Positions 1-64,000 of a stretch of 64,000 nt of DNA are shown one piece after another. Within the stretch, counting starts at the first letter, position 1; each line of letters opens with the position of its first letter. The notes beneath the pieces are model-generated. The model ran no database searches. It saw only the letters and a list, made by a program, of their open reading frames with translations, and was not told the DNA's origin. The translations under genes were made by a program, and so were the position numbers. Source of the DNA: Pseudomonadota bacterium (GTDB lineage: Bacteria > Myxococcota_A > UBA796 > GCA-2862545); NCBI GenBank assembly GCA_947505245.1, contig CANNIZ010000016.1, positions 1 to 64,000 of the forward strand, read 5' to 3'.

Positions 1-1815
1 AACCGCGCGCGGGCGTGGCTCGGGGCCGGGCGCGCCGCCGACGCCGCCAAGGCGCTCGCAGCCGTCGTGAAGGCGCACCCCGATCGCGTCGAGGCGTGGC
101 GCCTGCTCGCGGAAGCGCGCCTCGAGTCCAACGATGCGCGCGGCGCGGTGAAGGCCCAGTCGGAGGTGCTGAGCCGCACAGGCACGAAGCGCGCGGCGGT
201 CCTTGCAGCCGTGCAGATCGGCGGGTGGCTGCGCGAGCGCGGGCGAGCGACGGAGGCGATCGAGGTCTACGCGGCGGTCAAGGAGACCGACGCCGACGTG
301 CTGCTCGGGCTCGGCAACGCGAAGCGCGCGATCGGCGACGACCGCTCGGCGATCGACGCGTTCCGCAAGGCCGCGTCGGCCCGGCCCGGGTTCGTCGAGG
401 CGAACCACAACCTCGGTCTGGCCCTGATCGCGACCGGCTCGGTCCCTGCCGGCATCGCGAAGCTCGCGGAGGCTGCGCGCGCGTCGACCGAGACCTGGCC
501 GTGGATCTCGCTGACGGACGCGTTCGCCGCCCACGGCGTCCCCGAAGGCCTCGAAGGCTCGATCGCCGAGGCGTTCACCAAGGACGGCGTCGACCACCAG
601 GCGCTCGAGCGGGTCACCCGCGAGGCCATCGAGCGGACGGCGGCATGGGAGCGGCACCCACTGTTCGTGCCGCTGCTCGAACACGCGATCGTCCAGGATC
701 CGCGCTGGGAGGCGTTCCTCGTCGACCTGCGACGACGACTGGCCAGTGAACCCGATGAACGGCTGATCCTCGCGATGGCGCGCCAGGCCTGGTACACGGA
801 GTACGCGTGGCCGCTACCGCCCGGCGCGGAGCCGATCGGACCGATGTACGGCCCGCCCGGGCCCGACGGCGACGCCGCCGAGCTGGAGGAAATTCGCCGC
901 GCCGAAGCGATGCCCGTGCTCGCGATGACCACGGACAGCACGTCGGCGGCCGTGCGCGCGATGTACGAGGAGAACCCCTACCCGCGCCTCGCGTCGCAGC
1001 ACCGCAAGCCCGCGGAGCCGTTTCCGCAGGTGATCCGGTCGTTGTTCCCGCACCTCACCGGACCCCTTCCCGGCGGCGACGGGCCGTTCCGCGTGTTGAT
1101 CGCCGGCTGCGGCACCGGCCAGCAGGCGCTCGCCGCGGCCACCCGGTACAGCCGCGCCGAGGTCACCGCGATCGATCTGTCCCGGCGCAGCCTCGGACGG
1201 GCCTCGCGCACGGCCGACGCGTGGGGGCTCACCAACGTGAAGTTCGCCCAGGCCGACATCCTCGCGCTCGGCTGCGTGTCCGAGCGCTTCGAACTCGTCG
1301 AGTCGGGCGGCGTGTTGCACCACCTCGCGGACCCGTACGCCGGCTGGAAGGTGCTGCGCGGGCTGCTCGCGCCCTGCGGCTTCATGAAGCTCGCGCTGTA
1401 CTCAGAGCGCGGCCGACCCGCCGTGATCGCGGCCCGCGCGTTCGTCGAGGCCACGGGTTTTTCGACCACGCCCGACGGGCTCCGCGCCGCGCGCGCCGCG
1501 TTCCTCGCGCTGCCCGAAGATCACCCTGCGCGTCCGATCGTCTACTCACCCGATTTCTACAGTCTCACCGGCCTGCGCGACCTGGTGTTCCACGTACACG
1601 AGATCCGGTACACGATGCCACGCCTCGCCTCGGAGATCGCGTCCCTCGGGCTCGCGTTCGTCGGGTTCCAGCACGCCCGGCCCGAGCCGCGCGCGTGGTA
1701 CCGCGAGCGGTTTCCTGACGACGTCGCCCAGGCGGATCTGGCGCGGTGGGAGCAGGTCGAGGACGCCCATCCACACGCGTTCGCGGGCATGTACCAATTC
1801 TGGGTCCGCGGCTGA
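1..1815 (+). CDS. TPR-repeat class I SAM-dependent methyltransferase (5' end outside window)
   Basis: The reading frame is open from the first base, so the gene starts upstream and 604 C-terminal residues are visible. The first ~150 residues are Ala/Arg-rich helical repeats of TPR type (for example AHPDRVEAWRLLAEARLES). They are followed by an MYEENPYPR segment, which commonly precedes the methyltransferase domain in TPR-methyltransferase proteins. A Rossmann-type SAM motif (VLIAGCGTGQ) lies at about visible residue 366, then AIDLS for the acidic ribose-binding strand and an ESGGVLHHL post-motif. This architecture predicts transfer of a methyl group from SAM to an unidentified substrate, with the TPRs acting as a docking platform. 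Family members often sit near glycan or protein modification genes, but no partner is visible here. The gene converges on the MopE-like gene 12 nt downstream. Substrate unknown; fold assignment good. Confidence 0.85.
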   Translation, partial: NRARAWLGAGRAADAAKALAAVVKAHPDRVEAWRLLAEARLESNDARGAVKAQSEVLSRTGTKRAAVLAAVQIGGWLRERGRATEAIEVYAAVKETDADVLLGLGNAKRAIGDDRSAIDAFRKAASARPGFVEANHNLGLALIATGSVPAGIAKLAEAARASTETWPWISLTDAFAAHGVPEGLEGSIAEAFTKDGVDHQALERVTREAIERTAAWERHPLFVPLLEHAIVQDPRWEAFLVDLRRRLASEPDERLILAMARQAWYTEYAWPLPPGAEPIGPMYGPPGPDGDAAELEEIRRAEAMPVLAMTTDSTSAAVRAMYEENPYPRLASQHRKPAEPFPQVIRSLFPHLTGPLPGGDGPFRVLIAGCGTGQQALAAATRYSRAEVTAIDLSRRSLGRASRTADAWGLTNVKFAQADILALGCVSERFELVESGGVLHHLADPYAGWKVLRGLLAPCGFMKLALYSERGRPAVIAARAFVEATGFSTTPDGLRAARAAFLALPEDHPARPIVYSPDFYSLTGLRDLVFHVHEIRYTMPRLASEIASLGLAFVGFQHARPEPRAWYRERFPDDVAQADLARWEQVEDAHPHAFAGMYQFWVRG

Positions 1816-1819
1816 AGGC

Positions 1820-1835
1820 GCGGCTCGCTAGCCGC
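1820..1835. terminator. Hairpin between convergent genes (possible bidirectional terminator)
   Basis: A 6-bp perfect stem (GCGGCT/AGCCGC) with a 4-nt loop spans the 12-nt gap between the methyltransferase stop and the convergent MopE-like stop. It has no T-tract, so a classical intrinsic terminator is not proven. Its position between two converging 3' ends is the main argument for a transcription-stop role. Confidence 0.3.
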
Positions 1836-4116
1836 CCTGGCAGAGGAGCCAGTCGTACTGATGGTCAGAGTCCCAGCACTTCGTGGTGTTGTACTGCTCG
1901 GGGTCACAGCTCGAGCTGCCCCACTTGCGCACGGCGCTGAAGCCGACCGACGACACCTGACTGAAACCACCGTCCGTGATGACCGAGTAGCCGCCCCAGG
2001 TGGTGGAGGTGACGTTGTTCTTGGTGAGGATCCACGTGTGGTACGCGTCGTAATTGAAGCAAGTCGTGATCGCGAGCTGCGCGTCAGCCTGCGACTTCGG
2101 CACGAACCACTGCAGGCCGCGATCCTCGCAGAAGGTGTTGTAGGTCGCGAGCGGGAGCAACGGGTTGGACTTGAAGACGTACACCATACGGCTAGCGCTG
2201 CTATAGCTATTGTACAGGTTCGACAGGTCCATATTGAGGGTGCAGGTGTTGGAACAGCTATCGCCATTGTCGTGGTTGCCGTCGTCGCACTCCTCGTCGG
2301 GCGAGCGGTAGCCATCGGGGCAGAGCCAGCAGATGGCCTCGACGTCGCGGCAGTCGGCGTTGTCGAGGCAGTCCGCGAAGGTGTCGCAGTCGTTGTCGAT
2401 GCCGTCGTCACAGACCTCGAGTCCTGCGGGCGAGATGGCGTTGTCGGCGTCGTCGCAGTCCGTCTTGTCCGTCACGTAGCCGGGTGCTGCTGCGCAGGTC
2501 TGCGCACGGTTGGTCGCGTCGCCATAGGTGTCGGCGTCGAGGTCCGCGTAGAACGTCTTCAGGGGCAGCCCGTTGTCGACGACGCCGTTGCAGTCGTCGT
2601 CCACGCCGTTACAGAGCTCGGCCGCTCCCAAATACGTCGTTGCTACGCGGTCATTGCAATCGTCCGCGTTGTAGACGTAGCCAACCGGCACATCACACGC
2701 GCGCTTGGACGTCGCTGGCCAGCCGCGACCGTCCCGGTCCGCGTCCACAAACCAGGTCTTGGCGTCCGTGGGGTTGTTGTCGATGGCGCCGTCGCAGTTG
2801 TCGTCAACGGTGTTGCAGATCTCGGCCGCGCCCAAGTAGATCGTCGCGACGCTGTCATTGCAGTCATCGCCGTTCAAAACGTAGCCCAGCGGCGCGGCGC
2901 ACGCGCGAGCGGTCGTGGTGATGGAGCCGTGACCGTCGGTGTCGGTGTCCGCGTGCCAGAGAGACGCGTCCGCCGCGCCATTGTCCGCGAGGCCATCGCA
3001 GTCATCGTCGGCTCCGTTGCAGCGCTCCGTAGCGCCCGGGTGTACGCCGATCGCAGCGTCGTTGCAGTCACCGCCGCCGGCGACGTAGCCCTGCGGCTGG
3101 TCACAGGCCTTGGTGGTGGCCGTCCCGCCGAAGCCGTCCGCATCGGCGTCGGCATACCACGTCCTCTCGCCGATGGCGCCGGCTTCGTCTACGACGCCGT
3201 CGCAGTCGTTGTCGGCGCCGTCGCACTGCTCGAGGGCCTCCAGGTAGGTGTCCGCGTCAAGATCGTCGCAGTCGGTCGCAGCCGCGCCGTAGCCGGCCGG
3301 TTGTGCGCACGACAGCGTCGTCACCCGCGAGCCGAACGCGCCGTCGCCGTCGACGTCCGCGTACCACGTCGTCTGATCGCTCGCGTTGTCGTCGATGTCG
3401 CCGTCACAGTCATCGTCCACGACGTTGCAGGTCTCGATCGCGTCGGGGCGAATGTCCGCATCGGTATCATCGCAATCGGAGTCGTCCGCGACCGTGCCCG
3501 ACGGCGCGTCGCACGCGACCTGCACCGCGTCGGCGTCGCCGAAACCATCCTGGTCGACGTCCGCGTACCACGCGCCGGCGTCGACGGCGGCTACATCGAC
3601 GTCGCCGTCGCAGTTATTGTCTTTGCCATCACAAATCTCGGTCGCCACGGGGCTGAACGCGGCGCTGGAGTCGTCGCAGTCCTTGCACGCTGCGAACCCG
3701 TCGTTGTCAGCATCAGCGTAGCCCGAGGACCCGTCGCAGTTGTAGTCGACCTCGTCGGTACAGTCCGTCTCGCTCGCGCCCGGGTGGATGCTCACGTTCA
3801 CGTCGTCGCAGTCGCCGTCCTCAGCCGCAAAGCCTGCAGGTGCCGCACACGCCATCTGGGTGGTGCTCGTACTGCCGACCCCGTCACCGTCGGCATCGAC
3901 GTAGAACACCTTGCCGTCCGAGGCGGCATCGTCGACCACACCGTTGCAATCGTCGTCAACGTCGTTGCAGGTCTCGCCCGCACCCGGGAACACGGCAGCG
4001 TTCTCATCGTCGCAGTCCCCCGCGACGGTGTCAAAGCCGTCGTCGTCGACGTCGCCCCGGTGGCGACATCCGATGACGAGGGCCGCGAGGATGAGGAGAT
4101 AGGCGGCGTTTTTCAA
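1828..4116 (-). CDS. MopE-like repeat lipoprotein with DUF4215 cysteine-rich motif
   Basis: 762 residues. The start codon is TTG: there is no ATG between the upstream in-frame stop and the signal peptide, and GGGGGA lies just upstream. The N-terminus is a lipoprotein signal with lipobox VIGC (Cys17). Residues ~32-605 hold nine repeats of ~45-69 residues, each with an Asp-rich DCDD/DCND box, a PGA-x-E-x-C segment, a DDDCDG box and a WYxDxDxDG box. This matches the MopE/putative metal-binding motif family, whose acidic boxes are expected to bind calcium or other cations. A Myxococcus cysteine-rich repeat (CDDGN...NGDSCSNTC) follows at ~608-627. The last ~135 residues are a separate Cys-containing domain that I do not recognise. 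The predicted location is the outer membrane or cell surface. Function is unknown; adhesion or metal binding is plausible. No coupled neighbour. Confidence 0.85.
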   Translation of the reverse strand: MKNAAYLLILAALVIGCRHRGDVDDDGFDTVAGDCDDENAAVFPGAGETCNDVDDDCNGVVDDAASDGKVFYVDADGDGVGSTSTTQMACAAPAGFAAEDGDCDDVNVSIHPGASETDCTDEVDYNCDGSSGYADADNDGFAACKDCDDSSAAFSPVATEICDGKDNNCDGDVDVAAVDAGAWYADVDQDGFGDADAVQVACDAPSGTVADDSDCDDTDADIRPDAIETCNVVDDDCDGDIDDNASDQTTWYADVDGDGAFGSRVTTLSCAQPAGYGAAATDCDDLDADTYLEALEQCDGADNDCDGVVDEAGAIGERTWYADADADGFGGTATTKACDQPQGYVAGGGDCNDAAIGVHPGATERCNGADDDCDGLADNGAADASLWHADTDTDGHGSITTTARACAAPLGYVLNGDDCNDSVATIYLGAAEICNTVDDNCDGAIDNNPTDAKTWFVDADRDGRGWPATSKRACDVPVGYVYNADDCNDRVATTYLGAAELCNGVDDDCNGVVDNGLPLKTFYADLDADTYGDATNRAQTCAAAPGYVTDKTDCDDADNAISPAGLEVCDDGIDNDCDTFADCLDNADCRDVEAICWLCPDGYRSPDEECDDGNHDNGDSCSNTCTLNMDLSNLYNSYSSASRMVYVFKSNPLLPLATYNTFCEDRGLQWFVPKSQADAQLAITTCFNYDAYHTWILTKNNVTSTTWGGYSVITDGGFSQVSSVGFSAVRKWGSSSCDPEQYNTTKCWDSDHQYDWLLCQGG
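2302..4023 (-). repeat. Nine tandem coding repeats in the MopE-like gene
   Basis: Nine in-frame repeats, most ~67-69 codons and one short (~45), encode the Asp/Cys boxes described for the host gene. The repeats are diverged at DNA level, so this is an old protein repeat rather than a recent expansion. Repeats 7 and 8 are the most alike: both contain YLGAAE and VDDD/NC boxes and similar CDVP/CAAP segments. Confidence 0.75.
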
Positions 4117-4299
4117 AGGTCCCCCGAGTGGCGAAGCGGCAAATTAGCCCGACTGCGTCGGATCTGCCAGGAAGTCCTTCCCGCGCGAACCACGCCGGTC
4201 CATTTCGCGCCGCCAAATGTGAGGGGGCCCCACAGCTGTCCCTCGCGTACCGCGATCGTCGCCCATCCGGCCAGCTGGAGTTCCACGGTCATCCGTGTT

Positions 4300-5739
4300 C
4301 TACAGCGCGATGCACACGTTCTTGAGCTCGCTGAAGAACTCGAGCGAGTGCCGCCCGCCCTCGCGCCCGACGCCGCTCGCCTTGATGCCGCCGAACGGCA
4401 CGCGAAGATCGCGCTTGAGCCAGTCGTTGACCCACACCATGCCCACCTCGAGCGCCGCTGCGACGTGGTGGGCCCGCTTCAGGTTCGTCGTCCACACGCT
4501 CGCTGCGAGGCCGTAGTCCACACCGTTCGCCATCGTCACGGCTTCATCGTCCGTGTCGAATTCGTGGACGGTGACCACGGGCCCGAAGATCTCCTCGGTC
4601 GCGGTGCGCGCGGTCGATGCGAGCCCGGTGACCACGATCGGAGCGAGGAAGTTGCCGTTCGCGAACCGGGCGCCGAGGTCCGGCCGCGTCCCGCCGCACG
4701 CGATGGTGCCGCCCTCCGCTCGCGCGAGGGAGACGTAGCGCTCGACCTTCTCGCGATGCGCCGACGAGATCAGCGCGCCCACTTCGGTGGTGGGATCCGA
4801 AGGGTCACCCATCCGCAGCGCGGCGACCCGCGCGACGAACGCCTCGGTGAACCGCTTGGCGATCGACCGCTCGACGAGCACGCGCGAGCCACACAGGCAC
4901 ACCTGCCCGGTGTTCGTGAACCCCGCGCGAACCGCGCCCGCGACGGCCATCTCAAAGTCCGCGTCCGCGAACACGAGCGTGCTGTTCTTGCCGCCGAGCT
5001 CGAGCGAGAGCTTCTTGTAGCGACTTCCTGCAGCCGCGCCGACGCGGGCGCCCGTCGCCGTGCCGCCCGTGAACGAGATCGCGCGCACGTCGGGGTGCTC
5101 GACGAGCGCCTGCCCGGCTTCGCCGCCGAGCCCGTGCACGAGGTTGAACACGCCCGGAGGTGCGCCCGCTTCGCGGATGATCTCGGCCAGCGCGGACGCG
5201 GTCATCGGCGTGAGTTCGCTCGGCTTGCACACGACGGTGTTGCCGGTCGCGAGCGCGGGAGCGGCCTTCCACGTCAACAGGTACAGCGGCAGGTTCCACG
5301 GCGTGATCAGGCCCACGACGCCGATCGGCCGCCGCAGCGTGTAGTTGAGCGCGTCGCTCATCTCGTGGCAGCCGGTCTCGTCGTGCCGTACCGCGCCCGC
5401 GAAGAACCGGAAGTTCCGCACGGCGCGCGGGATGTCGATCGTGCGCGCCTGGGTGATCGTCTTGCCGGCGTCGCGCGACTCGAGGTCCGCGAGGTCGTCG
5501 AGCCGCTTGTCGAGCACGTCCGCGATGGCGTCGCACAGGTCCGCACGCTCAGCTGTTGATGTGCGCGCCCAGGCTGGCGCGGCGCGCTTCGCAGCGGCCA
5601 CAGCGTCGTTCACGTCTTCCGCCCCACTGCGGGCGATGCGCGCGATCACGGCGTCCGTGGCCGGCGCGCGGTCGTCGAGCCACTGGCCCGAACGTGCGGG
5701 CACGTGCTGGCTATCGATGAAATTGTACAAGTCCCTCAT
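4300..5739 (-). CDS. Aldehyde dehydrogenase (2-hydroxymuconate/2-aminomuconate semialdehyde dehydrogenase-like)
   Basis: 479 residues, the usual length for the NAD(P)-dependent ALDH superfamily, which oxidises aldehydes to carboxylates in the cytoplasm. Visible signatures are PWNLPL in the coenzyme-binding half, FTGGTATG, the catalytic-base motif LELGGKNS and the nucleophile in NTGQVCLCGS (Cys281). The C-terminal VNDWLKRDLRVPFGG...SGVGREGG segment resembles the ALDH8/2-hydroxymuconic semialdehyde dehydrogenase branch, so a semialdehyde of aromatic or tryptophan degradation is a reasonable substrate. No other gene of those pathways is nearby. The ATG at 5739 has a GGAGG Shine-Dalgarno 5 nt upstream. 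It lies downstream of, but separated by a repeat cluster from, the asparaginase/luciferase-like/SDR operon. Substrate class is inference. Confidence 0.9.
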   Translation of the reverse strand: MRDLYNFIDSQHVPARSGQWLDDRAPATDAVIARIARSGAEDVNDAVAAAKRAAPAWARTSTAERADLCDAIADVLDKRLDDLADLESRDAGKTITQARTIDIPRAVRNFRFFAGAVRHDETGCHEMSDALNYTLRRPIGVVGLITPWNLPLYLLTWKAAPALATGNTVVCKPSELTPMTASALAEIIREAGAPPGVFNLVHGLGGEAGQALVEHPDVRAISFTGGTATGARVGAAAGSRYKKLSLELGGKNSTLVFADADFEMAVAGAVRAGFTNTGQVCLCGSRVLVERSIAKRFTEAFVARVAALRMGDPSDPTTEVGALISSAHREKVERYVSLARAEGGTIACGGTRPDLGARFANGNFLAPIVVTGLASTARTATEEIFGPVVTVHEFDTDDEAVTMANGVDYGLAASVWTTNLKRAHHVAAALEVGMVWVNDWLKRDLRVPFGGIKASGVGREGGRHSLEFFSELKNVCIAL

Positions 5740-5770
5740 CGCGACCTCCGATCGCTGACCGCCCTGGACC

Positions 5771-5973
5771 GCCGAGCCAACCCTTCTGAATTTCGCGATC
5801 GGCGGAGCCAGCCCCGTTGACTTTCGCTCGCGAGGCGATCGCGACGGTCGCCCAGCCTACGATCGGCGTTCGCCCGTCGCCCCGATCGCGCTCGGCGCCG
5901 ACTCACCGGCGAATTGCGAAACTCGACAGGGCTGGCTCGCCGAATTGCGAAATTGGCGGGGGCTGGCTCCGCC
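5771..5973. repeat. Intergenic cluster of four ~26-bp repeat copies in inverted/direct arrangement
   Basis: The 235-bp gap between the aldehyde dehydrogenase start and the asparaginase stop contains four imperfect copies of a ~26-bp element. Each copy begins GCGAAA, has a variable ~8-nt middle, and ends in GGGCTGGCTC then GCC (one copy has GGGTTGGCTC). Copies at 5771-5796 and 5801-5827 are on the minus strand; copies at 5916-5941 and 5947-5973 are on the plus strand. The two plus copies are also preceded by the same GAATT, giving a 31-bp period. The ~90-bp centre has no gene. The pairwise inversion would let the transcript fold into a large stem-loop, as in REP/BIME-type elements or a remnant MITE. 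Confidence 0.75.
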
Positions 5974-5974
5974 C

Positions 5975-7108
5975 TCACGGTTCGCGTCCGAAAGCCGACC
6001 CAAACGGACCGAAGTCGTCTGGCGGCTCGTAGTCGTACGTCTCGTTGTTCGGGGACCACGGGTCCCACGTCGGCAGCTGCTCCAACGCGGCGAGGCGGTC
6101 AGGAGGCACCACCCCGGGCACGAGGAACGCCTTCTGGCGGTGCATCGCGTACGGGTTGCGCAGCTCGAACCCGAGCACGCCGAGCGCGGCCCGCGCGATG
6201 TACCAGGTGGCCTGCGGATTCCAGCCGTGCGCGATCTTGATCACCACGCCGAGGCCGTCTGGAAAGTCGGGATGCACGATCGCGAGCCCGAGCAGCCCGT
6301 CAGCACCCTCCTTCGCGACGACCTTGCCGTCACACGCCTTCATGATGGTGCTGTCGAGGCGGTTGAAGCCGCCGACGAGATCGGGCTCGCTGGTCATCGC
6401 GTTCCAGATCCAGTCCTCGTCGCGCTGCCGCGCGAGGCCCGAGAAACAAACCGCGAGCTCGCCGACGGTGTTGCTGAGGGTGGGCAGACCGCAGCCGTCG
6501 CGCGCGACGCGGAGCGGCGTCCATGACGGGCCCAGGAAGCGCCTCAGCACGTCGATGTAGCCCTTGCAGAACGGGTGGTGCGGCAGCGTGTAGCCGACGC
6601 GCGACCAGCCCTTGAGCTTGGACCCCTTCAAGATCGCCGCGTGTTCGCCGCTGCAGCAGTGGTACCAGCGCCGCGGACGACGGACCTGGCGGCCGAACTG
6701 CACGAGCGGGACGTCCAACGGCGCCTGCATCAGCCCCCACTCGCTCTCGGGAAGCAGCGACTGCGCGGCGGCCACGTGCTCGGTCGTCCCGTTGTGGCTC
6801 GCGACCGCGATCGCCTTCTGCCGCACGTTCGTCGTGTCCGCCAGCACGTCCGCGAACACCTTCATCATCAACGGCTTCATCATGCTGCGGCCGTAGCACA
6901 ACACGTTCCCGCCGAAGCTGTGGACGGTCTTGCCGCCGTGCGCCCACGCGACCGCGCCGTGGATCGTGGTCTCGCTGACGTCCGCGCGGCGGTAGTCGAC
7001 GAGGGGCATCCAGTCGACGTCGCGGCCGGTCGGGATGCCGGCGATCGTCTGCCCGAGCGGGCTGGTCGGGTACTGCTCGCGGCCGGACTCGGGGAACTTC
7101 TCGCTCAT
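5975..7108 (-). CDS. Rhizobial-type (ReAV/PF06089) asparaginase-like protein
   Basis: 377 residues. The family hydrolyses L-asparagine to aspartate and ammonia and is unrelated to E. coli-type asparaginases. Visible signatures are an SxxK pair (Ser75, Lys78 in GRSMMKP), Ser104 in ASHNGT, the HCCSGEH block (residues 150-156) and DGCGLPT, the usual family core. In Rhizobium etli ReAV the equivalent block is CSGKH and its Lys is reported to help coordinate zinc with two Cys. Here that Lys is Glu155 while both Cys remain, so metal binding or substrate may differ. The ATG at 7108 overlaps the stop of the upstream luciferase-like gene by 4 nt (ATGA), so longer upstream starts were rejected. Family call good; substrate uncertain. 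Confidence 0.82.
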   Translation of the reverse strand: MSEKFPESGREQYPTSPLGQTIAGIPTGRDVDWMPLVDYRRADVSETTIHGAVAWAHGGKTVHSFGGNVLCYGRSMMKPLMMKVFADVLADTTNVRQKAIAVASHNGTTEHVAAAQSLLPESEWGLMQAPLDVPLVQFGRQVRRPRRWYHCCSGEHAAILKGSKLKGWSRVGYTLPHHPFCKGYIDVLRRFLGPSWTPLRVARDGCGLPTLSNTVGELAVCFSGLARQRDEDWIWNAMTSEPDLVGGFNRLDSTIMKACDGKVVAKEGADGLLGLAIVHPDFPDGLGVVIKIAHGWNPQATWYIARAALGVLGFELRNPYAMHRQKAFLVPGVVPPDRLAALEQLPTWDPWSPNNETYDYEPPDDFGPFGSAFGREP

Positions 7109-8328
7109 CGCTGCAGCTCCGCGACCCGCGGGATCACCTTGGCGACGAACGCCTCCATGTTCCGCACGACGCGCGCGCTGTCGTGGTTGAAGAAGTCGAA
7201 CCACAACATCAGCCGGTCTTCCGGGTGAAAGCGCTCGGAGAGCTGCAACGCGACGTCGTCAACGTTGCCGATCACCGCGTTATCTGCGGCATCCGCGACC
7301 TTCCGCGGGTCGAGCGTACCCTCGAGCGCGCTCCAGTACGCGCCGAGCGCCGCCTTCGCCTCGCGCTGAGCGGCCTCCCGCCGCGACTCCGGCGCCAGCC
7401 CGGGCTCGTCGTTGACGAACACCATGAGCGTGCGCGGCATGTACGACCGCTTCCACACGCCGCCCGACGGGTGGAACGCGCGCTGCATCCGCCGGTGGGT
7501 GTCCTCGATGATCGCGGGCTTCGTGATGGAGAGGTTGAACACGTGCACCGGCGCGAGCGTGTTCACGAACTCCTGCAGCGCCGGATCGTGCGAGCCGATC
7601 ACCGGCTGCACCAGCGCGCGACGCCAGTCCTGCGGCACGATCTTCAGCACCTCGAACACGAACCGACGATCCAGCGCGATCGACTCGCCGTGCACGTTCG
7701 CGAGGTTCTGCGCCTTCTGCCAGTCCTCGGTCGTGCGGAAGTCGGCGCGCGAGACGGCTGGAGCGGTGACGTCTTCGGACGCCAGCGTGTCCCCGCGCAG
7801 CAATCGCAGGAAGATCTCGGCGGCCTCTTTGAGCACCTTCGTCTTGCACACGGGCCAGAACGCGTGCTCCAGCGCGTTTCGAGGCGCGATCCCGAAGGCC
7901 GCCGCCATGAAGTCGAACCGGCCCGTCGCGAAGCCGATGTTCAGCCGACGCTTCTCGGCGGGGTCCAGGCCGTGGTAGGTCGCGAAGATCGCGGCCCGCT
8001 CGGCGTGAGCGACGGGTCCGCCGTTGGTGAGCAGGTTCATCACCGCCGAGCCCACCTCGATCCGACCCGTGCGCGCGAACACGTGGTGCGCGAGCTGGAA
8101 GATGTCCGCGTTCAGCCCTACCTCGCCCTGCCAGTGCGGGATCACGGGCTTCTTGTGCCGCTTCTGGACCTCGGAGGACAGGTGCGACTCAGCGATCCAC
8201 GCCGTGCCGAAGCCGAGCGCGTCCGCGGCTACGACCTGGTCGAAGAAGTTGCGGAACATCACCGACTCGCTCGGCGTATGGCCGTCCACGGGCGTCTGCG
8301 AGATCGAGAAGAACACGTCGTACTGCAT
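7105..8328 (-). CDS. Luciferase-like (LLM class) flavin-dependent monooxygenase
   Basis: 407 residues of the bacterial luciferase/F420-FMN oxidoreductase TIM-barrel superfamily. The N-terminus MQYDVFFSISQT, the AWIAESHL motif and the GTAVxxLxTNGGPVAHAERA-like segment are characteristic of flavin-binding alkane monooxygenase-like members. The reaction is expected to be O2- and reduced-flavin-dependent oxidation of a small molecule in the cytoplasm; the substrate is unknown. The ATG at 8328 overlaps the SDR stop by one base (TGATG), and its own stop overlaps the asparaginase start by 4 nt. The three proteins are therefore almost certainly made from one transcript and probably act in one pathway. 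A longer frame beginning at 8400 was rejected because it would run into the SDR coding region. Confidence 0.85.
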   Translation of the reverse strand: MQYDVFFSISQTPVDGHTPSESVMFRNFFDQVVAADALGFGTAWIAESHLSSEVQKRHKKPVIPHWQGEVGLNADIFQLAHHVFARTGRIEVGSAVMNLLTNGGPVAHAERAAIFATYHGLDPAEKRRLNIGFATGRFDFMAAAFGIAPRNALEHAFWPVCKTKVLKEAAEIFLRLLRGDTLASEDVTAPAVSRADFRTTEDWQKAQNLANVHGESIALDRRFVFEVLKIVPQDWRRALVQPVIGSHDPALQEFVNTLAPVHVFNLSITKPAIIEDTHRRMQRAFHPSGGVWKRSYMPRTLMVFVNDEPGLAPESRREAAQREAKAALGAYWSALEGTLDPRKVADAADNAVIGNVDDVALQLSERFHPEDRLMLWFDFFNHDSARVVRNMEAFVAKVIPRVAELQR

Positions 8329-9116
8329 CAGATCCCCCGCATCCGGCCGCCGTCCGCCGCGATCGACTGGCCGCGCACGAAGCTCGCTGCCGGCGAACAC
8401 AGGAACGCGACCACCCGCCCGATCTCGGCCGGATCGGCGATTCGCTTCTCAGGGGCCAGCGCGGCCCACCCCGCGCGCACGTCGTCCACCACCTTGCCCG
8501 TCCGCGCTGCCACGCCCGACGCGAGGTCGCTCAACCGCTCCGTGTCGGTGTACCCGGGCAGCACGTTGTTCACGGTGATGCCCGGTGGAAGCTCGCCCGA
8601 CAGGGTCTTCGCCCACGCGCCCATCGCGCCGCGCACGGTGTTCCCGACGCCGAGGTTGTCGATCGGCTCTTTCACGGACGTCGACAACACGGTGACGATG
8701 CGGCCGTAGCCTGCCGCCTTCATCCCCGGCAGCGTCGCGCGCACCAGGGCCTGCGACGCGAGCACGTTGCGGCCGAACGCGACGAGCAGCTCTTCGTCGG
8801 TGGCGCCGAGGATCGGCCCCGCCTTCGGGCCGCCCGTACACAACACGAGGATCTGCGCCGGCCACGCTGCAAGGTGCTCGCCGACGAGGTTCGCGAGCGC
8901 GACACGATCGTCGAGATCGGCCACCAGAGACGCCGTCCGCGCAGCCCCGGCGGCGACAAGCTCCGCCTCGAGCGCTGTCAGCCGCGCCCCATCACGCGCG
9001 AGCCCCGTCACCGAGCACCCGAGCTCCGCGAGCGCCAGCGCCGCCGCGCGCCCGATGCCCCGGCTCGCCCCGCACACCAGCGCATGTCGACCTTGCAGCG
9101 ACCAGGGGCTATTCAT
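8328..9116 (-). CDS. SDR-family oxidoreductase lacking the canonical Tyr/Lys active site
   Basis: 262 residues with a Rossmann fold. The dinucleotide motif GASRGIG is near residue 18, and VNNVLPGYTDT is the conserved post-catalytic segment of FabG-like SDRs. The usual catalytic YxxxK is not present: at its position the protein reads GNTVRGAMGAWAK, with Gly for Tyr and Arg for Lys. An SDR subfamily with an SNxVR-type sequence in place of YxxxK is known from experience, so this is probably an inherited variant, not decay. The cofactor is presumably NAD(P). It is the first gene of a coupled operon with the luciferase-like and asparaginase-like genes. The ATG at 9116 has GGGAGG upstream at good spacing, which rules out the start at 9149. 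The 49-bp gap to the divergent GH57 gene must hold both promoters. Confidence 0.85.
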   Translation of the reverse strand: MNSPWSLQGRHALVCGASRGIGRAAALALAELGCSVTGLARDGARLTALEAELVAAGAARTASLVADLDDRVALANLVGEHLAAWPAQILVLCTGGPKAGPILGATDEELLVAFGRNVLASQALVRATLPGMKAAGYGRIVTVLSTSVKEPIDNLGVGNTVRGAMGAWAKTLSGELPPGITVNNVLPGYTDTERLSDLASGVAARTGKVVDDVRAGWAALAPEKRIADPAEIGRVVAFLCSPAASFVRGQSIAADGGRMRGI

Positions 9117-9165
9117 CGCGGTCCTCCCTCGACGCGGCACGTAGCGCATCGGTTACCGTCAAGCC

Positions 9166-10785
9166 ATGACCCCGGCTCCCCTCGGCGCGTTCGTCCTCGT
9201 CCTTCACGCGCACCTCCCGTGGGTGCTCGGCCACGGGCGTTGGCCGCACGGACAGAGCTGGCTGTTCGAAGCAGCCTCGGACGCGTGGCTGCCGCAGCTC
9301 GCGGTCCTCGATCGCCTCGCGAACGACGGGATCACCGCGAACTGGACGGTCGGCCTCACGCCGGTGCTGCTCGAACAGTTTGCGGCCGAACGGTTTCGCG
9401 ACGGGATGACCGACTGGCTGAAGGACCGCGAGGCCCGCGCGAAGGCCGACGTCAAGCGCCTGCGCGGCCACGTGATGGCCGACCTCGCCGAGCACTGGCG
9501 GCTCGTGTTCGCAGCCCAGCGCAAGCACTTCCGCTCCCTCGGACGCGACCTCGCGCGCGGGTTCGTCCGCCACGCGAACGCCGGCCGCATCGAGCTCCTC
9601 ACGTCCAACGCCACGCACGCCTACTCCCCGCTCGTGCGCACCGAGCGCTGCCTGCGCGCCCAGGTCCGCGCCGGTCTACACACGTCGAAACGCGCGAGGA
9701 TTCGCGCGAAGGGCGCGTGGTTCCCGGAGTGCGCCTACCGACCCTCCGTCGGCAAGGTGTACGCCGACGAGGGCGTGCGGTTCTTCTTCGCCGAGGCGAA
9801 GAACGTCGCCGCCGGCGTTCCGTTCGCGGTCCGCGGACCGCGCGGTCGGTTCGTGAAGCTCGAAAAGCACCCCATCGACGCGGGCTGGGGCTCGTCGTGC
9901 GACGTTCACCGCGTCGCCGAGGGAGGCCACGTGCTCAACCTCGCCGTGTTCGCGCGCTGCCCCGAGGTGTCCGAACAGGTGTGGTCGGCGAAGCACGGGT
10001 ACCCCGGCGACCCGCGCTACCTCGAGTTCCACAAGCGCGAAGGCCAGGCCGGGCACCGGTACTGGCGCGTCACCGGGTCGAACGTCGACCTCGGCGGAAA
10101 GCACCTGTACGAGCCCGCCGCCGCCGCCGAAGCGGTCCGCGACCAGGCCGACCACTTCGTCCGCCTCGTGCGGGGCCGGATGATGCAGCACCGGGCAATG
10201 ACGGGGCGTCCCGCCGTCGTGTGCGCCCCGTTCGACGCCGAGCTGTTCGGCCACTGGTGGCACGAAGGGCCCGCGTTCCTCGAGGCCGTCGCGCGCAACA
10301 TGCACAGGCACCCCGAGGTCGCCGCCCGCACAGCGTCGCACGCCCTCGCGGAGCGCCCTCCCGACCGCGCGATCACCGTCGCCGAGGGGTCGTGGGGCGA
10401 CGGCGCCGACCACCGCGTGTGGCAGGACGATCGCGTGCGCTACTGGTGGGACGTGCAGCACCACGCCGAGGAGCGCCTGCTGCGCGCGATCGACTCGGCT
10501 CCGTGGCGCGACGACGAGAACCTGCGCGGCTGGCTCGTCGACGCCGCGCGCGAATTGCTGCTGCTGCAGGCATCGGACTGGGCGTTCGTCATCACCACGC
10601 GCGGTGCTGTCGACTACGGGCACCGGCGCATCGGTGAGCACGGCGCCCGCTTCGAAGCGCTGATGAACGCGGTCGACGACCTCGGCGCAGGGCGCGTCCC
10701 CGACGCCGGGTCCTTGGCGACCCGCGCCCTCTCCGAAGCGGTCGACACCGCGTTCCCCGACCTCGACCTGTCCTGGTGGACCTAG
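9166..10785 (+). CDS. Glycoside hydrolase family 57 protein (1,4-alpha-glucan branching enzyme-like)
   Basis: 539 residues, similar in length to GH57 branching enzymes. The family motifs are in order: HAHLP at the N-terminus, LLTSNATHAYSP, WFPECAY with the predicted nucleophile Glu188, APFDAELFGHWW with the predicted acid/base Asp357, and EGSWGDGADHRVW near the C-terminal helical domain. GH57 branching enzymes cut an alpha-1,4-glucan and re-form an alpha-1,6 branch; related members are amylases or 4-alpha-glucanotransferases, which cannot be excluded. There is no signal peptide, so it should act in the cytoplasm on glycogen. No other glycogen gene is nearby. It is divergent from the SDR operon, and its TAG stop is shared with the convergent hydrolase through a CTAG palindrome. 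Confidence 0.88.
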   Translation: MTPAPLGAFVLVLHAHLPWVLGHGRWPHGQSWLFEAASDAWLPQLAVLDRLANDGITANWTVGLTPVLLEQFAAERFRDGMTDWLKDREARAKADVKRLRGHVMADLAEHWRLVFAAQRKHFRSLGRDLARGFVRHANAGRIELLTSNATHAYSPLVRTERCLRAQVRAGLHTSKRARIRAKGAWFPECAYRPSVGKVYADEGVRFFFAEAKNVAAGVPFAVRGPRGRFVKLEKHPIDAGWGSSCDVHRVAEGGHVLNLAVFARCPEVSEQVWSAKHGYPGDPRYLEFHKREGQAGHRYWRVTGSNVDLGGKHLYEPAAAAEAVRDQADHFVRLVRGRMMQHRAMTGRPAVVCAPFDAELFGHWWHEGPAFLEAVARNMHRHPEVAARTASHALAERPPDRAITVAEGSWGDGADHRVWQDDRVRYWWDVQHHAEERLLRAIDSAPWRDDENLRGWLVDAARELLLLQASDWAFVITTRGAVDYGHRRIGEHGARFEALMNAVDDLGAGRVPDAGSLATRALSEAVDTAFPDLDLSWWT

Positions 10786-11525
10786 GCCAGCAGCTGCCCG
10801 AGGACCCACTCCGGGTCGTCCAGCGGAAGATCGTGCCCACCCGTCGGGTGCAGGCGGAGTTCAGCGTCGTACCGCTTCGCGACCGCGCGCGAGCACGCGG
10901 GCGACACCATCCGGTCACCTTCGGAGGCGAGCACGAGCAGCGGCACCGTTAAGGCCGCCGGAGATCGCGCGCGGGACGCCGCCGCGAGCTGCCGGACCAG
11001 CGTCGCATACGGGACGGGCGCTTCCTTCGCGAGCTGCACGTACGCCTCGGCGCGCCCTCGACCGCGTTCGGTGTTGGACACCAGTCCGAGGATCGCGCGC
11101 TCCCGGGCGATGGGATCGCGTATCGCGACGGCCCGGAAGATCGTCGACAGGGCCTCCGTCGACAGGCGATCCGACAGCGACGAGAGGTCGCGCGCCGAGG
11201 TGTTGCTCACCGCGACGCGGACGAAGTCACCGGGGTAGCGGGCCGCCCAGTCAAGCGCGACCATGCCGCCGAGCGACGCCGCGAACAGCCCGAACGGACC
11301 GCGATCCCCGCGCGCGGCAAGGAAGCGCCCGCGGAGGTCGTCCACCATCTTGGGCACGGTCGTCGGGCACGGCTTTTCGCGTTCGGTGCCGACGCCTGGA
11401 AGATCCAGGGCCAGCACCTCGCCGTCGTCTCCGAGCGCGGCCCGAAGCCTGTCGTCGAAGCCGTCCCAGTGACGCACCTCGCGCACCAGCCCCCGCAACA
11501 GCAACCACCGCTTCGGCTTGTCCAT
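10782..11525 (-). CDS. Alpha/beta-hydrolase fold protein
   Basis: 247 residues. The nucleophile elbow is LFAASLGGM (Ser84), with Ala in place of the first Gly of GxSxG. The acid is likely in LLVLASEGDRMVSP and the base is the His of TGGHDLP near the C-terminus, so a complete Ser-Asp-His triad is visible. The fold predicts an esterase, lipase or thioesterase-like activity on an unknown substrate; there is no signal peptide. The start at 11525 gives MDKPKRW. The longer 11582 start would overlap the divergent dehydratase promoter and start and was rejected. Stop codons of this gene and the GH57 gene overlap in a CTAG palindrome at 10782-10785. Confidence 0.82.
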   Translation of the reverse strand: MDKPKRWLLLRGLVREVRHWDGFDDRLRAALGDDGEVLALDLPGVGTEREKPCPTTVPKMVDDLRGRFLAARGDRGPFGLFAASLGGMVALDWAARYPGDFVRVAVSNTSARDLSSLSDRLSTEALSTIFRAVAIRDPIARERAILGLVSNTERGRGRAEAYVQLAKEAPVPYATLVRQLAAASRARSPAALTVPLLVLASEGDRMVSPACSRAVAKRYDAELRLHPTGGHDLPLDDPEWVLGQLLA

Positions 11526-11559
11526 CGGCGGAGGATACGCGACAACCCGAGGGCACACC

Positions 11560-12498
11560 ATGACGGTCACGCTGCAGGCCATCGAACAGGCCGCGATCTA
11601 CCTGCGCGACCACGTCGCGAAGACACCCGTCGAGGCTTCGGCCGTCGGTGTGCTCAAGCTCGAGAACCGCCAGGTCACAGGCTCCTTCAAGGTGCGCGGC
11701 GCGCTGTGGAAGCTCGCCCGCACCGCGCCGGGAACCGCGGTGGCCGCCGCTTCCGCGGGCAACCACGGCCTCGGCCTCGCCTACGCCGCCCGCCTGCGCG
11801 GCGCAGCGGCAACGATCTACGTCCCGTCCACGGTCGACGCCGCAAAGGCGCGCGGCATCCTCGCGCTCGGTGCGACGCTCGTTCGTTCTCCGCACGCCGG
11901 CTACGACGACACCGCCGCTTGGGGCGCCGAGCGCGCAGCGAACGACGGCCTGTCGTGGGTTTCCGCGTACGAAGATCCCGACATCATCGCAGGCAACGGC
12001 GGCTCGCTCGCCCTCGAGATCCTCGATCAGGTGCCGGACGTCGACACCATCGTCGTCCCCACGGGCGGCGGCGGCATGCTCGCCGGGGTCGTCACCGCTG
12101 TCCTCGCGCGGCGGCCCGCGGTGCGAGTCGTCGCAGTCCAACACGAGGGGTGCCCGGCCCTCGCGTGGTCGCTCGCGCGCGGCCAGGTCGTGACGCATAC
12201 GGAGCCGTTCGACACCGCGGCGGGCGGTTTGGAAGGCGGCTTCGGCGCGCTGAACTTCGAGATCGTCCGCGGCCACGTCGACACGGCCACCGTCAGCGAG
12301 GCCGAGCTCTTCGAAGCGATGCGGTTCTTGTGGGACGAACACCGGGAGGTCGCCGAGCCCAGCGGCGCCGCAGCGATCGCCGCCGTTCGTGCAGGCCGCG
12401 TCGACGCGGGCCCGCGAACCGTCGTCGTCGTCACGGGCCGGAACGTGGCTCGAGCGACGCTGGTTCGGGCGCTGCAAGAAGGGCGAGACGCGACCTGA
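11560..12498 (+). CDS. PLP-dependent threonine dehydratase/serine racemase-like enzyme
   Basis: 312 residues, fold-type II PLP enzyme without the C-terminal ACT regulatory domain of biosynthetic IlvA. The Schiff-base lysine is Lys44 in GSFKVRGA, the SAGNHGLGLA loop is the substrate/carboxylate loop, and TGGGGMLAG is the glycine-rich phosphate-binding loop. Such proteins deaminate Thr/Ser to 2-oxoacids or racemise Ser, and sequence alone does not separate these. The ATG at 11560 follows GAGGG at suitable spacing; a start at 11518 was rejected as lacking a Shine-Dalgarno. It is divergent from the hydrolase gene (34-nt gap). Its 3' end overlaps the convergent SRPBCC-like gene by 68 nt, which is unusual for this window. 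Confidence 0.85.
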   Translation: MTVTLQAIEQAAIYLRDHVAKTPVEASAVGVLKLENRQVTGSFKVRGALWKLARTAPGTAVAAASAGNHGLGLAYAARLRGAAATIYVPSTVDAAKARGILALGATLVRSPHAGYDDTAAWGAERAANDGLSWVSAYEDPDIIAGNGGSLALEILDQVPDVDTIVVPTGGGGMLAGVVTAVLARRPAVRVVAVQHEGCPALAWSLARGQVVTHTEPFDTAAGGLEGGFGALNFEIVRGHVDTATVSEAELFEAMRFLWDEHREVAEPSGAAAIAAVRAGRVDAGPRTVVVVTGRNVARATLVRALQEGRDAT

Positions 12499-12823
12499 GC
12501 CAGCGCTCGAGATCGTGCCGGAGCAACGCGGGGATCGCCGTCGGAAACACGAGCTCCACGTCGGCCGAGACGACCGCGCCGACCGTCACGACCACCGTGC
12601 ACGCCGACAACTCACCCTCGACCATCGCGACCTCGGCGCCATCCGCGTGCGGCACCACCTGAAGCCCGACGCGCAGCGGCCGCGGCCCCGCGAGATCGAG
12701 ATCGACACGGCCCGCGTGCCCCGAACGAGCCCCTGGCCACCACGTGGACCACCGCTCGGGCGCGAGGCGCGCGCGAATGATCTCGGTCGAGGCCTGTGCG
12801 GGTACGTCCAGCCGGAAACGCAC
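12431..12823 (-). CDS. Small SRPBCC/START-like domain protein (DUF)
   Basis: 130 residues from a GTG start at 12823, whose first base is the last base of the upstream RecG-like stop (TAGTG). No other start fits this coupling; longer versions of the frame begin inside the RecG-like coding region. The alternating strand pattern, an early FRLDVPAQAS segment, a WSTWWPG loop and a long C-terminal helix (LLRHDLERWLRSRLALL) resemble the SRPBCC helix-grip fold used for binding hydrophobic ligands. This is fold-level resemblance, not a family match. It is the last gene of the pyrB-greA-RecG-like operon. Its last 68 nt overlap the convergent dehydratase gene. Confidence 0.6.
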   Translation of the reverse strand: MRFRLDVPAQASTEIIRARLAPERWSTWWPGARSGHAGRVDLDLAGPRPLRVGLQVVPHADGAEVAMVEGELSACTVVVTVGAVVSADVELVFPTAIPALLRHDLERWLRSRLALLAAPEPASLEPRSGP

Positions 12824-15447
12824 TACTTGCGCTTCCGCCGACGACGCCGGCGTTTCCCGGAGGCGCCACCTGGGCCCCCCGCATCGGGCAGCGGGCACGG
12901 CGTGGGAAGCAGCTCGTCCCACCGGTCCCGCAGGGTCTTGCCGAGGTCGTTGTGCAGGCCGCGGCGCAGCGACGGATCGTCCGTCAACAGCTCGTGCGCC
13001 TCTTCGCGCGCCAGCACGAGCAGCTCGCGATCGGCGGCTGGATCGAGCCAACGCAGGCGCGACCCGCCGTGCACGTCGCGCGCGATCAGCGGCGCGAGGC
13101 CGCGCGTCTTCGCATCCCACTCGGCGACGGCCCAGGCGTCGCCCGGCTCGGTGATGCGCTTGATGCGCTCGAGGCCCGCGTGATCGGGCTCACGGCCGGT
13201 GATCAACACTAGGCGGGCTTCGCCTCCGATGCCGTCGGAGACATGGCCCTGCAAGCGCAGCAACCTGTGCAACGGCATCCGGTCGGCCTGCTCGACGACG
13301 AGCACCGTGGCGGCCGCGACCGGCGGCCCGTCTTCTACGGGCGCGGTGGCGACGAGCACGTCCGCGCGCCGATGGCGGAACTCCTCGTACACGCGCTGCC
13401 GGTCTTCGCGCGGCTGCTGGCCGTGGAACAACGACACGCGCAGGCCAGGGAACATCTTGGACGCGAGCACGTCGACCACCTGCTTGGCCTCGCGGAGGTC
13501 GAGCACGTCGACCTGGCGGCCTTCGTCCGACGCGGCCATCGGGAACAACACGTACGCCTGCCGCCCGGATGCGACGGCCGCCACGGCGACCTTGTACGCT
13601 TCTTCGCGGTGGTCTTCCCCGAACACCGAGACCACCGGCGCCGGGCGAACGCTCTGCAGCACCGAGAGATCGCAGTCTCCGTAGGCCGACAACATGACGG
13701 CGGCGGGGATCGGCGTGGTGCCGACGACGAGCAGGTCCGGGCGCGGCGCGCGCATCTGCTGGAGTTTGGCGGGCGCGCGGCCCCAGGGCTCGCGCTCTTC
13801 CGCGATCACGAGCCCGAGGCGGCGGTATTCGACGTCATGGTCGAGCATGTCCGCGGTGCCGAACAACACGTGGATGTCGCCGCGGCGTAGCGCCTCGCGT
13901 TGCGCCTTGGTGGGCTCGCCATCGACGAATTTTGCGACGATGCCGATCTCTCGCAGCAACGGCTCGGCGAACGCGTACCGCAGCTCGGCGCTCATCGCGT
14001 CGGGCGCGGTGATGACGACCTGCGCCTTCGTCTCGGCGACCAGCGCAGCCGCGTGCAGGGCCACCTGGAACTTCCCTGTCCCACCCGGTCCGGTGAGGAC
14101 GCGTTGCATGGGGATCGTGCGCCGCAGATCGCGCTTGATGTCTTCGAGCGCGCTCGCCCGCGTGTCATCGAGGGGGTCTTCGCTCTGCTGGGAAAGGCGC
14201 GCCGACGCGAGGTGCGTGAGCACGTGCGCGATGCCACGCTCGCGGGACGCCTGGAAGCGCGGCGTCTCGAGGGCGAGCTGGAGCAGCAACGCCTCATCGA
14301 ACGCGAGGCGTCGGCGGGCGTCGGGGCGCGCGGTGCCGAGGCGATGCACGTTCAAGATCGCGTCCGACAGCTTGGGAAGCACGAGCCGCGCCCGCGCTGC
14401 AACGTCCAACGTGTCGCGCACCTGCTCGGCCATCGGCAGGAACCGCCACAGGAGCACGCGGATCACCGCGTCATCAATGCCTTCAACGCCGTAGCGGTTG
14501 AGCCGCACGACGTTGCCATCCGAGTGGACGGGCTCGGCGTCGTACAACACGGAGCGATCGTCCACGGTGCGCACGTCGCCCACCAACACGACTCGCGACT
14601 CGGGCGCCATCGCCTCCACGAACCACATCGCCACCGGGCGCGAGAACCGGACCTCGAGCGCGCCGGCCCCGAACAGCTCGAACGACGTCGACGCGGGCGC
14701 TCCCGGCACCAGGCGCGTGACGCGACGGCGCACGCGACCACCGACGGCCGCGCGGCCCTCTGGCAGCGTGCGACCTGCGCCGTGGATCGGACGCACGACG
14801 ATCTCGTCGACGGGAGGCAGCAGCAGCAGGTCGGCGATCGTCTCGATCCCCTCCTCTGCGAGCGCCAGCGCGAGCTCTGGATCGACGACGATGCCACCGG
14901 GAAGTGCAGGTTCCCCGAGGCCGAGCCCCGTGTGGGCCGGATCCCCGAGGCGAAACCCCTTCTCTTCGTCTTCCTCGACGATCTCGAGGACGTCGTCGTC
15001 AAGGACGCCTGCGACGATCGTCTCCTCGACGAGCACGTCGCGTTCCAACGCTTCGAACGCAGGCAGCTCGCCCTGGGGCGGCGAGAGCTTCCCTTCGAGC
15101 GGAAGTCCGAGCCAGGCATCGAGCCGGCCGATCGTCTGCCACATCGCCCGCGCCCGCGCGGGTCGGTCCTCGGCTTCGTCAAAGCCCGAGAGGGAGTTAC
15201 CGATTTCGACCACCGCCTCGCGCACCGGCGCGGGAAGATCGAGCTTGAGGGCTGGGTTGAACCAGTGCCCACCGTTGGCCCCGAGGTAGCGGATCTCGGT
15301 CGCGCGCACGTCGACGTCGCTCGAGATCCACGCCAATACTCGTCGCAGCGGTCGAAGCGCGCGATCGAGCTCGTCGATCGGCATCGCAGGCTCGTACGGT
15401 ACGAGGTCCACGGGGGTCCGTACGGTCATCGACGCATCGTTCGTCAT
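12823..15447 (-). CDS. Degenerate RecG-like helicase paralogue, probably ATPase-dead
   Basis: 874 residues. The order matches RecG: an N-terminal helical region, a wedge/OB segment (VRRRVTRLVPG...RVVLVGDV), the RRLAFDEALLLQL linker, then two RecA-like lobes. The lobes keep RecG-specific landmarks such as FGTADMLDHDVEYRRLGLVI, TTPIPAAVMLSAYGD, SLFHGQQPREDRQ and VLVATAPVEDGPPVAAATVLVVE. The catalytic motifs are broken: Walker A is GPGGTGKF (452-460) instead of GDVGSGKT, motif II is AEER (549-552) instead of DEQH, motif III is GTTPIP instead of TATPIP, and motif VI is LQGHVSDG (~732-739) instead of LRGRVGRG. It should bind branched DNA but not translocate. The C-terminus is a Gly/Arg/Lys tail. 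The start at 15447 overlaps the greA stop (ATGA). A true recG is expected elsewhere. Confidence 0.85.
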   Translation of the reverse strand: MTNDASMTVRTPVDLVPYEPAMPIDELDRALRPLRRVLAWISSDVDVRATEIRYLGANGGHWFNPALKLDLPAPVREAVVEIGNSLSGFDEAEDRPARARAMWQTIGRLDAWLGLPLEGKLSPPQGELPAFEALERDVLVEETIVAGVLDDDVLEIVEEDEEKGFRLGDPAHTGLGLGEPALPGGIVVDPELALALAEEGIETIADLLLLPPVDEIVVRPIHGAGRTLPEGRAAVGGRVRRRVTRLVPGAPASTSFELFGAGALEVRFSRPVAMWFVEAMAPESRVVLVGDVRTVDDRSVLYDAEPVHSDGNVVRLNRYGVEGIDDAVIRVLLWRFLPMAEQVRDTLDVAARARLVLPKLSDAILNVHRLGTARPDARRRLAFDEALLLQLALETPRFQASRERGIAHVLTHLASARLSQQSEDPLDDTRASALEDIKRDLRRTIPMQRVLTGPGGTGKFQVALHAAALVAETKAQVVITAPDAMSAELRYAFAEPLLREIGIVAKFVDGEPTKAQREALRRGDIHVLFGTADMLDHDVEYRRLGLVIAEEREPWGRAPAKLQQMRAPRPDLLVVGTTPIPAAVMLSAYGDCDLSVLQSVRPAPVVSVFGEDHREEAYKVAVAAVASGRQAYVLFPMAASDEGRQVDVLDLREAKQVVDVLASKMFPGLRVSLFHGQQPREDRQRVYEEFRHRRADVLVATAPVEDGPPVAAATVLVVEQADRMPLHRLLRLQGHVSDGIGGEARLVLITGREPDHAGLERIKRITEPGDAWAVAEWDAKTRGLAPLIARDVHGGSRLRWLDPAADRELLVLAREEAHELLTDDPSLRRGLHNDLGKTLRDRWDELLPTPCPLPDAGGPGGASGKRRRRRRKRK

Positions 15448-15920
15448 ACGTAGAGGACCTCGATGATTTCCCATTTCTGGGTGCCGCCTGGCGCGGGGAT
15501 CGTGATCTCTTCGCCCTCGGACCGGCCGATCAGGGCCTTTGCAACAGGCGTCTGGTAGCTCAGCAGGCCGTTCGCGATGTCCGCCTCCGTCTCACCGACG
15601 ATGCGCCACGTCCGCTGCGTACCTTCCTTGTTTTCGAGCTTCACGGTGACCCCGAACACCACGCGCCCGTCTTTCTTCGGGAGCTTGGTGACGTCGATGA
15701 TCTCGGCTGAGCTCACCCGACCTTCGAGATCGGAGATCTTCGCAGCGATCATCGACTGCGCCTCCTTCGCGGAGCTGTATTCAGCGTTCTCGCTAAGGTC
15801 CCCGTGCGCACGCGCCTCTTCGATGGCGCGCACGTTCTGTGGGCGAAGCACCTCTTTGTGGTGTTTCAGGTCGCGCAGCAGGGCTTCGTAGCCTGCCGGC
15901 GTGATGGGGTTCCGGGTCAT
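15444..15920 (-). CDS. greA: Transcription elongation factor GreA
   Basis: 158 residues, the standard GreA length. The N-terminal coiled-coil tip carries HGDLSENAEYSSAKE, whose acidic residues enter the RNA polymerase secondary channel and stimulate transcript cleavage. The C-terminal FKBP-like domain ends in the usual SPVAKALIGRxxGE-like segment (here TPVAKALIGRSEGEE) and a WEIIEV strand. It releases backtracked RNA polymerase. The ATG at 15920 has GGAGA upstream. The gene lies 35 nt after the dihydroorotase-like stop and overlaps the RecG-like start by 4 nt, so it probably belongs to the pyrB operon transcript and is translationally coupled to the RecG-like gene. Confidence 0.95.
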   Translation of the reverse strand: MTRNPITPAGYEALLRDLKHHKEVLRPQNVRAIEEARAHGDLSENAEYSSAKEAQSMIAAKISDLEGRVSSAEIIDVTKLPKKDGRVVFGVTVKLENKEGTQRTWRIVGETEADIANGLLSYQTPVAKALIGRSEGEEITIPAPGGTQKWEIIEVLYV

Positions 15921-15955
15921 CGGGTCTCCGTTACGACCCGGCCGTGTAACCGGGA

Positions 15956-16966
15956 TCAGAGGACGCGGCCGCGAAGCCTCGCGCCGAGGAGCGGAGTGTT
16001 GTACGGAGGCCCCACCAGGGTGTCCGGCCCCACGACCCAGTCGACGTCTGGCTCGACGTCGACCTCATCGACGACCGACAGGCCGAGGATCCGCGCCGGG
16101 CCCGCGGACAGCACCTTTGAGGTGAGGGTCGCGTCGCCCAGCGCGCCGAGCACCAGCGCGTAGGCCGTCTCGAGGCCCCGGGCGCCGGGCTCCGCGATCT
16201 CGATCTCACGGTCCTGCAGGTGCAGCGGAATTTCCTTGTGATCCGTCGCGACGGCGTCGATCGTGCCGTCCCGCAGGGCGTCGACCAGCGCGCGCCGATC
16301 CGCGTCGTCACCGAGTGGCGGAACGAAACGGCAAACACCTGCGTAGGCGGTCGCGTCGATGAGCTCGTCCGAGAGCACGAGGTGGTGGGCGGTGGTGCTC
16401 GCGGTGATCGGCAACCCCTCGGCCCGGGCGCGGCGAAGCGCTTCGACCCCGCGCGCCGACCACAGGTGCGTCAGGTGGACGGCGGTTCCGGTGCGACGGA
16501 CGAGCGCGGCGACCGTCGCGATACCGATCTCTTCGGCCTCGGGAGGCACGGCAGGCAGGCCGAGCCACGACGCGCGCGGTCCTTCGCGCACGACGCCGCC
16601 GGCTTCGAGGTCCGGGTCAGCCGCGCGGAGCATCACGGGGACCCCAGTTCGACCTGCATATTCGAGCACATGCCGCAACACGCGCGCGTTCTTCAGCGGC
16701 ACGCCGCCGTTCGACAGCACCGCCGCGCCGGCCTTCACCAACAGCCCGACGTCGGCGATCTCTTCGCCGCGCAGGCCCTTCGTGAGCGCCCCGGCGACGA
16801 GCACGTTTACACGAGGGTCGCCACGCGAAGCGAGCCGCGCCCGCACATCGGATGGCTGCTCGAGCGGACCGACGACAACTGCGCGAAACCCTCCGCGCAG
16901 CGCCGCCTCGACCGTCGCATCGCGTCCGTACAAATCGACGAGCGCAGGCATCGTGAAACGGGACAT
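15956..16966 (-). CDS. Degenerate dihydroorotase (PyrC'-like ATCase partner)
   Basis: 336 residues, shorter than a normal ~420-residue class I dihydroorotase. The fold is clear: LTKGLRGEEIADVGLLVKAG, HLTHLWSARGVE, TASTTAHHLVLSDE and VATDHKEIP are conserved landmarks. The zinc site is mostly lost. The N-terminal DxHxH motif is VDLYGRD, the SDDG motif is SNGG, and the VHAE motif is LRAA; the His in HLTH and the Asp in TDH remain. Catalysis is therefore unlikely. In Pseudomonas an inactive dihydroorotase (PyrC') encoded overlapping pyrB is needed to assemble aspartate transcarbamoylase, and the same arrangement is seen here (TGATG overlap with pyrB). I infer the same structural role. An active dihydroorotase must be encoded elsewhere. 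Confidence 0.85.
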   Translation of the reverse strand: MSRFTMPALVDLYGRDATVEAALRGGFRAVVVGPLEQPSDVRARLASRGDPRVNVLVAGALTKGLRGEEIADVGLLVKAGAAVLSNGGVPLKNARVLRHVLEYAGRTGVPVMLRAADPDLEAGGVVREGPRASWLGLPAVPPEAEEIGIATVAALVRRTGTAVHLTHLWSARGVEALRRARAEGLPITASTTAHHLVLSDELIDATAYAGVCRFVPPLGDDADRRALVDALRDGTIDAVATDHKEIPLHLQDREIEIAEPGARGLETAYALVLGALGDATLTSKVLSAGPARILGLSVVDEVDVEPDVDWVVGPDTLVGPPYNTPLLGARLRGRVL

Positions 16967-17871
16967 CAGGCGACCCCCATCACGCGCGCGAGAACGGCCA
17001 TTCGCACCGCGACGCCGTTTGCCTTTTGCTGGAAGATCAGGCTGTCCGGCCCGTCTGCTACGTCCGACGCGATCTCGAGACCGCGGTTCATCGGCCCCGG
17101 GTGCATCACGACCTGGCCGGGGCGCAGCTTCTTCAAGCCCCACAGGGACGCATATTCGGCGTCCGACGGCAACATCCCGGGCGCCATTCGCTCCCGTTGG
17201 ATGCGCAGCATCATCACGGCGTCGGCCTCGCGAACGACCTCATCGAGGGTGTGACGGACCTCGATCCGCCCGCCGACCGGGTCGAGCGCGGTCATCGAGT
17301 CGGGGCACAGCGGCCCGGGACCGGCCAACAGCACGCGCGCGCCGAGCTTCGGAAGCAAGAAGCAGTTGGACCGGGTGACGCGCGAATGGCGGAGATCCCC
17401 GACGATAGCGACCGTCAACCCGTCGATCCGGCCGAACCGGTCGAGCAGCGTGAGCGCGTCGAGCAGCGCCTGGGTGGGGTGCTCGTTGATGCCGTCGCCG
17501 GCGTTGATCACCGGCACGTCCACGCGCCTTGCGAGCTGGTGAGGTGAGCCGACGTACTTGTGCCGCAGCACGAACGCGTGCGCCCCGTGCGCGCGCAGCG
17601 TCTTCGCCGTGTCCCACAACGTCTCGCCCTTTACGGTCGAGCTCCCCTCCGCGCTCATTGAAAGCACGTCCGCGCCGAGGTTCTTCGCCGCCATCTCGAA
17701 CGAGAACCGCGTACGCGTCGACGGTTCGAGGAACAACAGCCCGACGCTGCGCCCTTTGAGCAGGGACATGCGGCCCTCGTCGCGAACCCTTGCGCGCAGC
17801 GTCACCGCCAACGCGAGCAGGTCGCGCAGCTCGTCCGCGCTCACGTCCCGCAGCCCGACGAGGTGGTTCAT
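16966..17871 (-). CDS. pyrB: Aspartate carbamoyltransferase catalytic subunit
   Basis: 301 residues, normal for the catalytic chain. It condenses carbamoyl phosphate with aspartate to carbamoyl-aspartate in pyrimidine synthesis. Signatures are the carbamoyl-phosphate loop FLEPSTRTRFSFE, GDGINEHPTQALLD, GDLRHSRVTRSN and MHPGPMNRGLEI near the C-terminus. The last base of its stop is the first base of the dihydroorotase-like start, so the two products are made together and should form one complex. It starts at ATG 17871 with TAGGA upstream, 6 nt after the TatT-like stop. No pyrI regulatory chain is visible. Confidence 0.96.
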   Translation of the reverse strand: MNHLVGLRDVSADELRDLLALAVTLRARVRDEGRMSLLKGRSVGLLFLEPSTRTRFSFEMAAKNLGADVLSMSAEGSSTVKGETLWDTAKTLRAHGAHAFVLRHKYVGSPHQLARRVDVPVINAGDGINEHPTQALLDALTLLDRFGRIDGLTVAIVGDLRHSRVTRSNCFLLPKLGARVLLAGPGPLCPDSMTALDPVGGRIEVRHTLDEVVREADAVMMLRIQRERMAPGMLPSDAEYASLWGLKKLRPGQVVMHPGPMNRGLEIASDVADGPDSLIFQQKANGVAVRMAVLARVMGVA

Positions 17872-17877
17872 GCGGTC

Positions 17878-18750
17878 CTACTTGCCCTTGCTCTTCTTTT
17901 TGCCGTCTTCTGCCGCGGGTGCGTCTGTCGCCGAAGCGAACAGCTCGTCCTTCTTCGCGAGCAGCTTCTTGGCTTTTTCCTGCTCCTTGAGGTTCTCCGG
18001 CTTGCACTCCAGGAGCTTGCCGGGGTCGGCCGCGATCACGTAGTTCAGGTCGTCTTCGAAGGCCTTCATGTCCTGCTTCTGCACGTCGAGCATCTCGGCT
18101 CGGAGCACGCGCGACGCGAGGTAGTCGGGGGCGCCTTCGATGCTCGCCTTGAAGTACTCCTCGCTCTTGACGAGGTCCTTGCCGGCGAACGACGGGAGCG
18201 CCGCGTTGTAGGCACCCCAGTAGCGAGCGGGGCCGTAGTTGAAGTAGGTCGGGTCGAGCTCTTCGACCTTGGTCATGTACGCCTTCACCGTGGGCAGGTG
18301 CTTGAGCGTGACCGACAACGACTGCGCCTTTGCCCACTTCCCGAGCGCGGTGCTCGTCCAGTAGAGGCACGGGACGTCTTCGGCCTTTCCGACGACGGCC
18401 GCGTCCTTCTCCTTCTCGCCGCCCTCAAGGCGCGCCTTGTATTCAGCGTTGAGTGCCAGGCAGGTGTTCCCTGCGTCGATCGCCTTCTGCCACCGCTCGA
18501 GCTTGGTGGGGACGTCGTCGGTGAACGCGTCGCCGTAGAAGTACCAGCCGCGGGCGAGCGCCGCGAGCGCCTTGCGATCCGTCGGGTTGGCCTTTTGTTC
18601 CACCTCGAACGCCGCGAGCGCGAGCTTCAGCGTGGCTTCATCGACGCGACCTGCCCAGAGCGACGCGGAATCTGTCACTGCCGCTGGAGCGGGGTCCTCG
18701 GCCAACGCGGCGACGGGGAACAGCAGCAGGGCGACGAGGGCGGTACGCAT
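17878..18750 (-). CDS. TRAP transporter T-component (TatT)-like secreted protein
   Basis: 290 residues. A signal peptide (MRTALVALLLFPVAALA, cleavage before EDP) leads into an all-helical region of TPR-like repeats. Landmarks include RGWYFYGDAFTDD, a GPARYWGAYNAALPSFAGKDL segment and a charged Lys-rich tail. The pattern matches the TatT/TRAP-associated T-component family of periplasmic TPR proteins, which occur as trimers and are thought to bind substrates. No DctP, DctQ or DctM gene is near, so a TRAP role is not supported by context. The start at 18750 has GGAGG 5 nt upstream. It is the first gene of the probable operon running to 12431, divergent from guaB across 123 nt. Confidence 0.75.
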   Translation of the reverse strand: MRTALVALLLFPVAALAEDPAPAAVTDSASLWAGRVDEATLKLALAAFEVEQKANPTDRKALAALARGWYFYGDAFTDDVPTKLERWQKAIDAGNTCLALNAEYKARLEGGEKEKDAAVVGKAEDVPCLYWTSTALGKWAKAQSLSVTLKHLPTVKAYMTKVEELDPTYFNYGPARYWGAYNAALPSFAGKDLVKSEEYFKASIEGAPDYLASRVLRAEMLDVQKQDMKAFEDDLNYVIAADPGKLLECKPENLKEQEKAKKLLAKKDELFASATDAPAAEDGKKKSKGK

Positions 18751-18852
18751 GGGTCCTCCGAGATCGGGCAACGACCGCCGCTCTTACGGGATTGTGGGCA
18801 CATTGTCAAACGCCGGGAGGTGCCGCCCACAGGACGCCGTCCAGCCGGATAG

Positions 18853-20349
<1,497 letters not shown>

Positions 20350-20360
20350 TTCGCTCCTGG

Positions 20361-20595
20361 CGCGGTCAATGAGCGGCGAATCCACGCGCGCGGCGGTCAA
20401 AGGCCCGTGAATCCACGTTTCGAAGCCGCCCCACCGCGCCGGCAACGAAGAAACGCCGCCTTTCTCGAGCGCTCGGTCGAGCCTGCGCCCACCCACGCGG
20501 ATTCAACCTGCGTTGACCGTGCCGCGCGCGGAGTCAACGACCATTGACGGCGCAGACCGCTGGAACGGGCGACCACCGGCGGCGATTGACTCGAG
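20361..20595. repeat. Intergenic repeat cluster downstream of guaB
   Basis: The 351-bp gap 20350-20699 has no convincing gene. It contains four imperfect copies of a ~25-30-bp element: plus-strand copies at 20361-20389 and 20393-20417 (GCGGTCAA, ~7 variable nt, then GTGAATCCACG or CGAATCCACG), and minus-strand copies at ~20494-20523 and ~20523-20552. A partial fifth (GATTGACTCGAG) lies at 20584-20595. The two minus copies contain short palindromes TCAAC-N4-GTTGA and GTCAA-N6-TTGAC. The two-plus-then-two-minus layout mirrors the 5771-5973 cluster, but the sequence is different. It could be a REP/BIME-type element, a regulator-binding array or a decayed MITE. The rest of the gap (20596-20699) shows nothing I can name. 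Confidence 0.65.
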
Positions 20596-20699
20596 GCGTC
20601 GTGACGGGTGTACGCCCTCATCGGGGCCGCGGGCCGGTTCGAAGCGCGAACGTTCACGGGGGATCCGACGCTTCCTCCCGGCGAATGGCCCTGAGGGGC

Positions 20700-21014
20700 T
20701 CACGCTCCGGAGATCAAGAAGTCGATCGCCGCGACGATGACTGCACGATCGGCGGCGAGCGAAGCGACGACCGGGCCGAGCGCGGACGCAGGAACACCGG
20801 CCATCTCCGTGGTGAGCAGCACGACCTTGTCACCGAGCACGTCCACGAGCGGATGCAGCCCGGTGAGCGGCTTCGGCACGGCCTTGCGGCGCGCCAGCGG
20901 GATGACCATTCGCGTCGCGAGATCGTCAAACAAGTCATGCTGGACGAGTAGAAGGTATGGAAGCGCCGTCGCCGAGCGGCGATCGCGGTTCTTGCAAACG
21001 TCGAAGCGCGCCAT
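20700..21014 (-). CDS. ccdB: CcdB-family toxin (DNA gyrase poison)
   Basis: 104 residues, the length of plasmid CcdB. Family landmarks are all visible: [36 protein letters not shown] and the C-terminal [11 protein letters not shown], which corresponds to the ALDFLFxG tail that contacts gyrase. CcdB traps DNA gyrase on DNA unless neutralised by CcdA. The start codon overlaps the ccdA stop by one base (TGATG), the classical translational coupling of antitoxin and toxin. The system is chromosomal here, between guaB and scoA. Intactness of the C-terminal gyrase-binding tail suggests a functional toxin. Confidence 0.93.
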
Positions 21015-21247
21015 CAGAAGCGACGAAGTCCGTCGCTGAACACGCCGTCCTGCGCGATCCGCTCGTTGTAGTCCACGATCGCGGCGGCGTTATCGGCACG
21101 CCACTTCTTGGCCCGGGCCTCGGCGGTGCGCACCCGGAGGGCCTCTTCCAACGTGGCCGAAAGCGGAACGCCGAGCGCGCGCGCCTCGGCCACCAGCAGA
21201 GGGTCGAGCGTGACATTGTACGGACGACGACGGGGTGTATCTTCCAT
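21014..21247 (-). CDS. ccdA: CcdA-family antitoxin
   Basis: 77 residues from the ATG at 21247 (an ATG at 21253 adds two residues). The N-terminal [22 protein letters not shown] is a ribbon-helix-helix DNA-binding segment. The C-terminal [32 protein letters not shown] carries the CcdB-wrapping peptide with the conserved YNE, DG.F and LR.F elements. It binds and inactivates CcdB and represses its own operon. No Shine-Dalgarno is visible; a TATAGC-like -10 lies 8 nt before the ATG, so the mRNA may be leaderless. A palindromic site directly precedes and overlaps the start. Confidence 0.92.
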
Positions 21248-21266
21248 GCGCATACGCTATACGCAT
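21246..21266 (-). promoter_or_regulatory. Candidate ccdAB promoter-operator
   Basis: The 21-bp segment begins ATGCG and ends CGCAT (inverted), and on the minus strand contains GCGTAT twice separated by AGC. A TATAGC -10-like box lies inside it, with a GGTTGC -35-like box 17 bp upstream. Ribbon-helix-helix CcdA proteins bind such short palindromes over their own promoter, so this is the likely autoregulatory operator. The plus strand also offers a TATACG box, so the divergent scoAB promoter may overlap. Confidence 0.4.
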
Positions 21267-21334
21267 CCCGAATGCCGCGCAACCCCGGCGGCGCCCGGAA
21301 ACGGAACGGGGTACTTCGGGCGCTGGGAGGGATG

Positions 21335-22033
21335 ATGAACAAGGTCTACGCGTCCGCCGCCGAGGCGACCGCCGACATCCCGGAAGGCGCCGTGCTGATG
21401 GCCGGCGGCTTCGGGTTGTGCGGCATCCCCGAGAACCTCATCCGCGCCCTCCGGGATCGCGGCGTGCGCGGTCTCACCGTGATCTCCAACAACTGCGGCG
21501 TCGACGATTTCGGCCTCGGTCTGCTGTTGCAGCGCGGCCAGATCAAGAAGATGATCTCGAGTTATGTCGGTGAGAACAAGACCTTCGAGCGACAGTACCT
21601 GTCGGGCGAACTCGAGGTCGAGCTCTGCCCGCAGGGCACCCTCGCCGAGCGCATCCGCGCCGGCGGCGCCGGAATCCCCGCGTTCTACACCGCCACCGGG
21701 TACGGCACACCGGCAGCAGATGGCAAGGACACGCGCTGGTTCGACGGTCGACCCTATGTGCTCGAGAAGGCGCTGCGGTCAGACTTCACCATCATCAAGG
21801 CCTGGAAGGGCGACGCCGCCGGCAACCTCGTGTACCGGCACACGGCGATGAACTTCAATCCGATGATGGCCACGGCGAGTCGCATCACCATCGCCGAGGT
21901 CGAAGAGATCGTGCCCATCGGCGCGCTCGACCCCGACCACGTGCACACTCCCGGCATCTATGTGCAGCGGCTCGTCAAAGGTGAGCTTTACGAGAAGCGA
22001 ATCGAACGCTTGACCACCCGCGAGGAGGTCTGA
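21335..22033 (+). CDS. scoA: Succinyl-CoA:3-ketoacid CoA-transferase subunit A
   Basis: 232 residues. It is very similar in pattern to the N-terminal half of SCOT enzymes: [68 protein letters not shown] and the [10 protein letters not shown] loop. With subunit B it moves CoA from succinyl-CoA to acetoacetate (ketone-body use). The ATG at 21335 is preceded by GGGAGG with a 4-nt spacer; the adjacent ATG at 21332 is too close to that site. The frame extends much further upstream across ccdAB, but that part is antisense shadow. One nucleotide separates its stop from scoB. Confidence 0.94.
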
Positions 22034-22034
22034 C

Positions 22035-22688
22035 ATGGACGCGCGCACCCGAATCGTCCGCCGCGCCGCCAAAGAGCTTCGCGACGGGTACTACGTGAAC
22101 CTGGGCATCGGCATCCCCACGCTCGTCGCGAACGAGATCCCCGACGGCATGCACGTGTGGCTGCAGAGCGAGAACGGCCTGCTCGGCATGGGCGAGTTCC
22201 CGTTCAAGGCCGACGTCGACGCCGACCTGATCAACGCCGGCAAGCAGACCGTCACCGCGGTGAAGGGCGCGTCGTACTTCAGCAGCGCGGAGTCGTTCGC
22301 GATGATCCGCGGCGGCCACGTCGACCTCACCATCCTCGGCGCGATGGAGGTCGCTGAGAACGGCGACCTCGCGAACTGGATGATCCCAGGCAAGATGGTC
22401 AAGGGCATGGGCGGCGCGATGGATCTCGTCGCCGGCGCGCGTCGCGTCGTGGTCACGATGGATCACGCCACCAAGGACGGCCAGCCGAAGATCCTGCGCC
22501 AGTGCAGCCTGCCGCTGACCGGCCGCAATTGCGTCCACCTGCTGATCACCGAGCTCGGTGTGTTCACGTTTGAAGACGGCCTGACGTTGATCGAGATCGC
22601 CGATGGCGTCGACGTCCACGAGATCCAGCGGCTGACCGAGCCGAAATTCGCGATCTCGCCGAACCTCTGTCCGATGCGGGTGGCTTGA
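22035..22688 (+). CDS. scoB: Succinyl-CoA:3-ketoacid CoA-transferase subunit B
   Basis: 217 residues, standard for subunit B. The catalytic glutamate is Glu46 in [11 protein letters not shown], which forms the glutamyl-CoA thioester. [25 protein letters not shown] and the C-terminal ITELGVFTF segments are family hallmarks. It forms the active heteromer with ScoA. The start lies 1 nt after the scoA stop, and its stop overlaps the ATG of the next small lipoprotein gene by one base (TGATG). The CoA-transferase is therefore transcribed together with two envelope proteins. Confidence 0.95.
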
Positions 22689-23044
22689 TGTTGTTGGCAT
22701 TCATCCTCGCGTGCGGCGGCGCCCCCGAGCCCGCCCCCGAGCCCACGCCCGTCCCGGTCGAAGCGGCGCCCGTCGCCGAACCCGCCCCCGCGCCCGTGGA
22801 GGCGCCGCCGGTCGTGGAGGCGCCGCCGGTCGCGGAGCCCGTCGCCCCGCCGATCGCGGCGCCCGCGAGCGGTCCTCCGGCGGGCTACCAGGCGTGCAAG
22901 GACGAGTGGCGCGCCGGCGGTTGCACCCGCGAACACAAGCCCATCTGCGGGATCGGCGCCGATGGATCGACGCAGACGTACCCGAACCCCTGCGTCGGGT
23001 GTCAGGGCGGGGTGGCGGGCTGGAAGGAAGGGGCATGTCCGTAG
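22688..23044 (+). CDS. Small Pro/Ala-rich lipoprotein with Kazal-like domain
   Basis: 118 residues. The N-terminus [11 protein letters not shown] is very short but ends in a lipobox-like ILAC. About 45 residues of Pro/Glu/Ala/Val linker follow, then a C-terminal Cys-rich module with CTREHKPICG, a TYPNPCVGC core and a final GAC. The spacing C...C-G...Y-x3-C-x2-C...C resembles Kazal-type protease-inhibitor domains (consensus CG-DG-xTYxNxCxxC). It is probably a cell-surface lipoprotein; inhibition of a protease is a family-based guess. The start overlaps the scoB stop by one base, and its 3' end overlaps the next gene by 10 nt. The hydrophobic signal lacks an N-terminal positive charge, which is odd. 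Confidence 0.65.
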   Translation: MLLAFILACGGAPEPAPEPTPVPVEAAPVAEPAPAPVEAPPVVEAPPVAEPVAPPIAAPASGPPAGYQACKDEWRAGGCTREHKPICGIGADGSTQTYPNPCVGCQGGVAGWKEGACP

Positions 23045-24147
23045 GGGCGTGGCTGCTCGTCGCGGCGGCCCTCGCAGAGTCCCCCAAGGTGGTGCTGCTC
23101 ACGATCGAGCCTGGCGAGGACTTCGTCTCGAAGGCGGGCCACGCCACGCTCTGCATCGACACGGTCGACGACAAGAACCACGGCACCTGCTACAATTTCG
23201 GCTCGACAAAGACGTCCGACGAGCTCGCGCTCACGCTCAACTACCTGCGCGGCACCGCGACGTTCTGGGTCAGCACGCCGTCCTACAACTCCGTGCTCAA
23301 GGGTCACGGCCTGAAGTATGACCGCACGATCTGGCGGCAGGATCTCGCGCTGCCCGAAGAGGACGCGTGGAACCTCGTCGAGGCGCTGCGAACCGCCGCG
23401 CTGCCCGAGAACAAGTTCTACCGCTACGACCACTTCAACGACAACTGCACGAGCCGGCTGCGCGACGCGATCGACCGGGCGACGAACGGCGCCCTTTCGC
23501 GGGGGTCCGAGGGACCCTACACCGAGAGCTGGCGTTCGGTCGCCCGCCATCGACTCGCCGGACTCCCGTGGTTTCTCGTCGGCGCCGAGCTCGCCGGGCG
23601 GCCGGCTGACGGCGTACCGACGGTATGGCAAGCGATGGTGCTCCCCGAGGTGCTGCGCGCCGAGGTCGCCAAACGACTCGGAGCGCCCGCCCGGCGCGTC
23701 CATATTCGCGGGGGCTACGCGCTCGGCGTCGGAAACACGCGCGGCGGAGCGCTCTGGATCATCGGCGGTGGCGCCCTGTTCGGGTGGGCCACCGCGATGG
23801 CAGGTCGCTGGCGTCCAAGGGCGGGACGCCTCGTCGGCGGCACCACGGCCGTGTTGCTCGGCATCGCCGGCATCGGCTGCACCGCGCTGTTCTTCGTTTC
23901 GACGCTGGCAGAGGTGCGTCACAACGAGATGCACGCCGTGTTCTTCGCGCCGGACCTGCTCATCCCGCTGCTCACGCCGGCGTGGCGACGCGGCTACCTC
24001 ACCACGCGCATCGCAGGCCTGATCGGCGTGATGCTGCTCGCTGGCATCGGCGTGTTCACGCAGCCCACCTGGCCCGCGCTCGCCGTGTTGCTGGCGCTGC
24101 TCGGACTCGTGGTGACGGAGTGGACCCCACCAAGGAGTGCGCCTTAG
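23035..24147 (+). CDS. DUF4105/Lnb N-terminal-like domain membrane protein
   Basis: 370 residues. A signal-like N-terminus (MSVGAWLLVAAALA) is followed by an extracytoplasmic domain with SKAGHATLCIDT and YRYDHFNDNCTSRLRDAID, the His and Cys blocks of the DUF4105/Lnb family. Lnb proteins transfer an acyl chain within lipoproteins through a Cys-His active site, but the family is diverse. The C-terminal third has about four transmembrane segments (GALWIIGGGALFGWATA, VGGTTAVLLGIAGIGCTAL, RIAGLIGVMLLAGIGVF, WPALAVLLALLGLVV). The start at 23035 has GGAAGGA upstream and lies inside the end of the Kazal-like lipoprotein gene, so the two are coupled. A lipoprotein coupled to a possible lipoprotein-modifying enzyme is suggestive. 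Confidence 0.78.
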   Translation: MSVGAWLLVAAALAESPKVVLLTIEPGEDFVSKAGHATLCIDTVDDKNHGTCYNFGSTKTSDELALTLNYLRGTATFWVSTPSYNSVLKGHGLKYDRTIWRQDLALPEEDAWNLVEALRTAALPENKFYRYDHFNDNCTSRLRDAIDRATNGALSRGSEGPYTESWRSVARHRLAGLPWFLVGAELAGRPADGVPTVWQAMVLPEVLRAEVAKRLGAPARRVHIRGGYALGVGNTRGGALWIIGGGALFGWATAMAGRWRPRAGRLVGGTTAVLLGIAGIGCTALFFVSTLAEVRHNEMHAVFFAPDLLIPLLTPAWRRGYLTTRIAGLIGVMLLAGIGVFTQPTWPALAVLLALLGLVVTEWTPPRSAP

Positions 24148-24151
24148 GTTC

Positions 24152-24409
24152 CTAGCCCGCGACCTTGCCCGCGGGCAGGCCCGTGCCGCCATCGCGCATC
24201 CGGTACCGGGCGACGCTCATCGCGTCCAGACGCACGCGCAGGCAGCTCAGGCACGCGTACATCGTCACGGCGCCGTCGTTGGACGTCATGGAGCTGACGA
24301 CGTCCGCGTCGCACCCACACAACGAGCACGACGCCTTCACGCTCGCGTCGACCTTCGACGTGTCGCCCTGCACGATGCCCCGCCCCGCGACCCGAACCTC
24401 GATGTCCAT
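24152..24409 (-). CDS. Small zinc-ribbon-like hypothetical protein
   Basis: 85 residues. Two Cys pairs (CSLCGC and YACLSCL, 27 residues apart) suggest a zinc ribbon. The first ~25 residues (MDIEVRVAGRGIVQGDTSKVD) look like a beta-rich N-terminus. I recognise no named family. The ATG at 24409 has GGGAGG upstream, giving good support that it is a real gene despite its size. It is the last gene after the mazG-fxsA-TPR run, separated by 66 nt, and converges on the DUF4105 gene with a 4-nt gap. Confidence 0.6.
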   Translation of the reverse strand: MDIEVRVAGRGIVQGDTSKVDASVKASCSLCGCDADVVSSMTSNDGAVTMYACLSCLRVRLDAMSVARYRMRDGGTGLPAGKVAG

Positions 24410-24475
24410 TTAGCCTCCCATCGCGCGCGTCGCGCAAGCTCGGCGGAGGTAGCCACGTGCCGTCCGAGGCGCCAG

Positions 24476-25066
24476 TCACGCCTCGTCGGGATCAGGCTCG
24501 ATTCCGTCGTCGAACTCGACCTTCGCACCTTTGTGCGCCTTCAGGCCGAGGAAGAACGCGTGGTAGCTGGCGTATTCGTCGGCCGGATCGAGAGCGTGCG
24601 CCGCCTCGAACTGCTTCTTCGACTCTTCGAGCAGCGCCCGCCACTCGTCTGGATCGCCGAAGATCACGTCGTCTTCGTCCGCCCGCCGCCGGAGGATCTC
24701 GGCGAGCAACGCGTGGGCCAGGGCCTTGAGCGTGTTCTCCGGGATCTCGTCGGTCCACGGGCCGGACTTGAGCAGGTTCTCGAGCCCGGTGCGGGCGTGC
24801 TCTTCGGCGTCCTCGTGCCGCTCGGTGTCGAGCAGGATTCGCGCGAGCTCCAGGCGAGGTTCGGCGAGGCGCGGTTCGAGCTGAAGGATCGCCCGCAGCT
24901 CCTCTTCGGCGCGGTCGACCTTGCCCGCGTCCTTATCGGCGAGCGCCGCCAGAAAACGCGAGCTCAGGATGCCGAGCGCGTCTTCGGACAGCTTCTCGGG
25001 AGATTCATCTTCCGGAAACGGGGACTCGTCGCCCTCGTACTCCGAGTCGGAGGACTTTCCGGACAT
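24476..25066 (-). CDS. Acidic TPR-like protein of unknown function
   Basis: 196 residues, strongly acidic at both ends (start MSGKSSDSEYEGDES, end FDDGIEPDPDEA). The middle has helical TPR-type repeats (DRAEEELRAILQLEPRLAEPRLELARILL and EESKKQFEAAHALDPADEYASYH). TPR folds mediate protein contacts; no enzymatic motif is seen. It lacks a signal peptide, so it should be cytoplasmic. The start is 3 nt after the fxsA stop, with GAGGT inside the fxsA end as a probable ribosome site, so it is co-expressed with mazG and fxsA. Confidence 0.75.
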   Translation of the reverse strand: MSGKSSDSEYEGDESPFPEDESPEKLSEDALGILSSRFLAALADKDAGKVDRAEEELRAILQLEPRLAEPRLELARILLDTERHEDAEEHARTGLENLLKSGPWTDEIPENTLKALAHALLAEILRRRADEDDVIFGDPDEWRALLEESKKQFEAAHALDPADEYASYHAFFLGLKAHKGAKVEFDDGIEPDPDEA

Positions 25067-25069
25067 GCT

Positions 25070-25528
25070 CTACCTCACCGGGTGATCGAAGTGACGTTCA
25101 TCTTCGAGGGTCGCGCCCTTGGCTTCGGGCTGGTGCGGGCGCGGAGCGCCAAGGTTCACGCCTTCGATGTTGAACCGCGCGAGCAGCCACCGCATCACGT
25201 AGGGCGCCAGGAACCGGCGCGTGGGCGGGAACAAGAACAGGTACCCGACGATGTCGGTGAAGAAGCCCGGCGTGACGAGCAACACGGCGCCGACCAGCAC
25301 CATCAGCGCCTCGACGACGCGGATCCCGGGCGGCAGGCCTTTTTGAAGGTCTGCGAGGATCTGCTTGACGATGCCGACGCCCTGGCTTCGCGCGAGCCAC
25401 GCGCCGAGCAGCCCATCCAGCAGCAGCAGCAAGACCGTGGGCGTCGGGCCGATCAGGCCGCCCACGTACACGAGCAGCCACGTCTCCACGAGCGGGACGA
25501 CCGTGAACAGCAGCCCGAGCCGCCACAT
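25070..25528 (-). CDS. fxsA: FxsA family membrane protein
   Basis: 152 residues. Four hydrophobic segments and the family pattern are visible: ETWLLVYVGGLIGPTPTVLLLLLDGLLGAWLARSQG, a GLPPGIRVVEAL segment, then VLLVTPGFFTDIVGYLFLFPPTR. FxsA-type proteins are inner-membrane proteins; E. coli FxsA relieves phage T7 exclusion by F plasmids, but the normal role is unknown. The ATG at 25528 shares one base with the mazG stop (TGATG); a GTG one codon upstream is possible. It is the middle gene of a mazG-fxsA-TPR operon. Confidence 0.88.
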   Translation of the reverse strand: MWRLGLLFTVVPLVETWLLVYVGGLIGPTPTVLLLLLDGLLGAWLARSQGVGIVKQILADLQKGLPPGIRVVEALMVLVGAVLLVTPGFFTDIVGYLFLFPPTRRFLAPYVMRWLLARFNIEGVNLGAPRPHQPEAKGATLEDERHFDHPVR

Positions 25529-26301
25529 CACGACTTCACCTTCACCTTGGCGATCTGCCAGCGGGCCTCGAGCGCGTCGGCGCTGAGCTCGTGCATCGTG
25601 TGCCCGTCCGCGCGAGCGTCGTCTTCGACGGAGCGGAACCGACGTTCGAATTTGGTGATCGCCATGCGCAGCGCGTCCTCCGAAGACGCCGGCAGGAACC
25701 GTCCGAGGTTGGCGAGCGCAAACAGAAGATCCCCGAATTCCTCGGTGATCGCCTCGTCGTTGCCGCTCGCGAGCGCCTCGTCCAATTCCCCAAGCTCTTC
25801 GGCCACCTTCATGCGCACGCCGGTTCGGTCCGGCCAGTCGAACCCGACGCGGCTCGCCTTCTCACCGATGCGGTGCGCGCGCAGGAGCGCGGGGAGCGAG
25901 CTTGGGACGCCGTCCAGCGCCGACTTCCCTCCCCCCTGCTTCTCTTTTCGATCGGCCCACGCGTCGTTGCCACCTTCCTTGCCGGTGGCCTGGTGGTTGG
26001 GGTCGAACACGTTCGGGTGCCGCACGACCATCTTGTCTGCGACGCCCGCCGCGACGTCATCGAGCGAGTAATCGCCGCGCTCCTCGGCCATACGTGCGAG
26101 CATCGCGACGATGAACAGCAGGTCGCCGAGCTCCTCCTTGAGCGCGTTCGGGTCCCCCCGATCGATCGCGTCGAGCGCCTCGTGGGCTTCTTCGAGCAGG
26201 TAGGGACGCATCAACAGCTCGGTCTGGGCGCGATCCCAGGCGCAACCGCCCTCGCTCCGGAGCGCAGCCACCACCCGTACGAGCTCGCGAAGACCATTCA
26301 T
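25528..26301 (-). CDS. mazG: Nucleoside triphosphate pyrophosphohydrolase MazG
   Basis: 257 residues, matching the two-domain E. coli-type MazG. Two all-alpha NTP-PPase modules are visible: the first with CAWDRAQT...LLEEAHEALDAI...EELGDLLF, the second with EELGELDEAL...EEFGDLLFALANLGR. The Glu/Asp clusters bind Mg2+. The enzyme hydrolyses (d)NTPs to NMP plus pyrophosphate, cleaning non-canonical nucleotides and modulating stress signalling. The ATG at 26301 gives MNGLRELV, the normal family N-terminus; an upstream GTG/ATG at 26343 adds 14 unlikely residues. It leads the minus-strand operon and is divergent from the oxidoreductase operon (111-nt gap). Confidence 0.95.
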   Translation of the reverse strand: MNGLRELVRVVAALRSEGGCAWDRAQTELLMRPYLLEEAHEALDAIDRGDPNALKEELGDLLFIVAMLARMAEERGDYSLDDVAAGVADKMVVRHPNVFDPNHQATGKEGGNDAWADRKEKQGGGKSALDGVPSSLPALLRAHRIGEKASRVGFDWPDRTGVRMKVAEELGELDEALASGNDEAITEEFGDLLFALANLGRFLPASSEDALRMAITKFERRFRSVEDDARADGHTMHELSADALEARWQIAKVKVKS

Positions 26302-26412
26302 TGGCGCGCCATGTACCACGGCATTTCCGGTGAGGCCCGACAAGGGCGATCGGGCTGGATCGCAATGGCCGCGGCCGGGTTACGCGGCTGTTCCCCCGAA
26401 GCCGCGGTTCAC

Positions 26413-28200
26413 ATGCAACCCACGAACACCAAGGATCCGCAGTACTTCCACCAGGTGGTCGACTGCCAGTGGGCCTGTCCGGCCCACACGAACGTGCCCG
26501 AATACATCCGGCTGATCGCCCAGGGAAAGTTCACCGAGGCTTACCTCGTGAACCGCGACAGCAACGTGTTTCCGGGCGTTCTCGGTCGGGTTTGCGATCG
26601 GCCCTGTGAGCCCGCGTGCCGGCGCACCCGCGTCGACGGCGCTCCGGTCGCGATCTGTCGGCTCAAGCGCGTCGCCGCAGACCTGAAGGACGACGTCCGC
26701 CCGTTCCTCCCGAAGGCCGCCGCAAAGAACGGCAAGCGCATCGCCCTCGTCGGCGCAGGCCCGGCGTCGCTCACCGTCGCGAACGACCTCGCCCCGCTCG
26801 GCTACGAGTGCGTGATCTTCGAAAAGCAGGCCAAGGCCGGCGGCCTGATGCGCACCAACATCCCGTCGTTCCGCCTCCCGGCTGAGGTTCTCGACGACGA
26901 GATCGCGCAGATCGTCGAGATCGGCAACGTCGACATCCGGTACAACACCCCGGTCGAGAGCCTGAAGTCGCTGCTCGCCGACGGCTACGACGCGGTGTTC
27001 GTCGGTTCGGGTGCGCCTCGCGGAAAGGATCTGGACGTGCCCGGTCGCCACGACAGCCCACGAATCCACATCGGCATCGACTGGCTCGAAGCGGTCGCGT
27101 TCGGCCACACGAAGGAGATCGGCCCGAACGTGATCATCATCGGCGTCGGCAACACCGCGATGGACTGCTGCCGCACGAGCAAGCGCCTCGGCGGAAAAGA
27201 CGTCCGCGTCATCGCGCGCCGCCCGCGCCAGTTCTTCAAGGCGAGCCCCTGGGAGCTCGAAGACGCCGAAGAAGAGCAGGTCGACATCCTCATCAACCAC
27301 GCGCCCAAGGCGTTCGTGTACGAGAACGGCGTGCTCAAGGGCATGACGTTCGAGCTGCTCGAGTGGGACGAGGCCGGTAAGAAGAGCAAGCTCGTCGGCG
27401 AGACGTTCCTCCCCGCCGACGACGTGATCTTGGCGATCGGCCAGGAGACGGCGTTCCCCTGGATCGAGAAGGACCTCGGCCTTGAGATGGACAAGTGGGG
27501 CCAGCCCGCCGTCGATCGCAAGACGTTCCAGAGCAGCCTCCCTGGCCTGTTCTTCGGCGGTGACGCGGCGTGGGGCCCCGAGAACATCATCTGGGCCGTC
27601 GAGCACGGTCACCAGGCGGCGATCAGCATCGACCTGTACTGCGAAAAGAAAGACCTCGCGCAGCGGCCCGCCGCCGGCATGACCCTCAAGAGCACGAAGA
27701 TGGGCCTGCACGAGTGGGCGTACAGCAACGACTACAACCCCGGCACGCGCGCGAAGATGAAGCACGTGGACCTGAAGGAGCGCTTCAAGAGCGTGGACAT
27801 CGAGGTGGAGCTCGGCTTCACCCAAGCGCAGTTCGAAACCGAGGTGCAGCGCTGCCTCAACTGCGACGTTCAGACCGTGTTCACCGACAAGGCGTGCATC
27901 GAGTGCGACGCGTGCATCGACATCTGCCCGACGCAGTGCCTCACCATCACCGCCGACGCCGATGAAGCCGTGCTCAAGACGAAGCTGTCGGCGCCCGCGG
28001 CGAACCCGAAGCAGCCGCTGTTCGCGTCTGGGGCCCTGCCGCAGACGAAGCGGCTGATGATCAAGGATGAGGACGTTTGCGTCCACTGCGGCCTGTGCGC
28101 CGAGCGCTGCCCGACGGCGGCGTGGGACATGCAGAAGTACGAACTGTTGCTACCGTTGCCTGGTGCCGGCACGCCGTCGGCCCCTGGGAGGACCGCATGA
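26413..28200 (+). CDS. GltD-like flavin/NAD(P) oxidoreductase fused to two [4Fe-4S] ferredoxin motifs
   Basis: 595 residues. The N-terminal region has the Cys-rich iron-sulfur domain of GltD/DPYD-type enzymes (VDCQWACPAH, RVCDRPCEPACRR). It is followed by the FAD site ALVGAGPASLTVANDLA (~residue 112) and an NAD(P) site IIIGVGNTAMDCCRTSKRLGG. The C-terminus adds two ferredoxin motifs, CIECDACIDICPTQC and CVHCGLCAERCPTA. The subunit should shuttle electrons between NAD(P)H and the 2-oxoacid oxidoreductase encoded directly downstream, whose start overlaps this stop by 4 nt (ATGA). The start at 26413 gives MQPTNTKDPQYFHQ. An ATG at 26365 would add 16 residues; neither has a strong Shine-Dalgarno. 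Genes upstream in the same frame are antisense shadow. Confidence 0.9.
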   Translation: MQPTNTKDPQYFHQVVDCQWACPAHTNVPEYIRLIAQGKFTEAYLVNRDSNVFPGVLGRVCDRPCEPACRRTRVDGAPVAICRLKRVAADLKDDVRPFLPKAAAKNGKRIALVGAGPASLTVANDLAPLGYECVIFEKQAKAGGLMRTNIPSFRLPAEVLDDEIAQIVEIGNVDIRYNTPVESLKSLLADGYDAVFVGSGAPRGKDLDVPGRHDSPRIHIGIDWLEAVAFGHTKEIGPNVIIIGVGNTAMDCCRTSKRLGGKDVRVIARRPRQFFKASPWELEDAEEEQVDILINHAPKAFVYENGVLKGMTFELLEWDEAGKKSKLVGETFLPADDVILAIGQETAFPWIEKDLGLEMDKWGQPAVDRKTFQSSLPGLFFGGDAAWGPENIIWAVEHGHQAAISIDLYCEKKDLAQRPAAGMTLKSTKMGLHEWAYSNDYNPGTRAKMKHVDLKERFKSVDIEVELGFTQAQFETEVQRCLNCDVQTVFTDKACIECDACIDICPTQCLTITADADEAVLKTKLSAPAANPKQPLFASGALPQTKRLMIKDEDVCVHCGLCAERCPTAAWDMQKYELLLPLPGAGTPSAPGRTA

Positions 28201-30044
28201 CGCTCTCCGTCGCTGAATCCGCGACCCCTGCAAAGGCCGCTCCCTTGCTGCCGCTCAGCGTGAACGACTTCGCGTTCAAGCTCGCCAACGCCAACGGCAC
28301 CGGCTCGGCGAGCGCGAACGGCCTGATCATGCAGGCGATCTTCCGGATGGGAATTCCCGTGTCCGGCAAGAACCTGTTCCCGTCGAACATCCAGGGCCTG
28401 CCCACCTGGTACGAGATCCGTGTCAACAAGGACGGCCACACCGCGCGCACCATCGAGTACTCGCTGATGGTCGCGATGAACGCCGAGACGTACGCGCGCG
28501 ACGTGAAGGAGGTCCGCTCCGGCGGCTACATCGTGCACGACTCGACGTGGCCGTTCCCGAACGCGCTCCGCCGCGACGACGTGCACTACCTCGGCGTCCC
28601 CTACGCGCAGATGTGCCTCGACAACTTCGCCGGCGCCCGCGAGCGCACGCTGATGAAGAACATCGTGTACGTCGGCACCCTCGCCGCGCTGCTCGACATG
28701 GACATGGCGGTGGTCAACGCGATGCTCGACGAGAAGTTCTCGAAGAAGCCGACGTTGCGCGACAGCAACCACAAGGCGATCAAGCTCGGCTACGACTACG
28801 CGAAGGCGAACTTCGAGTGCCCGCTGCCGCTGCGCCTGCAGACGATGGACAAGAACAAGGACAGCATCCTGATCGACGGCAACACCGCGAGCGCGCTCGG
28901 CTGCGTGTACGCCGGGGCGACCGTGGGGGTGTGGTACCCGATCACCCCGTCCACGGGCCTGATGGACGCGTTCACCGCGTTCTGCGAAAAGTACCGGACG
29001 GACGCTGAGACCGGCAAGAAGAAGTACGCGATCATCCAGGCGGAAGACGAGCTCGCCGCGATCGGCATGGTGCTCGGCGCGTCGTGGGCGGGCGCTCGCA
29101 CGTTCACGAACACGTCCGGCCCCGGCATCTCGCTGATGAACGAGCTCCTCGGCCTCGCGTATTACGCCGAGATCCCCGCGGTCGTGTTCGACGTGCAGCG
29201 CGTGGGCCCCTCCACCGGCATGCCGACGCGCACACAGCAGTCGGACGTGCTCGAGTGCGCCTACGCGTCCCACGGCGACACGAAGCACATCGTCCTGTTC
29301 CCTGCGAACCCGAACGAGTGCTTCCACTTCGCCCCGAAGGCGTTCGACCTCGCCGCGCGGTTCCAGACGCCGGTGTTCGTGTTGTCCGACCTGGACATCG
29401 GCATGAACGACTGGGTCGTGCCGAAGCTCACCTGGGACGACACCTACCGGCCCGATCAGGGTCGCGTGCTCACCAAGGAGCAGATCGAGGCGGGCGGCAA
29501 GTTCATGCGGTACAGCGACGACGACGGCACGGGCGTCACCTCGCGCACCCTGCCCGGCGTGACCGCCAAGGGCGCGTTCTTCACGCGCGGCTCGGGGCAC
29601 AACAGCAAGGGCGTGTACACCGAGGTCCCCGACGAGTACCAGGAGATCATGGAGCGCCTGACGCGCAAGCACAACAGCGCCAAGACCGCCGTGCCCGCGC
29701 CGATCGTCGAGAAGCGCCAGGACGCGACGTTCGGTATCGTCACGATGGGCGGCTGCGACCTGGCCGTCCGCGAGGCGATTGCGATCCTCGCAGGAAAGCG
29801 TCACCAGGCGGACTTCATGCGGGTGCGTGCGTTCCCGTTCCCCGACGAGGTCGAGGCGTTCCTCAACGAGCACGACGTGAACTACATCGTCGAGCAGAAC
29901 CGCGACGGGCAGCTCACCACCCTGCTCACCGTCGAGACGGGTGTGTCGAAGGACCGCCTGAAGAAGGTCCTGTTCTACAGCGGGTTCCCGCTGTCGGCCG
30001 CGGCCGTCGCGAACTTCATCATGGCCGATCGGGAGGCAATGTGA
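28197..30044 (+). CDS. korA: 2-oxoacid:acceptor oxidoreductase subunit alpha (KorA-type, gamma-alpha fusion)
   Basis: 615 residues. The N-terminal ~200 residues form the gamma-type domain (SANGLIMQAIFRMGIPVSGKNLFPSNIQG). The rest is the alpha domain with GVWYPITPSTGLMDAF, QAEDELAAIGMVLGASWAGARTFTNTSGPGISLMNE and MPTRTQQSD. Such enzymes decarboxylate 2-oxoglutarate or pyruvate to acyl-CoA, passing electrons to ferredoxin, or run reductively to fix CO2. GGGAGG precedes the ATG at 28197 and lies within the end of the GltD-like gene. Its stop overlaps the beta-subunit GTG start (GTGA). The length and fusion fit 2-oxoglutarate-type enzymes, but the exact substrate cannot be read from sequence. Confidence 0.92.
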   Translation: MTLSVAESATPAKAAPLLPLSVNDFAFKLANANGTGSASANGLIMQAIFRMGIPVSGKNLFPSNIQGLPTWYEIRVNKDGHTARTIEYSLMVAMNAETYARDVKEVRSGGYIVHDSTWPFPNALRRDDVHYLGVPYAQMCLDNFAGARERTLMKNIVYVGTLAALLDMDMAVVNAMLDEKFSKKPTLRDSNHKAIKLGYDYAKANFECPLPLRLQTMDKNKDSILIDGNTASALGCVYAGATVGVWYPITPSTGLMDAFTAFCEKYRTDAETGKKKYAIIQAEDELAAIGMVLGASWAGARTFTNTSGPGISLMNELLGLAYYAEIPAVVFDVQRVGPSTGMPTRTQQSDVLECAYASHGDTKHIVLFPANPNECFHFAPKAFDLAARFQTPVFVLSDLDIGMNDWVVPKLTWDDTYRPDQGRVLTKEQIEAGGKFMRYSDDDGTGVTSRTLPGVTAKGAFFTRGSGHNSKGVYTEVPDEYQEIMERLTRKHNSAKTAVPAPIVEKRQDATFGIVTMGGCDLAVREAIAILAGKRHQADFMRVRAFPFPDEVEAFLNEHDVNYIVEQNRDGQLTTLLTVETGVSKDRLKKVLFYSGFPLSAAAVANFIMADREAM

Positions 30045-31099
30045 GCTACATCAAGAAGCCGGTCGCCAGCCATCCTTCCGCGCAGAAGAACGCGCTCGGC
30101 CTCACGCTGCGCGACTACGAAGGCTCGATGTCCACGCTTTGCGCGGGCTGCGGGCACGACTCGATCACCGCCTCGATCGTGCGTTCGTTCTGGGAGCTCG
30201 GCACCGAGCCCCACACGATCGCGAAGATGTCGGGCATCGGCTGCTCGAGCAAGACGCCGGCGTACTTCGTGAGCGGCGCGCACGGGTTCAACTCGGCGCA
30301 CGGCCGCATGGCCGCGATCGCGTCCGGCGCCGCCGCCGCCAACCGCGAGCTGCGCCTGATCGGGGTCTCCGGCGACGGTGACTCGCTATCGATCGGCCTC
30401 GGCCACCTGTGCCACGCGATCCGTCGCAACGTGAACATGTTGTACATCATCGAGAACAACGGTGTGTACGGGCTCACGAAGGGCCAGTTCTCGGCGTCGG
30501 CGGACGTCGGCACCAAGTCCAAGAAGGGTGAAGCGAACGTGATGGCCCCGATCGACCCGGTACAGCTCGCGCTCACGCTCGGCGCCACGTTCGTGGGTCG
30601 CAGCTTCTCTGGCGACAAGGCCGAGCTCGTGCCGCTGATCAAGGCGGGCCTCGCGCACGAGGGGTTCGCGATCATCGACGTGATCTCGCCGTGCGTGACG
30701 TTCAACGATCACGAAGGCAGCACCAAGAGCTACATGTACACGCGCAAGCACCTCGAGGCGCTCACCCCCATCGACTTCGTGCCCGAAGCGTCCGAGATCA
30801 CCGCCCCCGAACGCGCCAGCGGCGGCCTCATGGAAGTCACGATGCACGACGGCAGCACGGTCCGCTTCCGCAGCGTCCATGAGGGCTACGACCCGACGAA
30901 CCGCATCAGCGCGATGTCGTACCTGTACGAGCGTCAGCAGAAGGGCGAGGTCCCGACCGGACTGTTGTACGTCGAGACGGGCCGCCCGCAGATGCACACG
31001 ATCATGAACTCGATCGACAAGGCGCTCGCAACCCTGCCGTTCGAAGCGCTCAACCCAGGATCGGCCGCGCTCGAAAAGCTCCAGCGGGCGTACCGATAG
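30041..31099 (+). CDS. korB: 2-oxoacid:acceptor oxidoreductase subunit beta (KorB-type)
   Basis: 352 residues from a GTG at 30041, supported by GGGAGG 4 nt upstream and by GTGA overlap with korA. The thiamine-diphosphate subunit signature is intact: LCAGCGHDSI near residue 34, SGIGCSSKTPAYF, GVSGDGDSLSIGLGHLCHAIRRN and ENNGVYGLTKGQ. It binds ThDP-Mg2+ and, with KorA, forms the catalytic heteromer. No separate ferredoxin gene follows; the fused ferredoxin modules on the first subunit of the operon likely replace it. The frame continues upstream for ~950 nt antisense-free but within korA, which is a shadow. Confidence 0.94.
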   Translation: MSYIKKPVASHPSAQKNALGLTLRDYEGSMSTLCAGCGHDSITASIVRSFWELGTEPHTIAKMSGIGCSSKTPAYFVSGAHGFNSAHGRMAAIASGAAAANRELRLIGVSGDGDSLSIGLGHLCHAIRRNVNMLYIIENNGVYGLTKGQFSASADVGTKSKKGEANVMAPIDPVQLALTLGATFVGRSFSGDKAELVPLIKAGLAHEGFAIIDVISPCVTFNDHEGSTKSYMYTRKHLEALTPIDFVPEASEITAPERASGGLMEVTMHDGSTVRFRSVHEGYDPTNRISAMSYLYERQQKGEVPTGLLYVETGRPQMHTIMNSIDKALATLPFEALNPGSAALEKLQRAYR

Positions 31100-31239
31100 A
31101 CGCACCCCTGCCGCCGTGGGTCACGCTCACGGACGGCGGTCTCCGGGCCGCGATCCCGAGCGACCCGGCTGAGCGCTGGGGAGGACTCGTCCTGATCGCC
31201 CTGTCGGGGCTGGTCGCGTGGGCGGGCGGCTTCGCAACG

Positions 31240-31614
31240 TTGTTGGGGCTGCTGGCCATGGTGCTCGGCGTCGGGATGTTTGCGAGCAGCTTTCAGTCCG
31301 AGCGTTTCATCGTCGAACATGGGGTCCTGACGCGAGAAAAGGCCAGCCCGCTCGGCAAACGCGCGGACCGGTTCGTCCTCGTCGAGGTCGAGGTCGAGGG
31401 CCGCGTCGACGAGGGCCTGCGAGGAGGAACGTCCGGAGCGGTGATGCTGTTGAAGCGCGGAACGCAGACGGTGGTGCTTCAACTGGCGGTGCCGGCCGCG
31501 TGGCGTGAAGAGGACCGGCGGCGCGTCTACGCCGACGTCGCGGCCCTCGTGGCCGCGCTCGTAAAGCTCGGAGCGGCCCCGGCCGGATCGACACACAACC
31601 CGCTCAGAGGCTGA
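31240..31614 (+). CDS. Small membrane-anchored protein of unknown function (start uncertain)
   Basis: 124 residues from a TTG at 31240; an ATG exists at 31258. The same frame is open back to 31099 without ATG, GTG or TTG, and that stretch codes for a plausible continuation with hydrophobic segments (GGLVLIALSGLVAWAGGF then ATLLGLLAMVLGVGMFASSF). The real start may therefore be a rare codon such as CTG at 31108, or the gene has lost its start. The soluble part (SERFIVEHGVLTREKASPLGKRADRFVLVEVEVEG) resembles a PH-like or DUF-type membrane-associated beta domain. No family is recognised. It follows korB directly and converges on the zinc-ribbon gene with a 3-nt gap. Confidence 0.5.
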   Translation: MLGLLAMVLGVGMFASSFQSERFIVEHGVLTREKASPLGKRADRFVLVEVEVEGRVDEGLRGGTSGAVMLLKRGTQTVVLQLAVPAAWREEDRRRVYADVAALVAALVKLGAAPAGSTHNPLRG

Positions 31615-31617
31615 CGC

Positions 31618-32094
31618 TCACCGGTCGTCGGTGCCGTGCTTCCTGCGCCCCGCGGGGAACGGGATCACCTGCCCGCGTTTTTGCGGCCCCACCGGCGGGT
31701 CCGCGACCTCGCGCATCGCCAGGTGCCCGCACAGGTGGCACGCCTCGTGGACCTCGACCCGGCGCCGCGCGTCGGACGAGTCCGGCAGGCGCATACACGG
31801 CGTCTCGAGTGTTCGTTGGCGGCACTCCGGGCAGTAGGCGTACCGCGACCGGGCGCCGTGCACGTTGGTGACGGCGTTCGTGCACCGCGGGCAAACGAGG
31901 ACCTCGTACGTGAGCGGGTCTCCGTCGACTGACGTGCTGACCAGCTCGGTCCCCTGACGGCCGAGCGACACGAGCGGCAAGCCGCACGACGGGCAGTCGC
32001 GCTTCTTGCGCATGGACCAGACCACGCCAAGGGTGAGGGCGAGGGCGGCCAGCAGCACGCCGATCAGTCCCAGCACCGACGGGTCGGTCAGCAA
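31618..32094 (-). CDS. Membrane-anchored multi-zinc-ribbon protein
   Basis: 158 residues from a TTG at 32094 with GGAGGA 6 nt upstream. An alternative ATG far upstream (32238) would lie in another frame of the pepP gene and was rejected. One N-terminal transmembrane helix (VLGLIGVLLAALALTLGVVW) is followed by MRKKRD, so the soluble part is cytoplasmic. Four CxxC knuckles follow (CPSCG, CPRC, CPEC and CHLCG), enough for two zinc ribbons. No named family. The start overlaps the aminopeptidase P stop by 7 nt, so the two are translationally coupled. Confidence 0.7.
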   Translation of the reverse strand: MLTDPSVLGLIGVLLAALALTLGVVWSMRKKRDCPSCGLPLVSLGRQGTELVSTSVDGDPLTYEVLVCPRCTNAVTNVHGARSRYAYCPECRQRTLETPCMRLPDSSDARRRVEVHEACHLCGHLAMREVADPPVGPQKRGQVIPFPAGRRKHGTDDR

Positions 32095-33479
32095 AGTCGC
32101 TCCTCCGGGGTGGGTCCGACCCCGATGATCGCCTCGAGTTCCGCGATCTCTTTCGGGATGGAACCCGTGAGGACGTCGGGGCCATCCGCGGTGACGAGCA
32201 CGTCGTCTTCGATGCGGATGCCGCCGAACCCGGCCCATTGGGCGGCGCGGTCCCAGTCGATCGCGTCCGCGAACGTGGCGCGCAGCTTCTTGTCGGCCAG
32301 GATCGCAGGCACCACGTAGAAGCCCGGCTCGATCGTGACGACCCAGCCGGCCTCGAGCGGCAGATCGAGGCGCAGGTAGCGCGTGCCGAACAGGTCCGGG
32401 CGGCCCTGGCCCTTCGGGTACGCCGGCCGATCGCCGAAGTTCTCGAGGTCGTGCACGTCCATGCCGAGCAGATGCCCGGTTCCGTGCGGGTAGAACACCG
32501 CGTGCGCGCCGATCTCGACGGCGGCTTCGGGCGACACGCGCAGCAGCTTCTCGTCGGCGAGGAACTGCGCGAGGACGAGGCAGGAGGCGTCGTGGACGGT
32601 GCGGTAGCGCACGCCTGGCCTCGTCAGCGCGATCGAGGTCTTCTGGGCGTCCAACACGGCCTGGTACGCGGCGCGCTGGCGGCCGTCGAACTTGCCGGAG
32701 ACCGGCCAGGTGCGCGTCACGTCGGCGCCGTAGCCGGTGCGGACCTCGGCCCCGCCGTCGAGCAGCAACAGCCGGCCGTTGTGGAGCTCGGCGTCGTGCG
32801 TGCGGGAGTGCAGCACGTCACCCGACTGGGTGAGGATCGTCCCGTAGCCTTCGGTGCAGTCGTGGTAGGTCAGGATCGCCTGGAACAGCGCCGTCAGGTG
32901 CTGCTCGTGCCCGCCGGGCCGCGTCCCGCGCATACACGCGACGTGCGCCTTGGCAGTGACCTCGGCCGCGGCGCGGAGCTCGTTGATCTCGCCCTGCGAC
33001 TTGGGACGGCGCAGCGCGATGATCGCGTCGATCAGGGCGTCGTCGCCGTAATGCTTACCAAACGACAGCGGCTCGCCCGTGATCTCCGTCAGGCGCCGGT
33101 TCTTCGACTCGTCGGCGACCGCGATCGTCTGCACGGTGAGGTCGTCGATCGCCACGGGGAGCTCGTCGATCGAGCGCACCGCGTCCACGTGGTAACGCTC
33201 CCGCAGCGTATCAAAGCCCTCGACTTCGCCGTGCCACAGGGCGTCATCGTGTTCCGGCGGTACCAGGAACAGCGTGCAGTAGTCGTCCTGCAGCAACATC
33301 GCGGCGTCGGGGATCGCGCAGCCTGTGAAGTAAAGGAACGTGCTGTCTTGGCGAAACGGCAGCTTGTTCATGGGGAGATTGCGCGACCGCTCTCCGTTGC
33401 CCATGAGCAGGACGGGACCGGGGACGAGCCCGGACAGGCGGCGACGGCGTTCAGCGAAGGTCGTGGCGAGCGTAGGCAT
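32088..33479 (-). CDS. pepP: Xaa-Pro aminopeptidase (aminopeptidase P)
   Basis: 463 residues with the PepP architecture: an N-terminal creatinase-like domain (FAERRRRLSG, FLYFTGCAIPDAAMLL) and a C-terminal pita-bread metallopeptidase domain. All five dimetal ligands are recognisable: Asp in LLLDGGAEV, Asp in GADVTRTWP, His in HGTGHLLGMDVHD, Glu in TIEPGFY and Glu in GIRIEDDV. It removes N-terminal residues preceding proline, using two Mn2+ ions, in the cytoplasm. The ATG at 33479 gives MPTLATTFAERR; longer frames run through the divergent asparaginase and were rejected. It is divergent from the asparaginase gene (46-nt gap) and coupled to the zinc-ribbon gene. Confidence 0.93.
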   Translation of the reverse strand: MPTLATTFAERRRRLSGLVPGPVLLMGNGERSRNLPMNKLPFRQDSTFLYFTGCAIPDAAMLLQDDYCTLFLVPPEHDDALWHGEVEGFDTLRERYHVDAVRSIDELPVAIDDLTVQTIAVADESKNRRLTEITGEPLSFGKHYGDDALIDAIIALRRPKSQGEINELRAAAEVTAKAHVACMRGTRPGGHEQHLTALFQAILTYHDCTEGYGTILTQSGDVLHSRTHDAELHNGRLLLLDGGAEVRTGYGADVTRTWPVSGKFDGRQRAAYQAVLDAQKTSIALTRPGVRYRTVHDASCLVLAQFLADEKLLRVSPEAAVEIGAHAVFYPHGTGHLLGMDVHDLENFGDRPAYPKGQGRPDLFGTRYLRLDLPLEAGWVVTIEPGFYVVPAILADKKLRATFADAIDWDRAAQWAGFGGIRIEDDVLVTADGPDVLTGSIPKEIAELEAIIGVGPTPEERLC

Positions 33480-33525
33480 AAATACAACGTACACGGGGAT
33501 GGCCCGACGTGCTACGACCCCGCCC

Positions 33526-34509
33526 ATGCCCAAGAAGCGCGTCCTGTTGCTGCACACTGGCGGCACCCTCGGCATGATCGGCTCGCCGCTCGAACCGGGC
33601 CTGTTCTCGCAGGTGCTGGGCGACAAGGTGCCCGAGCTCGCCCAGATCGCCCAGGTGGACACCCGCATCGTCTGCAACCTCGACAGCAGCGATCTTGGGC
33701 CCGAGGAGTGGCAGGCGCTCGCGACGACGATCGCGGACTCCCGTACATCGTATGACGGGTTCGTGGTCGTCCACGGCACCGACACGATGGCATACACAGC
33801 CTCGGCCCTCGCGTTTGCGCTGCGCGGCCTCGACCGGCCCGTGGTCCTGACGGGGGCGCAGCGGCCTCTCGCAGCGCTGCGAACCGACGCCCGCCGCAAC
33901 CTGACGGACGCCGTCGAGCTCGCAACCTGCGACATCCCCGAGGTCGGGATCTGTTTTGACGGGCTCCTGCTGCGCGGCTGCCGCGCCGCGAAGTCCGACG
34001 CACGCCATTACCGCGCGTTCGAGAGCCCCGGCATCGAGCCGATCGCCAAGCTCGGCTTCGACGTGGACGTGGCGGACCACGTGCGCCGGCCGCGCGAGGC
34101 GTTCTCCTGCGATCCGCGGTTCGACGCAGGCATCGCGGTGCTGCACATCACGCCGGGGCTCGACCCGCTCGTGCTGGAGCGCATGCTCGACGACGCCGAG
34201 CTCCGCGGACTCGTGCTGATCGCGTTCGGCGTCGGCACCGTGCCCACCGGGCGGCGGCCGATCGCCCCCGTGATCAAGAAGGCCGTCGACCGGGGCGTGG
34301 ACGTGCTCGTCGCCACGTCGTGGGGCGGTATCGTCGACCTCGGGCTGTACAAGAACAGCCTCCTGCTCCGCGACGCCGGCGCGATCGCGGGCGGCAAGAT
34401 GCGCGTCGAGGCGGCGGTCGCCAAGCTGATGCACGCGCTCGCGACCGTACCCGACCGCGACGAGCGGCGCCGCTACCTCGAGACGGACGTCGCTGGAGAG
34501 CGCGATTGA
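33526..34509 (+). CDS. ansA: L-asparaginase, E. coli type (PF00710)
   Basis: 327 residues, cytoplasmic (no signal peptide), consistent with a type I asparaginase. The two catalytic threonine blocks are LLLHTGGTLGM (Thr11 and Thr14 region) and VVHGTDTMAYTA (Thr85-Asp86). The TGAQRPLAALRTDARRNL segment and the C-terminal GIVDLGLYKNS region follow. It hydrolyses asparagine to aspartate and ammonia. It is unrelated to the rhizobial-type asparaginase at 5975, so the genome has two asparaginase folds within 30 kb. The ATG at 33526 gives the usual family N-terminus; no strong Shine-Dalgarno is visible. The next gene starts 7 nt after its stop. Confidence 0.92.
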   Translation: MPKKRVLLLHTGGTLGMIGSPLEPGLFSQVLGDKVPELAQIAQVDTRIVCNLDSSDLGPEEWQALATTIADSRTSYDGFVVVHGTDTMAYTASALAFALRGLDRPVVLTGAQRPLAALRTDARRNLTDAVELATCDIPEVGICFDGLLLRGCRAAKSDARHYRAFESPGIEPIAKLGFDVDVADHVRRPREAFSCDPRFDAGIAVLHITPGLDPLVLERMLDDAELRGLVLIAFGVGTVPTGRRPIAPVIKKAVDRGVDVLVATSWGGIVDLGLYKNSLLLRDAGAIAGGKMRVEAAVAKLMHALATVPDRDERRRYLETDVAGERD

Positions 34510-34516
34510 CGCCGCG

Positions 34517-35812
34517 ATGCAGACGACGGGCTCCCCCCTGCGCGGCCTGATCCTCGTCGCGGCGTTCAGGCTCGCGGGCTGCGCCCCCGCGGTCGACACC
34601 GCGGCATCGCCCGACACCGACGAGACCGACCCCCGCGACACGGACACCTCGATGCCCGCTGACCCTTCCTTCGACCTGCGCGTGCGCGACCTCGGGTTCG
34701 CGTCGACCTACCTTCACCACGATGACGGCGCTGGGTGGACCTCGCTGCCCGGCGACGCCATGGCGCAGGACGGGGCCTGGCAGCGCTACACGCGCGACGT
34801 CGATCCGGAGGGGCCCTTCGGTTCGACCTTCACGTTCAACGACGGCGCGAGCACGTGGTACCCCGGCGGCTCGGACAACAACTACCGGGCGAGCGGGCGC
34901 GACGTGTGGGTGTCCGACGGGCTCATGTACACGCACGACGTGATCGCCGACGCGCCGCCTGCCGACGAGTTTACCGTGCTCACGATCAACCTTCACACGT
35001 ACCAGGAAGCGTACGCCGACGCGGCTCTCGACCACGTCGTCGACGTGATCGCAGCGGTCGGCGCGGATCTCGTCGCGCTGCAGGAGTGCGCGCAGTCGAA
35101 GGACGCCGTCGTCGTGGAGGATCACCTCGGCGTCGCGCTGAAGTCCGACAACATGGCGCGCCGCATCGCCAAGCGCCTGCAGGAGCGGCACGGCCTCGAC
35201 TACGCGTTCTACTGGGACTGGCATCACTACGGGTTCGACACGTACGAAGAGGGGCTCGCCGTGATGGCCCCCGCCACGTCCACGATGCGCGCCTACGGCT
35301 CGTCCTGGGTGTCGACGAGCGAGTCGGTCTACGACGCCCTCGGCGCGCGAAAGGTCGTGTATGCGACGTTCGACACGCCCCACGGGCCCGTCGTCCTCGC
35401 GTCCGCGCACCTCTCCTGGGGAACCGATCAATACGCCCAGATCGACCGCGCGCGCGCCGTGCTCGAGGGACAGATCACGCCCGACGTGCGCGCCGCCTTC
35501 GTCGCCGGCGACTTCAACGCCGACTCGCGCAGCGGTGGGTACACCCACATGACGGAAGACGGCCAATACACGGATACGTACGTGGCCGCAAACGGCGGCC
35601 TCACCGACAACGGGTTCGATGACCCGACGACCGACGAGGGCACCCGCATCGACTACGTGTTCGCGTACAACGGCACGAGCGAAGGTGCGCCGGCGGCGAT
35701 CACGTCGCAGCGGGTGTTCTTCGACCTCGGCGGCGCCGGCCACGGGCACGCGAGCCTGCAGCGCGTGTCCGATCATCGCGGCGTCGTCGTAAGGTTCTCG
35801 ACGGCGCGGTGA
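34517..35812 (+). CDS. Secreted EEP-family phosphoesterase/nuclease lipoprotein with CBM25-like domain
   Basis: 431 residues. A lipoprotein signal ends in RLAGC (lipobox Cys ~22). A Thr/Asp-rich linker follows (TDETDPRDTDTS), then a ~90-residue beta domain with WTSLPGDAMAQDGAW, FTFNDGASTWYPGGSDNNYRA and VWVSDG. The paired Trp/Asn pattern resembles starch-binding CBM25/26 modules. The C-terminal ~270 residues are an endonuclease/exonuclease/phosphatase domain: TINLHTYQE, LQEC (metal-binding Glu), SAHLSWG, GDFNADS (catalytic Asp/Asn), RIDYVF and SDHRGVV (His general base). It should cleave a phosphodiester or phosphomonoester outside the cytoplasm, perhaps DNA or a lipid. The fusion with a glycan-binding module suggests surface tethering. 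The gene lies 7 nt downstream of the asparaginase. Confidence 0.8.
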   Translation: MQTTGSPLRGLILVAAFRLAGCAPAVDTAASPDTDETDPRDTDTSMPADPSFDLRVRDLGFASTYLHHDDGAGWTSLPGDAMAQDGAWQRYTRDVDPEGPFGSTFTFNDGASTWYPGGSDNNYRASGRDVWVSDGLMYTHDVIADAPPADEFTVLTINLHTYQEAYADAALDHVVDVIAAVGADLVALQECAQSKDAVVVEDHLGVALKSDNMARRIAKRLQERHGLDYAFYWDWHHYGFDTYEEGLAVMAPATSTMRAYGSSWVSTSESVYDALGARKVVYATFDTPHGPVVLASAHLSWGTDQYAQIDRARAVLEGQITPDVRAAFVAGDFNADSRSGGYTHMTEDGQYTDTYVAANGGLTDNGFDDPTTDEGTRIDYVFAYNGTSEGAPAAITSQRVFFDLGGAGHGHASLQRVSDHRGVVVRFSTAR

Positions 35813-35815
35813 CGC

Positions 35816-37051
35816 CTAGTTTGGGTGGAAGCCCCACAGCGCGTACAGCGTGAAGAACCCGATCACGTAGGCCAGAGTCACGTGCCAGCCGTTCTTGACG
35901 TAGGCGACGGCGTTCTTGGCTTCGGGAAACGTGTTCGACAGCGCGACGCCGGCGGAGGAGCCGAACCAGATCATCGAGCCGCCGAAGCCGACCGCGTAGG
36001 CGAGCATGCCCCAATCATACCCGCCCTGCTTCAGCGCGAGGGCCGTGAGCGGGATGTTGTCGAACCCGGCGGAGAGGAACCCGAGCCCGAGCGACACCTT
36101 CCACGAGGCCGTCGGAAGCTCGCTCACCGGCATCATGGATGCGCACAGCACCAGCGACAGCAGAAACACCGCGCCCTTCGCGGCGTCCGGCAGCAGGGTC
36201 CAGGTGACGGGGCGCACGGGCGAGGTGGCGAGGATCGCAGCCCACAGCGCGAGGGCGATCCACGGCCCGCTGTCCGACCACTCGGAGAACACCATGTTCA
36301 CAAGCACATTTGCCGCGACAGCCGCGCCGAGCAGCGCAGCGACGATCCCTACCCGCCCATAGTCGACGTTCGTATCACCGATCTCGTCTTTGCTGATCCG
36401 CTGGTACCGATCCTGCTGCACCGACGCGATCGTACCGCAGACGAGCAACGCGGGAACGGCCGCGATGTAGCCGTGCAGTACATCGAGCGGGCTCTTTCCG
36501 GCGATCCACATCATGGTCGTGGTGGTGTCACCCACCACCGAGCCGCAGCCGCCAGCATTGGAAGCAGCGACGATGGCCGCGAGGAACCCGATGTGGACGC
36601 GCCCTTTGAATACGATGCGGGCGACCGTGCCTCCGATCATCGCCGCCGCGATGTTGTCGAGGAAGCTCGAGATCACGAACACCATGACCAGCAGCGCGAG
36701 GCCGCCCGTCCAATTGTCCGGCAGCCAGCGGGGCAGCACGTTTGGGATGTTCGTCTTTTCGAAGTGATCGGCGAGCAACGCGAAGCCGCACAGCAGCCCG
36801 AACAGGTTCGCGATCACCACCCACTCGTGCAGGAGGTGGTCGAGCAGGTCGAACCCGAACGCGAGCTTGAATGCCGTTATTACGACGAGGCCCGTCACTG
36901 CGACCTGCATCGTATGTTTGTGCAGCAGCGCAACACCGACGAGCACACACGCGAACAGGATGAACGCGATCGGGACGCCCCCGACCCGAGGACCCGCTTC
37001 GCCAGCAGTCGAAGACGCCTGGGCGAGATTCGTGAACAGCATCAACAGCAC
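35816..37051 (-). CDS. nhaD: NhaD-type Na+/H+ antiporter
   Basis: 411 residues, about 11-12 transmembrane segments. The ion-transporter superfamily core is clear: VFVISSFLDNIAAAMIGG in the first half, IVAASNAGGCGSVVGDTTTTMMWIAG (NhaD consensus AANAGGAWSPIGDVTTTMLW) and FLSAGFDNIPLTALALKQGG in the second half. The two DN motifs form the inverted-repeat ion site. It should exchange Na+ or Li+ for H+ across the inner membrane. The start is probably GTG 37051, which has GGAG five nt upstream; ATG 37042 has none. It converges on the phosphoesterase gene with a 3-nt gap and follows recD by 87 nt on the same strand. Confidence 0.87.
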   Translation of the reverse strand: MLLMLFTNLAQASSTAGEAGPRVGGVPIAFILFACVLVGVALLHKHTMQVAVTGLVVITAFKLAFGFDLLDHLLHEWVVIANLFGLLCGFALLADHFEKTNIPNVLPRWLPDNWTGGLALLVMVFVISSFLDNIAAAMIGGTVARIVFKGRVHIGFLAAIVAASNAGGCGSVVGDTTTTMMWIAGKSPLDVLHGYIAAVPALLVCGTIASVQQDRYQRISKDEIGDTNVDYGRVGIVAALLGAAVAANVLVNMVFSEWSDSGPWIALALWAAILATSPVRPVTWTLLPDAAKGAVFLLSLVLCASMMPVSELPTASWKVSLGLGFLSAGFDNIPLTALALKQGGYDWGMLAYAVGFGGSMIWFGSSAGVALSNTFPEAKNAVAYVKNGWHVTLAYVIGFFTLYALWGFHPN

Positions 37052-37138
37052 GGTCGCTCCGCAATTGAAGGCTTTCCAGCTATGCCGTAGGGCGCGACAT
37101 CGCCATCCAACAACTGACGGATGCAGCGGGAAGCCACG

Positions 37139-39058
37139 TCACGTTGGCGTCCACAACCGCTCCGCGAGGCCCGACGCGCGCTGAACCGGCCGCCGCACCG
37201 CGCTCGCGAGCACCTCGGGCTGGGCCAACAGCGTGAGCCGCTTCCGAGCCCGCGTCGCGCCGGTGTACACGAGCTCGCGAGTGAGAATCGGAGATGGCTG
37301 GTCGGGCAATACGACGAGGACATCGTCGAACTCTGACCCCTGGCTCTTGTGAATGGTCATCGCGAACACGGTCTCGTGGTCGGGCAGGCGCACGGGCGCG
37401 AGGTACTCCACGCCGCCGTCGCTTCCGGGAAAGACGACGATTGGATCGCTGTCGGGCCCGCGCACCACGAGACCGACGTCCCCGTTGAAGCGCCGCACGC
37501 CGTAGTCGTTGCGCCGGATCATGACCGGTCGCCCGAGGTACCAGGGGTTGCGGATCGCGGTCAGCAGGCCCTCGTCGCGCAGCCACTCCTCGATCGCCTC
37601 GTTCAGCGTTTCCACTCCGAGCGACCCTCGCCGGTGGGCGGCGAGCACCCTGAACCGGTCGAAGCGACCGAGGACGTCACGGTGAAGCGTCGGCAGGTCC
37701 TCCCCCGCTCGCAGCCCGCCTTTGAGGCGCTCCAGAGCGCTCCGATAGCCCGCGACTACGAGCCCACGCACGGAGGCTGGCAGGCCGCCGGTCGGGGTCG
37801 GGGGGAGCCGTCCGATGTCGCGCCCGACCACGTCGCCGCGGGCGTCCACCACGAGCGAACCGGGACCGGAAGCGGGCCACGTCGGTACCGCGTCGACGGC
37901 GCCGCCCTCGTCGCCCGCCAGCGTCGCGGCGGCGAGGCGCGCGATGCCGCTGTCGGGCGCATAACGACGGCTTCGGGTAAGGAACACCACTGCCGCGTGC
38001 GGCGCTGGCAAATCGCCCACCCCACAGAGGTCGGCGAGGACGGTGCCCGCTTCGACGCTCGCGAGCTGGTGCCGGTCGCCGAGCAACACCAGCCGGGCGC
38101 CGGCCGGCACGGCATCCACGAGCTTGGCCATCAAGGCGACGTCGACCATCGACGCCTCGTCGATCAAGACGACGTCGAACGCAAGCGGACGCTCGGCGTC
38201 ATGCCGAAACCGGGTCGGGTTCTCGCGGTTGTACCCGAGCAGCCGGTGAATCGTCCACGGCGGCAGATCGCTCAGGAACGAGGCGAGCGCAGCGGGCTCG
38301 ACGCCTGACGGCAACGCCCGTCGGGCGCGTTCGACGTGGTCGGTCAAGCCCGCGCGAATCGACTCGACGACGCGAGCCGCGGCCTTGCCGGTGGGCGCCG
38401 CGACCGCTACCCGCGGCGGCGAGGTGCCGGGCGCCGACGCCGCCCACTGGGCGAACAGCAGGGTCAACACGTTCCGAACGGTCCACGTCTTGCCGGTTCC
38501 CGGGCCGCCGGAGATCACGACGGCGCCACGCGTCAACGCAGCGAGCGCCGCCTGACGCTGCAGGTCGACGCTGCCGTCGGGGGGCGCCGCGAACAGCGCA
38601 TCGAGGCCTCGCGCGAGGAGCGCCGGGTCTCCGACGGTCCGCGACTCCGCGAGCCGTCGTCGGAACGCGTCCCGCAGCACGGTCTCGTAGTGGAAGTACC
38701 GATCCGCGTACAGCAAGCCGTCGCGCAGGACGAACGGCGTCGACCCGACCTCGGTCTCGCGCACGAGCGGGCTCACCGCGACACGCGCTCGCCAGGCGTC
38801 GCGGTCCGGCGGCAGGGCGAGGCCCGTCAAATCGACGGGTTCGTCGTCGCGACGCTCGGGCACCAGCGCCGCGAGCTCCACGCCGCGCAGATCGACACAC
38901 ACGTGGCCGTGTTGCGGCGCCCGGACAGCGAGGGCAACCGCGAGGAGCACGTCACCGCGTAGTTCTCCCAGCCGAGAGCCGAGCGTTCGCGCCACGTGGG
39001 CGTCGATGGCCCCGAGCGCGCCCACCGCAAGGAACGGAGCGAAGTCCGGATCGTTCAT
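37139..39058 (-). CDS. recD: Exodeoxyribonuclease V subunit alpha (RecD helicase)
   Basis: 639 residues, the size of E. coli RecD (608). The 5'-3' SF1B helicase motifs are visible: Walker A VVISGGPGTGKTWT (~residue 185), motif II VLIDEASMVD, LLGDRHQL for motif III, a TIHKSQGSEFDDVLVVLP motif V and YTGATRARKRLTLL for motif VI. The long Asp/Arg-rich N-terminal region is typical of the RecBCD interface. It supplies the fast helicase of the RecBCD complex. The ATG at 39058 overlaps the recB stop by 4 nt (ATGA), and it is the last gene of the recCBD operon. Confidence 0.94.
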   Translation of the reverse strand: MNDPDFAPFLAVGALGAIDAHVARTLGSRLGELRGDVLLAVALAVRAPQHGHVCVDLRGVELAALVPERRDDEPVDLTGLALPPDRDAWRARVAVSPLVRETEVGSTPFVLRDGLLYADRYFHYETVLRDAFRRRLAESRTVGDPALLARGLDALFAAPPDGSVDLQRQAALAALTRGAVVISGGPGTGKTWTVRNVLTLLFAQWAASAPGTSPPRVAVAAPTGKAAARVVESIRAGLTDHVERARRALPSGVEPAALASFLSDLPPWTIHRLLGYNRENPTRFRHDAERPLAFDVVLIDEASMVDVALMAKLVDAVPAGARLVLLGDRHQLASVEAGTVLADLCGVGDLPAPHAAVVFLTRSRRYAPDSGIARLAAATLAGDEGGAVDAVPTWPASGPGSLVVDARGDVVGRDIGRLPPTPTGGLPASVRGLVVAGYRSALERLKGGLRAGEDLPTLHRDVLGRFDRFRVLAAHRRGSLGVETLNEAIEEWLRDEGLLTAIRNPWYLGRPVMIRRNDYGVRRFNGDVGLVVRGPDSDPIVVFPGSDGGVEYLAPVRLPDHETVFAMTIHKSQGSEFDDVLVVLPDQPSPILTRELVYTGATRARKRLTLLAQPEVLASAVRRPVQRASGLAERLWTPT

Positions 39059-42000
39059 GCAACCCTCGCTGGCGTCGGTGCGCCGACAAACGCTCGATCG
39101 AGGGCCTCGATCACCTCCTTCGTCGGCCGATCGAAGAAGCTACCGCGGACGAGGTCGCCGTCGCGCGGGGACCCGGCGCCGAGCATCCCGCGGAAGAACA
39201 GGTAGTACACGCCGCCGACGTCCCGGTCGTAGTCGTATGCGGCGCCGAGGCGCCAGCGCAGGAAGCGGTGCAGCGCGACGAGGTACAGGTGGTACTGCAG
39301 GAAATAGTCGTGCCGCGTGAGCTCTGCGAGCATTCCGTCCTGACCGAACGCGGACGACACGCACGCGCCGCGCGTGTGGAGCTTGTTGCTCTTGTAGTCG
39401 ACGACGAACCAGCGACGCTCCCCTTCCCCGGCGTGGAACACGAGATCGATGCTCCCGGTCAGGAAGCCCGCGAGGTACAAGCCCTCGAGCCGCTCGAGCG
39501 AGGCGAGCCAGTCGGACGGAAGCGTCCCCGGCGACGCGAGTCGAAGCGCCAAGGCGAGGTCTGTGCCCCGCACGGGCTCCTCGAACTCGCCCTGCCGCGC
39601 GTGGGCGCTGCCGCCGGCCAGCGGCAGGTCGAACCGCAGCTCGTCGAGGCGCGCCGACCGCGGGACATCGCAGAGCCGAAGCTCCGTGAGCGGGCCTCCG
39701 AGGGGCGTGCGAAGCACGTCGAGGAACCCGAGCGTGAGCGGCTCCGTCCAGCGCGCTGCCGCGAATCCGTGCGCCGACAACGCGTCGGAAACAACGGCAG
39801 ACACACCAACGGTCGCCTCGTCCGACGGAACCCGCGGGTGCGCGAGCTCGAAGTCGAGGCCTTCGAACACCGCGTGCAGCAAGGTCCCCGCGTCGGCTCC
39901 GCCGGGGAACACCGCGAGCGGCACCTCGGCTTCGGCAAGCGCGCGGCGACCTCCCCCGTAAAACTCGTCCGCGAGCCCGTCGTCGTCGAACCCTTCCAGG
40001 CGGGATTCGATGACCTCGCTCCCCGCGTGACCAGCGGCCCGTACGACGGAGGTGTAGCTGTGGCGCCGCCAATGCGGGTCGAGGGGGCCGCGTCCGAAGC
40101 GCCGCACGTCCAGCGTCGGCGGGGTCGCCTCGGGGAGCGACGTCGTCAACCCCATCAGCGGGCCCGCGATCGACACGGCTACGCCGGGCTCTCCGTCGCG
40201 GTCCGACTCCCGCGCGAGCGTCAGCAGATCCTGGAGCAGCCCCTCGGGTCCGGCGCCCGCGCGAACCGCGCCCGACGTCAACCGGTCAGGGCCGCTGCCG
40301 TGCACGACGGACGCCAGCGGCGACGTGCCGAAGTCCTTGATCGCCCCGGTGTACACGACGGTGCGGTGCCGGGCGCGCGTGAGCGCCACGTACGCGAGGC
40401 GGATCCCCTCCTCTTGCGCCTCGCGCGCGGCGCGGGCGACGTTGTCCGACTTGGGCGGACACGAGGCGTCGACGTGTACGTCGAGCACGCGCAGCGTGGG
40501 CTCGGCTTCACGGGACACCAGCAACGCGGGGAGGTCGGCCCCGCGGAGCAGCGCGCCGTCCCACAGGTAGGGCACGAACACGACGGGGAATTCGAGCCCC
40601 TTTGCCTTGTGCATGGTGAGCACCTTCACCGCGTCCGCGTCGCGATCGAGGCGCAACTCTGCGACGTCGGCGTCGAGGTCCTCGTCGCCGCGCCGCCGCT
40701 TCAGCCACGCGAGCAGCGCGCCCACACCGAGGCGCTCTTCGGTTTCGGCGGCGTTGAGCAGCTCCGCCACGTGCAGCAGGTTCGTGACGCGCCGCTCGCC
40801 GTCTGCGAGCGCGAGCAGCCGCGAAAGCACGTCCTCGTCGTCCAGAGCGGACCCGAAAGCGCGCATGAAGCCAGCGCCACCGATCCGCTCGCGCCAGCGG
40901 GCGAGGCCGCCGAGCCAGCGCTCCCAGTCCGCCACCGCCAAAGGCTCCTTCGCTTCGATGGCGAGCAGCCGCTCGGCCGTCCACCCGAACAGCGCCGTCG
41001 ACGCCGCGACCCGCGTGAAAGCTCCGCCCGAGGACGTCGTCAACGCCTCGAGCCAGTACTGCACGGCGAGCGCCTCCTCCGACGCGAGCACGCTCATCGC
41101 GCCGGTTAGCACCGAAGGCACCCCGACGCTCGTGAGGGCCGCTTGCACCGCCGTCGCCTGGATGCCCTTGCGCACGAGGATCGCGACGTCACCCGGTGCG
41201 AGCGGACGCACCGCGTCACCAACCGGGACCGTCCACCCCGCGGAGAGGAGCTCCACGACGTCTTCGGCGACCCGGGCCGGCAGAGCAGCCGCGACCGCGG
41301 TCTTCCCGAGCGGAGCGCTGCCGTCGGACCCCACGAGCGACGCGTCGATCCATCGAAGCTGCAGCGGCGACGATGCCGAATCGGTCCACGGCAGCGGCGA
41401 TGACAGGCCGTCGCGACCGAGCCGCTCTGTCGGTGGCGCAACCGGGAGGTAGTTGAACGACGCCCCAGGGCCGAACAACGCCTCCCGGTTCATCACCGTG
41501 TTCAGCGCGTCGAGCAGGCGCTCATCGGAGCGCCAGTTCGTCACCATCGTGAACTGGCGCCGGGCGGCCGAGCGCGCCGCCTCCGCGTAGACGTGTACGT
41601 TCGCGCCGCGAAAGCCGTAGATCGCCTGTTTGGGATCGCCGATCAGGTACAGGTGATGGGCGCCGTTCCCGAAGCACGTCGAGAACAACGTCCACTGTTC
41701 GGCGTCCGTGTCCTGGAACTCATCGATGAGGGCCGCGTCGAACGCTCCCCCGATCGCGGCGGCCAGCGCTGCACGATCGGCGGGGTCTGCGGTGGGACGA
41801 AGCCGGGACGCCAGGCCCCGCAGCAGATCCTGGTAGGTCTGCACGCGGAGGCGCGCCTTTGCGACCTCGAACGCGGCGCGGACGTCACGAACGAAAGCCG
41901 CACGCAGGCACGACGCCACGCCATCGACAAAGCGTCCGAGCTGCTCCACGGCGTCGATCGCGGGGTGCGACATCGGAACGTCCGGATCGGCAAGCTGCGC

Positions 42001-42870
42001 GGACGACGACGCAGGTGAGAGCCACGCGATTACGTCAGGCTGGGGATCGAACCACCGCGGCGATCCGCCGGCCCAAGCCCCGATCGCGTCGGCCCACGCG
42101 CGCACCTTGGGCGCGGTGTACGTCCGCTGCTTCGGCTTGAGCGCCCCGCCGCCTCCGCCCTCGATGAACGCGACGACGTCGTCGCCGAGCGAGGGCCACC
42201 GCCGCTGGAAGTCCTCGAGAATCGTCTCCCAACCCGCAGGATCGACCCCATCGGCGGCGGGGATCACCTGTGTGTCAGGGTCCGACAGGCCCTTGCGCGC
42301 CAGCCCGAGCAGGCCTTCGCGGGTGAAGCCGCAGCGCTGCCGGAGGAACGCCACGCGCTCGGGTTCCGCTGCGTAGAACGTGCGAACGAGCACGTCATCG
42401 ACGATCTCCTCGACGAGCCGATCGGTGTCCGGCGCAAGCTCGAGGTCGAACGCGACCCGGCTCTCGAACGCGTTCTGCTGGAGCATCCGCTGGCAGAAGC
42501 CGTGGATCGTGCTGATCAGCGCCAGATCAAAGCTCTCCACCGCGCGCGAGAGACGCCTGAGCTGCACCGCCCGCACCGCCGGATCCTCGACGCCTCGCGC
42601 GTGTAGCAGCGCAAACACCGGATCGTCGGGCGCGGCTTCACCCTCGAGCGCGGCGATCGCGAGCACCAGGCGCGACCGCGTGCGGTCTTCGAGTTCGGCC
42701 GTCGCGGCGCGCGTGTAGGTGACGACGAGGATCCGCTCGATGGGGACGCCCGCTTCGGCGACGAGGCGGACGACGAGGTTCGTGATGCCGAACGTCTTTC
42801 CCGTGCCCGCGCTGGCCTCGATCAAGGTGACGCCGCGCTCAAGCGGCTCGATCCCGCTCCACGGCCTCAT
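39055..42870 (-). CDS. recB: Exodeoxyribonuclease V subunit beta (RecB helicase-nuclease)
   Basis: 1271 residues, slightly longer than E. coli RecB (1180). The 3'-5' SF1A motifs are in place: Walker A LIEASAGTGKTFGITNL near residue 20, TIHGFCQRML, LIDEFQDTDAEQW, LIGDPKQAIYGFRGA, LTMHKAKGLEFPVVFVP and VALTRARHRTVVY. The C-terminal nuclease keeps GSIDLVFH and the catalytic VDYKSNKL. It unwinds and degrades double-strand ends and loads RecA at Chi-type sites. The start at 42870 (MRPWSGIEP) overlaps the recC stop by 4 nt (ATGA); the ATG-like start at 42882 would add four residues and reduce coupling. Confidence 0.96.
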   Translation of the reverse strand: MRPWSGIEPLERGVTLIEASAGTGKTFGITNLVVRLVAEAGVPIERILVVTYTRAATAELEDRTRSRLVLAIAALEGEAAPDDPVFALLHARGVEDPAVRAVQLRRLSRAVESFDLALISTIHGFCQRMLQQNAFESRVAFDLELAPDTDRLVEEIVDDVLVRTFYAAEPERVAFLRQRCGFTREGLLGLARKGLSDPDTQVIPAADGVDPAGWETILEDFQRRWPSLGDDVVAFIEGGGGGALKPKQRTYTAPKVRAWADAIGAWAGGSPRWFDPQPDVIAWLSPASSSAQLADPDVPMSHPAIDAVEQLGRFVDGVASCLRAAFVRDVRAAFEVAKARLRVQTYQDLLRGLASRLRPTADPADRAALAAAIGGAFDAALIDEFQDTDAEQWTLFSTCFGNGAHHLYLIGDPKQAIYGFRGANVHVYAEAARSAARRQFTMVTNWRSDERLLDALNTVMNREALFGPGASFNYLPVAPPTERLGRDGLSSPLPWTDSASSPLQLRWIDASLVGSDGSAPLGKTAVAAALPARVAEDVVELLSAGWTVPVGDAVRPLAPGDVAILVRKGIQATAVQAALTSVGVPSVLTGAMSVLASEEALAVQYWLEALTTSSGGAFTRVAASTALFGWTAERLLAIEAKEPLAVADWERWLGGLARWRERIGGAGFMRAFGSALDDEDVLSRLLALADGERRVTNLLHVAELLNAAETEERLGVGALLAWLKRRRGDEDLDADVAELRLDRDADAVKVLTMHKAKGLEFPVVFVPYLWDGALLRGADLPALLVSREAEPTLRVLDVHVDASCPPKSDNVARAAREAQEEGIRLAYVALTRARHRTVVYTGAIKDFGTSPLASVVHGSGPDRLTSGAVRAGAGPEGLLQDLLTLARESDRDGEPGVAVSIAGPLMGLTTSLPEATPPTLDVRRFGRGPLDPHWRRHSYTSVVRAAGHAGSEVIESRLEGFDDDGLADEFYGGGRRALAEAEVPLAVFPGGADAGTLLHAVFEGLDFELAHPRVPSDEATVGVSAVVSDALSAHGFAAARWTEPLTLGFLDVLRTPLGGPLTELRLCDVPRSARLDELRFDLPLAGGSAHARQGEFEEPVRGTDLALALRLASPGTLPSDWLASLERLEGLYLAGFLTGSIDLVFHAGEGERRWFVVDYKSNKLHTRGACVSSAFGQDGMLAELTRHDYFLQYHLYLVALHRFLRWRLGAAYDYDRDVGGVYYLFFRGMLGAGSPRDGDLVRGSFFDRPTKEVIEALDRAFVGAPTPARVA

Positions 42871-45800
42871 GCAGTCCCCCACGCGGCCATCGCCTTCGCC
42901 GTACGTCGCGCGTCAAGGATCGGCCCCCACACGCGACAGGCGAGCGCCGCGAACGACGGGTCGACAACGCCGTCCGTTCGGACAAACGGGACGACGTCGC
43001 CGAACGCGTGGTGATGGTAGCGATCGGCGTGTTCGGTGTCTCGCCATACGGCCAGCGCCGCCGCACCGGCGCGCTCCAGGACGGCCCGCATCGGCCCCTC
43101 CCAGTCGCCGGCGGCGATAAGGTCCACGTCCCGCGCCTCGCCAGACAGGCCGTCCTTCGCCCCCCACGCGACCTTCGCGAACGCGTGGCTCGACTTCGGG
43201 AAGAACTGCAGCGGCCGATCGAGGCCCTCGGCGCGCATCGCGACGAGACCGTCCAACAGGCGCGGATCGCCGAGGCTCTCGAGTCCGATCACGTCATGGT
43301 CGGTGCGGCCCTGCTGGTTGACGCTGCCGAATACCACGCGCGCCCTCGCGGACCCGACGCCCGTCTGCGCCTGCAAGGCGAGCAGTCGAATCCACGCGTC
43401 GAGGAGCGCACCCGGGGCCTCAGCGCCATACGCGAACGCCACGAGGCCCTCGGTGGTGAGGTCCGAGATCCGTCCGACAAGACGACCTGAGGCGAGTGAA
43501 AGGTCGAGGTCCGTGCCAGTCGAGGCCGCCTTCCAGCCCGCGCGGGACGCCTCCGCCTGCATCTCGACCGCGAGCCCGACGATCGCGTCGAAGGTGATCT
43601 CCCCGAGCTGCCCAAGCGGGAGCGCCCCTCCGCCGCGCAGGCTCCCGTGAAGGCTAGCAACGTCGTGGCCTTCGCCCCGGTGGTCGAGCACCTGGCGCAG
43701 CAGGTCCGCGTGATCGATCCACCCGAGCTCGATCGGCTCGCGATCACCGAGGTGCTCCCCACCGTCCCACGGAAGCGCGAGCCCGATGCGGGACCGCAGG
43801 AACCCGCGCAGCGGCTGGCGCCAGAACAGGACCAACTCGTCGACGTTCACCGGATCCGGAACCTTTTCCGCGGGCGCCACCCGGGCGTCCATCGACAGGA
43901 ACGCTTCGCGATCTGCGCGAGGGCCCATCGCGGCGCGCGCTCCGTTCAACAGGCGCCGATCAAACGTCCAAGGCCCGGCGGTCTTCAGGGCGTCGACAAT
44001 GAAATTCCGCGCATCAAACGCCTGCAGGGGGTGGTGCGTGGTGAGCTGCTCGGACGGCCGCGGCTCACCGGGCCGCTGGGGCCACGTCCGATCGAGCGCA
44101 TCGCACAGCTCGCTCACCGGCACCGCGGGGGGCAGCACCTTGTTCGTGCGAGCGTCGTGGCCGGTGAACAGCACGACCAGGTGGTCGCGCGCGGACAAAA
44201 CGGCTTCGAGCAGCAGGTAGCGATCTTCGTCGCGCACGTCGCGATCTCCGACGCGCACGGGATGCCCCGTGAGATCGAACGCGAGGCGACGACTCTGGCG
44301 AGGAAACGAGCCCTCGTCCAGGCCGATCAGGCACACCACGCGGTGCGGCACGGATCGTTCCGGCACCATGCCGCAGAACGACACGGCGCCGCCGGAGCCG
44401 TGAACGGACGCGGCCGCCACGTCAAAGCGTCCCTCCACAACCGCGCGGATTCCGCTGACCGCCACGAGCCGCTCCGAGCCGGCGCACGCAGCTTCGTCAG
44501 CCAGCGCCGCGAGCTCGTCGCGCACGCGACGCGTCAGCCACGCGCCCCTTCCGCTCGTGCGGGTCAGGTCTGCGACGGCGGCCTCCAGCGAGGTCACCCA
44601 CGCCCCCGCCGACCGCGGAGCGCGCAGCGACTCGACCTGGGAGAACAGCGCGTCGCAGAACTCGGACAACCCGCCGAGCAGCCGCACGTCCGAGCCCTCG
44701 ACCGCCTCGAACGGCCTGATCGACGCGACCTGCCGACCGTCATCGCGCATCACGACACCGAGCAACAGGCGATCGAGCCCGAACCGCCAGGTGTTCTGAG
44801 AATCCTCTGGCTGATCGTGAGAGGCTCGCTGAGCCGCGTCGGCGCCCCACCGAACGCCGGCGTCGAACGCCCACCCGCGGACGCGCGCGACCTCGTCACC
44901 ATCGAAGCCGAAACGCGCCGACACCGGCTCGAGCGCCAGCAGATCGAGCACCTCCGACGCCGTCGCGCGCCCGTCCACGAGCCCGAGCACGCGTAGCAGC
45001 GCGTCGGCGACGGGGTTCAAGCGCCGCATCGTGAGGTCGACGATCTCGTACGGAACGTGCGGCGTGCCCGAGCGAGGCCACGATCCATCCGCATTCGGCG
45101 CCCGCTCGCCGCGATCGAACACCGACGCGAACACCGGTGCGTAGGCGTCGATCTCGGGAGTCATGACCACGACATCGCGCGGCTGTAGCGTGGGGTCGGC
45201 CTCGAACAAGCCGAGCAGCACGTCGCGAAGCACCTCCACCTGCCGCACAGCGCCGTGGCAGTCGTGCAGCTGAATCGACCGATCGTGGGGGTCGAAGTCG
45301 CGCTCGGCGAAGTCGGCGCGCAGCTGCGGGAGCCCGGCGGCCCGGATGTCCTCCTGGAGCAGATGAAGGGCCGTGTCGTCGGGCGAGCCGTCGCGCGCGA
45401 CCGTCGCCGAGGGGAAGACCTCGGCACCCAAGCCCACCACCTCGTCGGGGAGCTTCTCGAGGACGCGCTGAAGGTCGCGCGCCACGCGACCCCAGCTGGT
45501 AAGGAGCGGGTGGCCCGTGTCCCCGAGATCGGCCGCGTAGGCGTCCGACGGTACCAGCAGATACAGCTCGACGTCCCTTCCCCGGGCGACGTGTGCGAGC
45601 CCTTCGAGCCAGCTCAAAGGCACGCTCGATAGCGCGAACACGCGCATCACCGACGCCGCGAGAGGGGCCTCGACCGTCGTGTATTGGAGGGCCAGCCGCT
45701 CCGCACGGTGCAGACGCCCTCCGAGGCGGTCGCGCACGCGACGCCACAACAGCGGCTGCCACGCCTGACCGGCGAGGCGCTCGATCCCATCGTTCCCGCC

Positions 45801-46262
45801 AGCGCTCCACGCGCAGGCCATCTCCGGCCGGTAGGTCACGTAGCGGTCGAACAGGTCGGCCAGCCGGTGCGCGAGGCCGAACCCGCGCGCGTCGATCGCG
45901 TCAGCGAACGACCCCTCGGCATCCAGGTACCCCGCGAGGGGCTCGCACCCCGGCGACTCAGCGGCCTGCTGGAGCACGTCCGCCAGGGCCCAAACCAGCA
46001 CCTCCGGCGACCACGGATCCCGCCCCGTGGTGGGCGACGCAAGGGCAGCGTCCAGAGCAGCCGTCGGGAATGGGAACTCGACGTTCGCGCACACGCCGAG
46101 CCGCTCGGCGAGCGCGTGGCGGAGGTAGCGCTCCATGCCCCGGCTCCCGACCACGATCTCGATCGGAGCGAGGGCGTCCACGCCCGGCCGCGCGAGGCCC
46201 GCGGCGAGGAACTCGACCAGGACCTCGACGCGGTTGCTGCGGAACAGGTGGATGCCGGACAT
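42867..46262 (-). CDS. recC: Exodeoxyribonuclease V subunit gamma (RecC)
   Basis: 1131 residues, essentially the E. coli RecC length (1122). It begins GIHLFRSNRVEVLVEFLA with the usual VVGSRGMERYLRHALAERLGVCANVEFPFP region. It continues through the inactive helicase-like domains (SSVPLSWLEGLAHVARGRDVELYLLVPS) and the PHVPYEIVDLTMRRLNPVADALLRVLGL segment, then VCLIGLDEGSFPRQ and DAFRW-type C-terminal motifs. RecC scans for Chi and holds the complex together. It is the first gene of recC-recB-recD, with ATGA overlaps at both junctions. GGAG lies 6 nt before its ATG. The 67-bp leader, after the sbcC stop, carries a palindrome. Confidence 0.95.
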   Translation of the reverse strand: MSGIHLFRSNRVEVLVEFLAAGLARPGVDALAPIEIVVGSRGMERYLRHALAERLGVCANVEFPFPTAALDAALASPTTGRDPWSPEVLVWALADVLQQAAESPGCEPLAGYLDAEGSFADAIDARGFGLAHRLADLFDRYVTYRPEMACAWSAGGNDGIERLAGQAWQPLLWRRVRDRLGGRLHRAERLALQYTTVEAPLAASVMRVFALSSVPLSWLEGLAHVARGRDVELYLLVPSDAYAADLGDTGHPLLTSWGRVARDLQRVLEKLPDEVVGLGAEVFPSATVARDGSPDDTALHLLQEDIRAAGLPQLRADFAERDFDPHDRSIQLHDCHGAVRQVEVLRDVLLGLFEADPTLQPRDVVVMTPEIDAYAPVFASVFDRGERAPNADGSWPRSGTPHVPYEIVDLTMRRLNPVADALLRVLGLVDGRATASEVLDLLALEPVSARFGFDGDEVARVRGWAFDAGVRWGADAAQRASHDQPEDSQNTWRFGLDRLLLGVVMRDDGRQVASIRPFEAVEGSDVRLLGGLSEFCDALFSQVESLRAPRSAGAWVTSLEAAVADLTRTSGRGAWLTRRVRDELAALADEAACAGSERLVAVSGIRAVVEGRFDVAAASVHGSGGAVSFCGMVPERSVPHRVVCLIGLDEGSFPRQSRRLAFDLTGHPVRVGDRDVRDEDRYLLLEAVLSARDHLVVLFTGHDARTNKVLPPAVPVSELCDALDRTWPQRPGEPRPSEQLTTHHPLQAFDARNFIVDALKTAGPWTFDRRLLNGARAAMGPRADREAFLSMDARVAPAEKVPDPVNVDELVLFWRQPLRGFLRSRIGLALPWDGGEHLGDREPIELGWIDHADLLRQVLDHRGEGHDVASLHGSLRGGGALPLGQLGEITFDAIVGLAVEMQAEASRAGWKAASTGTDLDLSLASGRLVGRISDLTTEGLVAFAYGAEAPGALLDAWIRLLALQAQTGVGSARARVVFGSVNQQGRTDHDVIGLESLGDPRLLDGLVAMRAEGLDRPLQFFPKSSHAFAKVAWGAKDGLSGEARDVDLIAAGDWEGPMRAVLERAGAAALAVWRDTEHADRYHHHAFGDVVPFVRTDGVVDPSFAALACRVWGPILDARRTAKAMAAWGTA

Positions 46263-46301
46263 GCCGTCTCCTAAGGCGCAAACCCAACCTATGCCGCGAC
46301 G

Positions 46302-46318
46302 CGGACAGTTGTTGTCCG
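46302..46318. promoter_or_regulatory. Palindrome upstream of recC (operator or sbcC terminator)
   Basis: CGGACA-N5-TGTCCG, a perfect 6-bp inverted repeat with a 5-nt spacer, lies 40 nt upstream of the recC start and 11 nt beyond the sbcC stop. Its size and symmetry fit a dimeric-repressor operator, and its position fits control of the recCBD operon; SOS/LexA control is one candidate. It could also be a weak terminator hairpin for the sbcDC operon, but there is no T-tract after it. Confidence 0.4.
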
Positions 46319-46329
46319 GACCTCGCTCC

Positions 46330-49300
46330 CTACTCGACCCCGCCCGTCACGACCTCGATCGTCGAGCCCGCAGGCGACTTCGCGACGCGGACTTGCGAGA
46401 AGATCGCCTTCTGCATCGCCTCGACGTGGCTGATCAGCCCCACCGACCGGTGCTGCGAGATCTGGTCGATGAGGTCCATCGCGCGGTTGAGCGTCTCCGC
46501 GTCGAGGCTGCCAAAGCCCTCGTCGATGAACAACGTGTCGAGTTGAACACCGCCGTTGAGCGCCTGCACGACGTCCGCGAGGCCAAGCGCGAGCGACAAC
46601 GACGCGAGGAATTTCTCTCCGCCGGACAATACGTTCACGTCGCGGAGCTGGTTTGACCAGGTATCGAGCACGTCGACGTCGAGCCCCGCATGCGACCGAC
46701 CATCGCGCTGCTGCGTGCGCAGGCGGAACACATAGCGGCCATCGCTAAGCGACCGCATGCGGCCGTTCGCCTGCCCCAACACGCGCTCGAGCCACCACGT
46801 GAGCATCCAGGTCGCGAAGTCGATCTTTGGCGCAACCTCGCCGTTCAGGTGACGCGCGAGGAGCAGCAGCCCGCGACTGTCCGCGAGGAGCGCGTCGCGC
46901 TCGGCGTCGAGCTCTGCGATGCGCTTGGACTTCGCGCGCAGGTGGTTCTGGGCCGCCTCGACCTCGCTGCGCTCCCGCGTGGCGACCCGCGCGGCGTCTG
47001 CCGCGGTCTGCTCTGCAGCCTCCGCCGCGGCGACGTCGGGCTCGGCCCGACCCGCGATGCCGAGCTCCAATTCGCCGATCTGCGCCGTCAGGGACGAGAG
47101 CTCCCGCTCCCACAAGTCCACGCGCTTCTGCAGCGCCTCGAGGTCGCGCGGGAGCACGTCAGCCGCAAACGCAGCCGCGGCCGTATCGAACCCCGCGTCG
47201 GCCAGGGCCGCTCGCGCCACGCTCGCGACCGACGTGAGCGTCGCCGTGCGCTCCTCGAGCTGGCCGTTCAACGCGGCCACGTTCGCTGCGGCCGCGACGA
47301 TGGCGTTTTCCGACGCCACCCAGGCCGCCCTCACCTTGGCGATCGCGTCGGACTCCCGCTGGTTGGCTTTGACCGCCGCGTTCATCGCACCATCCGTCGT
47401 CGCGATCTCCGCGTCGACCTCGCCGACCTCACCGAGTCGGGCGGCGGCGTTCACGACCGCCCCCGAGGCCCGCGCGAGCGCCTCGAACGCCGCCCGCGCT
47501 GCGTCGGCAGCCAGCTCGGCCGCCGACTTCGCCTTTGCAAGGGCGGAGTTTCGCGCAGGACGCTCTGCGAGGACCACTGCACGAACGCCATCTTCGCGCT
47601 CGAGGGGCTCCAGGACCGACCGCGCGGCGTCCAACGCCGAGGTCCAGGCCGACGGATCGGCGTACCCCGCCCTCAGCAGCCGATCAGAAGCCTCGCGGGC
47701 TGCCGCACGCTCGGCCTCGAAGCCCGCGTCGACCTTCGCGACGAGCTCGGACTGCGTGTCGCGCAGGTCGCGCGCCGTCTTGGCGATCTTCTCGCACTTC
47801 TTCCGCAACGCGAGCGCGTCCCCGCCACCTGCGTCGCCGCTGCGCGGGCTCGGATGCTCAAGCCCTCCACAGACGGGGCACGCTTCGCCGTCGCGCAACG
47901 TGGCGGCCAGGAGCAGCGCGGCGTCCGCCTCCACCCGAGCGACGGCAGCTGCGAGCTCGTTGTCGGCCTCGATCAGCTCGCCTCCGAGCGCCTCCAGCCG
48001 GGCGCGCTTGGAGCGTCGTTCGGATTGCAGGGCCGGCTCGCGGGACCCCGACCACAGGGCGACGGCGCTCGCATCCTGCTCGACGAGCCGACAGGCCGCG
48101 AGCGCTCCTCGTGCCTCCAACAAGGCGGGCCCCGCGGCCTCGCGCGTCACCGCGAGCGAATCGAGCTCCGCCACGGACGCCTGCGCCTTCGCCACCAGCG
48201 CCGTCACCGTCGCCGCGGAAGCAGCCGCGGTCGCTGCCTTCGTCGTGTTTGCGCGCTCCTCGACCCGCGCCTTGGCGAGCTCGCGCAGGTCGACGAGCCG
48301 GCTCTTCAGCGCCTCAACGACCTGGGTCGCGTCGCGCAGCGCGGTGTCCCTCGCCGGTAGTCCGGCCTGTGCAGGTTCAAGTTCTTGCCGGCCTGCGAGA
48401 GCGAGGGCGTGGGCCGTTCGCGCCTCACCGAGCTGGGTCTCGAGGCGCTGAAGTTCGCCACGAAGCGTGGCCTCAGCCTTCACCGCCGGCAGCGCCGACG
48501 CCGCGTCGCGACCGACCTTCAGCCTTCGCTTCGCGCCCTCGTGCTCGCCGCGTCCCGCCTCGTGCGCGTCGCGTCGGGCCACGCGCTCCCGGTGCTTGCT
48601 GAACAGGCCCGCAAGCGAGCGTGCCTCCTCCGACACGCGCACCGCTTCGTTTTGCTCGCCAAGGCGCGACACCTCGATTGCGCGAAGGTCCACGAGCCTC
48701 GAAGACAGCGCCTCGTCCTGCGCACCGAACGTCGCGGGATCGAAGTCGCGCCTCGCCTCCTTCGCGCGCGCGTCGATCTCGTCGACCTGCCCGCGAATCC
48801 CGCTGGCTTCGTCCTTGGCGAGCTTGGCTACGAGCTCGTGGCGTCGCACCGGGAACAATGTCTTCAGGAGCTTGGCGCGGTCCGCGGACTTCATCGCGAG
48901 GAATTGCTGGAACTCCCCTTGCGGCAACACCAGGATCTTCGAAAAATCCTCGAACTTCAAAACGAGCAGCTCGTGCAGCTTGTCGGCGATCTCGTCGGGC
49001 GCCACGAGCTCGGGCGCGCCAGGTCCCGTCAGCCGCTGCAGCTTGACGTACGAATCCCAGTCGATCGTCCCGGTCCGCTTGCGCCGCACGAATTTGTACG
49101 GCGACCGCTCCACCTCCCAGCGCGCGCCGTTCACCTCGAACACGAACCGCACGACGGTGGAGTCCTCGGCGCCCGCCAGCTGGCTGCGCAGGCCACTTCC
49201 CGCAGACCTCGACCCGAGGCCGCGCCCGTACAATGCGTACGCCATCGCGTCGAACAGGGTCGTCTTGCCCGCACCCGTCTCACCCGTGATGAGGAAGACC

Positions 49301-49380
49301 TTGTCCAGGCGATCAAAGCGGACCGTCTGTCCGACAGCGTACTGGCCGAACCAGCGCAGCTCGAGCTCGATGGGTCTCAT
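46330..49380 (-). CDS. sbcC: SMC-like exonuclease subunit SbcC (Rad50 homologue)
   Basis: 1016 residues, near the E. coli SbcC length (1048). Walker A is VFLITGETGAGKTTLFDAM (~residues 33-41), and LPQGEFQQFLAM is the Q-loop region. Two long coiled coils rich in Ala/Glu/Arg flank a zinc hook CPVCGG at about residue 500. The C-terminal half has the ABC signature NVLSGGEKFLASLSLALGLADV and Walker B LDTLFIDEGFGSLD. With SbcD it forms the MRX-like complex that opens hairpins and trims blocked DNA ends. The ATG at 49380 overlaps the sbcD stop (ATGA). Confidence 0.95.
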   Translation of the reverse strand: MRPIELELRWFGQYAVGQTVRFDRLDKVFLITGETGAGKTTLFDAMAYALYGRGLGSRSAGSGLRSQLAGAEDSTVVRFVFEVNGARWEVERSPYKFVRRKRTGTIDWDSYVKLQRLTGPGAPELVAPDEIADKLHELLVLKFEDFSKILVLPQGEFQQFLAMKSADRAKLLKTLFPVRRHELVAKLAKDEASGIRGQVDEIDARAKEARRDFDPATFGAQDEALSSRLVDLRAIEVSRLGEQNEAVRVSEEARSLAGLFSKHRERVARRDAHEAGRGEHEGAKRRLKVGRDAASALPAVKAEATLRGELQRLETQLGEARTAHALALAGRQELEPAQAGLPARDTALRDATQVVEALKSRLVDLRELAKARVEERANTTKAATAAASAATVTALVAKAQASVAELDSLAVTREAAGPALLEARGALAACRLVEQDASAVALWSGSREPALQSERRSKRARLEALGGELIEADNELAAAVARVEADAALLLAATLRDGEACPVCGGLEHPSPRSGDAGGGDALALRKKCEKIAKTARDLRDTQSELVAKVDAGFEAERAAAREASDRLLRAGYADPSAWTSALDAARSVLEPLEREDGVRAVVLAERPARNSALAKAKSAAELAADAARAAFEALARASGAVVNAAARLGEVGEVDAEIATTDGAMNAAVKANQRESDAIAKVRAAWVASENAIVAAAANVAALNGQLEERTATLTSVASVARAALADAGFDTAAAAFAADVLPRDLEALQKRVDLWERELSSLTAQIGELELGIAGRAEPDVAAAEAAEQTAADAARVATRERSEVEAAQNHLRAKSKRIAELDAERDALLADSRGLLLLARHLNGEVAPKIDFATWMLTWWLERVLGQANGRMRSLSDGRYVFRLRTQQRDGRSHAGLDVDVLDTWSNQLRDVNVLSGGEKFLASLSLALGLADVVQALNGGVQLDTLFIDEGFGSLDAETLNRAMDLIDQISQHRSVGLISHVEAMQKAIFSQVRVAKSPAGSTIEVVTGGVE

Positions 49381-50513
49381 TCGTTCGCCTCTTCGGGCAG
49401 GCGACCGTGGAGGTCACGGAACCAGCGCAACAGCTCTTCCGGGGGCACGTCACCGGTCGGGAACTGCCGGTCGAAGTCGGAGAAATCCGCCTCCAGATCC
49501 CGCGTGCCGTCGCCACCCGCGCTCACCGTCGCGAGCGCAGCACCCGCAGGAACCAACGCGTTGTGAAAGCTGAGGATTCGCTTCCAACGGGCGCGCAGCT
49601 GTTCGAGGGGGTTCCCCACATCGACGGGAGGCGAGAGAGTCAGCTCGACGTACGCCTCGACGCGATCGTCAAATTGCGGGTCTGAGAGCAGCTCCTGCAA
49701 CGAGGCGGTGATTCGATGCATTCCGCGCAGGCAGGCAAGCGGGTGCACGACACACCGGTGCGGTTGGCCGGGCGCGACCTCCACCGCAAACATCGACTTT
49801 TCGTGCGAGGCCTCGGAGAAGCTGTAGCGCGCGAGCGAGCCCGAATACCGCGCGTTGCCAGCGACGACCTGCGGACGGTGGAGGTGACCGAGCGCCACGT
49901 AGTCGAACCCCTCGAATACCGCCGCGTCGATCTGCGTGGCCGTACCGATCAGACCGCGCTCTGAATCCGAAACCAGCCCATCGCGCACAAAGCAGTGCGC
50001 AACGAGCACCTGCGCTTTCGTGTTGTCCCACCGAGCGCGGATTCGACGCAGCCCCTCTTCCATCGCCCCGACCTGGCTCGGGGTCGCTTCGCCGAGCGCT
50101 CCGGGGAGCAGAAACGGCAACGCCCACACCTCGGCCTCAACCCCGTCGCGCCCCGTCACCGCGATCGGCTCGTCGATTCGTTGGGTGTCTCCGCGGAGGT
50201 ACACCTGCTGTTTGTCGAGCAGGGCCGCGGTCCACGCGAGTCGGGGTCCGTTGTCGTGGTTCCCAGCGATCATCACGATCGGGAGCGTCGGCGCGAACGC
50301 CCGCACCTCGCCGAGCCAGGCACCGAGCATCCGAACGGCGTCTCCCGAGGGCGTCGTGCGATCAAAGACGTCCCCGGCGATCACGACAAGATCGTAGGGC
50401 TCGCGCGCGAGGTGTTCCTTCACCTGCTGCAGCGCGAACAGCTGGTCCTCGTGGAGCACCTCGCCGCCGAGGGACTTGCCGAGATGCCAGTCGGACGTGT
50501 GAAGGATCTTCAA
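49377..50513 (-). CDS. sbcD: Nuclease subunit SbcD (Mre11 homologue)
   Basis: 378 residues. The five phosphodiesterase motifs of SbcD/Mre11 are visible: TSDWHLGK, AGDVFDR, MIAGNHDNG, the HCFVRDG region and ALGHLHRPQ. It has Mn2+-dependent 3'-5' exonuclease and endonuclease activity and works with SbcC. The start is TTG at 50513, because the codon there is TTG and the overlap with the M48 protease stop (TTGA) fixes it; MKILHTSDWHLGK is the usual family N-terminus. It sits third in the gloA-M48-sbcD-sbcC run. Confidence 0.95.
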   Translation of the reverse strand: MKILHTSDWHLGKSLGGEVLHEDQLFALQQVKEHLAREPYDLVVIAGDVFDRTTPSGDAVRMLGAWLGEVRAFAPTLPIVMIAGNHDNGPRLAWTAALLDKQQVYLRGDTQRIDEPIAVTGRDGVEAEVWALPFLLPGALGEATPSQVGAMEEGLRRIRARWDNTKAQVLVAHCFVRDGLVSDSERGLIGTATQIDAAVFEGFDYVALGHLHRPQVVAGNARYSGSLARYSFSEASHEKSMFAVEVAPGQPHRCVVHPLACLRGMHRITASLQELLSDPQFDDRVEAYVELTLSPPVDVGNPLEQLRARWKRILSFHNALVPAGAALATVSAGGDGTRDLEADFSDFDRQFPTGDVPPEELLRWFRDLHGRLPEEANE

Positions 50514-51967
50514 CGCACCTTCCCTTCCGTATCGGAAACGCGCGCACTGAACGTCGGTACTTCGGGCCGGGGGGCCGCAGGGCGCACCTTCGTCGCGCGC
50601 TCCTGCAGGTATTCGCGAAGCACCTCGTACAGCGTGTCCGTCGCGACCTTCGCCGGGATGCCGAGCAACGTCGCGACCTCGAGCAGGAAGGTACGCTCGG
50701 CCTCGGACACGTCACCGTCCGCGCAAACCACGTGCACGATCGCGGTGTACAGCTCGAAGCGCTCCTCACCCGCGTTTTCGCGCAACCAGACGCAGGTATC
50801 GATCAGCAGCAGTTCAGCGGCGTCCGTGGAGGTGATGCGATCGAGCATGTCCTCGGGGTCAGCGGTGAGCGGCAGCAGCATCTCGACGAGCAGCGCGCGC
50901 TGATCCGCGCTCGGCTCGCCAGCGTCCGCGTACACGCCGAGCAGCCCGGCCGCGATCAAGAAATCGCGGGCGTGGATCTCGTTCGGTTCCGTGACCTGCA
51001 GCTCCATGAGCTGCGCGACCTCAGCGACGGCGGCGTCGAGCGCGCCCCGATGGCTCGCGTCGAGGTCGCGACCACCCGCTTCCGAGAACAGCTGCAACGC
51101 GCGCACACGGACGGGCGTGATCGGGTGGCTGAACCGCGCGAGCAGCTCGGAGCGCGGCATGTTTTGAAGCTCGGCGAGCTGCTCGAGGAACGCCGCGATG
51201 TCGAACCGCAGGTGCTCGGGACCGAGCCCCGCGGTGAGCTTGAAGAACACGGACACGGCGGTGTCCAGGTGCTGGCCCGCCGCCAGAAAGCCCACCCGAT
51301 CGACCGAGAGCTCAGCGAGGCGCGTGAACGACTCGAGCCGACGGTACAGCAGCGCGGGCATCGTCGTCATGCCCTCTTCGTCCGCCAACACCTGATGCAC
51401 CAACTGCGCGCGGCAGTGCCCGAACGCGATGTGTCCGAGCTCGTGCCCGAATACGAACCTCAGCTCATCATCCGTCATGCGCTCGACCGCGCCGCTCGTG
51501 AGCGCCACGGCGTGCGGCCTCCCGTCGGCCGGGGCGTGAAACGCTGACGCGTTGATGTCCGCGTCTCCGATGACGAACAGGTCGACGGGCTCCGTGAACC
51601 CGAGCGTCGTCCGCACCTCGTCGAAGAGGCTGTACAACCGCGGCGCCACCAGCGGCGTGAGGCGGATGTGCGTGCCGAGGATCACGTCGTGCAGCGACCG
51701 TGCGCCGCCCGACTCTTCGAAGTGCGCGATCAGGTCTTCGAGCCCGAACCTCTCGAACAGGCCTTCCAACAGCCTGCGCTCGGGCTCGAATCGAACCGCG
51801 TGCATCACGCTCGGCGGCCCATCCACCGCAGACGCAACCTCGGGAGCGGCTTCCCCAGCTTCCTCGCCGCCGAGGGCCTCGGCCGCTGCGTGGACCTTGG
51901 CGAACGGAGAGCCGTGGGGCGTCCGACGGGCAGCCTCGATCGCGCTTCGGACCTTCTCGAACGCCAT
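50510..51967 (-). CDS. M48-family metalloprotease with C-terminal TerB-like domain
   Basis: 485 residues. The zinc site is FGHELGH (His175, Glu176, His179) with the third ligand Glu219 in LAELSVDR, the M48 arrangement. There is no membrane-spanning helix, unlike HtpX. The domain is preceded by an Ala/Glu-rich N-terminus. The C-terminal ~90 residues (IVHVVCADGDVSEAERTFLLEVATLLGIPAKV) match a TerB-type helical domain, which often marks stress or membrane-associated systems. The substrate is unknown. The start ATG 51967 lies 2 nt after the glyoxalase stop, and its own stop overlaps the sbcD TTG, placing a protease directly in a DNA-repair operon. Confidence 0.85.
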   Translation of the reverse strand: MAFEKVRSAIEAARRTPHGSPFAKVHAAAEALGGEEAGEAAPEVASAVDGPPSVMHAVRFEPERRLLEGLFERFGLEDLIAHFEESGGARSLHDVILGTHIRLTPLVAPRLYSLFDEVRTTLGFTEPVDLFVIGDADINASAFHAPADGRPHAVALTSGAVERMTDDELRFVFGHELGHIAFGHCRAQLVHQVLADEEGMTTMPALLYRRLESFTRLAELSVDRVGFLAAGQHLDTAVSVFFKLTAGLGPEHLRFDIAAFLEQLAELQNMPRSELLARFSHPITPVRVRALQLFSEAGGRDLDASHRGALDAAVAEVAQLMELQVTEPNEIHARDFLIAAGLLGVYADAGEPSADQRALLVEMLLPLTADPEDMLDRITSTDAAELLLIDTCVWLRENAGEERFELYTAIVHVVCADGDVSEAERTFLLEVATLLGIPAKVATDTLYEVLREYLQERATKVRPAAPRPEVPTFSARVSDTEGKVR

Positions 51968-51969
51968 GG

Positions 51970-52395
51970 CTACCAATCCCCGGTGTTGGACATCGACTTC
52001 CAAGGCTCGCTCGGCGGCAGCGCCTCGCCGGCCTGCAGCAGCTCGACGCTGTGCCCGTCGGGCGATTTGATGAACGCCATCCTCCCATCGCGCGGGGGCC
52101 TCAGCACCGTCACGCCAGCCGCCTGAAGGCGCGCGCACGTCGCGTAGATGTCCGGGACCTCGTACGCGAGATGCCCGAAGAACCGCCCCGTCGGGTACGG
52201 CTCGGTCTGATCCCAATTGTGCGTGAGCTCGATGGTGGCGTCATCACCATCGGCGCCGGTCCCCAGGAACACGAGCGTGTACCGACCCTGCTCGGCGTCG
52301 CGGCGCCGGAGGACCCGAAGCCCGAGGTTGTCAACGAAGAACGCCAGGGCCGCGTCAAGGTCCCGAACCCGCAACATCGTGTGGAGGTAGCGCAT
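51970..52395 (-). CDS. gloA: Lactoylglutathione lyase (glyoxalase I)
   Basis: 141 residues, the bacterial nickel-type length. The four metal ligands align with E. coli GloA: His5 in MRYLHTML, Glu56 in ATIELTHN, His75 in FFGHLAYEV and Glu118 in [25 protein letters not shown] is a hallmark start. It converts the glutathione hemithioacetal of methylglyoxal to S-lactoylglutathione. It is the first gene of the run gloA-M48-sbcD-sbcC, with 2 nt to the next gene. A damage-avoidance enzyme upstream of repair genes is suggestive, but co-regulation is inference. Confidence 0.95.
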
Positions 52396-52424
52396 GCGGG
52401 AAACGTATCACCGATGGCGCGCCC

Positions 52425-54287
52425 CTACGGTGCCTTGGCCCGCAGCACCTTGCCCACGCGACGGATCGTGACGGCCGGTTCGCTGATCGGCAGAACGGCG
52501 CCCCACGCGTAATAGTCGCTGCTACCGTAATTGAGCAGCGTGTTGTACGTCTCATCCGCCTCGGCAAGCACCTGCCGGGCGCGCGTCAACTCGCCGCCCT
52601 TCAGGTGGGCAAGGTCCACCCCGTCGAGCCACCTGGCGTAGGCTCCGAGCGCGTACCACGTCGAAAACGACCGCGTCAGCCACGCCACCGACTCGGGCGA
52701 CTGGCTGTCGGGCAGCGAGCGGTAGAACAATACGTCGTCGTAGTCGTTCCCGACGAACAGGCGCCCACCGTTGGAACGCAGGAACCTCGCGTACGCGAGC
52801 AGCCCGTCCTTTGAAGCCGACTTCGCGAGGCCACCACCGACGCGCCAAAGGGCCGCGCGCTCGACATCGACCGGCTCGAGCAACGTCGCGCCGGCGTTCC
52901 AATCGCCATTTGCAGCGAATTGACGGCTCGCGACCGTCATGCGCGCCTCCCATCGAATCGCGCGATCGGGATCATCGACGAGCGCGGTAGCGACCTTCTC
53001 CGGCGCAGCGATGCGGATCATGTAGCGCACAGCATCCGGATCGAGGCCGGGCGTCCGGATCGCGTCGATCCATTCGCCGCGATCGATCCGCAACCTCGCC
53101 CGCAGCGGGGCCACCATCGGGTCCTCCGGCAGGAGCAACGCGAGCTGCTTTTCAGCGTCCTCCGCGCGCCCGTCCGTCATCACCGCCGCGAGTCGCAACT
53201 TCGCCCACGTCTCGGTCGGTGCCGCAGGCGTCGCCGGGAACGCGCTCGGCAAGGCCGTCCCGCTCGCCTTGCGATCACGGTACGCGAGGAGCAACAGCCG
53301 CTCCTGCGCGACGAGCGACGTCGGGGAAGCCGCATCCGCTTCGGTCTTCCGCCACAACGCGTCCCACTCCTTTCCCGTCAATGGGCGGGCCTCCGCGTTT
53401 CCGAGCGCGACCTCGAGCGGGATCGCGAGGGGGTCCAGCTTGGCGCTCGTGACCCCCTGAAGCGTCAGGAAGCGCATCTCAGCCGCAACGCGGGCCGGGT
53501 GGCGCGGGTACATCTCCAGCAACAGCGCCCACGACGCGTCCGCGTCCTCCTCGAGGTACAACAGGCGCAGCTGCTTCAACCGCACGTAGTCGGCGAGCGG
53601 ATGCGTCGGGTAGTCGCGCAGCCACGCGTCAACCTGGCTCTTCAGGGCTCCAAAGCCCTTGGGCGCCCCGGCGCGAAGCTCCTCGCGACTCCAACCGTTC
53701 GGGATGTCGGTTCTCAGATGCTCGCGCAGCGCGAGCCAGCGCATCGATGCTGCGCGCGGGCTCTTCGCGTCGACCCTCCCGATCTGTCCGCTGTCGCCGA
53801 GCGCGCGCACGGGAGCCACCGCAGCCAGGGCCGCCGGCAGGCCCGCCGTCGGCGCCGACGTGCTCGCGAACCACGCCGCGACCGCCTCCTTCGGCGTCTT
53901 CCCGAGCGTGGGCCGCACCTCGATGAACTCGACCGCGAGCCGCAGCTCCTCGCCGAACGGCTCCGCCTGCTCGGTCGGAAGATCCATCACCGCTTCCACG
54001 ATGTCGCGGGCGGCCTTGTCGGCGGCGTCGAGATCACCGCGGGTGAGCGAATCGTGAAACGACTTCGCCGCGACCTCCGGATGCACCTCGACCGTCGGGA
54101 AGGCGTACAGGAAGCGCGTCACCGGAGCCGGCGACCACTCCCAATTGTCGTCGGATTGGTAAAGCCAGGTATCGACGTGGACCTCGACCGGCTCGAGCGC
54201 CTGCGTCAGGTTGGCCGAATCCGGGCCTCCACACGGGAAGGCCGCTACGGGCCACAGCAAGGCGAGCGACAGGAGGGCACGCTTCAT
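52425..54287 (-). CDS. Secreted TPR-like protein of unknown function
   Basis: 620 residues. The signal peptide MKRALLSLALLWPVAAFPCGG ends near Cys20 and may be a lipobox-like or Sec-cleaved site. The remainder is almost entirely helical with Ala/Leu/Arg-rich hairpins (for example HPLADYVRLKQLRLLYLEEDADASWALLLEMYPRHPARVAAEMR), so a long alpha-solenoid in the periplasm is likely. No catalytic motif is recognised. The start at 54287 overlaps the upstream lipoprotein-like gene stop by 4 nt (ATGA), and the longer 54659 start was rejected. The pair is probably co-functional. Confidence 0.72.
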   Translation of the reverse strand: MKRALLSLALLWPVAAFPCGGPDSANLTQALEPVEVHVDTWLYQSDDNWEWSPAPVTRFLYAFPTVEVHPEVAAKSFHDSLTRGDLDAADKAARDIVEAVMDLPTEQAEPFGEELRLAVEFIEVRPTLGKTPKEAVAAWFASTSAPTAGLPAALAAVAPVRALGDSGQIGRVDAKSPRAASMRWLALREHLRTDIPNGWSREELRAGAPKGFGALKSQVDAWLRDYPTHPLADYVRLKQLRLLYLEEDADASWALLLEMYPRHPARVAAEMRFLTLQGVTSAKLDPLAIPLEVALGNAEARPLTGKEWDALWRKTEADAASPTSLVAQERLLLLAYRDRKASGTALPSAFPATPAAPTETWAKLRLAAVMTDGRAEDAEKQLALLLPEDPMVAPLRARLRIDRGEWIDAIRTPGLDPDAVRYMIRIAAPEKVATALVDDPDRAIRWEARMTVASRQFAANGDWNAGATLLEPVDVERAALWRVGGGLAKSASKDGLLAYARFLRSNGGRLFVGNDYDDVLFYRSLPDSQSPESVAWLTRSFSTWYALGAYARWLDGVDLAHLKGGELTRARQVLAEADETYNTLLNYGSSDYYAWGAVLPISEPAVTIRRVGKVLRAKAP

Positions 54288-55087
54288 TTGGAATCTCCGA
54301 GCAGATCGAGGTAGGGGCGGCCGGCAGGAAAGACCCACACGGACTCGCAGCGGGGGGCAGGACAGGCTTCGTCGAGGTGCGCGAACCACGCGCGGTGCGC
54401 GGTGGGGTGCAGTCCGGTGCGCTCGAACGCGCCGACGCCGAGCCGATATCGCAGCCCGGCCTGCTCCGCGAGCCGACCCACCGACGCCGCGTCGCCGACG
54501 TCGTCTCCGGTATCGAACACCTGCAGCACATGCCCCTCGATCAGGTCGCGAAACAGCGAACCATAAGCGGGCTCGCGCACGTGCGCGACGAGGCTTGTCA
54601 CCCACACATGTTCGTTGGCCAGTGACCCGGTTCGCAGCTTCGCGAGCACCCCGGCCCATCGGGCGAGCCGCCTCACCGGCGCGTCGTAGTCGAGTTGAAC
54701 TTCGACGACCGACACCGGCCGCGTATGGATGAGCGTCAACACGCGCCCGAGCGCGCCGTCGAGGCCAGCAGCGATCGCGTCGTCGGAGAGCTCGTCCCAG
54801 CTTTGATTCACGTCGTCGTCGAGCCGCACCACCACGGCGAGTGGCCCTTCGACCACCGTCGGCGAGAGCCCGAGCTCATTGGTGAACGCCCCGTTCGCGT
54901 ACCTCACCGTGGCCACGTGGACGCCAGCGACCACGTCCGGACGCGCCGCGCGCACCTCCTCGAGCCGTACCACGTCGTCGTCCGTCCACACCCATTGGCC
55001 CACCGCCTCAGGGGCGTGAGCGCTCGGGGCCGCGCACGCGACCAGCCACCCAATCATTCCAACCGTCAATGAACCCCCGTGGTGCAT
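54284..55087 (-). CDS. DUF3142-like lipoprotein
   Basis: 267 residues. The N-terminus MIGWLVACAAPSA contains a LVAC lipobox (an upstream ATG at 55087 adds 10 residues). The protein has TIM-barrel-like alternating strand/helix pattern, with QWVWTDDDVVRL near the start and VEVQLDYDAPVRRLARWAGVLAKLR, VWVTSLVAHVREPAYG and VFDTGDD in the middle. This pattern resembles DUF3142 proteins, which are exported and of unknown function. It is coupled to the 620-residue secreted protein and divergent from the lipoxygenase-like gene, with only 47 nt between starts. Family call is by resemblance. Confidence 0.6.
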   Translation of the reverse strand: MHHGGSLTVGMIGWLVACAAPSAHAPEAVGQWVWTDDDVVRLEEVRAARPDVVAGVHVATVRYANGAFTNELGLSPTVVEGPLAVVVRLDDDVNQSWDELSDDAIAAGLDGALGRVLTLIHTRPVSVVEVQLDYDAPVRRLARWAGVLAKLRTGSLANEHVWVTSLVAHVREPAYGSLFRDLIEGHVLQVFDTGDDVGDAASVGRLAEQAGLRYRLGVGAFERTGLHPTAHRAWFAHLDEACPAPRCESVWVFPAGRPYLDLLGDSK

Positions 55088-55134
55088 TACCTGCGCCGCA
55101 TTGTGGCATCATCCCGGCCCATTGAGAGGAACCC

Positions 55135-57069
55135 ATGTCCACGTACTGGCAGGACCTTAAGCTCGCGATCGTCGCGAAGCTGCTCGGGACCATGCCCCTG
55201 AGCACGCTCGAAGATCTGAAGCGCGGCTCGCAAAAGGGCCCCACGGCCGCGCGCAAGAACCTCACCCACAAAGCGCGGGGGAGGCTCGTGTTGATCGAGT
55301 CCAGCCTTACAGGTGCTCCACAGCCGCTTCGACACATGCTCGTCGAGCTGTGGGACCGCGACCTCGGCAGCCCGGACGACTTCCTCGGGGACGCCTACAC
55401 CGACGCGGACGGCCGCTTCGAGATCGCGTACGACCCGGCCGACGCAGGTCTTGGCGACACGCCAGATCTCGACCTCCGCGTCGTCGATGTCACCGAGCAC
55501 CGCGACCGCACCCACAAGCTCGTAGAAGAGCGCAAGCTGATCCACGTCGTCACCGGACCCGACGACTGCACCGTCGTGGACTTCGACTTCGGCGACTGTC
55601 CAGTGCCGTGGTGGCCCTACTCGCTCGACTCTCCGTTCGCGCGCGTCGCGTCCGGAGACGGCGTGGCTGAGAACCTGCCCGAGGACTTCGGGGCCGCGCG
55701 CAAGTCCGCGGGCTTCAAGTCCATCGCCGACATGTCGAGCATCCGGATGCGCCACCTGACGACGCTCGCGATCCGGAACGTGTCGATCGATCAAATCATG
55801 GGCGACTACCCAACCAACCTCACGCGCGAGCTCGCAAAGACCGAGCCCGGCCGGACGGACTCCGACGAGTGGCTGTGCGAACGCGTCATGAACGGGTTCT
55901 TCCCCTGTCTGTTTCGCAAGCGCACCGACGGGACGATGTACGTCGCGCTCGAATTCGGCGCCCTCGAGACCGACGACAAACACGTAAAGCTGGACACGAT
56001 CGCGGACTTCGACATCCGCGACGACAAGCTGCGAATCCTGCGAATCCACGTCAACGACCCCGCTGGCAAACGCAGCGCCGTCTATGCCCCCGGCGACCCG
56101 CAGTGGCTCGCCGCCAAGCGCGTCTTCCGCACGAACTACACCGCCTTCGGGCAGGTCATCGCGCACCTCGGGCGCGGCCACATCAACATCGAGCAGTACG
56201 CGGTCGCAGGGTTCCGCCAGCTGCGCGCGTCACCCGTTGCGAAGCTGCTGATCCCCCACCTCCGCGAGGTGGTGGTGATCAACCACCGCGCCTCCACGAG
56301 CCTGCTCGGCGAAGACGGCTTCGTTGTGATGGGCAGCGCGTTGACCGCAAAGTCGGTCGTGGATGCGCTGGCGCTGGGTGTCTCGAGCGCCGACTGGGCC
56401 CACTGGCAGCCGCGCCTCGCCGTGACGCCGCAGCACCGCTTCGCGCGGGTCGGATCGTTGTATTGGGAGACGCTCGGTCGCTGGGTCGATTCGTTCTTCA
56501 CAAAGAACGACGTCGCGATCCGAGAGAACTGGCGTGAGATCCACGCGTTCTCCGACGAGCTCGTGCAACATTCGTTGCCGTTCGTGCGCACCAAGGGGGC
56601 GGGTGATCCGTGGTACGACGACCGCGAGCACCGCGAATTGGACACCTTGCGCGTGACCCTGGCGGGCGTCCAGAAGGCCGTCAGCGCCGTGACCCGCTCG
56701 GACACGGCCGACGACGAAGGCATCGCGAACCTGAAGCAGCTGTGCAAATATGTGCTGTACCACGCGACGTTCTTCCACACCTGGGCGAACGACGAGCAGT
56801 GGAACGACGGCGGTGACCCACGCTACAGCAGCCTCGGCCTGTCCGGCGACGTGCTCGCCAACCCCGGTATCGACCCGGTCACGCCCTACGAGGCGACCAC
56901 CCAATTGTACTTTGCGTACTACCTTTCACACACACGCTACGGCATGCTCGTCCGCAACGAAGACGGCGACGTCGACGAGGCGTTCGTCGAATTGCTGAAA
57001 TCCGAACGCAAGGCCTACGAAGCGCTCGGATACGATATTGACGGCATGCGCGCGCGCATCAACATCTGA
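55135..57069 (+). CDS. Lipoxygenase-like protein with N-terminal transthyretin-like domain; first iron-ligand His replaced by Gly
   Basis: 644 residues. Residues ~48-160 are a beta-sandwich with LVELWDRDLG, FLGDAYTDADGRFEI and DLRVVDVTEHRD, like transthyretin/carboxypeptidase regulatory domains rather than the PLAT domain of most lipoxygenases. The rest matches lipoxygenase: AHLGRGHINIEQYAVAGFRQLRAS...LLIPHLREVVVIN and the distal YHATFFHTWANDEQ. The expected ligands are His344 (soybean His504), His548 (690), Asn552 (694) and the C-terminal Ile644. The first ligand (soybean His499) is Gly339. It could be a non-canonical dioxygenase or a catalytically altered protein. GAGAGGA precedes the ATG. 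It converges on the membrane GAF gene with a 9-nt gap. Confidence 0.72.
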   Translation: MSTYWQDLKLAIVAKLLGTMPLSTLEDLKRGSQKGPTAARKNLTHKARGRLVLIESSLTGAPQPLRHMLVELWDRDLGSPDDFLGDAYTDADGRFEIAYDPADAGLGDTPDLDLRVVDVTEHRDRTHKLVEERKLIHVVTGPDDCTVVDFDFGDCPVPWWPYSLDSPFARVASGDGVAENLPEDFGAARKSAGFKSIADMSSIRMRHLTTLAIRNVSIDQIMGDYPTNLTRELAKTEPGRTDSDEWLCERVMNGFFPCLFRKRTDGTMYVALEFGALETDDKHVKLDTIADFDIRDDKLRILRIHVNDPAGKRSAVYAPGDPQWLAAKRVFRTNYTAFGQVIAHLGRGHINIEQYAVAGFRQLRASPVAKLLIPHLREVVVINHRASTSLLGEDGFVVMGSALTAKSVVDALALGVSSADWAHWQPRLAVTPQHRFARVGSLYWETLGRWVDSFFTKNDVAIRENWREIHAFSDELVQHSLPFVRTKGAGDPWYDDREHRELDTLRVTLAGVQKAVSAVTRSDTADDEGIANLKQLCKYVLYHATFFHTWANDEQWNDGGDPRYSSLGLSGDVLANPGIDPVTPYEATTQLYFAYYLSHTRYGMLVRNEDGDVDEAFVELLKSERKAYEALGYDIDGMRARINI

Positions 57070-57078
57070 GCGGCGGGT

Positions 57079-58758
57079 TCACGGGACCTGGGCCGCCAGC
57101 AGCGGCCGCGTGGCCCGCCACAACGCCGCCCCCGCGGCGTCCGCGACCGTCCGGACCAACACCTGTTGATGCGGCGACAGCCCCAGCTCGTCGCGACAGG
57201 TGACCGTCATCACGCCGAGCAGCTCGGCCCCCATTCGCAGCGGCACGAGCCACACGCTCGGCGCATAGTCATTCGGAGGCGGCCGTTCGACGAACTCCCC
57301 TCGCCCGAGCGACGCGAGTTCCTCCGGGGGCACGTCCGCGAGACCGCGCTGCGGATGCCAGGCCACGAGCGTCGCCCGCGCGTCGAACGCGGCCCGCGCG
57401 AACCGATCGAGGCACCAGCTCACGTCTTCGACGCGGTACGCGTCCGACAACGCGTCGACCGTCTCCTGCACGACCTCGTCCGCGTGTACGCGCGACGGGA
57501 AGAACGCCGTGTCCACGAACATCACGATGCGGGCGTGCTGGGTGACGGCGAGCAGGATCCCCGGCAACATCACGATCACCGGCTCGGCGAGCGGCGGCCC
57601 GATCGTCGACACGTCAAAGCCAAACGCTTCACCAATGCGCGGCACCACGAGCGCGACCACGAACGCGACACCGCTCACCGTCATCGCAGAGGTCAGCGCG
57701 ATCGCCGCGCGACGAAGCCCGTCCATCACCTCGACATGGGTGCCGAGTCGCGTGCCGAGGACGAGCCCGAACGGCAGCATCACGCTCGCAGCCCGCAACC
57801 CCACCACCCCGTGAAGGTCCAGCACAATCTCGGGCAACGGCATCGCCATCAGCGCGAGCGCGATGTTCTGGACGAGGTAACCGCCCACCACCCACGAAAA
57901 CGCTCGGCGCGCGGCGCCCCCTTTGAGCCCCCTGCGCTCGCGGGCCATCCACAGGATGACGAGCAGCGCAACAGCATTCTGGGCGAGAGCACGGACGCCA
58001 GAAGGCAGTCCCAGCGCCTTGCCGAGCCCCGGCCACAACAGCACGCCACCCACGACCATCCAGGTCACCGCGAGGCCGGTCGCTACCCAGGACGACGCGC
58101 GTCCACGCGGCAACACCACCGACGCGGTCGCGAGCATTGCGACGCAAACCATCGCAGAGGCCGTAAACGCCCACTGCCCGAGCACCGACGGATGCGACGG
58201 CATGAGCGCGAGCACCACCGTTTCGAGGACAACCCCACCCGCGAACGCGCGCGCGAGCGGGTAGGAACGGCCGACGAGGAACAACAGCCAGGCCGCGTAC
58301 AGTTGGAGCCCGACCTGACACGCGGCGGCGAACAAGCGGATGCCGAGCATCACGAGCTCAGCGCGCTTGTTGCCAGCGGCCGTCAGCGCGCGCGTCAACG
58401 TGTCGGCGCGGTAGACGACGTCTCGCGTCGACTCGACCTCCTCGCTCTCGATCCGCCATTCGTGCCGCGAGCCTGCGGGGCCGCGCGCAAGCGCCATGCG
58501 GTCGTGAACGGCGAGCGACGCGAGGTCCTGCCCGTCGATCGCGAGCACCGTCGCGCCGGCCATTCCGCTCTGAATACATTCGAGGTTCGTGCTCTTTCGC
58601 ACGACCAGGCCGCGCGCGTCCTCGGAGACGTCACACGGCGACTCCTCCTGGAATTGCTGACGGAACCAAAGGGGTCCGTTGATCGCAAGCGCGACGAGCC
58701 CCAACGCCACGCACGCGCCGAAAACGGCGGTCGCCAACGGGCCTCGGACGTCGCTCAC
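57079..58758 (-). CDS. Polytopic membrane protein with PDZ-like and GAF-like domains
   Basis: 559 residues from a GTG at 58758, whose last bases overlap the patatin stop (GTGA). A first helix (LATAVFGACVALGLVALAING) is followed by ~115 extracytoplasmic residues with a PDZ-like AGATVLAIDGQDLASL loop. Next come about seven to eight transmembrane segments, then a ~150-residue cytoplasmic domain ending LLGVMTVTCRDELGLSPHQQVLVRTVADAAGAALWRA, a GAF-domain-like tail. No histidine-kinase, cyclase or phosphodiesterase motif follows the GAF-like part, so it is a sensor or scaffold without a visible output. It is co-translated with the patatin and lipoxygenase-like genes. Function unknown. Confidence 0.7.
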   Translation of the reverse strand: MSDVRGPLATAVFGACVALGLVALAINGPLWFRQQFQEESPCDVSEDARGLVVRKSTNLECIQSGMAGATVLAIDGQDLASLAVHDRMALARGPAGSRHEWRIESEEVESTRDVVYRADTLTRALTAAGNKRAELVMLGIRLFAAACQVGLQLYAAWLLFLVGRSYPLARAFAGGVVLETVVLALMPSHPSVLGQWAFTASAMVCVAMLATASVVLPRGRASSWVATGLAVTWMVVGGVLLWPGLGKALGLPSGVRALAQNAVALLVILWMARERRGLKGGAARRAFSWVVGGYLVQNIALALMAMPLPEIVLDLHGVVGLRAASVMLPFGLVLGTRLGTHVEVMDGLRRAAIALTSAMTVSGVAFVVALVVPRIGEAFGFDVSTIGPPLAEPVIVMLPGILLAVTQHARIVMFVDTAFFPSRVHADEVVQETVDALSDAYRVEDVSWCLDRFARAAFDARATLVAWHPQRGLADVPPEELASLGRGEFVERPPPNDYAPSVWLVPLRMGAELLGVMTVTCRDELGLSPHQQVLVRTVADAAGAALWRATRPLLAAQVP

Positions 58759-60911
58759 GTGAGCTCCAAGCGGGCCGGCGCAACCCGAAGAAACCGCGCC
58801 ACGACGAGCAGTCCAAGGCTCACCAGTTGCCCGACCGCCACCAACAGAGACACGTGCCCGATCAGGAAGGCCCAGAACAACGTCGCAAGGAACAGCGCTC
58901 CGGACGACAACACGAGCGCGCGCCGGGCGCGCCCGACCAGCGCCCCCTGCCGTTTTCGCGTCTCGGAGAGCCACACGGGAACCACCTTCCGGGGGAGTTT
59001 CTCGGGGATCGCCCCAGGCGCGAGTCCGAGGCGCCGAAGCTTCACGTCATCCGCCCGAACCGCCTCGAGCGCCTCCATCGTCGCGTTGTATCCGAGGGCG
59101 ATCAGCTCAGGCATCGCCTCGAACTCGACGATGCCGTACGGCCGTACGTCGGGGTCGATTCGCAGGTCGGGCACCGCCTGGTGACCGCGCGCGGCGGACG
59201 AAAGCGTCATTGTGTGCACCACGATCGCGCCGATGTTTGGCGCCTTGCGAGGACTCAGCATCGGGTGCAGCAGCGACAACAGCACTTCGCGGTTGTTCGG
59301 CAGGTCGACGACGTCATCGCCAAGCAGGTTCGACTTCGGCGGGCTCACATTCACGAGAATTGTGGCGCCACGGTGCAACTGCTTCATCACCGCGACGGGC
59401 GTGTTGTCGACCACGCCACCGTCCACCAATACCCGACCGCGGTCCACGAGGGGCGGCAACACGCCCGGCAGCGCCGTCGTCGCTCGCACACCCTTCCAAA
59501 CGCGACCGCGACGATGCACGACCATCTCGCCGCGCTCGATGTCACACGACACCGCAAACCACGGGAGCCAAAGGTCCTCGACGTCCGCCTCGCCGTTCAG
59601 GAACCGCGCGAGCCCGTCGATCGCGTCCTTTCGAATCATGGACGAATACGGAAGATCGTATTGTTGGAACGGGGCGAGCCCGACGAAACCGTCCCAGAAC
59701 CGCTGCGTCATCTCGCGGACGCTCACCTCGGTGGCGACGAGCGCACCGACGCCCGCGCCTGCGCTCGTACCTCCGACCAGGTCGATCGGGACGCCGACCT
59801 CCATCAACGCCTGAATCGCGCCGAGGTGGGCCCCGCCGCGCGCGCCGCCGCCGCCGAGCACGAGCCCCACGGCGCGGTCCGTGACGAGGCGGGCGAGCCG
59901 CGCCATGTGGACGTCGTCGCCGATGCACACGTGGTACACGCGCTGCACGTGCGGCCGCCACGCGAGCCAGTCCGCCGTGCCGGTCGGGCGGTCCTTGCTG
60001 TTCGGGTGCACAAGGATCAGGATCGTCTCGACGGACGCGGTGCTCACGTTCTGCGCGACGAAGCGCTCCACCTCGCCGGGCTCGAGCGCCGGTCCCGCGT
60101 TCGCGAGCACGAAGATGCGGTCCGCCTGCCGCAAACACCGCCAGGTCCAAGGCGTCGCGGTGTTGTCGCTCTCGAGCAGCACGTACCGGTGGGTCCGCTC
60201 CTGCTCCAAGCACCACCGCGCGAAGCTCCGGTCGATCTCGTCCCACTCGTCGATGTCGTCGTGTTTCGCGCCCGGACCCGCGACCGATTCGACCTCATCC
60301 GCCGCGATGTACTCCACCGTGTCGATGCGCGCGATCGCCTCGCCGAGTCGCTTCGCGAACGCCGCCAACGGCGCCGTGGGGTCGGCGGGGACGACGGCGA
60401 GCACCTCGGCGCTCGGCCGGAACACGCTCTCCCCGCGCTCGAACGCGACGTGCCGGAGCAGCGATCGCGCGAGGTTCTTCCATAGGCGCGGGTGTTGATC
60501 CGCGAGGGCGCGAAACACCTCGAGCGACACCACCCCAACTTCGGTGTCCTGCGCGGCGCCGACGCGGTGATCGTGCGTGCCGTCGCCCTGCACCTCGACG
60601 TCACCCAACACCGCCCCGACGGGCAGGTCCTCGATCACGGGCCTGCGACCGGTCGCCTCGTCGGGCTCGTCGAACACGCGCAGGCGTCCGTGCAGCACGA
60701 ACCACAGCGCCGAACATTGATCCCCGGACTCGACGAGCACCGTTCCGCCCGGCGCGTACTGCCACGACAGCGCGGCGATCAACGCGTCACGACCCTCGGA
60801 CTCGAGGCCCTCGAACATACGCGAAGCGGCGACCATCGCTTCAACGTCCGCAGGTGGCGGCGCCGTCTTGCTCGGCGCGAGGACGCCGATCGTGGTGGGC
60901 CTGCGGCTCAA
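58755..60911 (-). CDS. Cyclic-nucleotide-binding patatin-like phospholipase (NTE-type)
   Basis: 718 residues from a TTG at 60911 that overlaps the lipoxygenase-like stop (TTGA). Residues ~30-170 form a cNMP-binding-type domain (GGTVLVESGDQCSALWFVLHGRLRVF...IEDLPVGAVLGDV), then a linker region to ~330. The patatin domain has the oxyanion loop LVLGGGGARGGAHLGA, nucleophile Ser383 in VGGTSAGAG and dyad Asp497 in VDGGVVDN. The C-terminal ~60 residues hold two hydrophobic segments. The layout parallels neuropathy-target-esterase lysophospholipases, which cleave acyl chains from membrane lipids. A lipase that releases fatty acids, placed against two lipoxygenase-like genes, suggests substrate supply. 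Confidence 0.85.
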   Translation of the reverse strand: MSRRPTTIGVLAPSKTAPPPADVEAMVAASRMFEGLESEGRDALIAALSWQYAPGGTVLVESGDQCSALWFVLHGRLRVFDEPDEATGRRPVIEDLPVGAVLGDVEVQGDGTHDHRVGAAQDTEVGVVSLEVFRALADQHPRLWKNLARSLLRHVAFERGESVFRPSAEVLAVVPADPTAPLAAFAKRLGEAIARIDTVEYIAADEVESVAGPGAKHDDIDEWDEIDRSFARWCLEQERTHRYVLLESDNTATPWTWRCLRQADRIFVLANAGPALEPGEVERFVAQNVSTASVETILILVHPNSKDRPTGTADWLAWRPHVQRVYHVCIGDDVHMARLARLVTDRAVGLVLGGGGARGGAHLGAIQALMEVGVPIDLVGGTSAGAGVGALVATEVSVREMTQRFWDGFVGLAPFQQYDLPYSSMIRKDAIDGLARFLNGEADVEDLWLPWFAVSCDIERGEMVVHRRGRVWKGVRATTALPGVLPPLVDRGRVLVDGGVVDNTPVAVMKQLHRGATILVNVSPPKSNLLGDDVVDLPNNREVLLSLLHPMLSPRKAPNIGAIVVHTMTLSSAARGHQAVPDLRIDPDVRPYGIVEFEAMPELIALGYNATMEALEAVRADDVKLRRLGLAPGAIPEKLPRKVVPVWLSETRKRQGALVGRARRALVLSSGALFLATLFWAFLIGHVSLLVAVGQLVSLGLLVVARFLRVAPARLELT

Positions 60912-62323
60912 AAGCAGATCGACCGGATCAAGTTGTCGAGCGGCACCAACGCCTTGCCTTCCGCCGACAACCGGGCGTCCAGCGCGCCGAGATCCGCGGC
61001 AAACTGCTTGCCGGCGCCCTCCGCGGCGCTGCCCGCGGGGAAGCCGTACGCCTCGGACGAGGTCGCCAGGCGAAGATCGAGGCCCGTGGTGGGAGGACGG
61101 TAGTCCCCGAAGTTGTTGATGAACGCGAGGAACCGGTACCGATCGTAGGCGCTCGCGCCTTTCGCGAGATCCTCGATCGACGTCGCGACCTCGCTCGTGC
61201 CGTACCGACGCCCCCACGCGACGTACGTGAGATGGTCGGCCGCGTGCGCGACGCCCATGTGCCACACGATCATCGCGAGGGCCCGCTGCATCGGGATCGT
61301 CGCGAACCCCGGGTACCAGGGCTCGACCGTGGCCGCCCACGCCGCGTACGCGTCGGCTTCGAGTTCGGGCATCAGCCGACCCACGAACGCGTCGATCACC
61401 TCGAAGTACGCGACGAGGTAGTCGAAGTACGCCAATCGACGATCCAGCCGCTCGGGCAACGTGAAGTGGTCCGCCGAGCGATGGTACCTGCCCGCCTCCT
61501 CCATCAGCGCCTTGCGCATGTCCGGCGCGGTGATCGGCAACGCGTACCAGGGCACCATGCGTTTGCCGGACGCGGGCGAATTGTCCACTGAGCGCTGAAT
61601 CCACAGCCCCGCGTGGTTGTGGCGATTTGTGAACCGCGTGTGGGGCGCGAGCAGTCGGTACACGTTCGTGTCCCGCGGCAACGACGCGTGCACCGTGGCC
61701 GCCACGACGTCCGGCAGCCAGAAATGCGACCACGCGTGGCCCTCAGCCGGCACCCACACCGACACCATGCCGATCAGCTTTCGTTTTGCGCCCAGCCACA
61801 ACGCGTCGCCCGGCCGGTGTACCCGCCCCTGCGCGTCGTGGAGCTCAAATCGACCGGACGGGACATCGAAAACGAACTTTGTGATGTCGAACCGGTCGGC
61901 GTTGAACCAGCGGCCGTTCCGAATGCTCGCGCAGTCCAACACCCAGGCATCATCGGCGTCCGTGCGGTGGATCAGGAACGCGACCGGCGACGACATGAAG
62001 TCCCGGGCCAGATCCGCGTCGGAAACCGCTTCGGCCGTATTCTCACCGGTGACGGCCCGCGCTGCTTCCCAACAGGAATCCAACGCGAGGACCGCGACGT
62101 AGGCCGCGCTGCGGTGCTCGAGGTAGTCCAGCTCGACGGGAGGATCGATCTTCGTCGCTGTCGGCAGATCCGCCGTGGTCGGGTCGCGGCCGAGCATCTG
62201 CGGGACCTCCGGCGCGGTCTGGGCAGCCGCCAACGCCTTGCGCAGGCCCGAGCCGAACAACACGTGAATCGGCAGGAAGGCAGGGAGCAGGGCTGAATAG
62301 ACGACGGAAGTGGCAAGACTCAA
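60908..62323 (-). CDS. Second lipoxygenase-superfamily protein
   Basis: 471 residues from a TTG at 62323 with GGAGGA 6 nt upstream. The N-terminus looks like a short hydrophobic helix. The catalytic region fits lipoxygenase in order: GHAWSHFWLPDVV (His196, His200), RLLAPHTRFTNRHNHAG as the arched-helix tail, then WYPGFATIPMQRALAMIVWHMGVAHAADHLTY (His360, His364). The HxxxH spacing at 196-200 is one residue shorter than the usual HxxxxH, and the fourth ligand is His, as in mammalian 15-lipoxygenase. The C-terminus is Phe, not the classic Ile. Iron dioxygenation of polyunsaturated fatty acids is the expected class, but this is a divergent member. It is the first gene of the coupled three-gene minus-strand set. 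Confidence 0.62.
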   Translation of the reverse strand: MSLATSVVYSALLPAFLPIHVLFGSGLRKALAAAQTAPEVPQMLGRDPTTADLPTATKIDPPVELDYLEHRSAAYVAVLALDSCWEAARAVTGENTAEAVSDADLARDFMSSPVAFLIHRTDADDAWVLDCASIRNGRWFNADRFDITKFVFDVPSGRFELHDAQGRVHRPGDALWLGAKRKLIGMVSVWVPAEGHAWSHFWLPDVVAATVHASLPRDTNVYRLLAPHTRFTNRHNHAGLWIQRSVDNSPASGKRMVPWYALPITAPDMRKALMEEAGRYHRSADHFTLPERLDRRLAYFDYLVAYFEVIDAFVGRLMPELEADAYAAWAATVEPWYPGFATIPMQRALAMIVWHMGVAHAADHLTYVAWGRRYGTSEVATSIEDLAKGASAYDRYRFLAFINNFGDYRPPTTGLDLRLATSSEAYGFPAGSAAEGAGKQFAADLGALDARLSAEGKALVPLDNLIRSICF

Positions 62324-62378
62324 GCGCGACTCCTCCGACGCGCGTTGTACCGCACTCCGCGGCCATCCGTCAAAGGGC

Positions 62379-63728
62379 CTAGGACGGCGGCGGCGTGAAC
62401 AGCCACGTGAAACCGAACGTGGTGCCCGTCTGGAGCGACATGCCCTTGCACAGCATGCTGTCCGGCTCGGCCACGCAGTCCGCCTGTAGCTTCAGCAGGG
62501 GGTCCCGCGTCACCACGAGGCTCTCTTTGAGCGTGAACCGCGGGCTCAACTTGAGCTCAAGCCCGAAGGTGTTTCGGACCACAGCCTCGGTCTCCACCGC
62601 GTCGATGATCGATCCCTGCTTGGGCGTGAGCGTCGGCAGGAACTCGCCCGTATCCTTTACTTTGAGGACGCCCTTCTCGTACCCGATGCGAACGCGGAAC
62701 GACGCCTGACCGCGCGAGATGTCGCACGACGCGCCAGCGGGGAGCGTGGTGCCCTCGCAGTCACCGCCGTCCGTCAATACGAGCGCGCGGTAGTTCCAGA
62801 TCGGCGCCACGCTCGCATCAAACAGGAATCCCTTGCTGCCGTCGAGGATGTCGACCTTGGCTCCGAACGGCGCCACCTCGAGGTCCGCGAGCAGGTTGGA
62901 CACCGGGTTGCGCTCGATGTCCCCAAACAGGAACACGGTGAGGTTCGGAAACAAGTCATTGTAGTCGAGCCCGAACTTCAGGTTCGAGTACTGGTTCGTC
63001 AATTCGCCCTTCGACTTGCCGACCTGGTACAGGGCTGAAAATCGCACCTCGAGCGGGTCCTTGTCGTACGTGCCGGGCTTCGGCTTGCGCGCGATATTGA
63101 ACCCGACCTTGATGTCCGACGTGGTCACATCCGAATTGGACCCATAGCCGGCGTCCACGCCAAAGCTGATGCCGGCCGGGATGAACGGCGCCACCGGCGG
63201 CGGCGCGCGATCCCCGACCACGCGGTCGACCAGGACCCCGCTCTCGTCGCGCGTCTCGATCGTGGCCGGGGTTCCGTAGGCGTCCCACGTCCAAGCCGTC
63301 GTCAGCGTCTTCTTACCCTCCACGACGACGCGCGTTGAAGGGTTCCCACCCGTCCACGTCCACGTCTCCCGTCGCGACTCGACGCCATCGGTCAACACGA
63401 CCTCCGACAGCACGTGCGTGTCCGCGTCGAACGTCCGCGTCGTCACGGTTGTGTGGCCGGCGGCGACCGCGGTCTCGGACACGATGTTCCCAGCGTCATC
63501 GTACGTGTACGTGGTCTCCTCTGAAAGCACGCCACCTTCGAGGACGAGGCGGCGAACCACGCGACCGGCGGTGTCGAAAACCTCGCGCTGCTCCCGAGGT
63601 CCCATCGGCGCAGCGACCGCGGGCGCCGCGACGGCGGGAGCCGCGTCGGGGGTCGCTGGTTCCGCCACCGGCGGCGGAGAGAGCGCAGGCACGTCGTCCG
63701 ACGCGCTCACAAGAAACAGCGGAATCAC
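62379..63728 (-). CDS. Outer-membrane protein: YD-repeat-like N-terminus and DUF481-like beta-barrel
   Basis: 449 residues from a GTG at 63728, preceded by GGAGG and overlapping the OmpA stop (GTGA). A short signal (MIPLFLVSASDDVPA) and a Pro/Ala-rich linker (AVAAPAVAAPMGP) lead to RHS/YD-like strands (TYTYDDAGNIVSET, TWTWTGGNPSTRVVV, TWDAYGTPATIET). From about residue 185 the alternating beta pattern (FGVDAGYGSNSDVTTSDIKVGFN, EVRFSALYQVGKSKGELTNQYSNLKFGLDY, FTWLFTPPP at the end) looks like a DUF481-type outer-membrane barrel. The last residues PPPS are unusual for a barrel C-terminus. The coupling with OmpA suggests a cell-envelope role. Confidence 0.65.
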   Translation of the reverse strand: MIPLFLVSASDDVPALSPPPVAEPATPDAAPAVAAPAVAAPMGPREQREVFDTAGRVVRRLVLEGGVLSEETTYTYDDAGNIVSETAVAAGHTTVTTRTFDADTHVLSEVVLTDGVESRRETWTWTGGNPSTRVVVEGKKTLTTAWTWDAYGTPATIETRDESGVLVDRVVGDRAPPPVAPFIPAGISFGVDAGYGSNSDVTTSDIKVGFNIARKPKPGTYDKDPLEVRFSALYQVGKSKGELTNQYSNLKFGLDYNDLFPNLTVFLFGDIERNPVSNLLADLEVAPFGAKVDILDGSKGFLFDASVAPIWNYRALVLTDGGDCEGTTLPAGASCDISRGQASFRVRIGYEKGVLKVKDTGEFLPTLTPKQGSIIDAVETEAVVRNTFGLELKLSPRFTLKESLVVTRDPLLKLQADCVAEPDSMLCKGMSLQTGTTFGFTWLFTPPPS

Positions 63729-64000
63729 GGAATTACCTCCTCATCAAATACGAACTCGACGCGCCGATTCGTCTTCTGTCCATCAGCGGTCTCGTTTCCA
63801 ACCACAGGTCGCGTATCGCCAAAGCCCTGCGCCGTCAGCCAGTCGACTGGCACACCCTTCCTCACCAGGTACGTGCGAACCGCGTCTGCGCGCTGTTGCG
63901 ACAACGTCAGGTTTTGCACGGGATTGCCTTGATTGTCGGTGTGGCCTTCGATGTGAATCGGGTGGAATTTGCCCGAGATGATCGCCGCCGCGAGATCGTC
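63725..64000 (-). CDS. OmpA-family peptidoglycan-binding protein (N-terminal part outside window)
   Basis: 91 residues to the window edge, reading frame open through base 64000. The OmpA C-terminal domain is recognisable: IHIEGHTDNQGN (with the TD pair that contacts meso-diaminopimelate), NLTLSQQRADAVRTYLVRKGVP, LTAQGFGDTRPVVGN and KTNRRVEFVF. It anchors the outer membrane to peptidoglycan. Its stop overlaps the beta-barrel gene start by 4 nt (GTGA). Confidence 0.88.
   Translation of the reverse strand, partial: DDLAAAIISGKFHPIHIEGHTDNQGNPVQNLTLSQQRADAVRTYLVRKGVPVDWLTAQGFGDTRPVVGNETADGQKTNRRVEFVFDEEVIP

Follow-up and report, generated by a model that had tools for sequence, protein, structure and literature searches.

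The sole RecG of a bacterial order is very likely an ATPase-dead orthologue maintained by selection

Our results suggest that one bacterial lineage, an order of uncultured, Myxococcota-like bacteria, has inactivated the motor of its only RecG and has kept the protein. The gene, pseudo-recG (P0001), lies at positions 12823–15447 on the reverse strand of the window, the stretch of 64,000 nucleotides analyzed here, and encodes 874 amino acids. We are highly confident that its product is a RecG orthologue which has lost its ATPase and is maintained by selection. The complete reading, in which the recG orthologue of the lineage has turned into a pseudohelicase and which includes the role we propose for it, we put at a probability of roughly 0.6. 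The protein probably has a new job that needs no motor, because selection on it is as strict as on the working enzyme and an arginine-rich tail has been added to it.

The reading frame of pseudo-recG is free of stop codons, and its start overlaps the stop codon of greA through ATGA. A longer version, starting at an in-frame upstream ATG at 15474, is possible. RecG models are the best match along the length of the protein, as expected for a member of the RecG family by descent: the NCBIfam model NF008168 (RecG) scores 331 bits over residues 188–845 (Mfd 118 bits), a score that lies under the curated cut-off of 718 bits, as it does under every RecG cut-off. Among solved structures, RecG of T. 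maritima (1gm5) and of E. coli (9wm0) come closest, followed by Mfd. Downstream of pseudo-recG is a short ORF (12440–12826, reverse strand). It matches no model of Pfam or NCBIfam over the stretches that were scanned, and it has weak relatives behind recG at the loci L051 and L058 (36 bits).

AlphaFold predicts a complete RecG fold for the window protein (pLDDT 89.6, pTM 0.81). An all-helical N-terminal domain (residues 24–113; 15109–15378, reverse strand) is followed by a disordered linker (residues 119–147). The wedge, an OB-fold domain at residues ~219–313 (14509–14793, reverse strand), a linker, two RecA-like domains and the TRG region stand in the same order as in RecG (TIGR00643; 1gm5, 9wm0). 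Foldseek likewise places RecG 1gm5 first (E 1e-33) and Mfd second. The TM-scores are low (0.35–0.40) and the rmsd is high, so the match to 1gm5 rests on local structure, and the placing of the domains differs or is uncertain. For a member from another family of the order (f2), AlphaFold also gives a RecG fold for the folded part, with core blocks mostly at pLDDT 85–97. The intact frame, the ATGA overlap and the RecG layout described in an earlier note on this DNA are all borne out. Mfd has the RecG-type motor in common with the window protein. However, the window's genome has its own intact Mfd, and pseudo-RecG has the RecG wedge, with no RNAP-binding or UvrB-like modules detected in it.

What sets the protein apart from RecG is that all of its ATPase motifs are degenerate, that the wedge phenylalanine is lost, that motif Ia carries an aspartate, and that a poly-arginine tail is present. 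In the alignment with RecG of T. maritima and of E. coli, Walker A (14068–14091; this and the following motifs on the reverse strand) reads GPGGTGKF instead of GDVGSGKT, with the lysine retained and the threonine replaced by phenylalanine. In motif Ia (ITAPDA, 13996–14013) the canonical APT has become APD, and PTS of 1gm5 corresponds to PDA. Motif II (13780–13806) is IAEEREPWG, where RecGs have I[IV]DEQHRFG (IIDEQHRFG in 1gm5); the Walker-B aspartate is now glutamate, the second glutamate is retained, and the Q/H is gone. Motif III (13699–13722) is GTTPIPAA, with TATPIPRS in canonical RecG and SATPIPRS in 1gm5. In a segment between motifs III and VI, STTVIEVGIDVP of 1gm5 is replaced by ATAPVEDGPPVA. 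Motif V (13315–13353) is VATAPVEDGPPVA where the canonical form is VTTTVIEVGVDVP, and its core reads VEDGPPV in place of IEVGIDV. Motif VI (13231–13269), finally, is HRLLRLQGHVSDG (canonical LHQLRGRVGRG); QLRGRVGRG of 1gm5 has become RLQGHVSDG, and both arginine-finger positions are gone. The earlier note had called all ATPase motifs broken. This is right for the catalytic motifs, and its reading of motif II as AEER was off by one residue (the motif is EERE). Motif V, motif Ia and the wedge phenylalanine, which are lost as well, have to be added to its list.

How general this state is can be read from six catalytic positions (K402, T403, D497, E498, R680 and R683, T. maritima numbering). All 43 canonical RecGs in the alignment have KTDERR there. 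None of the 55 full dead sequences has the complete sextet, and most retain one to three residues of the six. The residues now found at these positions in families f2–f6 of the order form a conserved pattern of their own (K G E E/Q H x). The window's family, f1, has drifted further, as have many of its residues that are conserved in f2–f6.

It is conceivable that such proteins are highly divergent, still active ATPases or helicases with altered motifs, for example with glutamate for the Walker-B aspartate. The change from D to E is conservative, f2–f6 members keep the P-loop lysine in 34 of 38 cases and a Q-motif-like glutamine in 97%, and one sequence (L066) retains four of the six catalytic residues. 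Nevertheless, the arginines of motif VI, the Walker-A Thr/Ser, the Gly-x-Asp of motif V and the arginine of motif III are lost jointly in most members, and in f1 the P-loop lysine is gone in about half of the sequences and the Walker-B position is variable. An active enzyme with altered motifs is therefore quite improbable. ATP hydrolysis by pseudo-RecG is very unlikely, judging from these residues, and ATP hydrolysis is needed for translocation.

Loss extends to the parts of RecG that handle the fork. The wedge aromatic at T. maritima F204, which we take from the known structure 1gm5 to be the phenylalanine that stacks at the fork, is F in 98% of canonical RecGs and lost in the dead clade; W203/F204 correspond to F268/S269 in the window protein. 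The canonical YEDR loop is also lost in the dead clade. In motif Ia, the position of T426 (T. maritima numbering) is D in 38/38 f2–f6 sequences and in 75% of f1. The threonine of motif Ia is a DNA-backbone contact in SF2 helicases. Without the stacking phenylalanine of the wedge, fork splitting of the ordinary kind is unlikely. Ordinary fork binding may be gone as well, since both the wedge phenylalanine and the YEDR loop are lost and the aspartate in motif Ia is conserved. The binding of forks or R-loops suggested in the earlier note appears weakened by the loss of F204 together with T426D.

The earlier note had taken the gene for a paralogue next to a canonical recG, and had expected its idea to fall if this were the only recG of the genome. 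The genome of the window (5.5 Mb, 94.6% complete) yielded no second RecG in a protein search or with the TIGR00643 model; the matches were Mfd, pseudo-recG, PriA and weak SF2 proteins. Nor was a canonical recG found in any of the 63 genomes of the order, where, at the threshold used, the RecG-type matches were pseudo-recG and Mfd. The paralogue is thus refuted and the selected dead RecG stands. The dead motifs that the earlier note wanted to see in orthologues are shared throughout: we found 58 orthologues in 58 genomes, covering all six families (f1–f6) of the order, and none retains the full catalytic set. A dead sole RecG throughout an order is more surprising than a dead paralogue. These genomes are mostly fragmented assemblies of varying completeness, and one could argue that sequencing, assembly or binning errors, or an unusual genetic code, mimic broken motifs. 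Yet 58 separate genomes agree, the motifs of PriA and Mfd are intact in the same genome, and GreA and PyrB are intact in the same operon. We give such an artefact practically no credence.

The ancestral state of the locus can be seen in the sister families f8 and f9 of the same class, where a fully intact RecG follows greA in the order pyrB-pyrC-greA-recG; pseudo-recG occupies the same operon position, and so belongs to the RecG family by descent at an orthologous locus. In a tree built with the motif columns removed, f1–f6 group together as one clade (SH-aLRT 100), whose stem is long (1.02 changes per site), and an eroded protein of family f7 is its sister (support 88). The recG locus is ancestral, and the ATPase residues were lost before the order diversified. 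Because f1–f6 are all dead and f8/f9 are intact at the same locus, it was one lineage (plus f7) that inactivated its sole RecG. Pseudo-recG is thus an in-place orthologue that underwent one inactivation, or two if the f7 case is independent. It is RecG by descent and, judging from its catalytic residues, would fail RecG by the defining activity.

The f7 protein is a second dead RecG and is very eroded (genome G058, locus L110, 7467–12143, reverse strand). It has a long, glutamate-rich, disordered N-terminal extension and, ahead of the wedge, a patch reading RRRRRKK; it lacks a C-terminal arginine tail. With regard to the taxonomic position of the group, 22 MYXO-CTERM sorting signals were counted, compared with none in 14 control genomes, which points to Myxococcota.

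The remaining genes of the operon show a second loss of this type. On the reverse strand, greA (15444–15920) has its acidic tip GDLSENAEY intact, with the tip kept in nearly all members, and pyrB (16966–17871), the aspartate carbamoyltransferase gene, has an intact STRTR. The pyrC-like gene between them (15956–17143) encodes a pseudo-dihydroorotase that has lost the metal-binding HxH, with VDLYGR for VDLHVHLREPG. In f8/f9, pyrC is intact (VDLHVHLREPG, ATDHAPH); the f1–f6 copies read (L051–L130) lack the HxH-R site for metal and substrate. The dN/dS of the dead pyrC is 0.11–0.19. Hence, recG and the adjoining pyrC both seem to have turned pseudoenzyme in one clade. The coupling of pseudo-RecG to GreA proposed in the earlier note, as a joint function, we reject as unsupported: the linkage predates the inactivation and is equally present with the active RecG of f8/f9, and so provides no evidence of a joint function.

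Pseudo-RecG is under purifying selection, which is strongest in the dead motor domains. For close pairs, dN/dS by the method of Nei and Gojobori is 0.10–0.29 for the whole dead recG and 0.09–0.33 for active RecG; among the operon neighbors it is 0.06–0.19 for greA and 0.03–0.09 for pyrB. Of all domains of the protein, the dead helicase domains have the lowest values (0.01–0.21, compared with 0.03–0.18 for the helicase domains of active RecG). Degenerate motifs under purifying selection are one mark of a pseudohelicase, and pseudo-RecG shows it. A RecG under purifying selection has also been described in Wolbachia, where ruvA is being neutralized (PMC4224334).

These values bear directly on whether the gene is merely a redundant, functionless remnant in slow decay, whose frame stays open owing to its place in the operon and a high G+C content. 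In favor of slow decay, RecG has disappeared from many families of the phylum, and f1 members have drifted far, some of them to the point of having no P-loop at all. Against it, dN/dS equals the value for active RecG and reaches its minimum in the dead motor, the frames are intact in 58 genomes although protein identity falls to ~30%, the fold is predicted with high confidence, and the arginine tail is conserved while using all the arginine codons. We therefore reject decay, which we consider very improbable, even slightly more so than an active enzyme with altered motifs; selection rather than decay, the position of the earlier note, agrees with the Ka/Ks comparison.

The dead clade has also gained features. 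Sites conserved in f1 as well as f2–f6 and not in canonical RecG include R347, H355, D371, K/R381, R382 and D518, and further R564, Y568, D592, R628, R639 and R673 (T. maritima numbering). The motif R614-x-x-A617-Y618 (13594–13608, reverse strand) varies little or not at all within the dead clade. It sits on the helix of helicase domain 2 that in E. coli RecG bears the arginine residues docking the SSB tail (PMC10164576). These particular residues of E. coli are lacking even from the canonical RecGs of the phylum, which is why docking to SSB stays a lead. The SSB of the window's genome ends in a DEDIPF tip.

The most conspicuous gain is the C-terminal tail. In the window protein it reads RRRRRRKRK (12826–12852, reverse strand; codons CGC CGG CGT CGT CGG CGG AAG CGC AAG), and every full-length dead member ends in a basic tail of ~6–10 residues, mostly arginine, behind a disordered linker. 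A run of at least five R/K residues stands at the C-terminus of 52 of the 58 dead orthologues. Of the remaining six, five are truncated by the end of their contig; in the other one, L024, the basic tail is interrupted. The tail is absent from canonical RecG and from the GreA, PyrB and PyrC orthologues. All six arginine codons are used in the tails, plus lysine codons, which argues for selection on the amino acids and not for a DNA repeat. We looked for a net shift toward positive charge in the folded domains and found none; the basic change is confined to the tail.

Taken together, the best reading is that pseudo-RecG would be an ATP-independent RecG pseudohelicase, by analogy with PriA of D. 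radiodurans. That protein is a pseudohelicase without ATPase activity that retains DNA binding and the interaction with DnaB (PMC4504706). Like pseudo-RecG, it is a fork-processing SF2 helicase whose motifs have degenerated in one lineage (PMC4504706). Unlike pseudo-RecG, it is a different protein, its activity was measured whereas ours is deduced, and the abstract makes no mention of a new arginine tail (PMC4504706). Our search of open-access papers turned up no description of a RecG pseudohelicase. A parallel is pDHO of P. aeruginosa, a catalytically dead dihydroorotase that supports ATCase (PMC7053772). The pyrC of the window looks to be of the same type, and pDHO is a dead operon neighbor kept for structure (PMC7053772), as pseudo-RecG may be; its fold is unrelated to that of RecG, which makes it a parallel and not a relative.

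We picture the mechanism as follows. Translocation and branch migration would have been lost, and the two dead RecA-like domains would form a rigid docking surface. Through its arginine tail, pseudo-RecG could bind nucleic acid, or the acidic tail of a protein, independently of ATP. The most likely setting would be forks, gaps or joint molecules, with pseudo-RecG tethered to SSB or restart proteins. It would act there as an occupancy or recruitment factor, and RuvAB, PriA and other helicases would do the motor work. PriA and RuvB are present alongside pseudo-RecG and, like Mfd, are intact. For a function somewhere in replication, recombination or transcription we see the odds as even. The more specific role as a tether at SSB or forks is doubtful. 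That the sole RecG of an order has become a new ATP-independent factor, with a rigid pseudo-motor, a new conserved docking surface, an arginine tail and a role distinct from branch migration, in the same lineage that holds the PyrC pseudoenzyme, is, in our view, as likely as not.

One could also propose full neofunctionalization outside DNA repair, in which the RecG fold serves as the scaffold of an unrelated complex. Candidate partners are RNA, the ribosome, RNA polymerase with GreA, or ATCase with the pseudo-dihydroorotase, and the tail would bind RNA or an acidic partner. New residues that are invariant across f1–f6, a universal arginine tail, the lost wedge phenylalanine, T426D and an adjoining pyrC turned pseudoenzyme in the same clade all fit this proposal. 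The ancestral operon order, however, gives no evidence of a partnership, and f2–f6 mostly retain GT in motif Ib and TT in motif V, both SF2 nucleic-acid contacts, as well as RG in the TRG motif. We regard neofunctionalization outside DNA repair as unlikely, though it is far more probable than decay.

The true cellular role of RecG is hard to separate from its motor. Pseudo-RecG offers a natural experiment across a whole order: the motor has been lost, and strong selection maintains the rest of the protein. This implies that RecG either has a valuable ATP-independent function or easily gains a new one. The new conserved residues and the arginine tail are concrete points to mutate.

A finding that speaks against our preferred reading, the pseudohelicase with an ATP-independent role, is that several families of the phylum manage after outright loss of RecG. 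RecG is absent in families f13, f15, f17, f21 and f23 and in part of f24, and many of these genomes are nearly complete. In 16 RecG-less genomes rechecked with the window protein no RecG remnant was found, Mfd being the sole match. PriA and RuvB are almost universal in the phylum, including the RecG-less families. Whereas recG is located at greA in the window's class, family f16 has it no more than a few kb from priA (G081:C11, G089:C2, G097:C44, G108:C57, G128:C190 and G132:C1).
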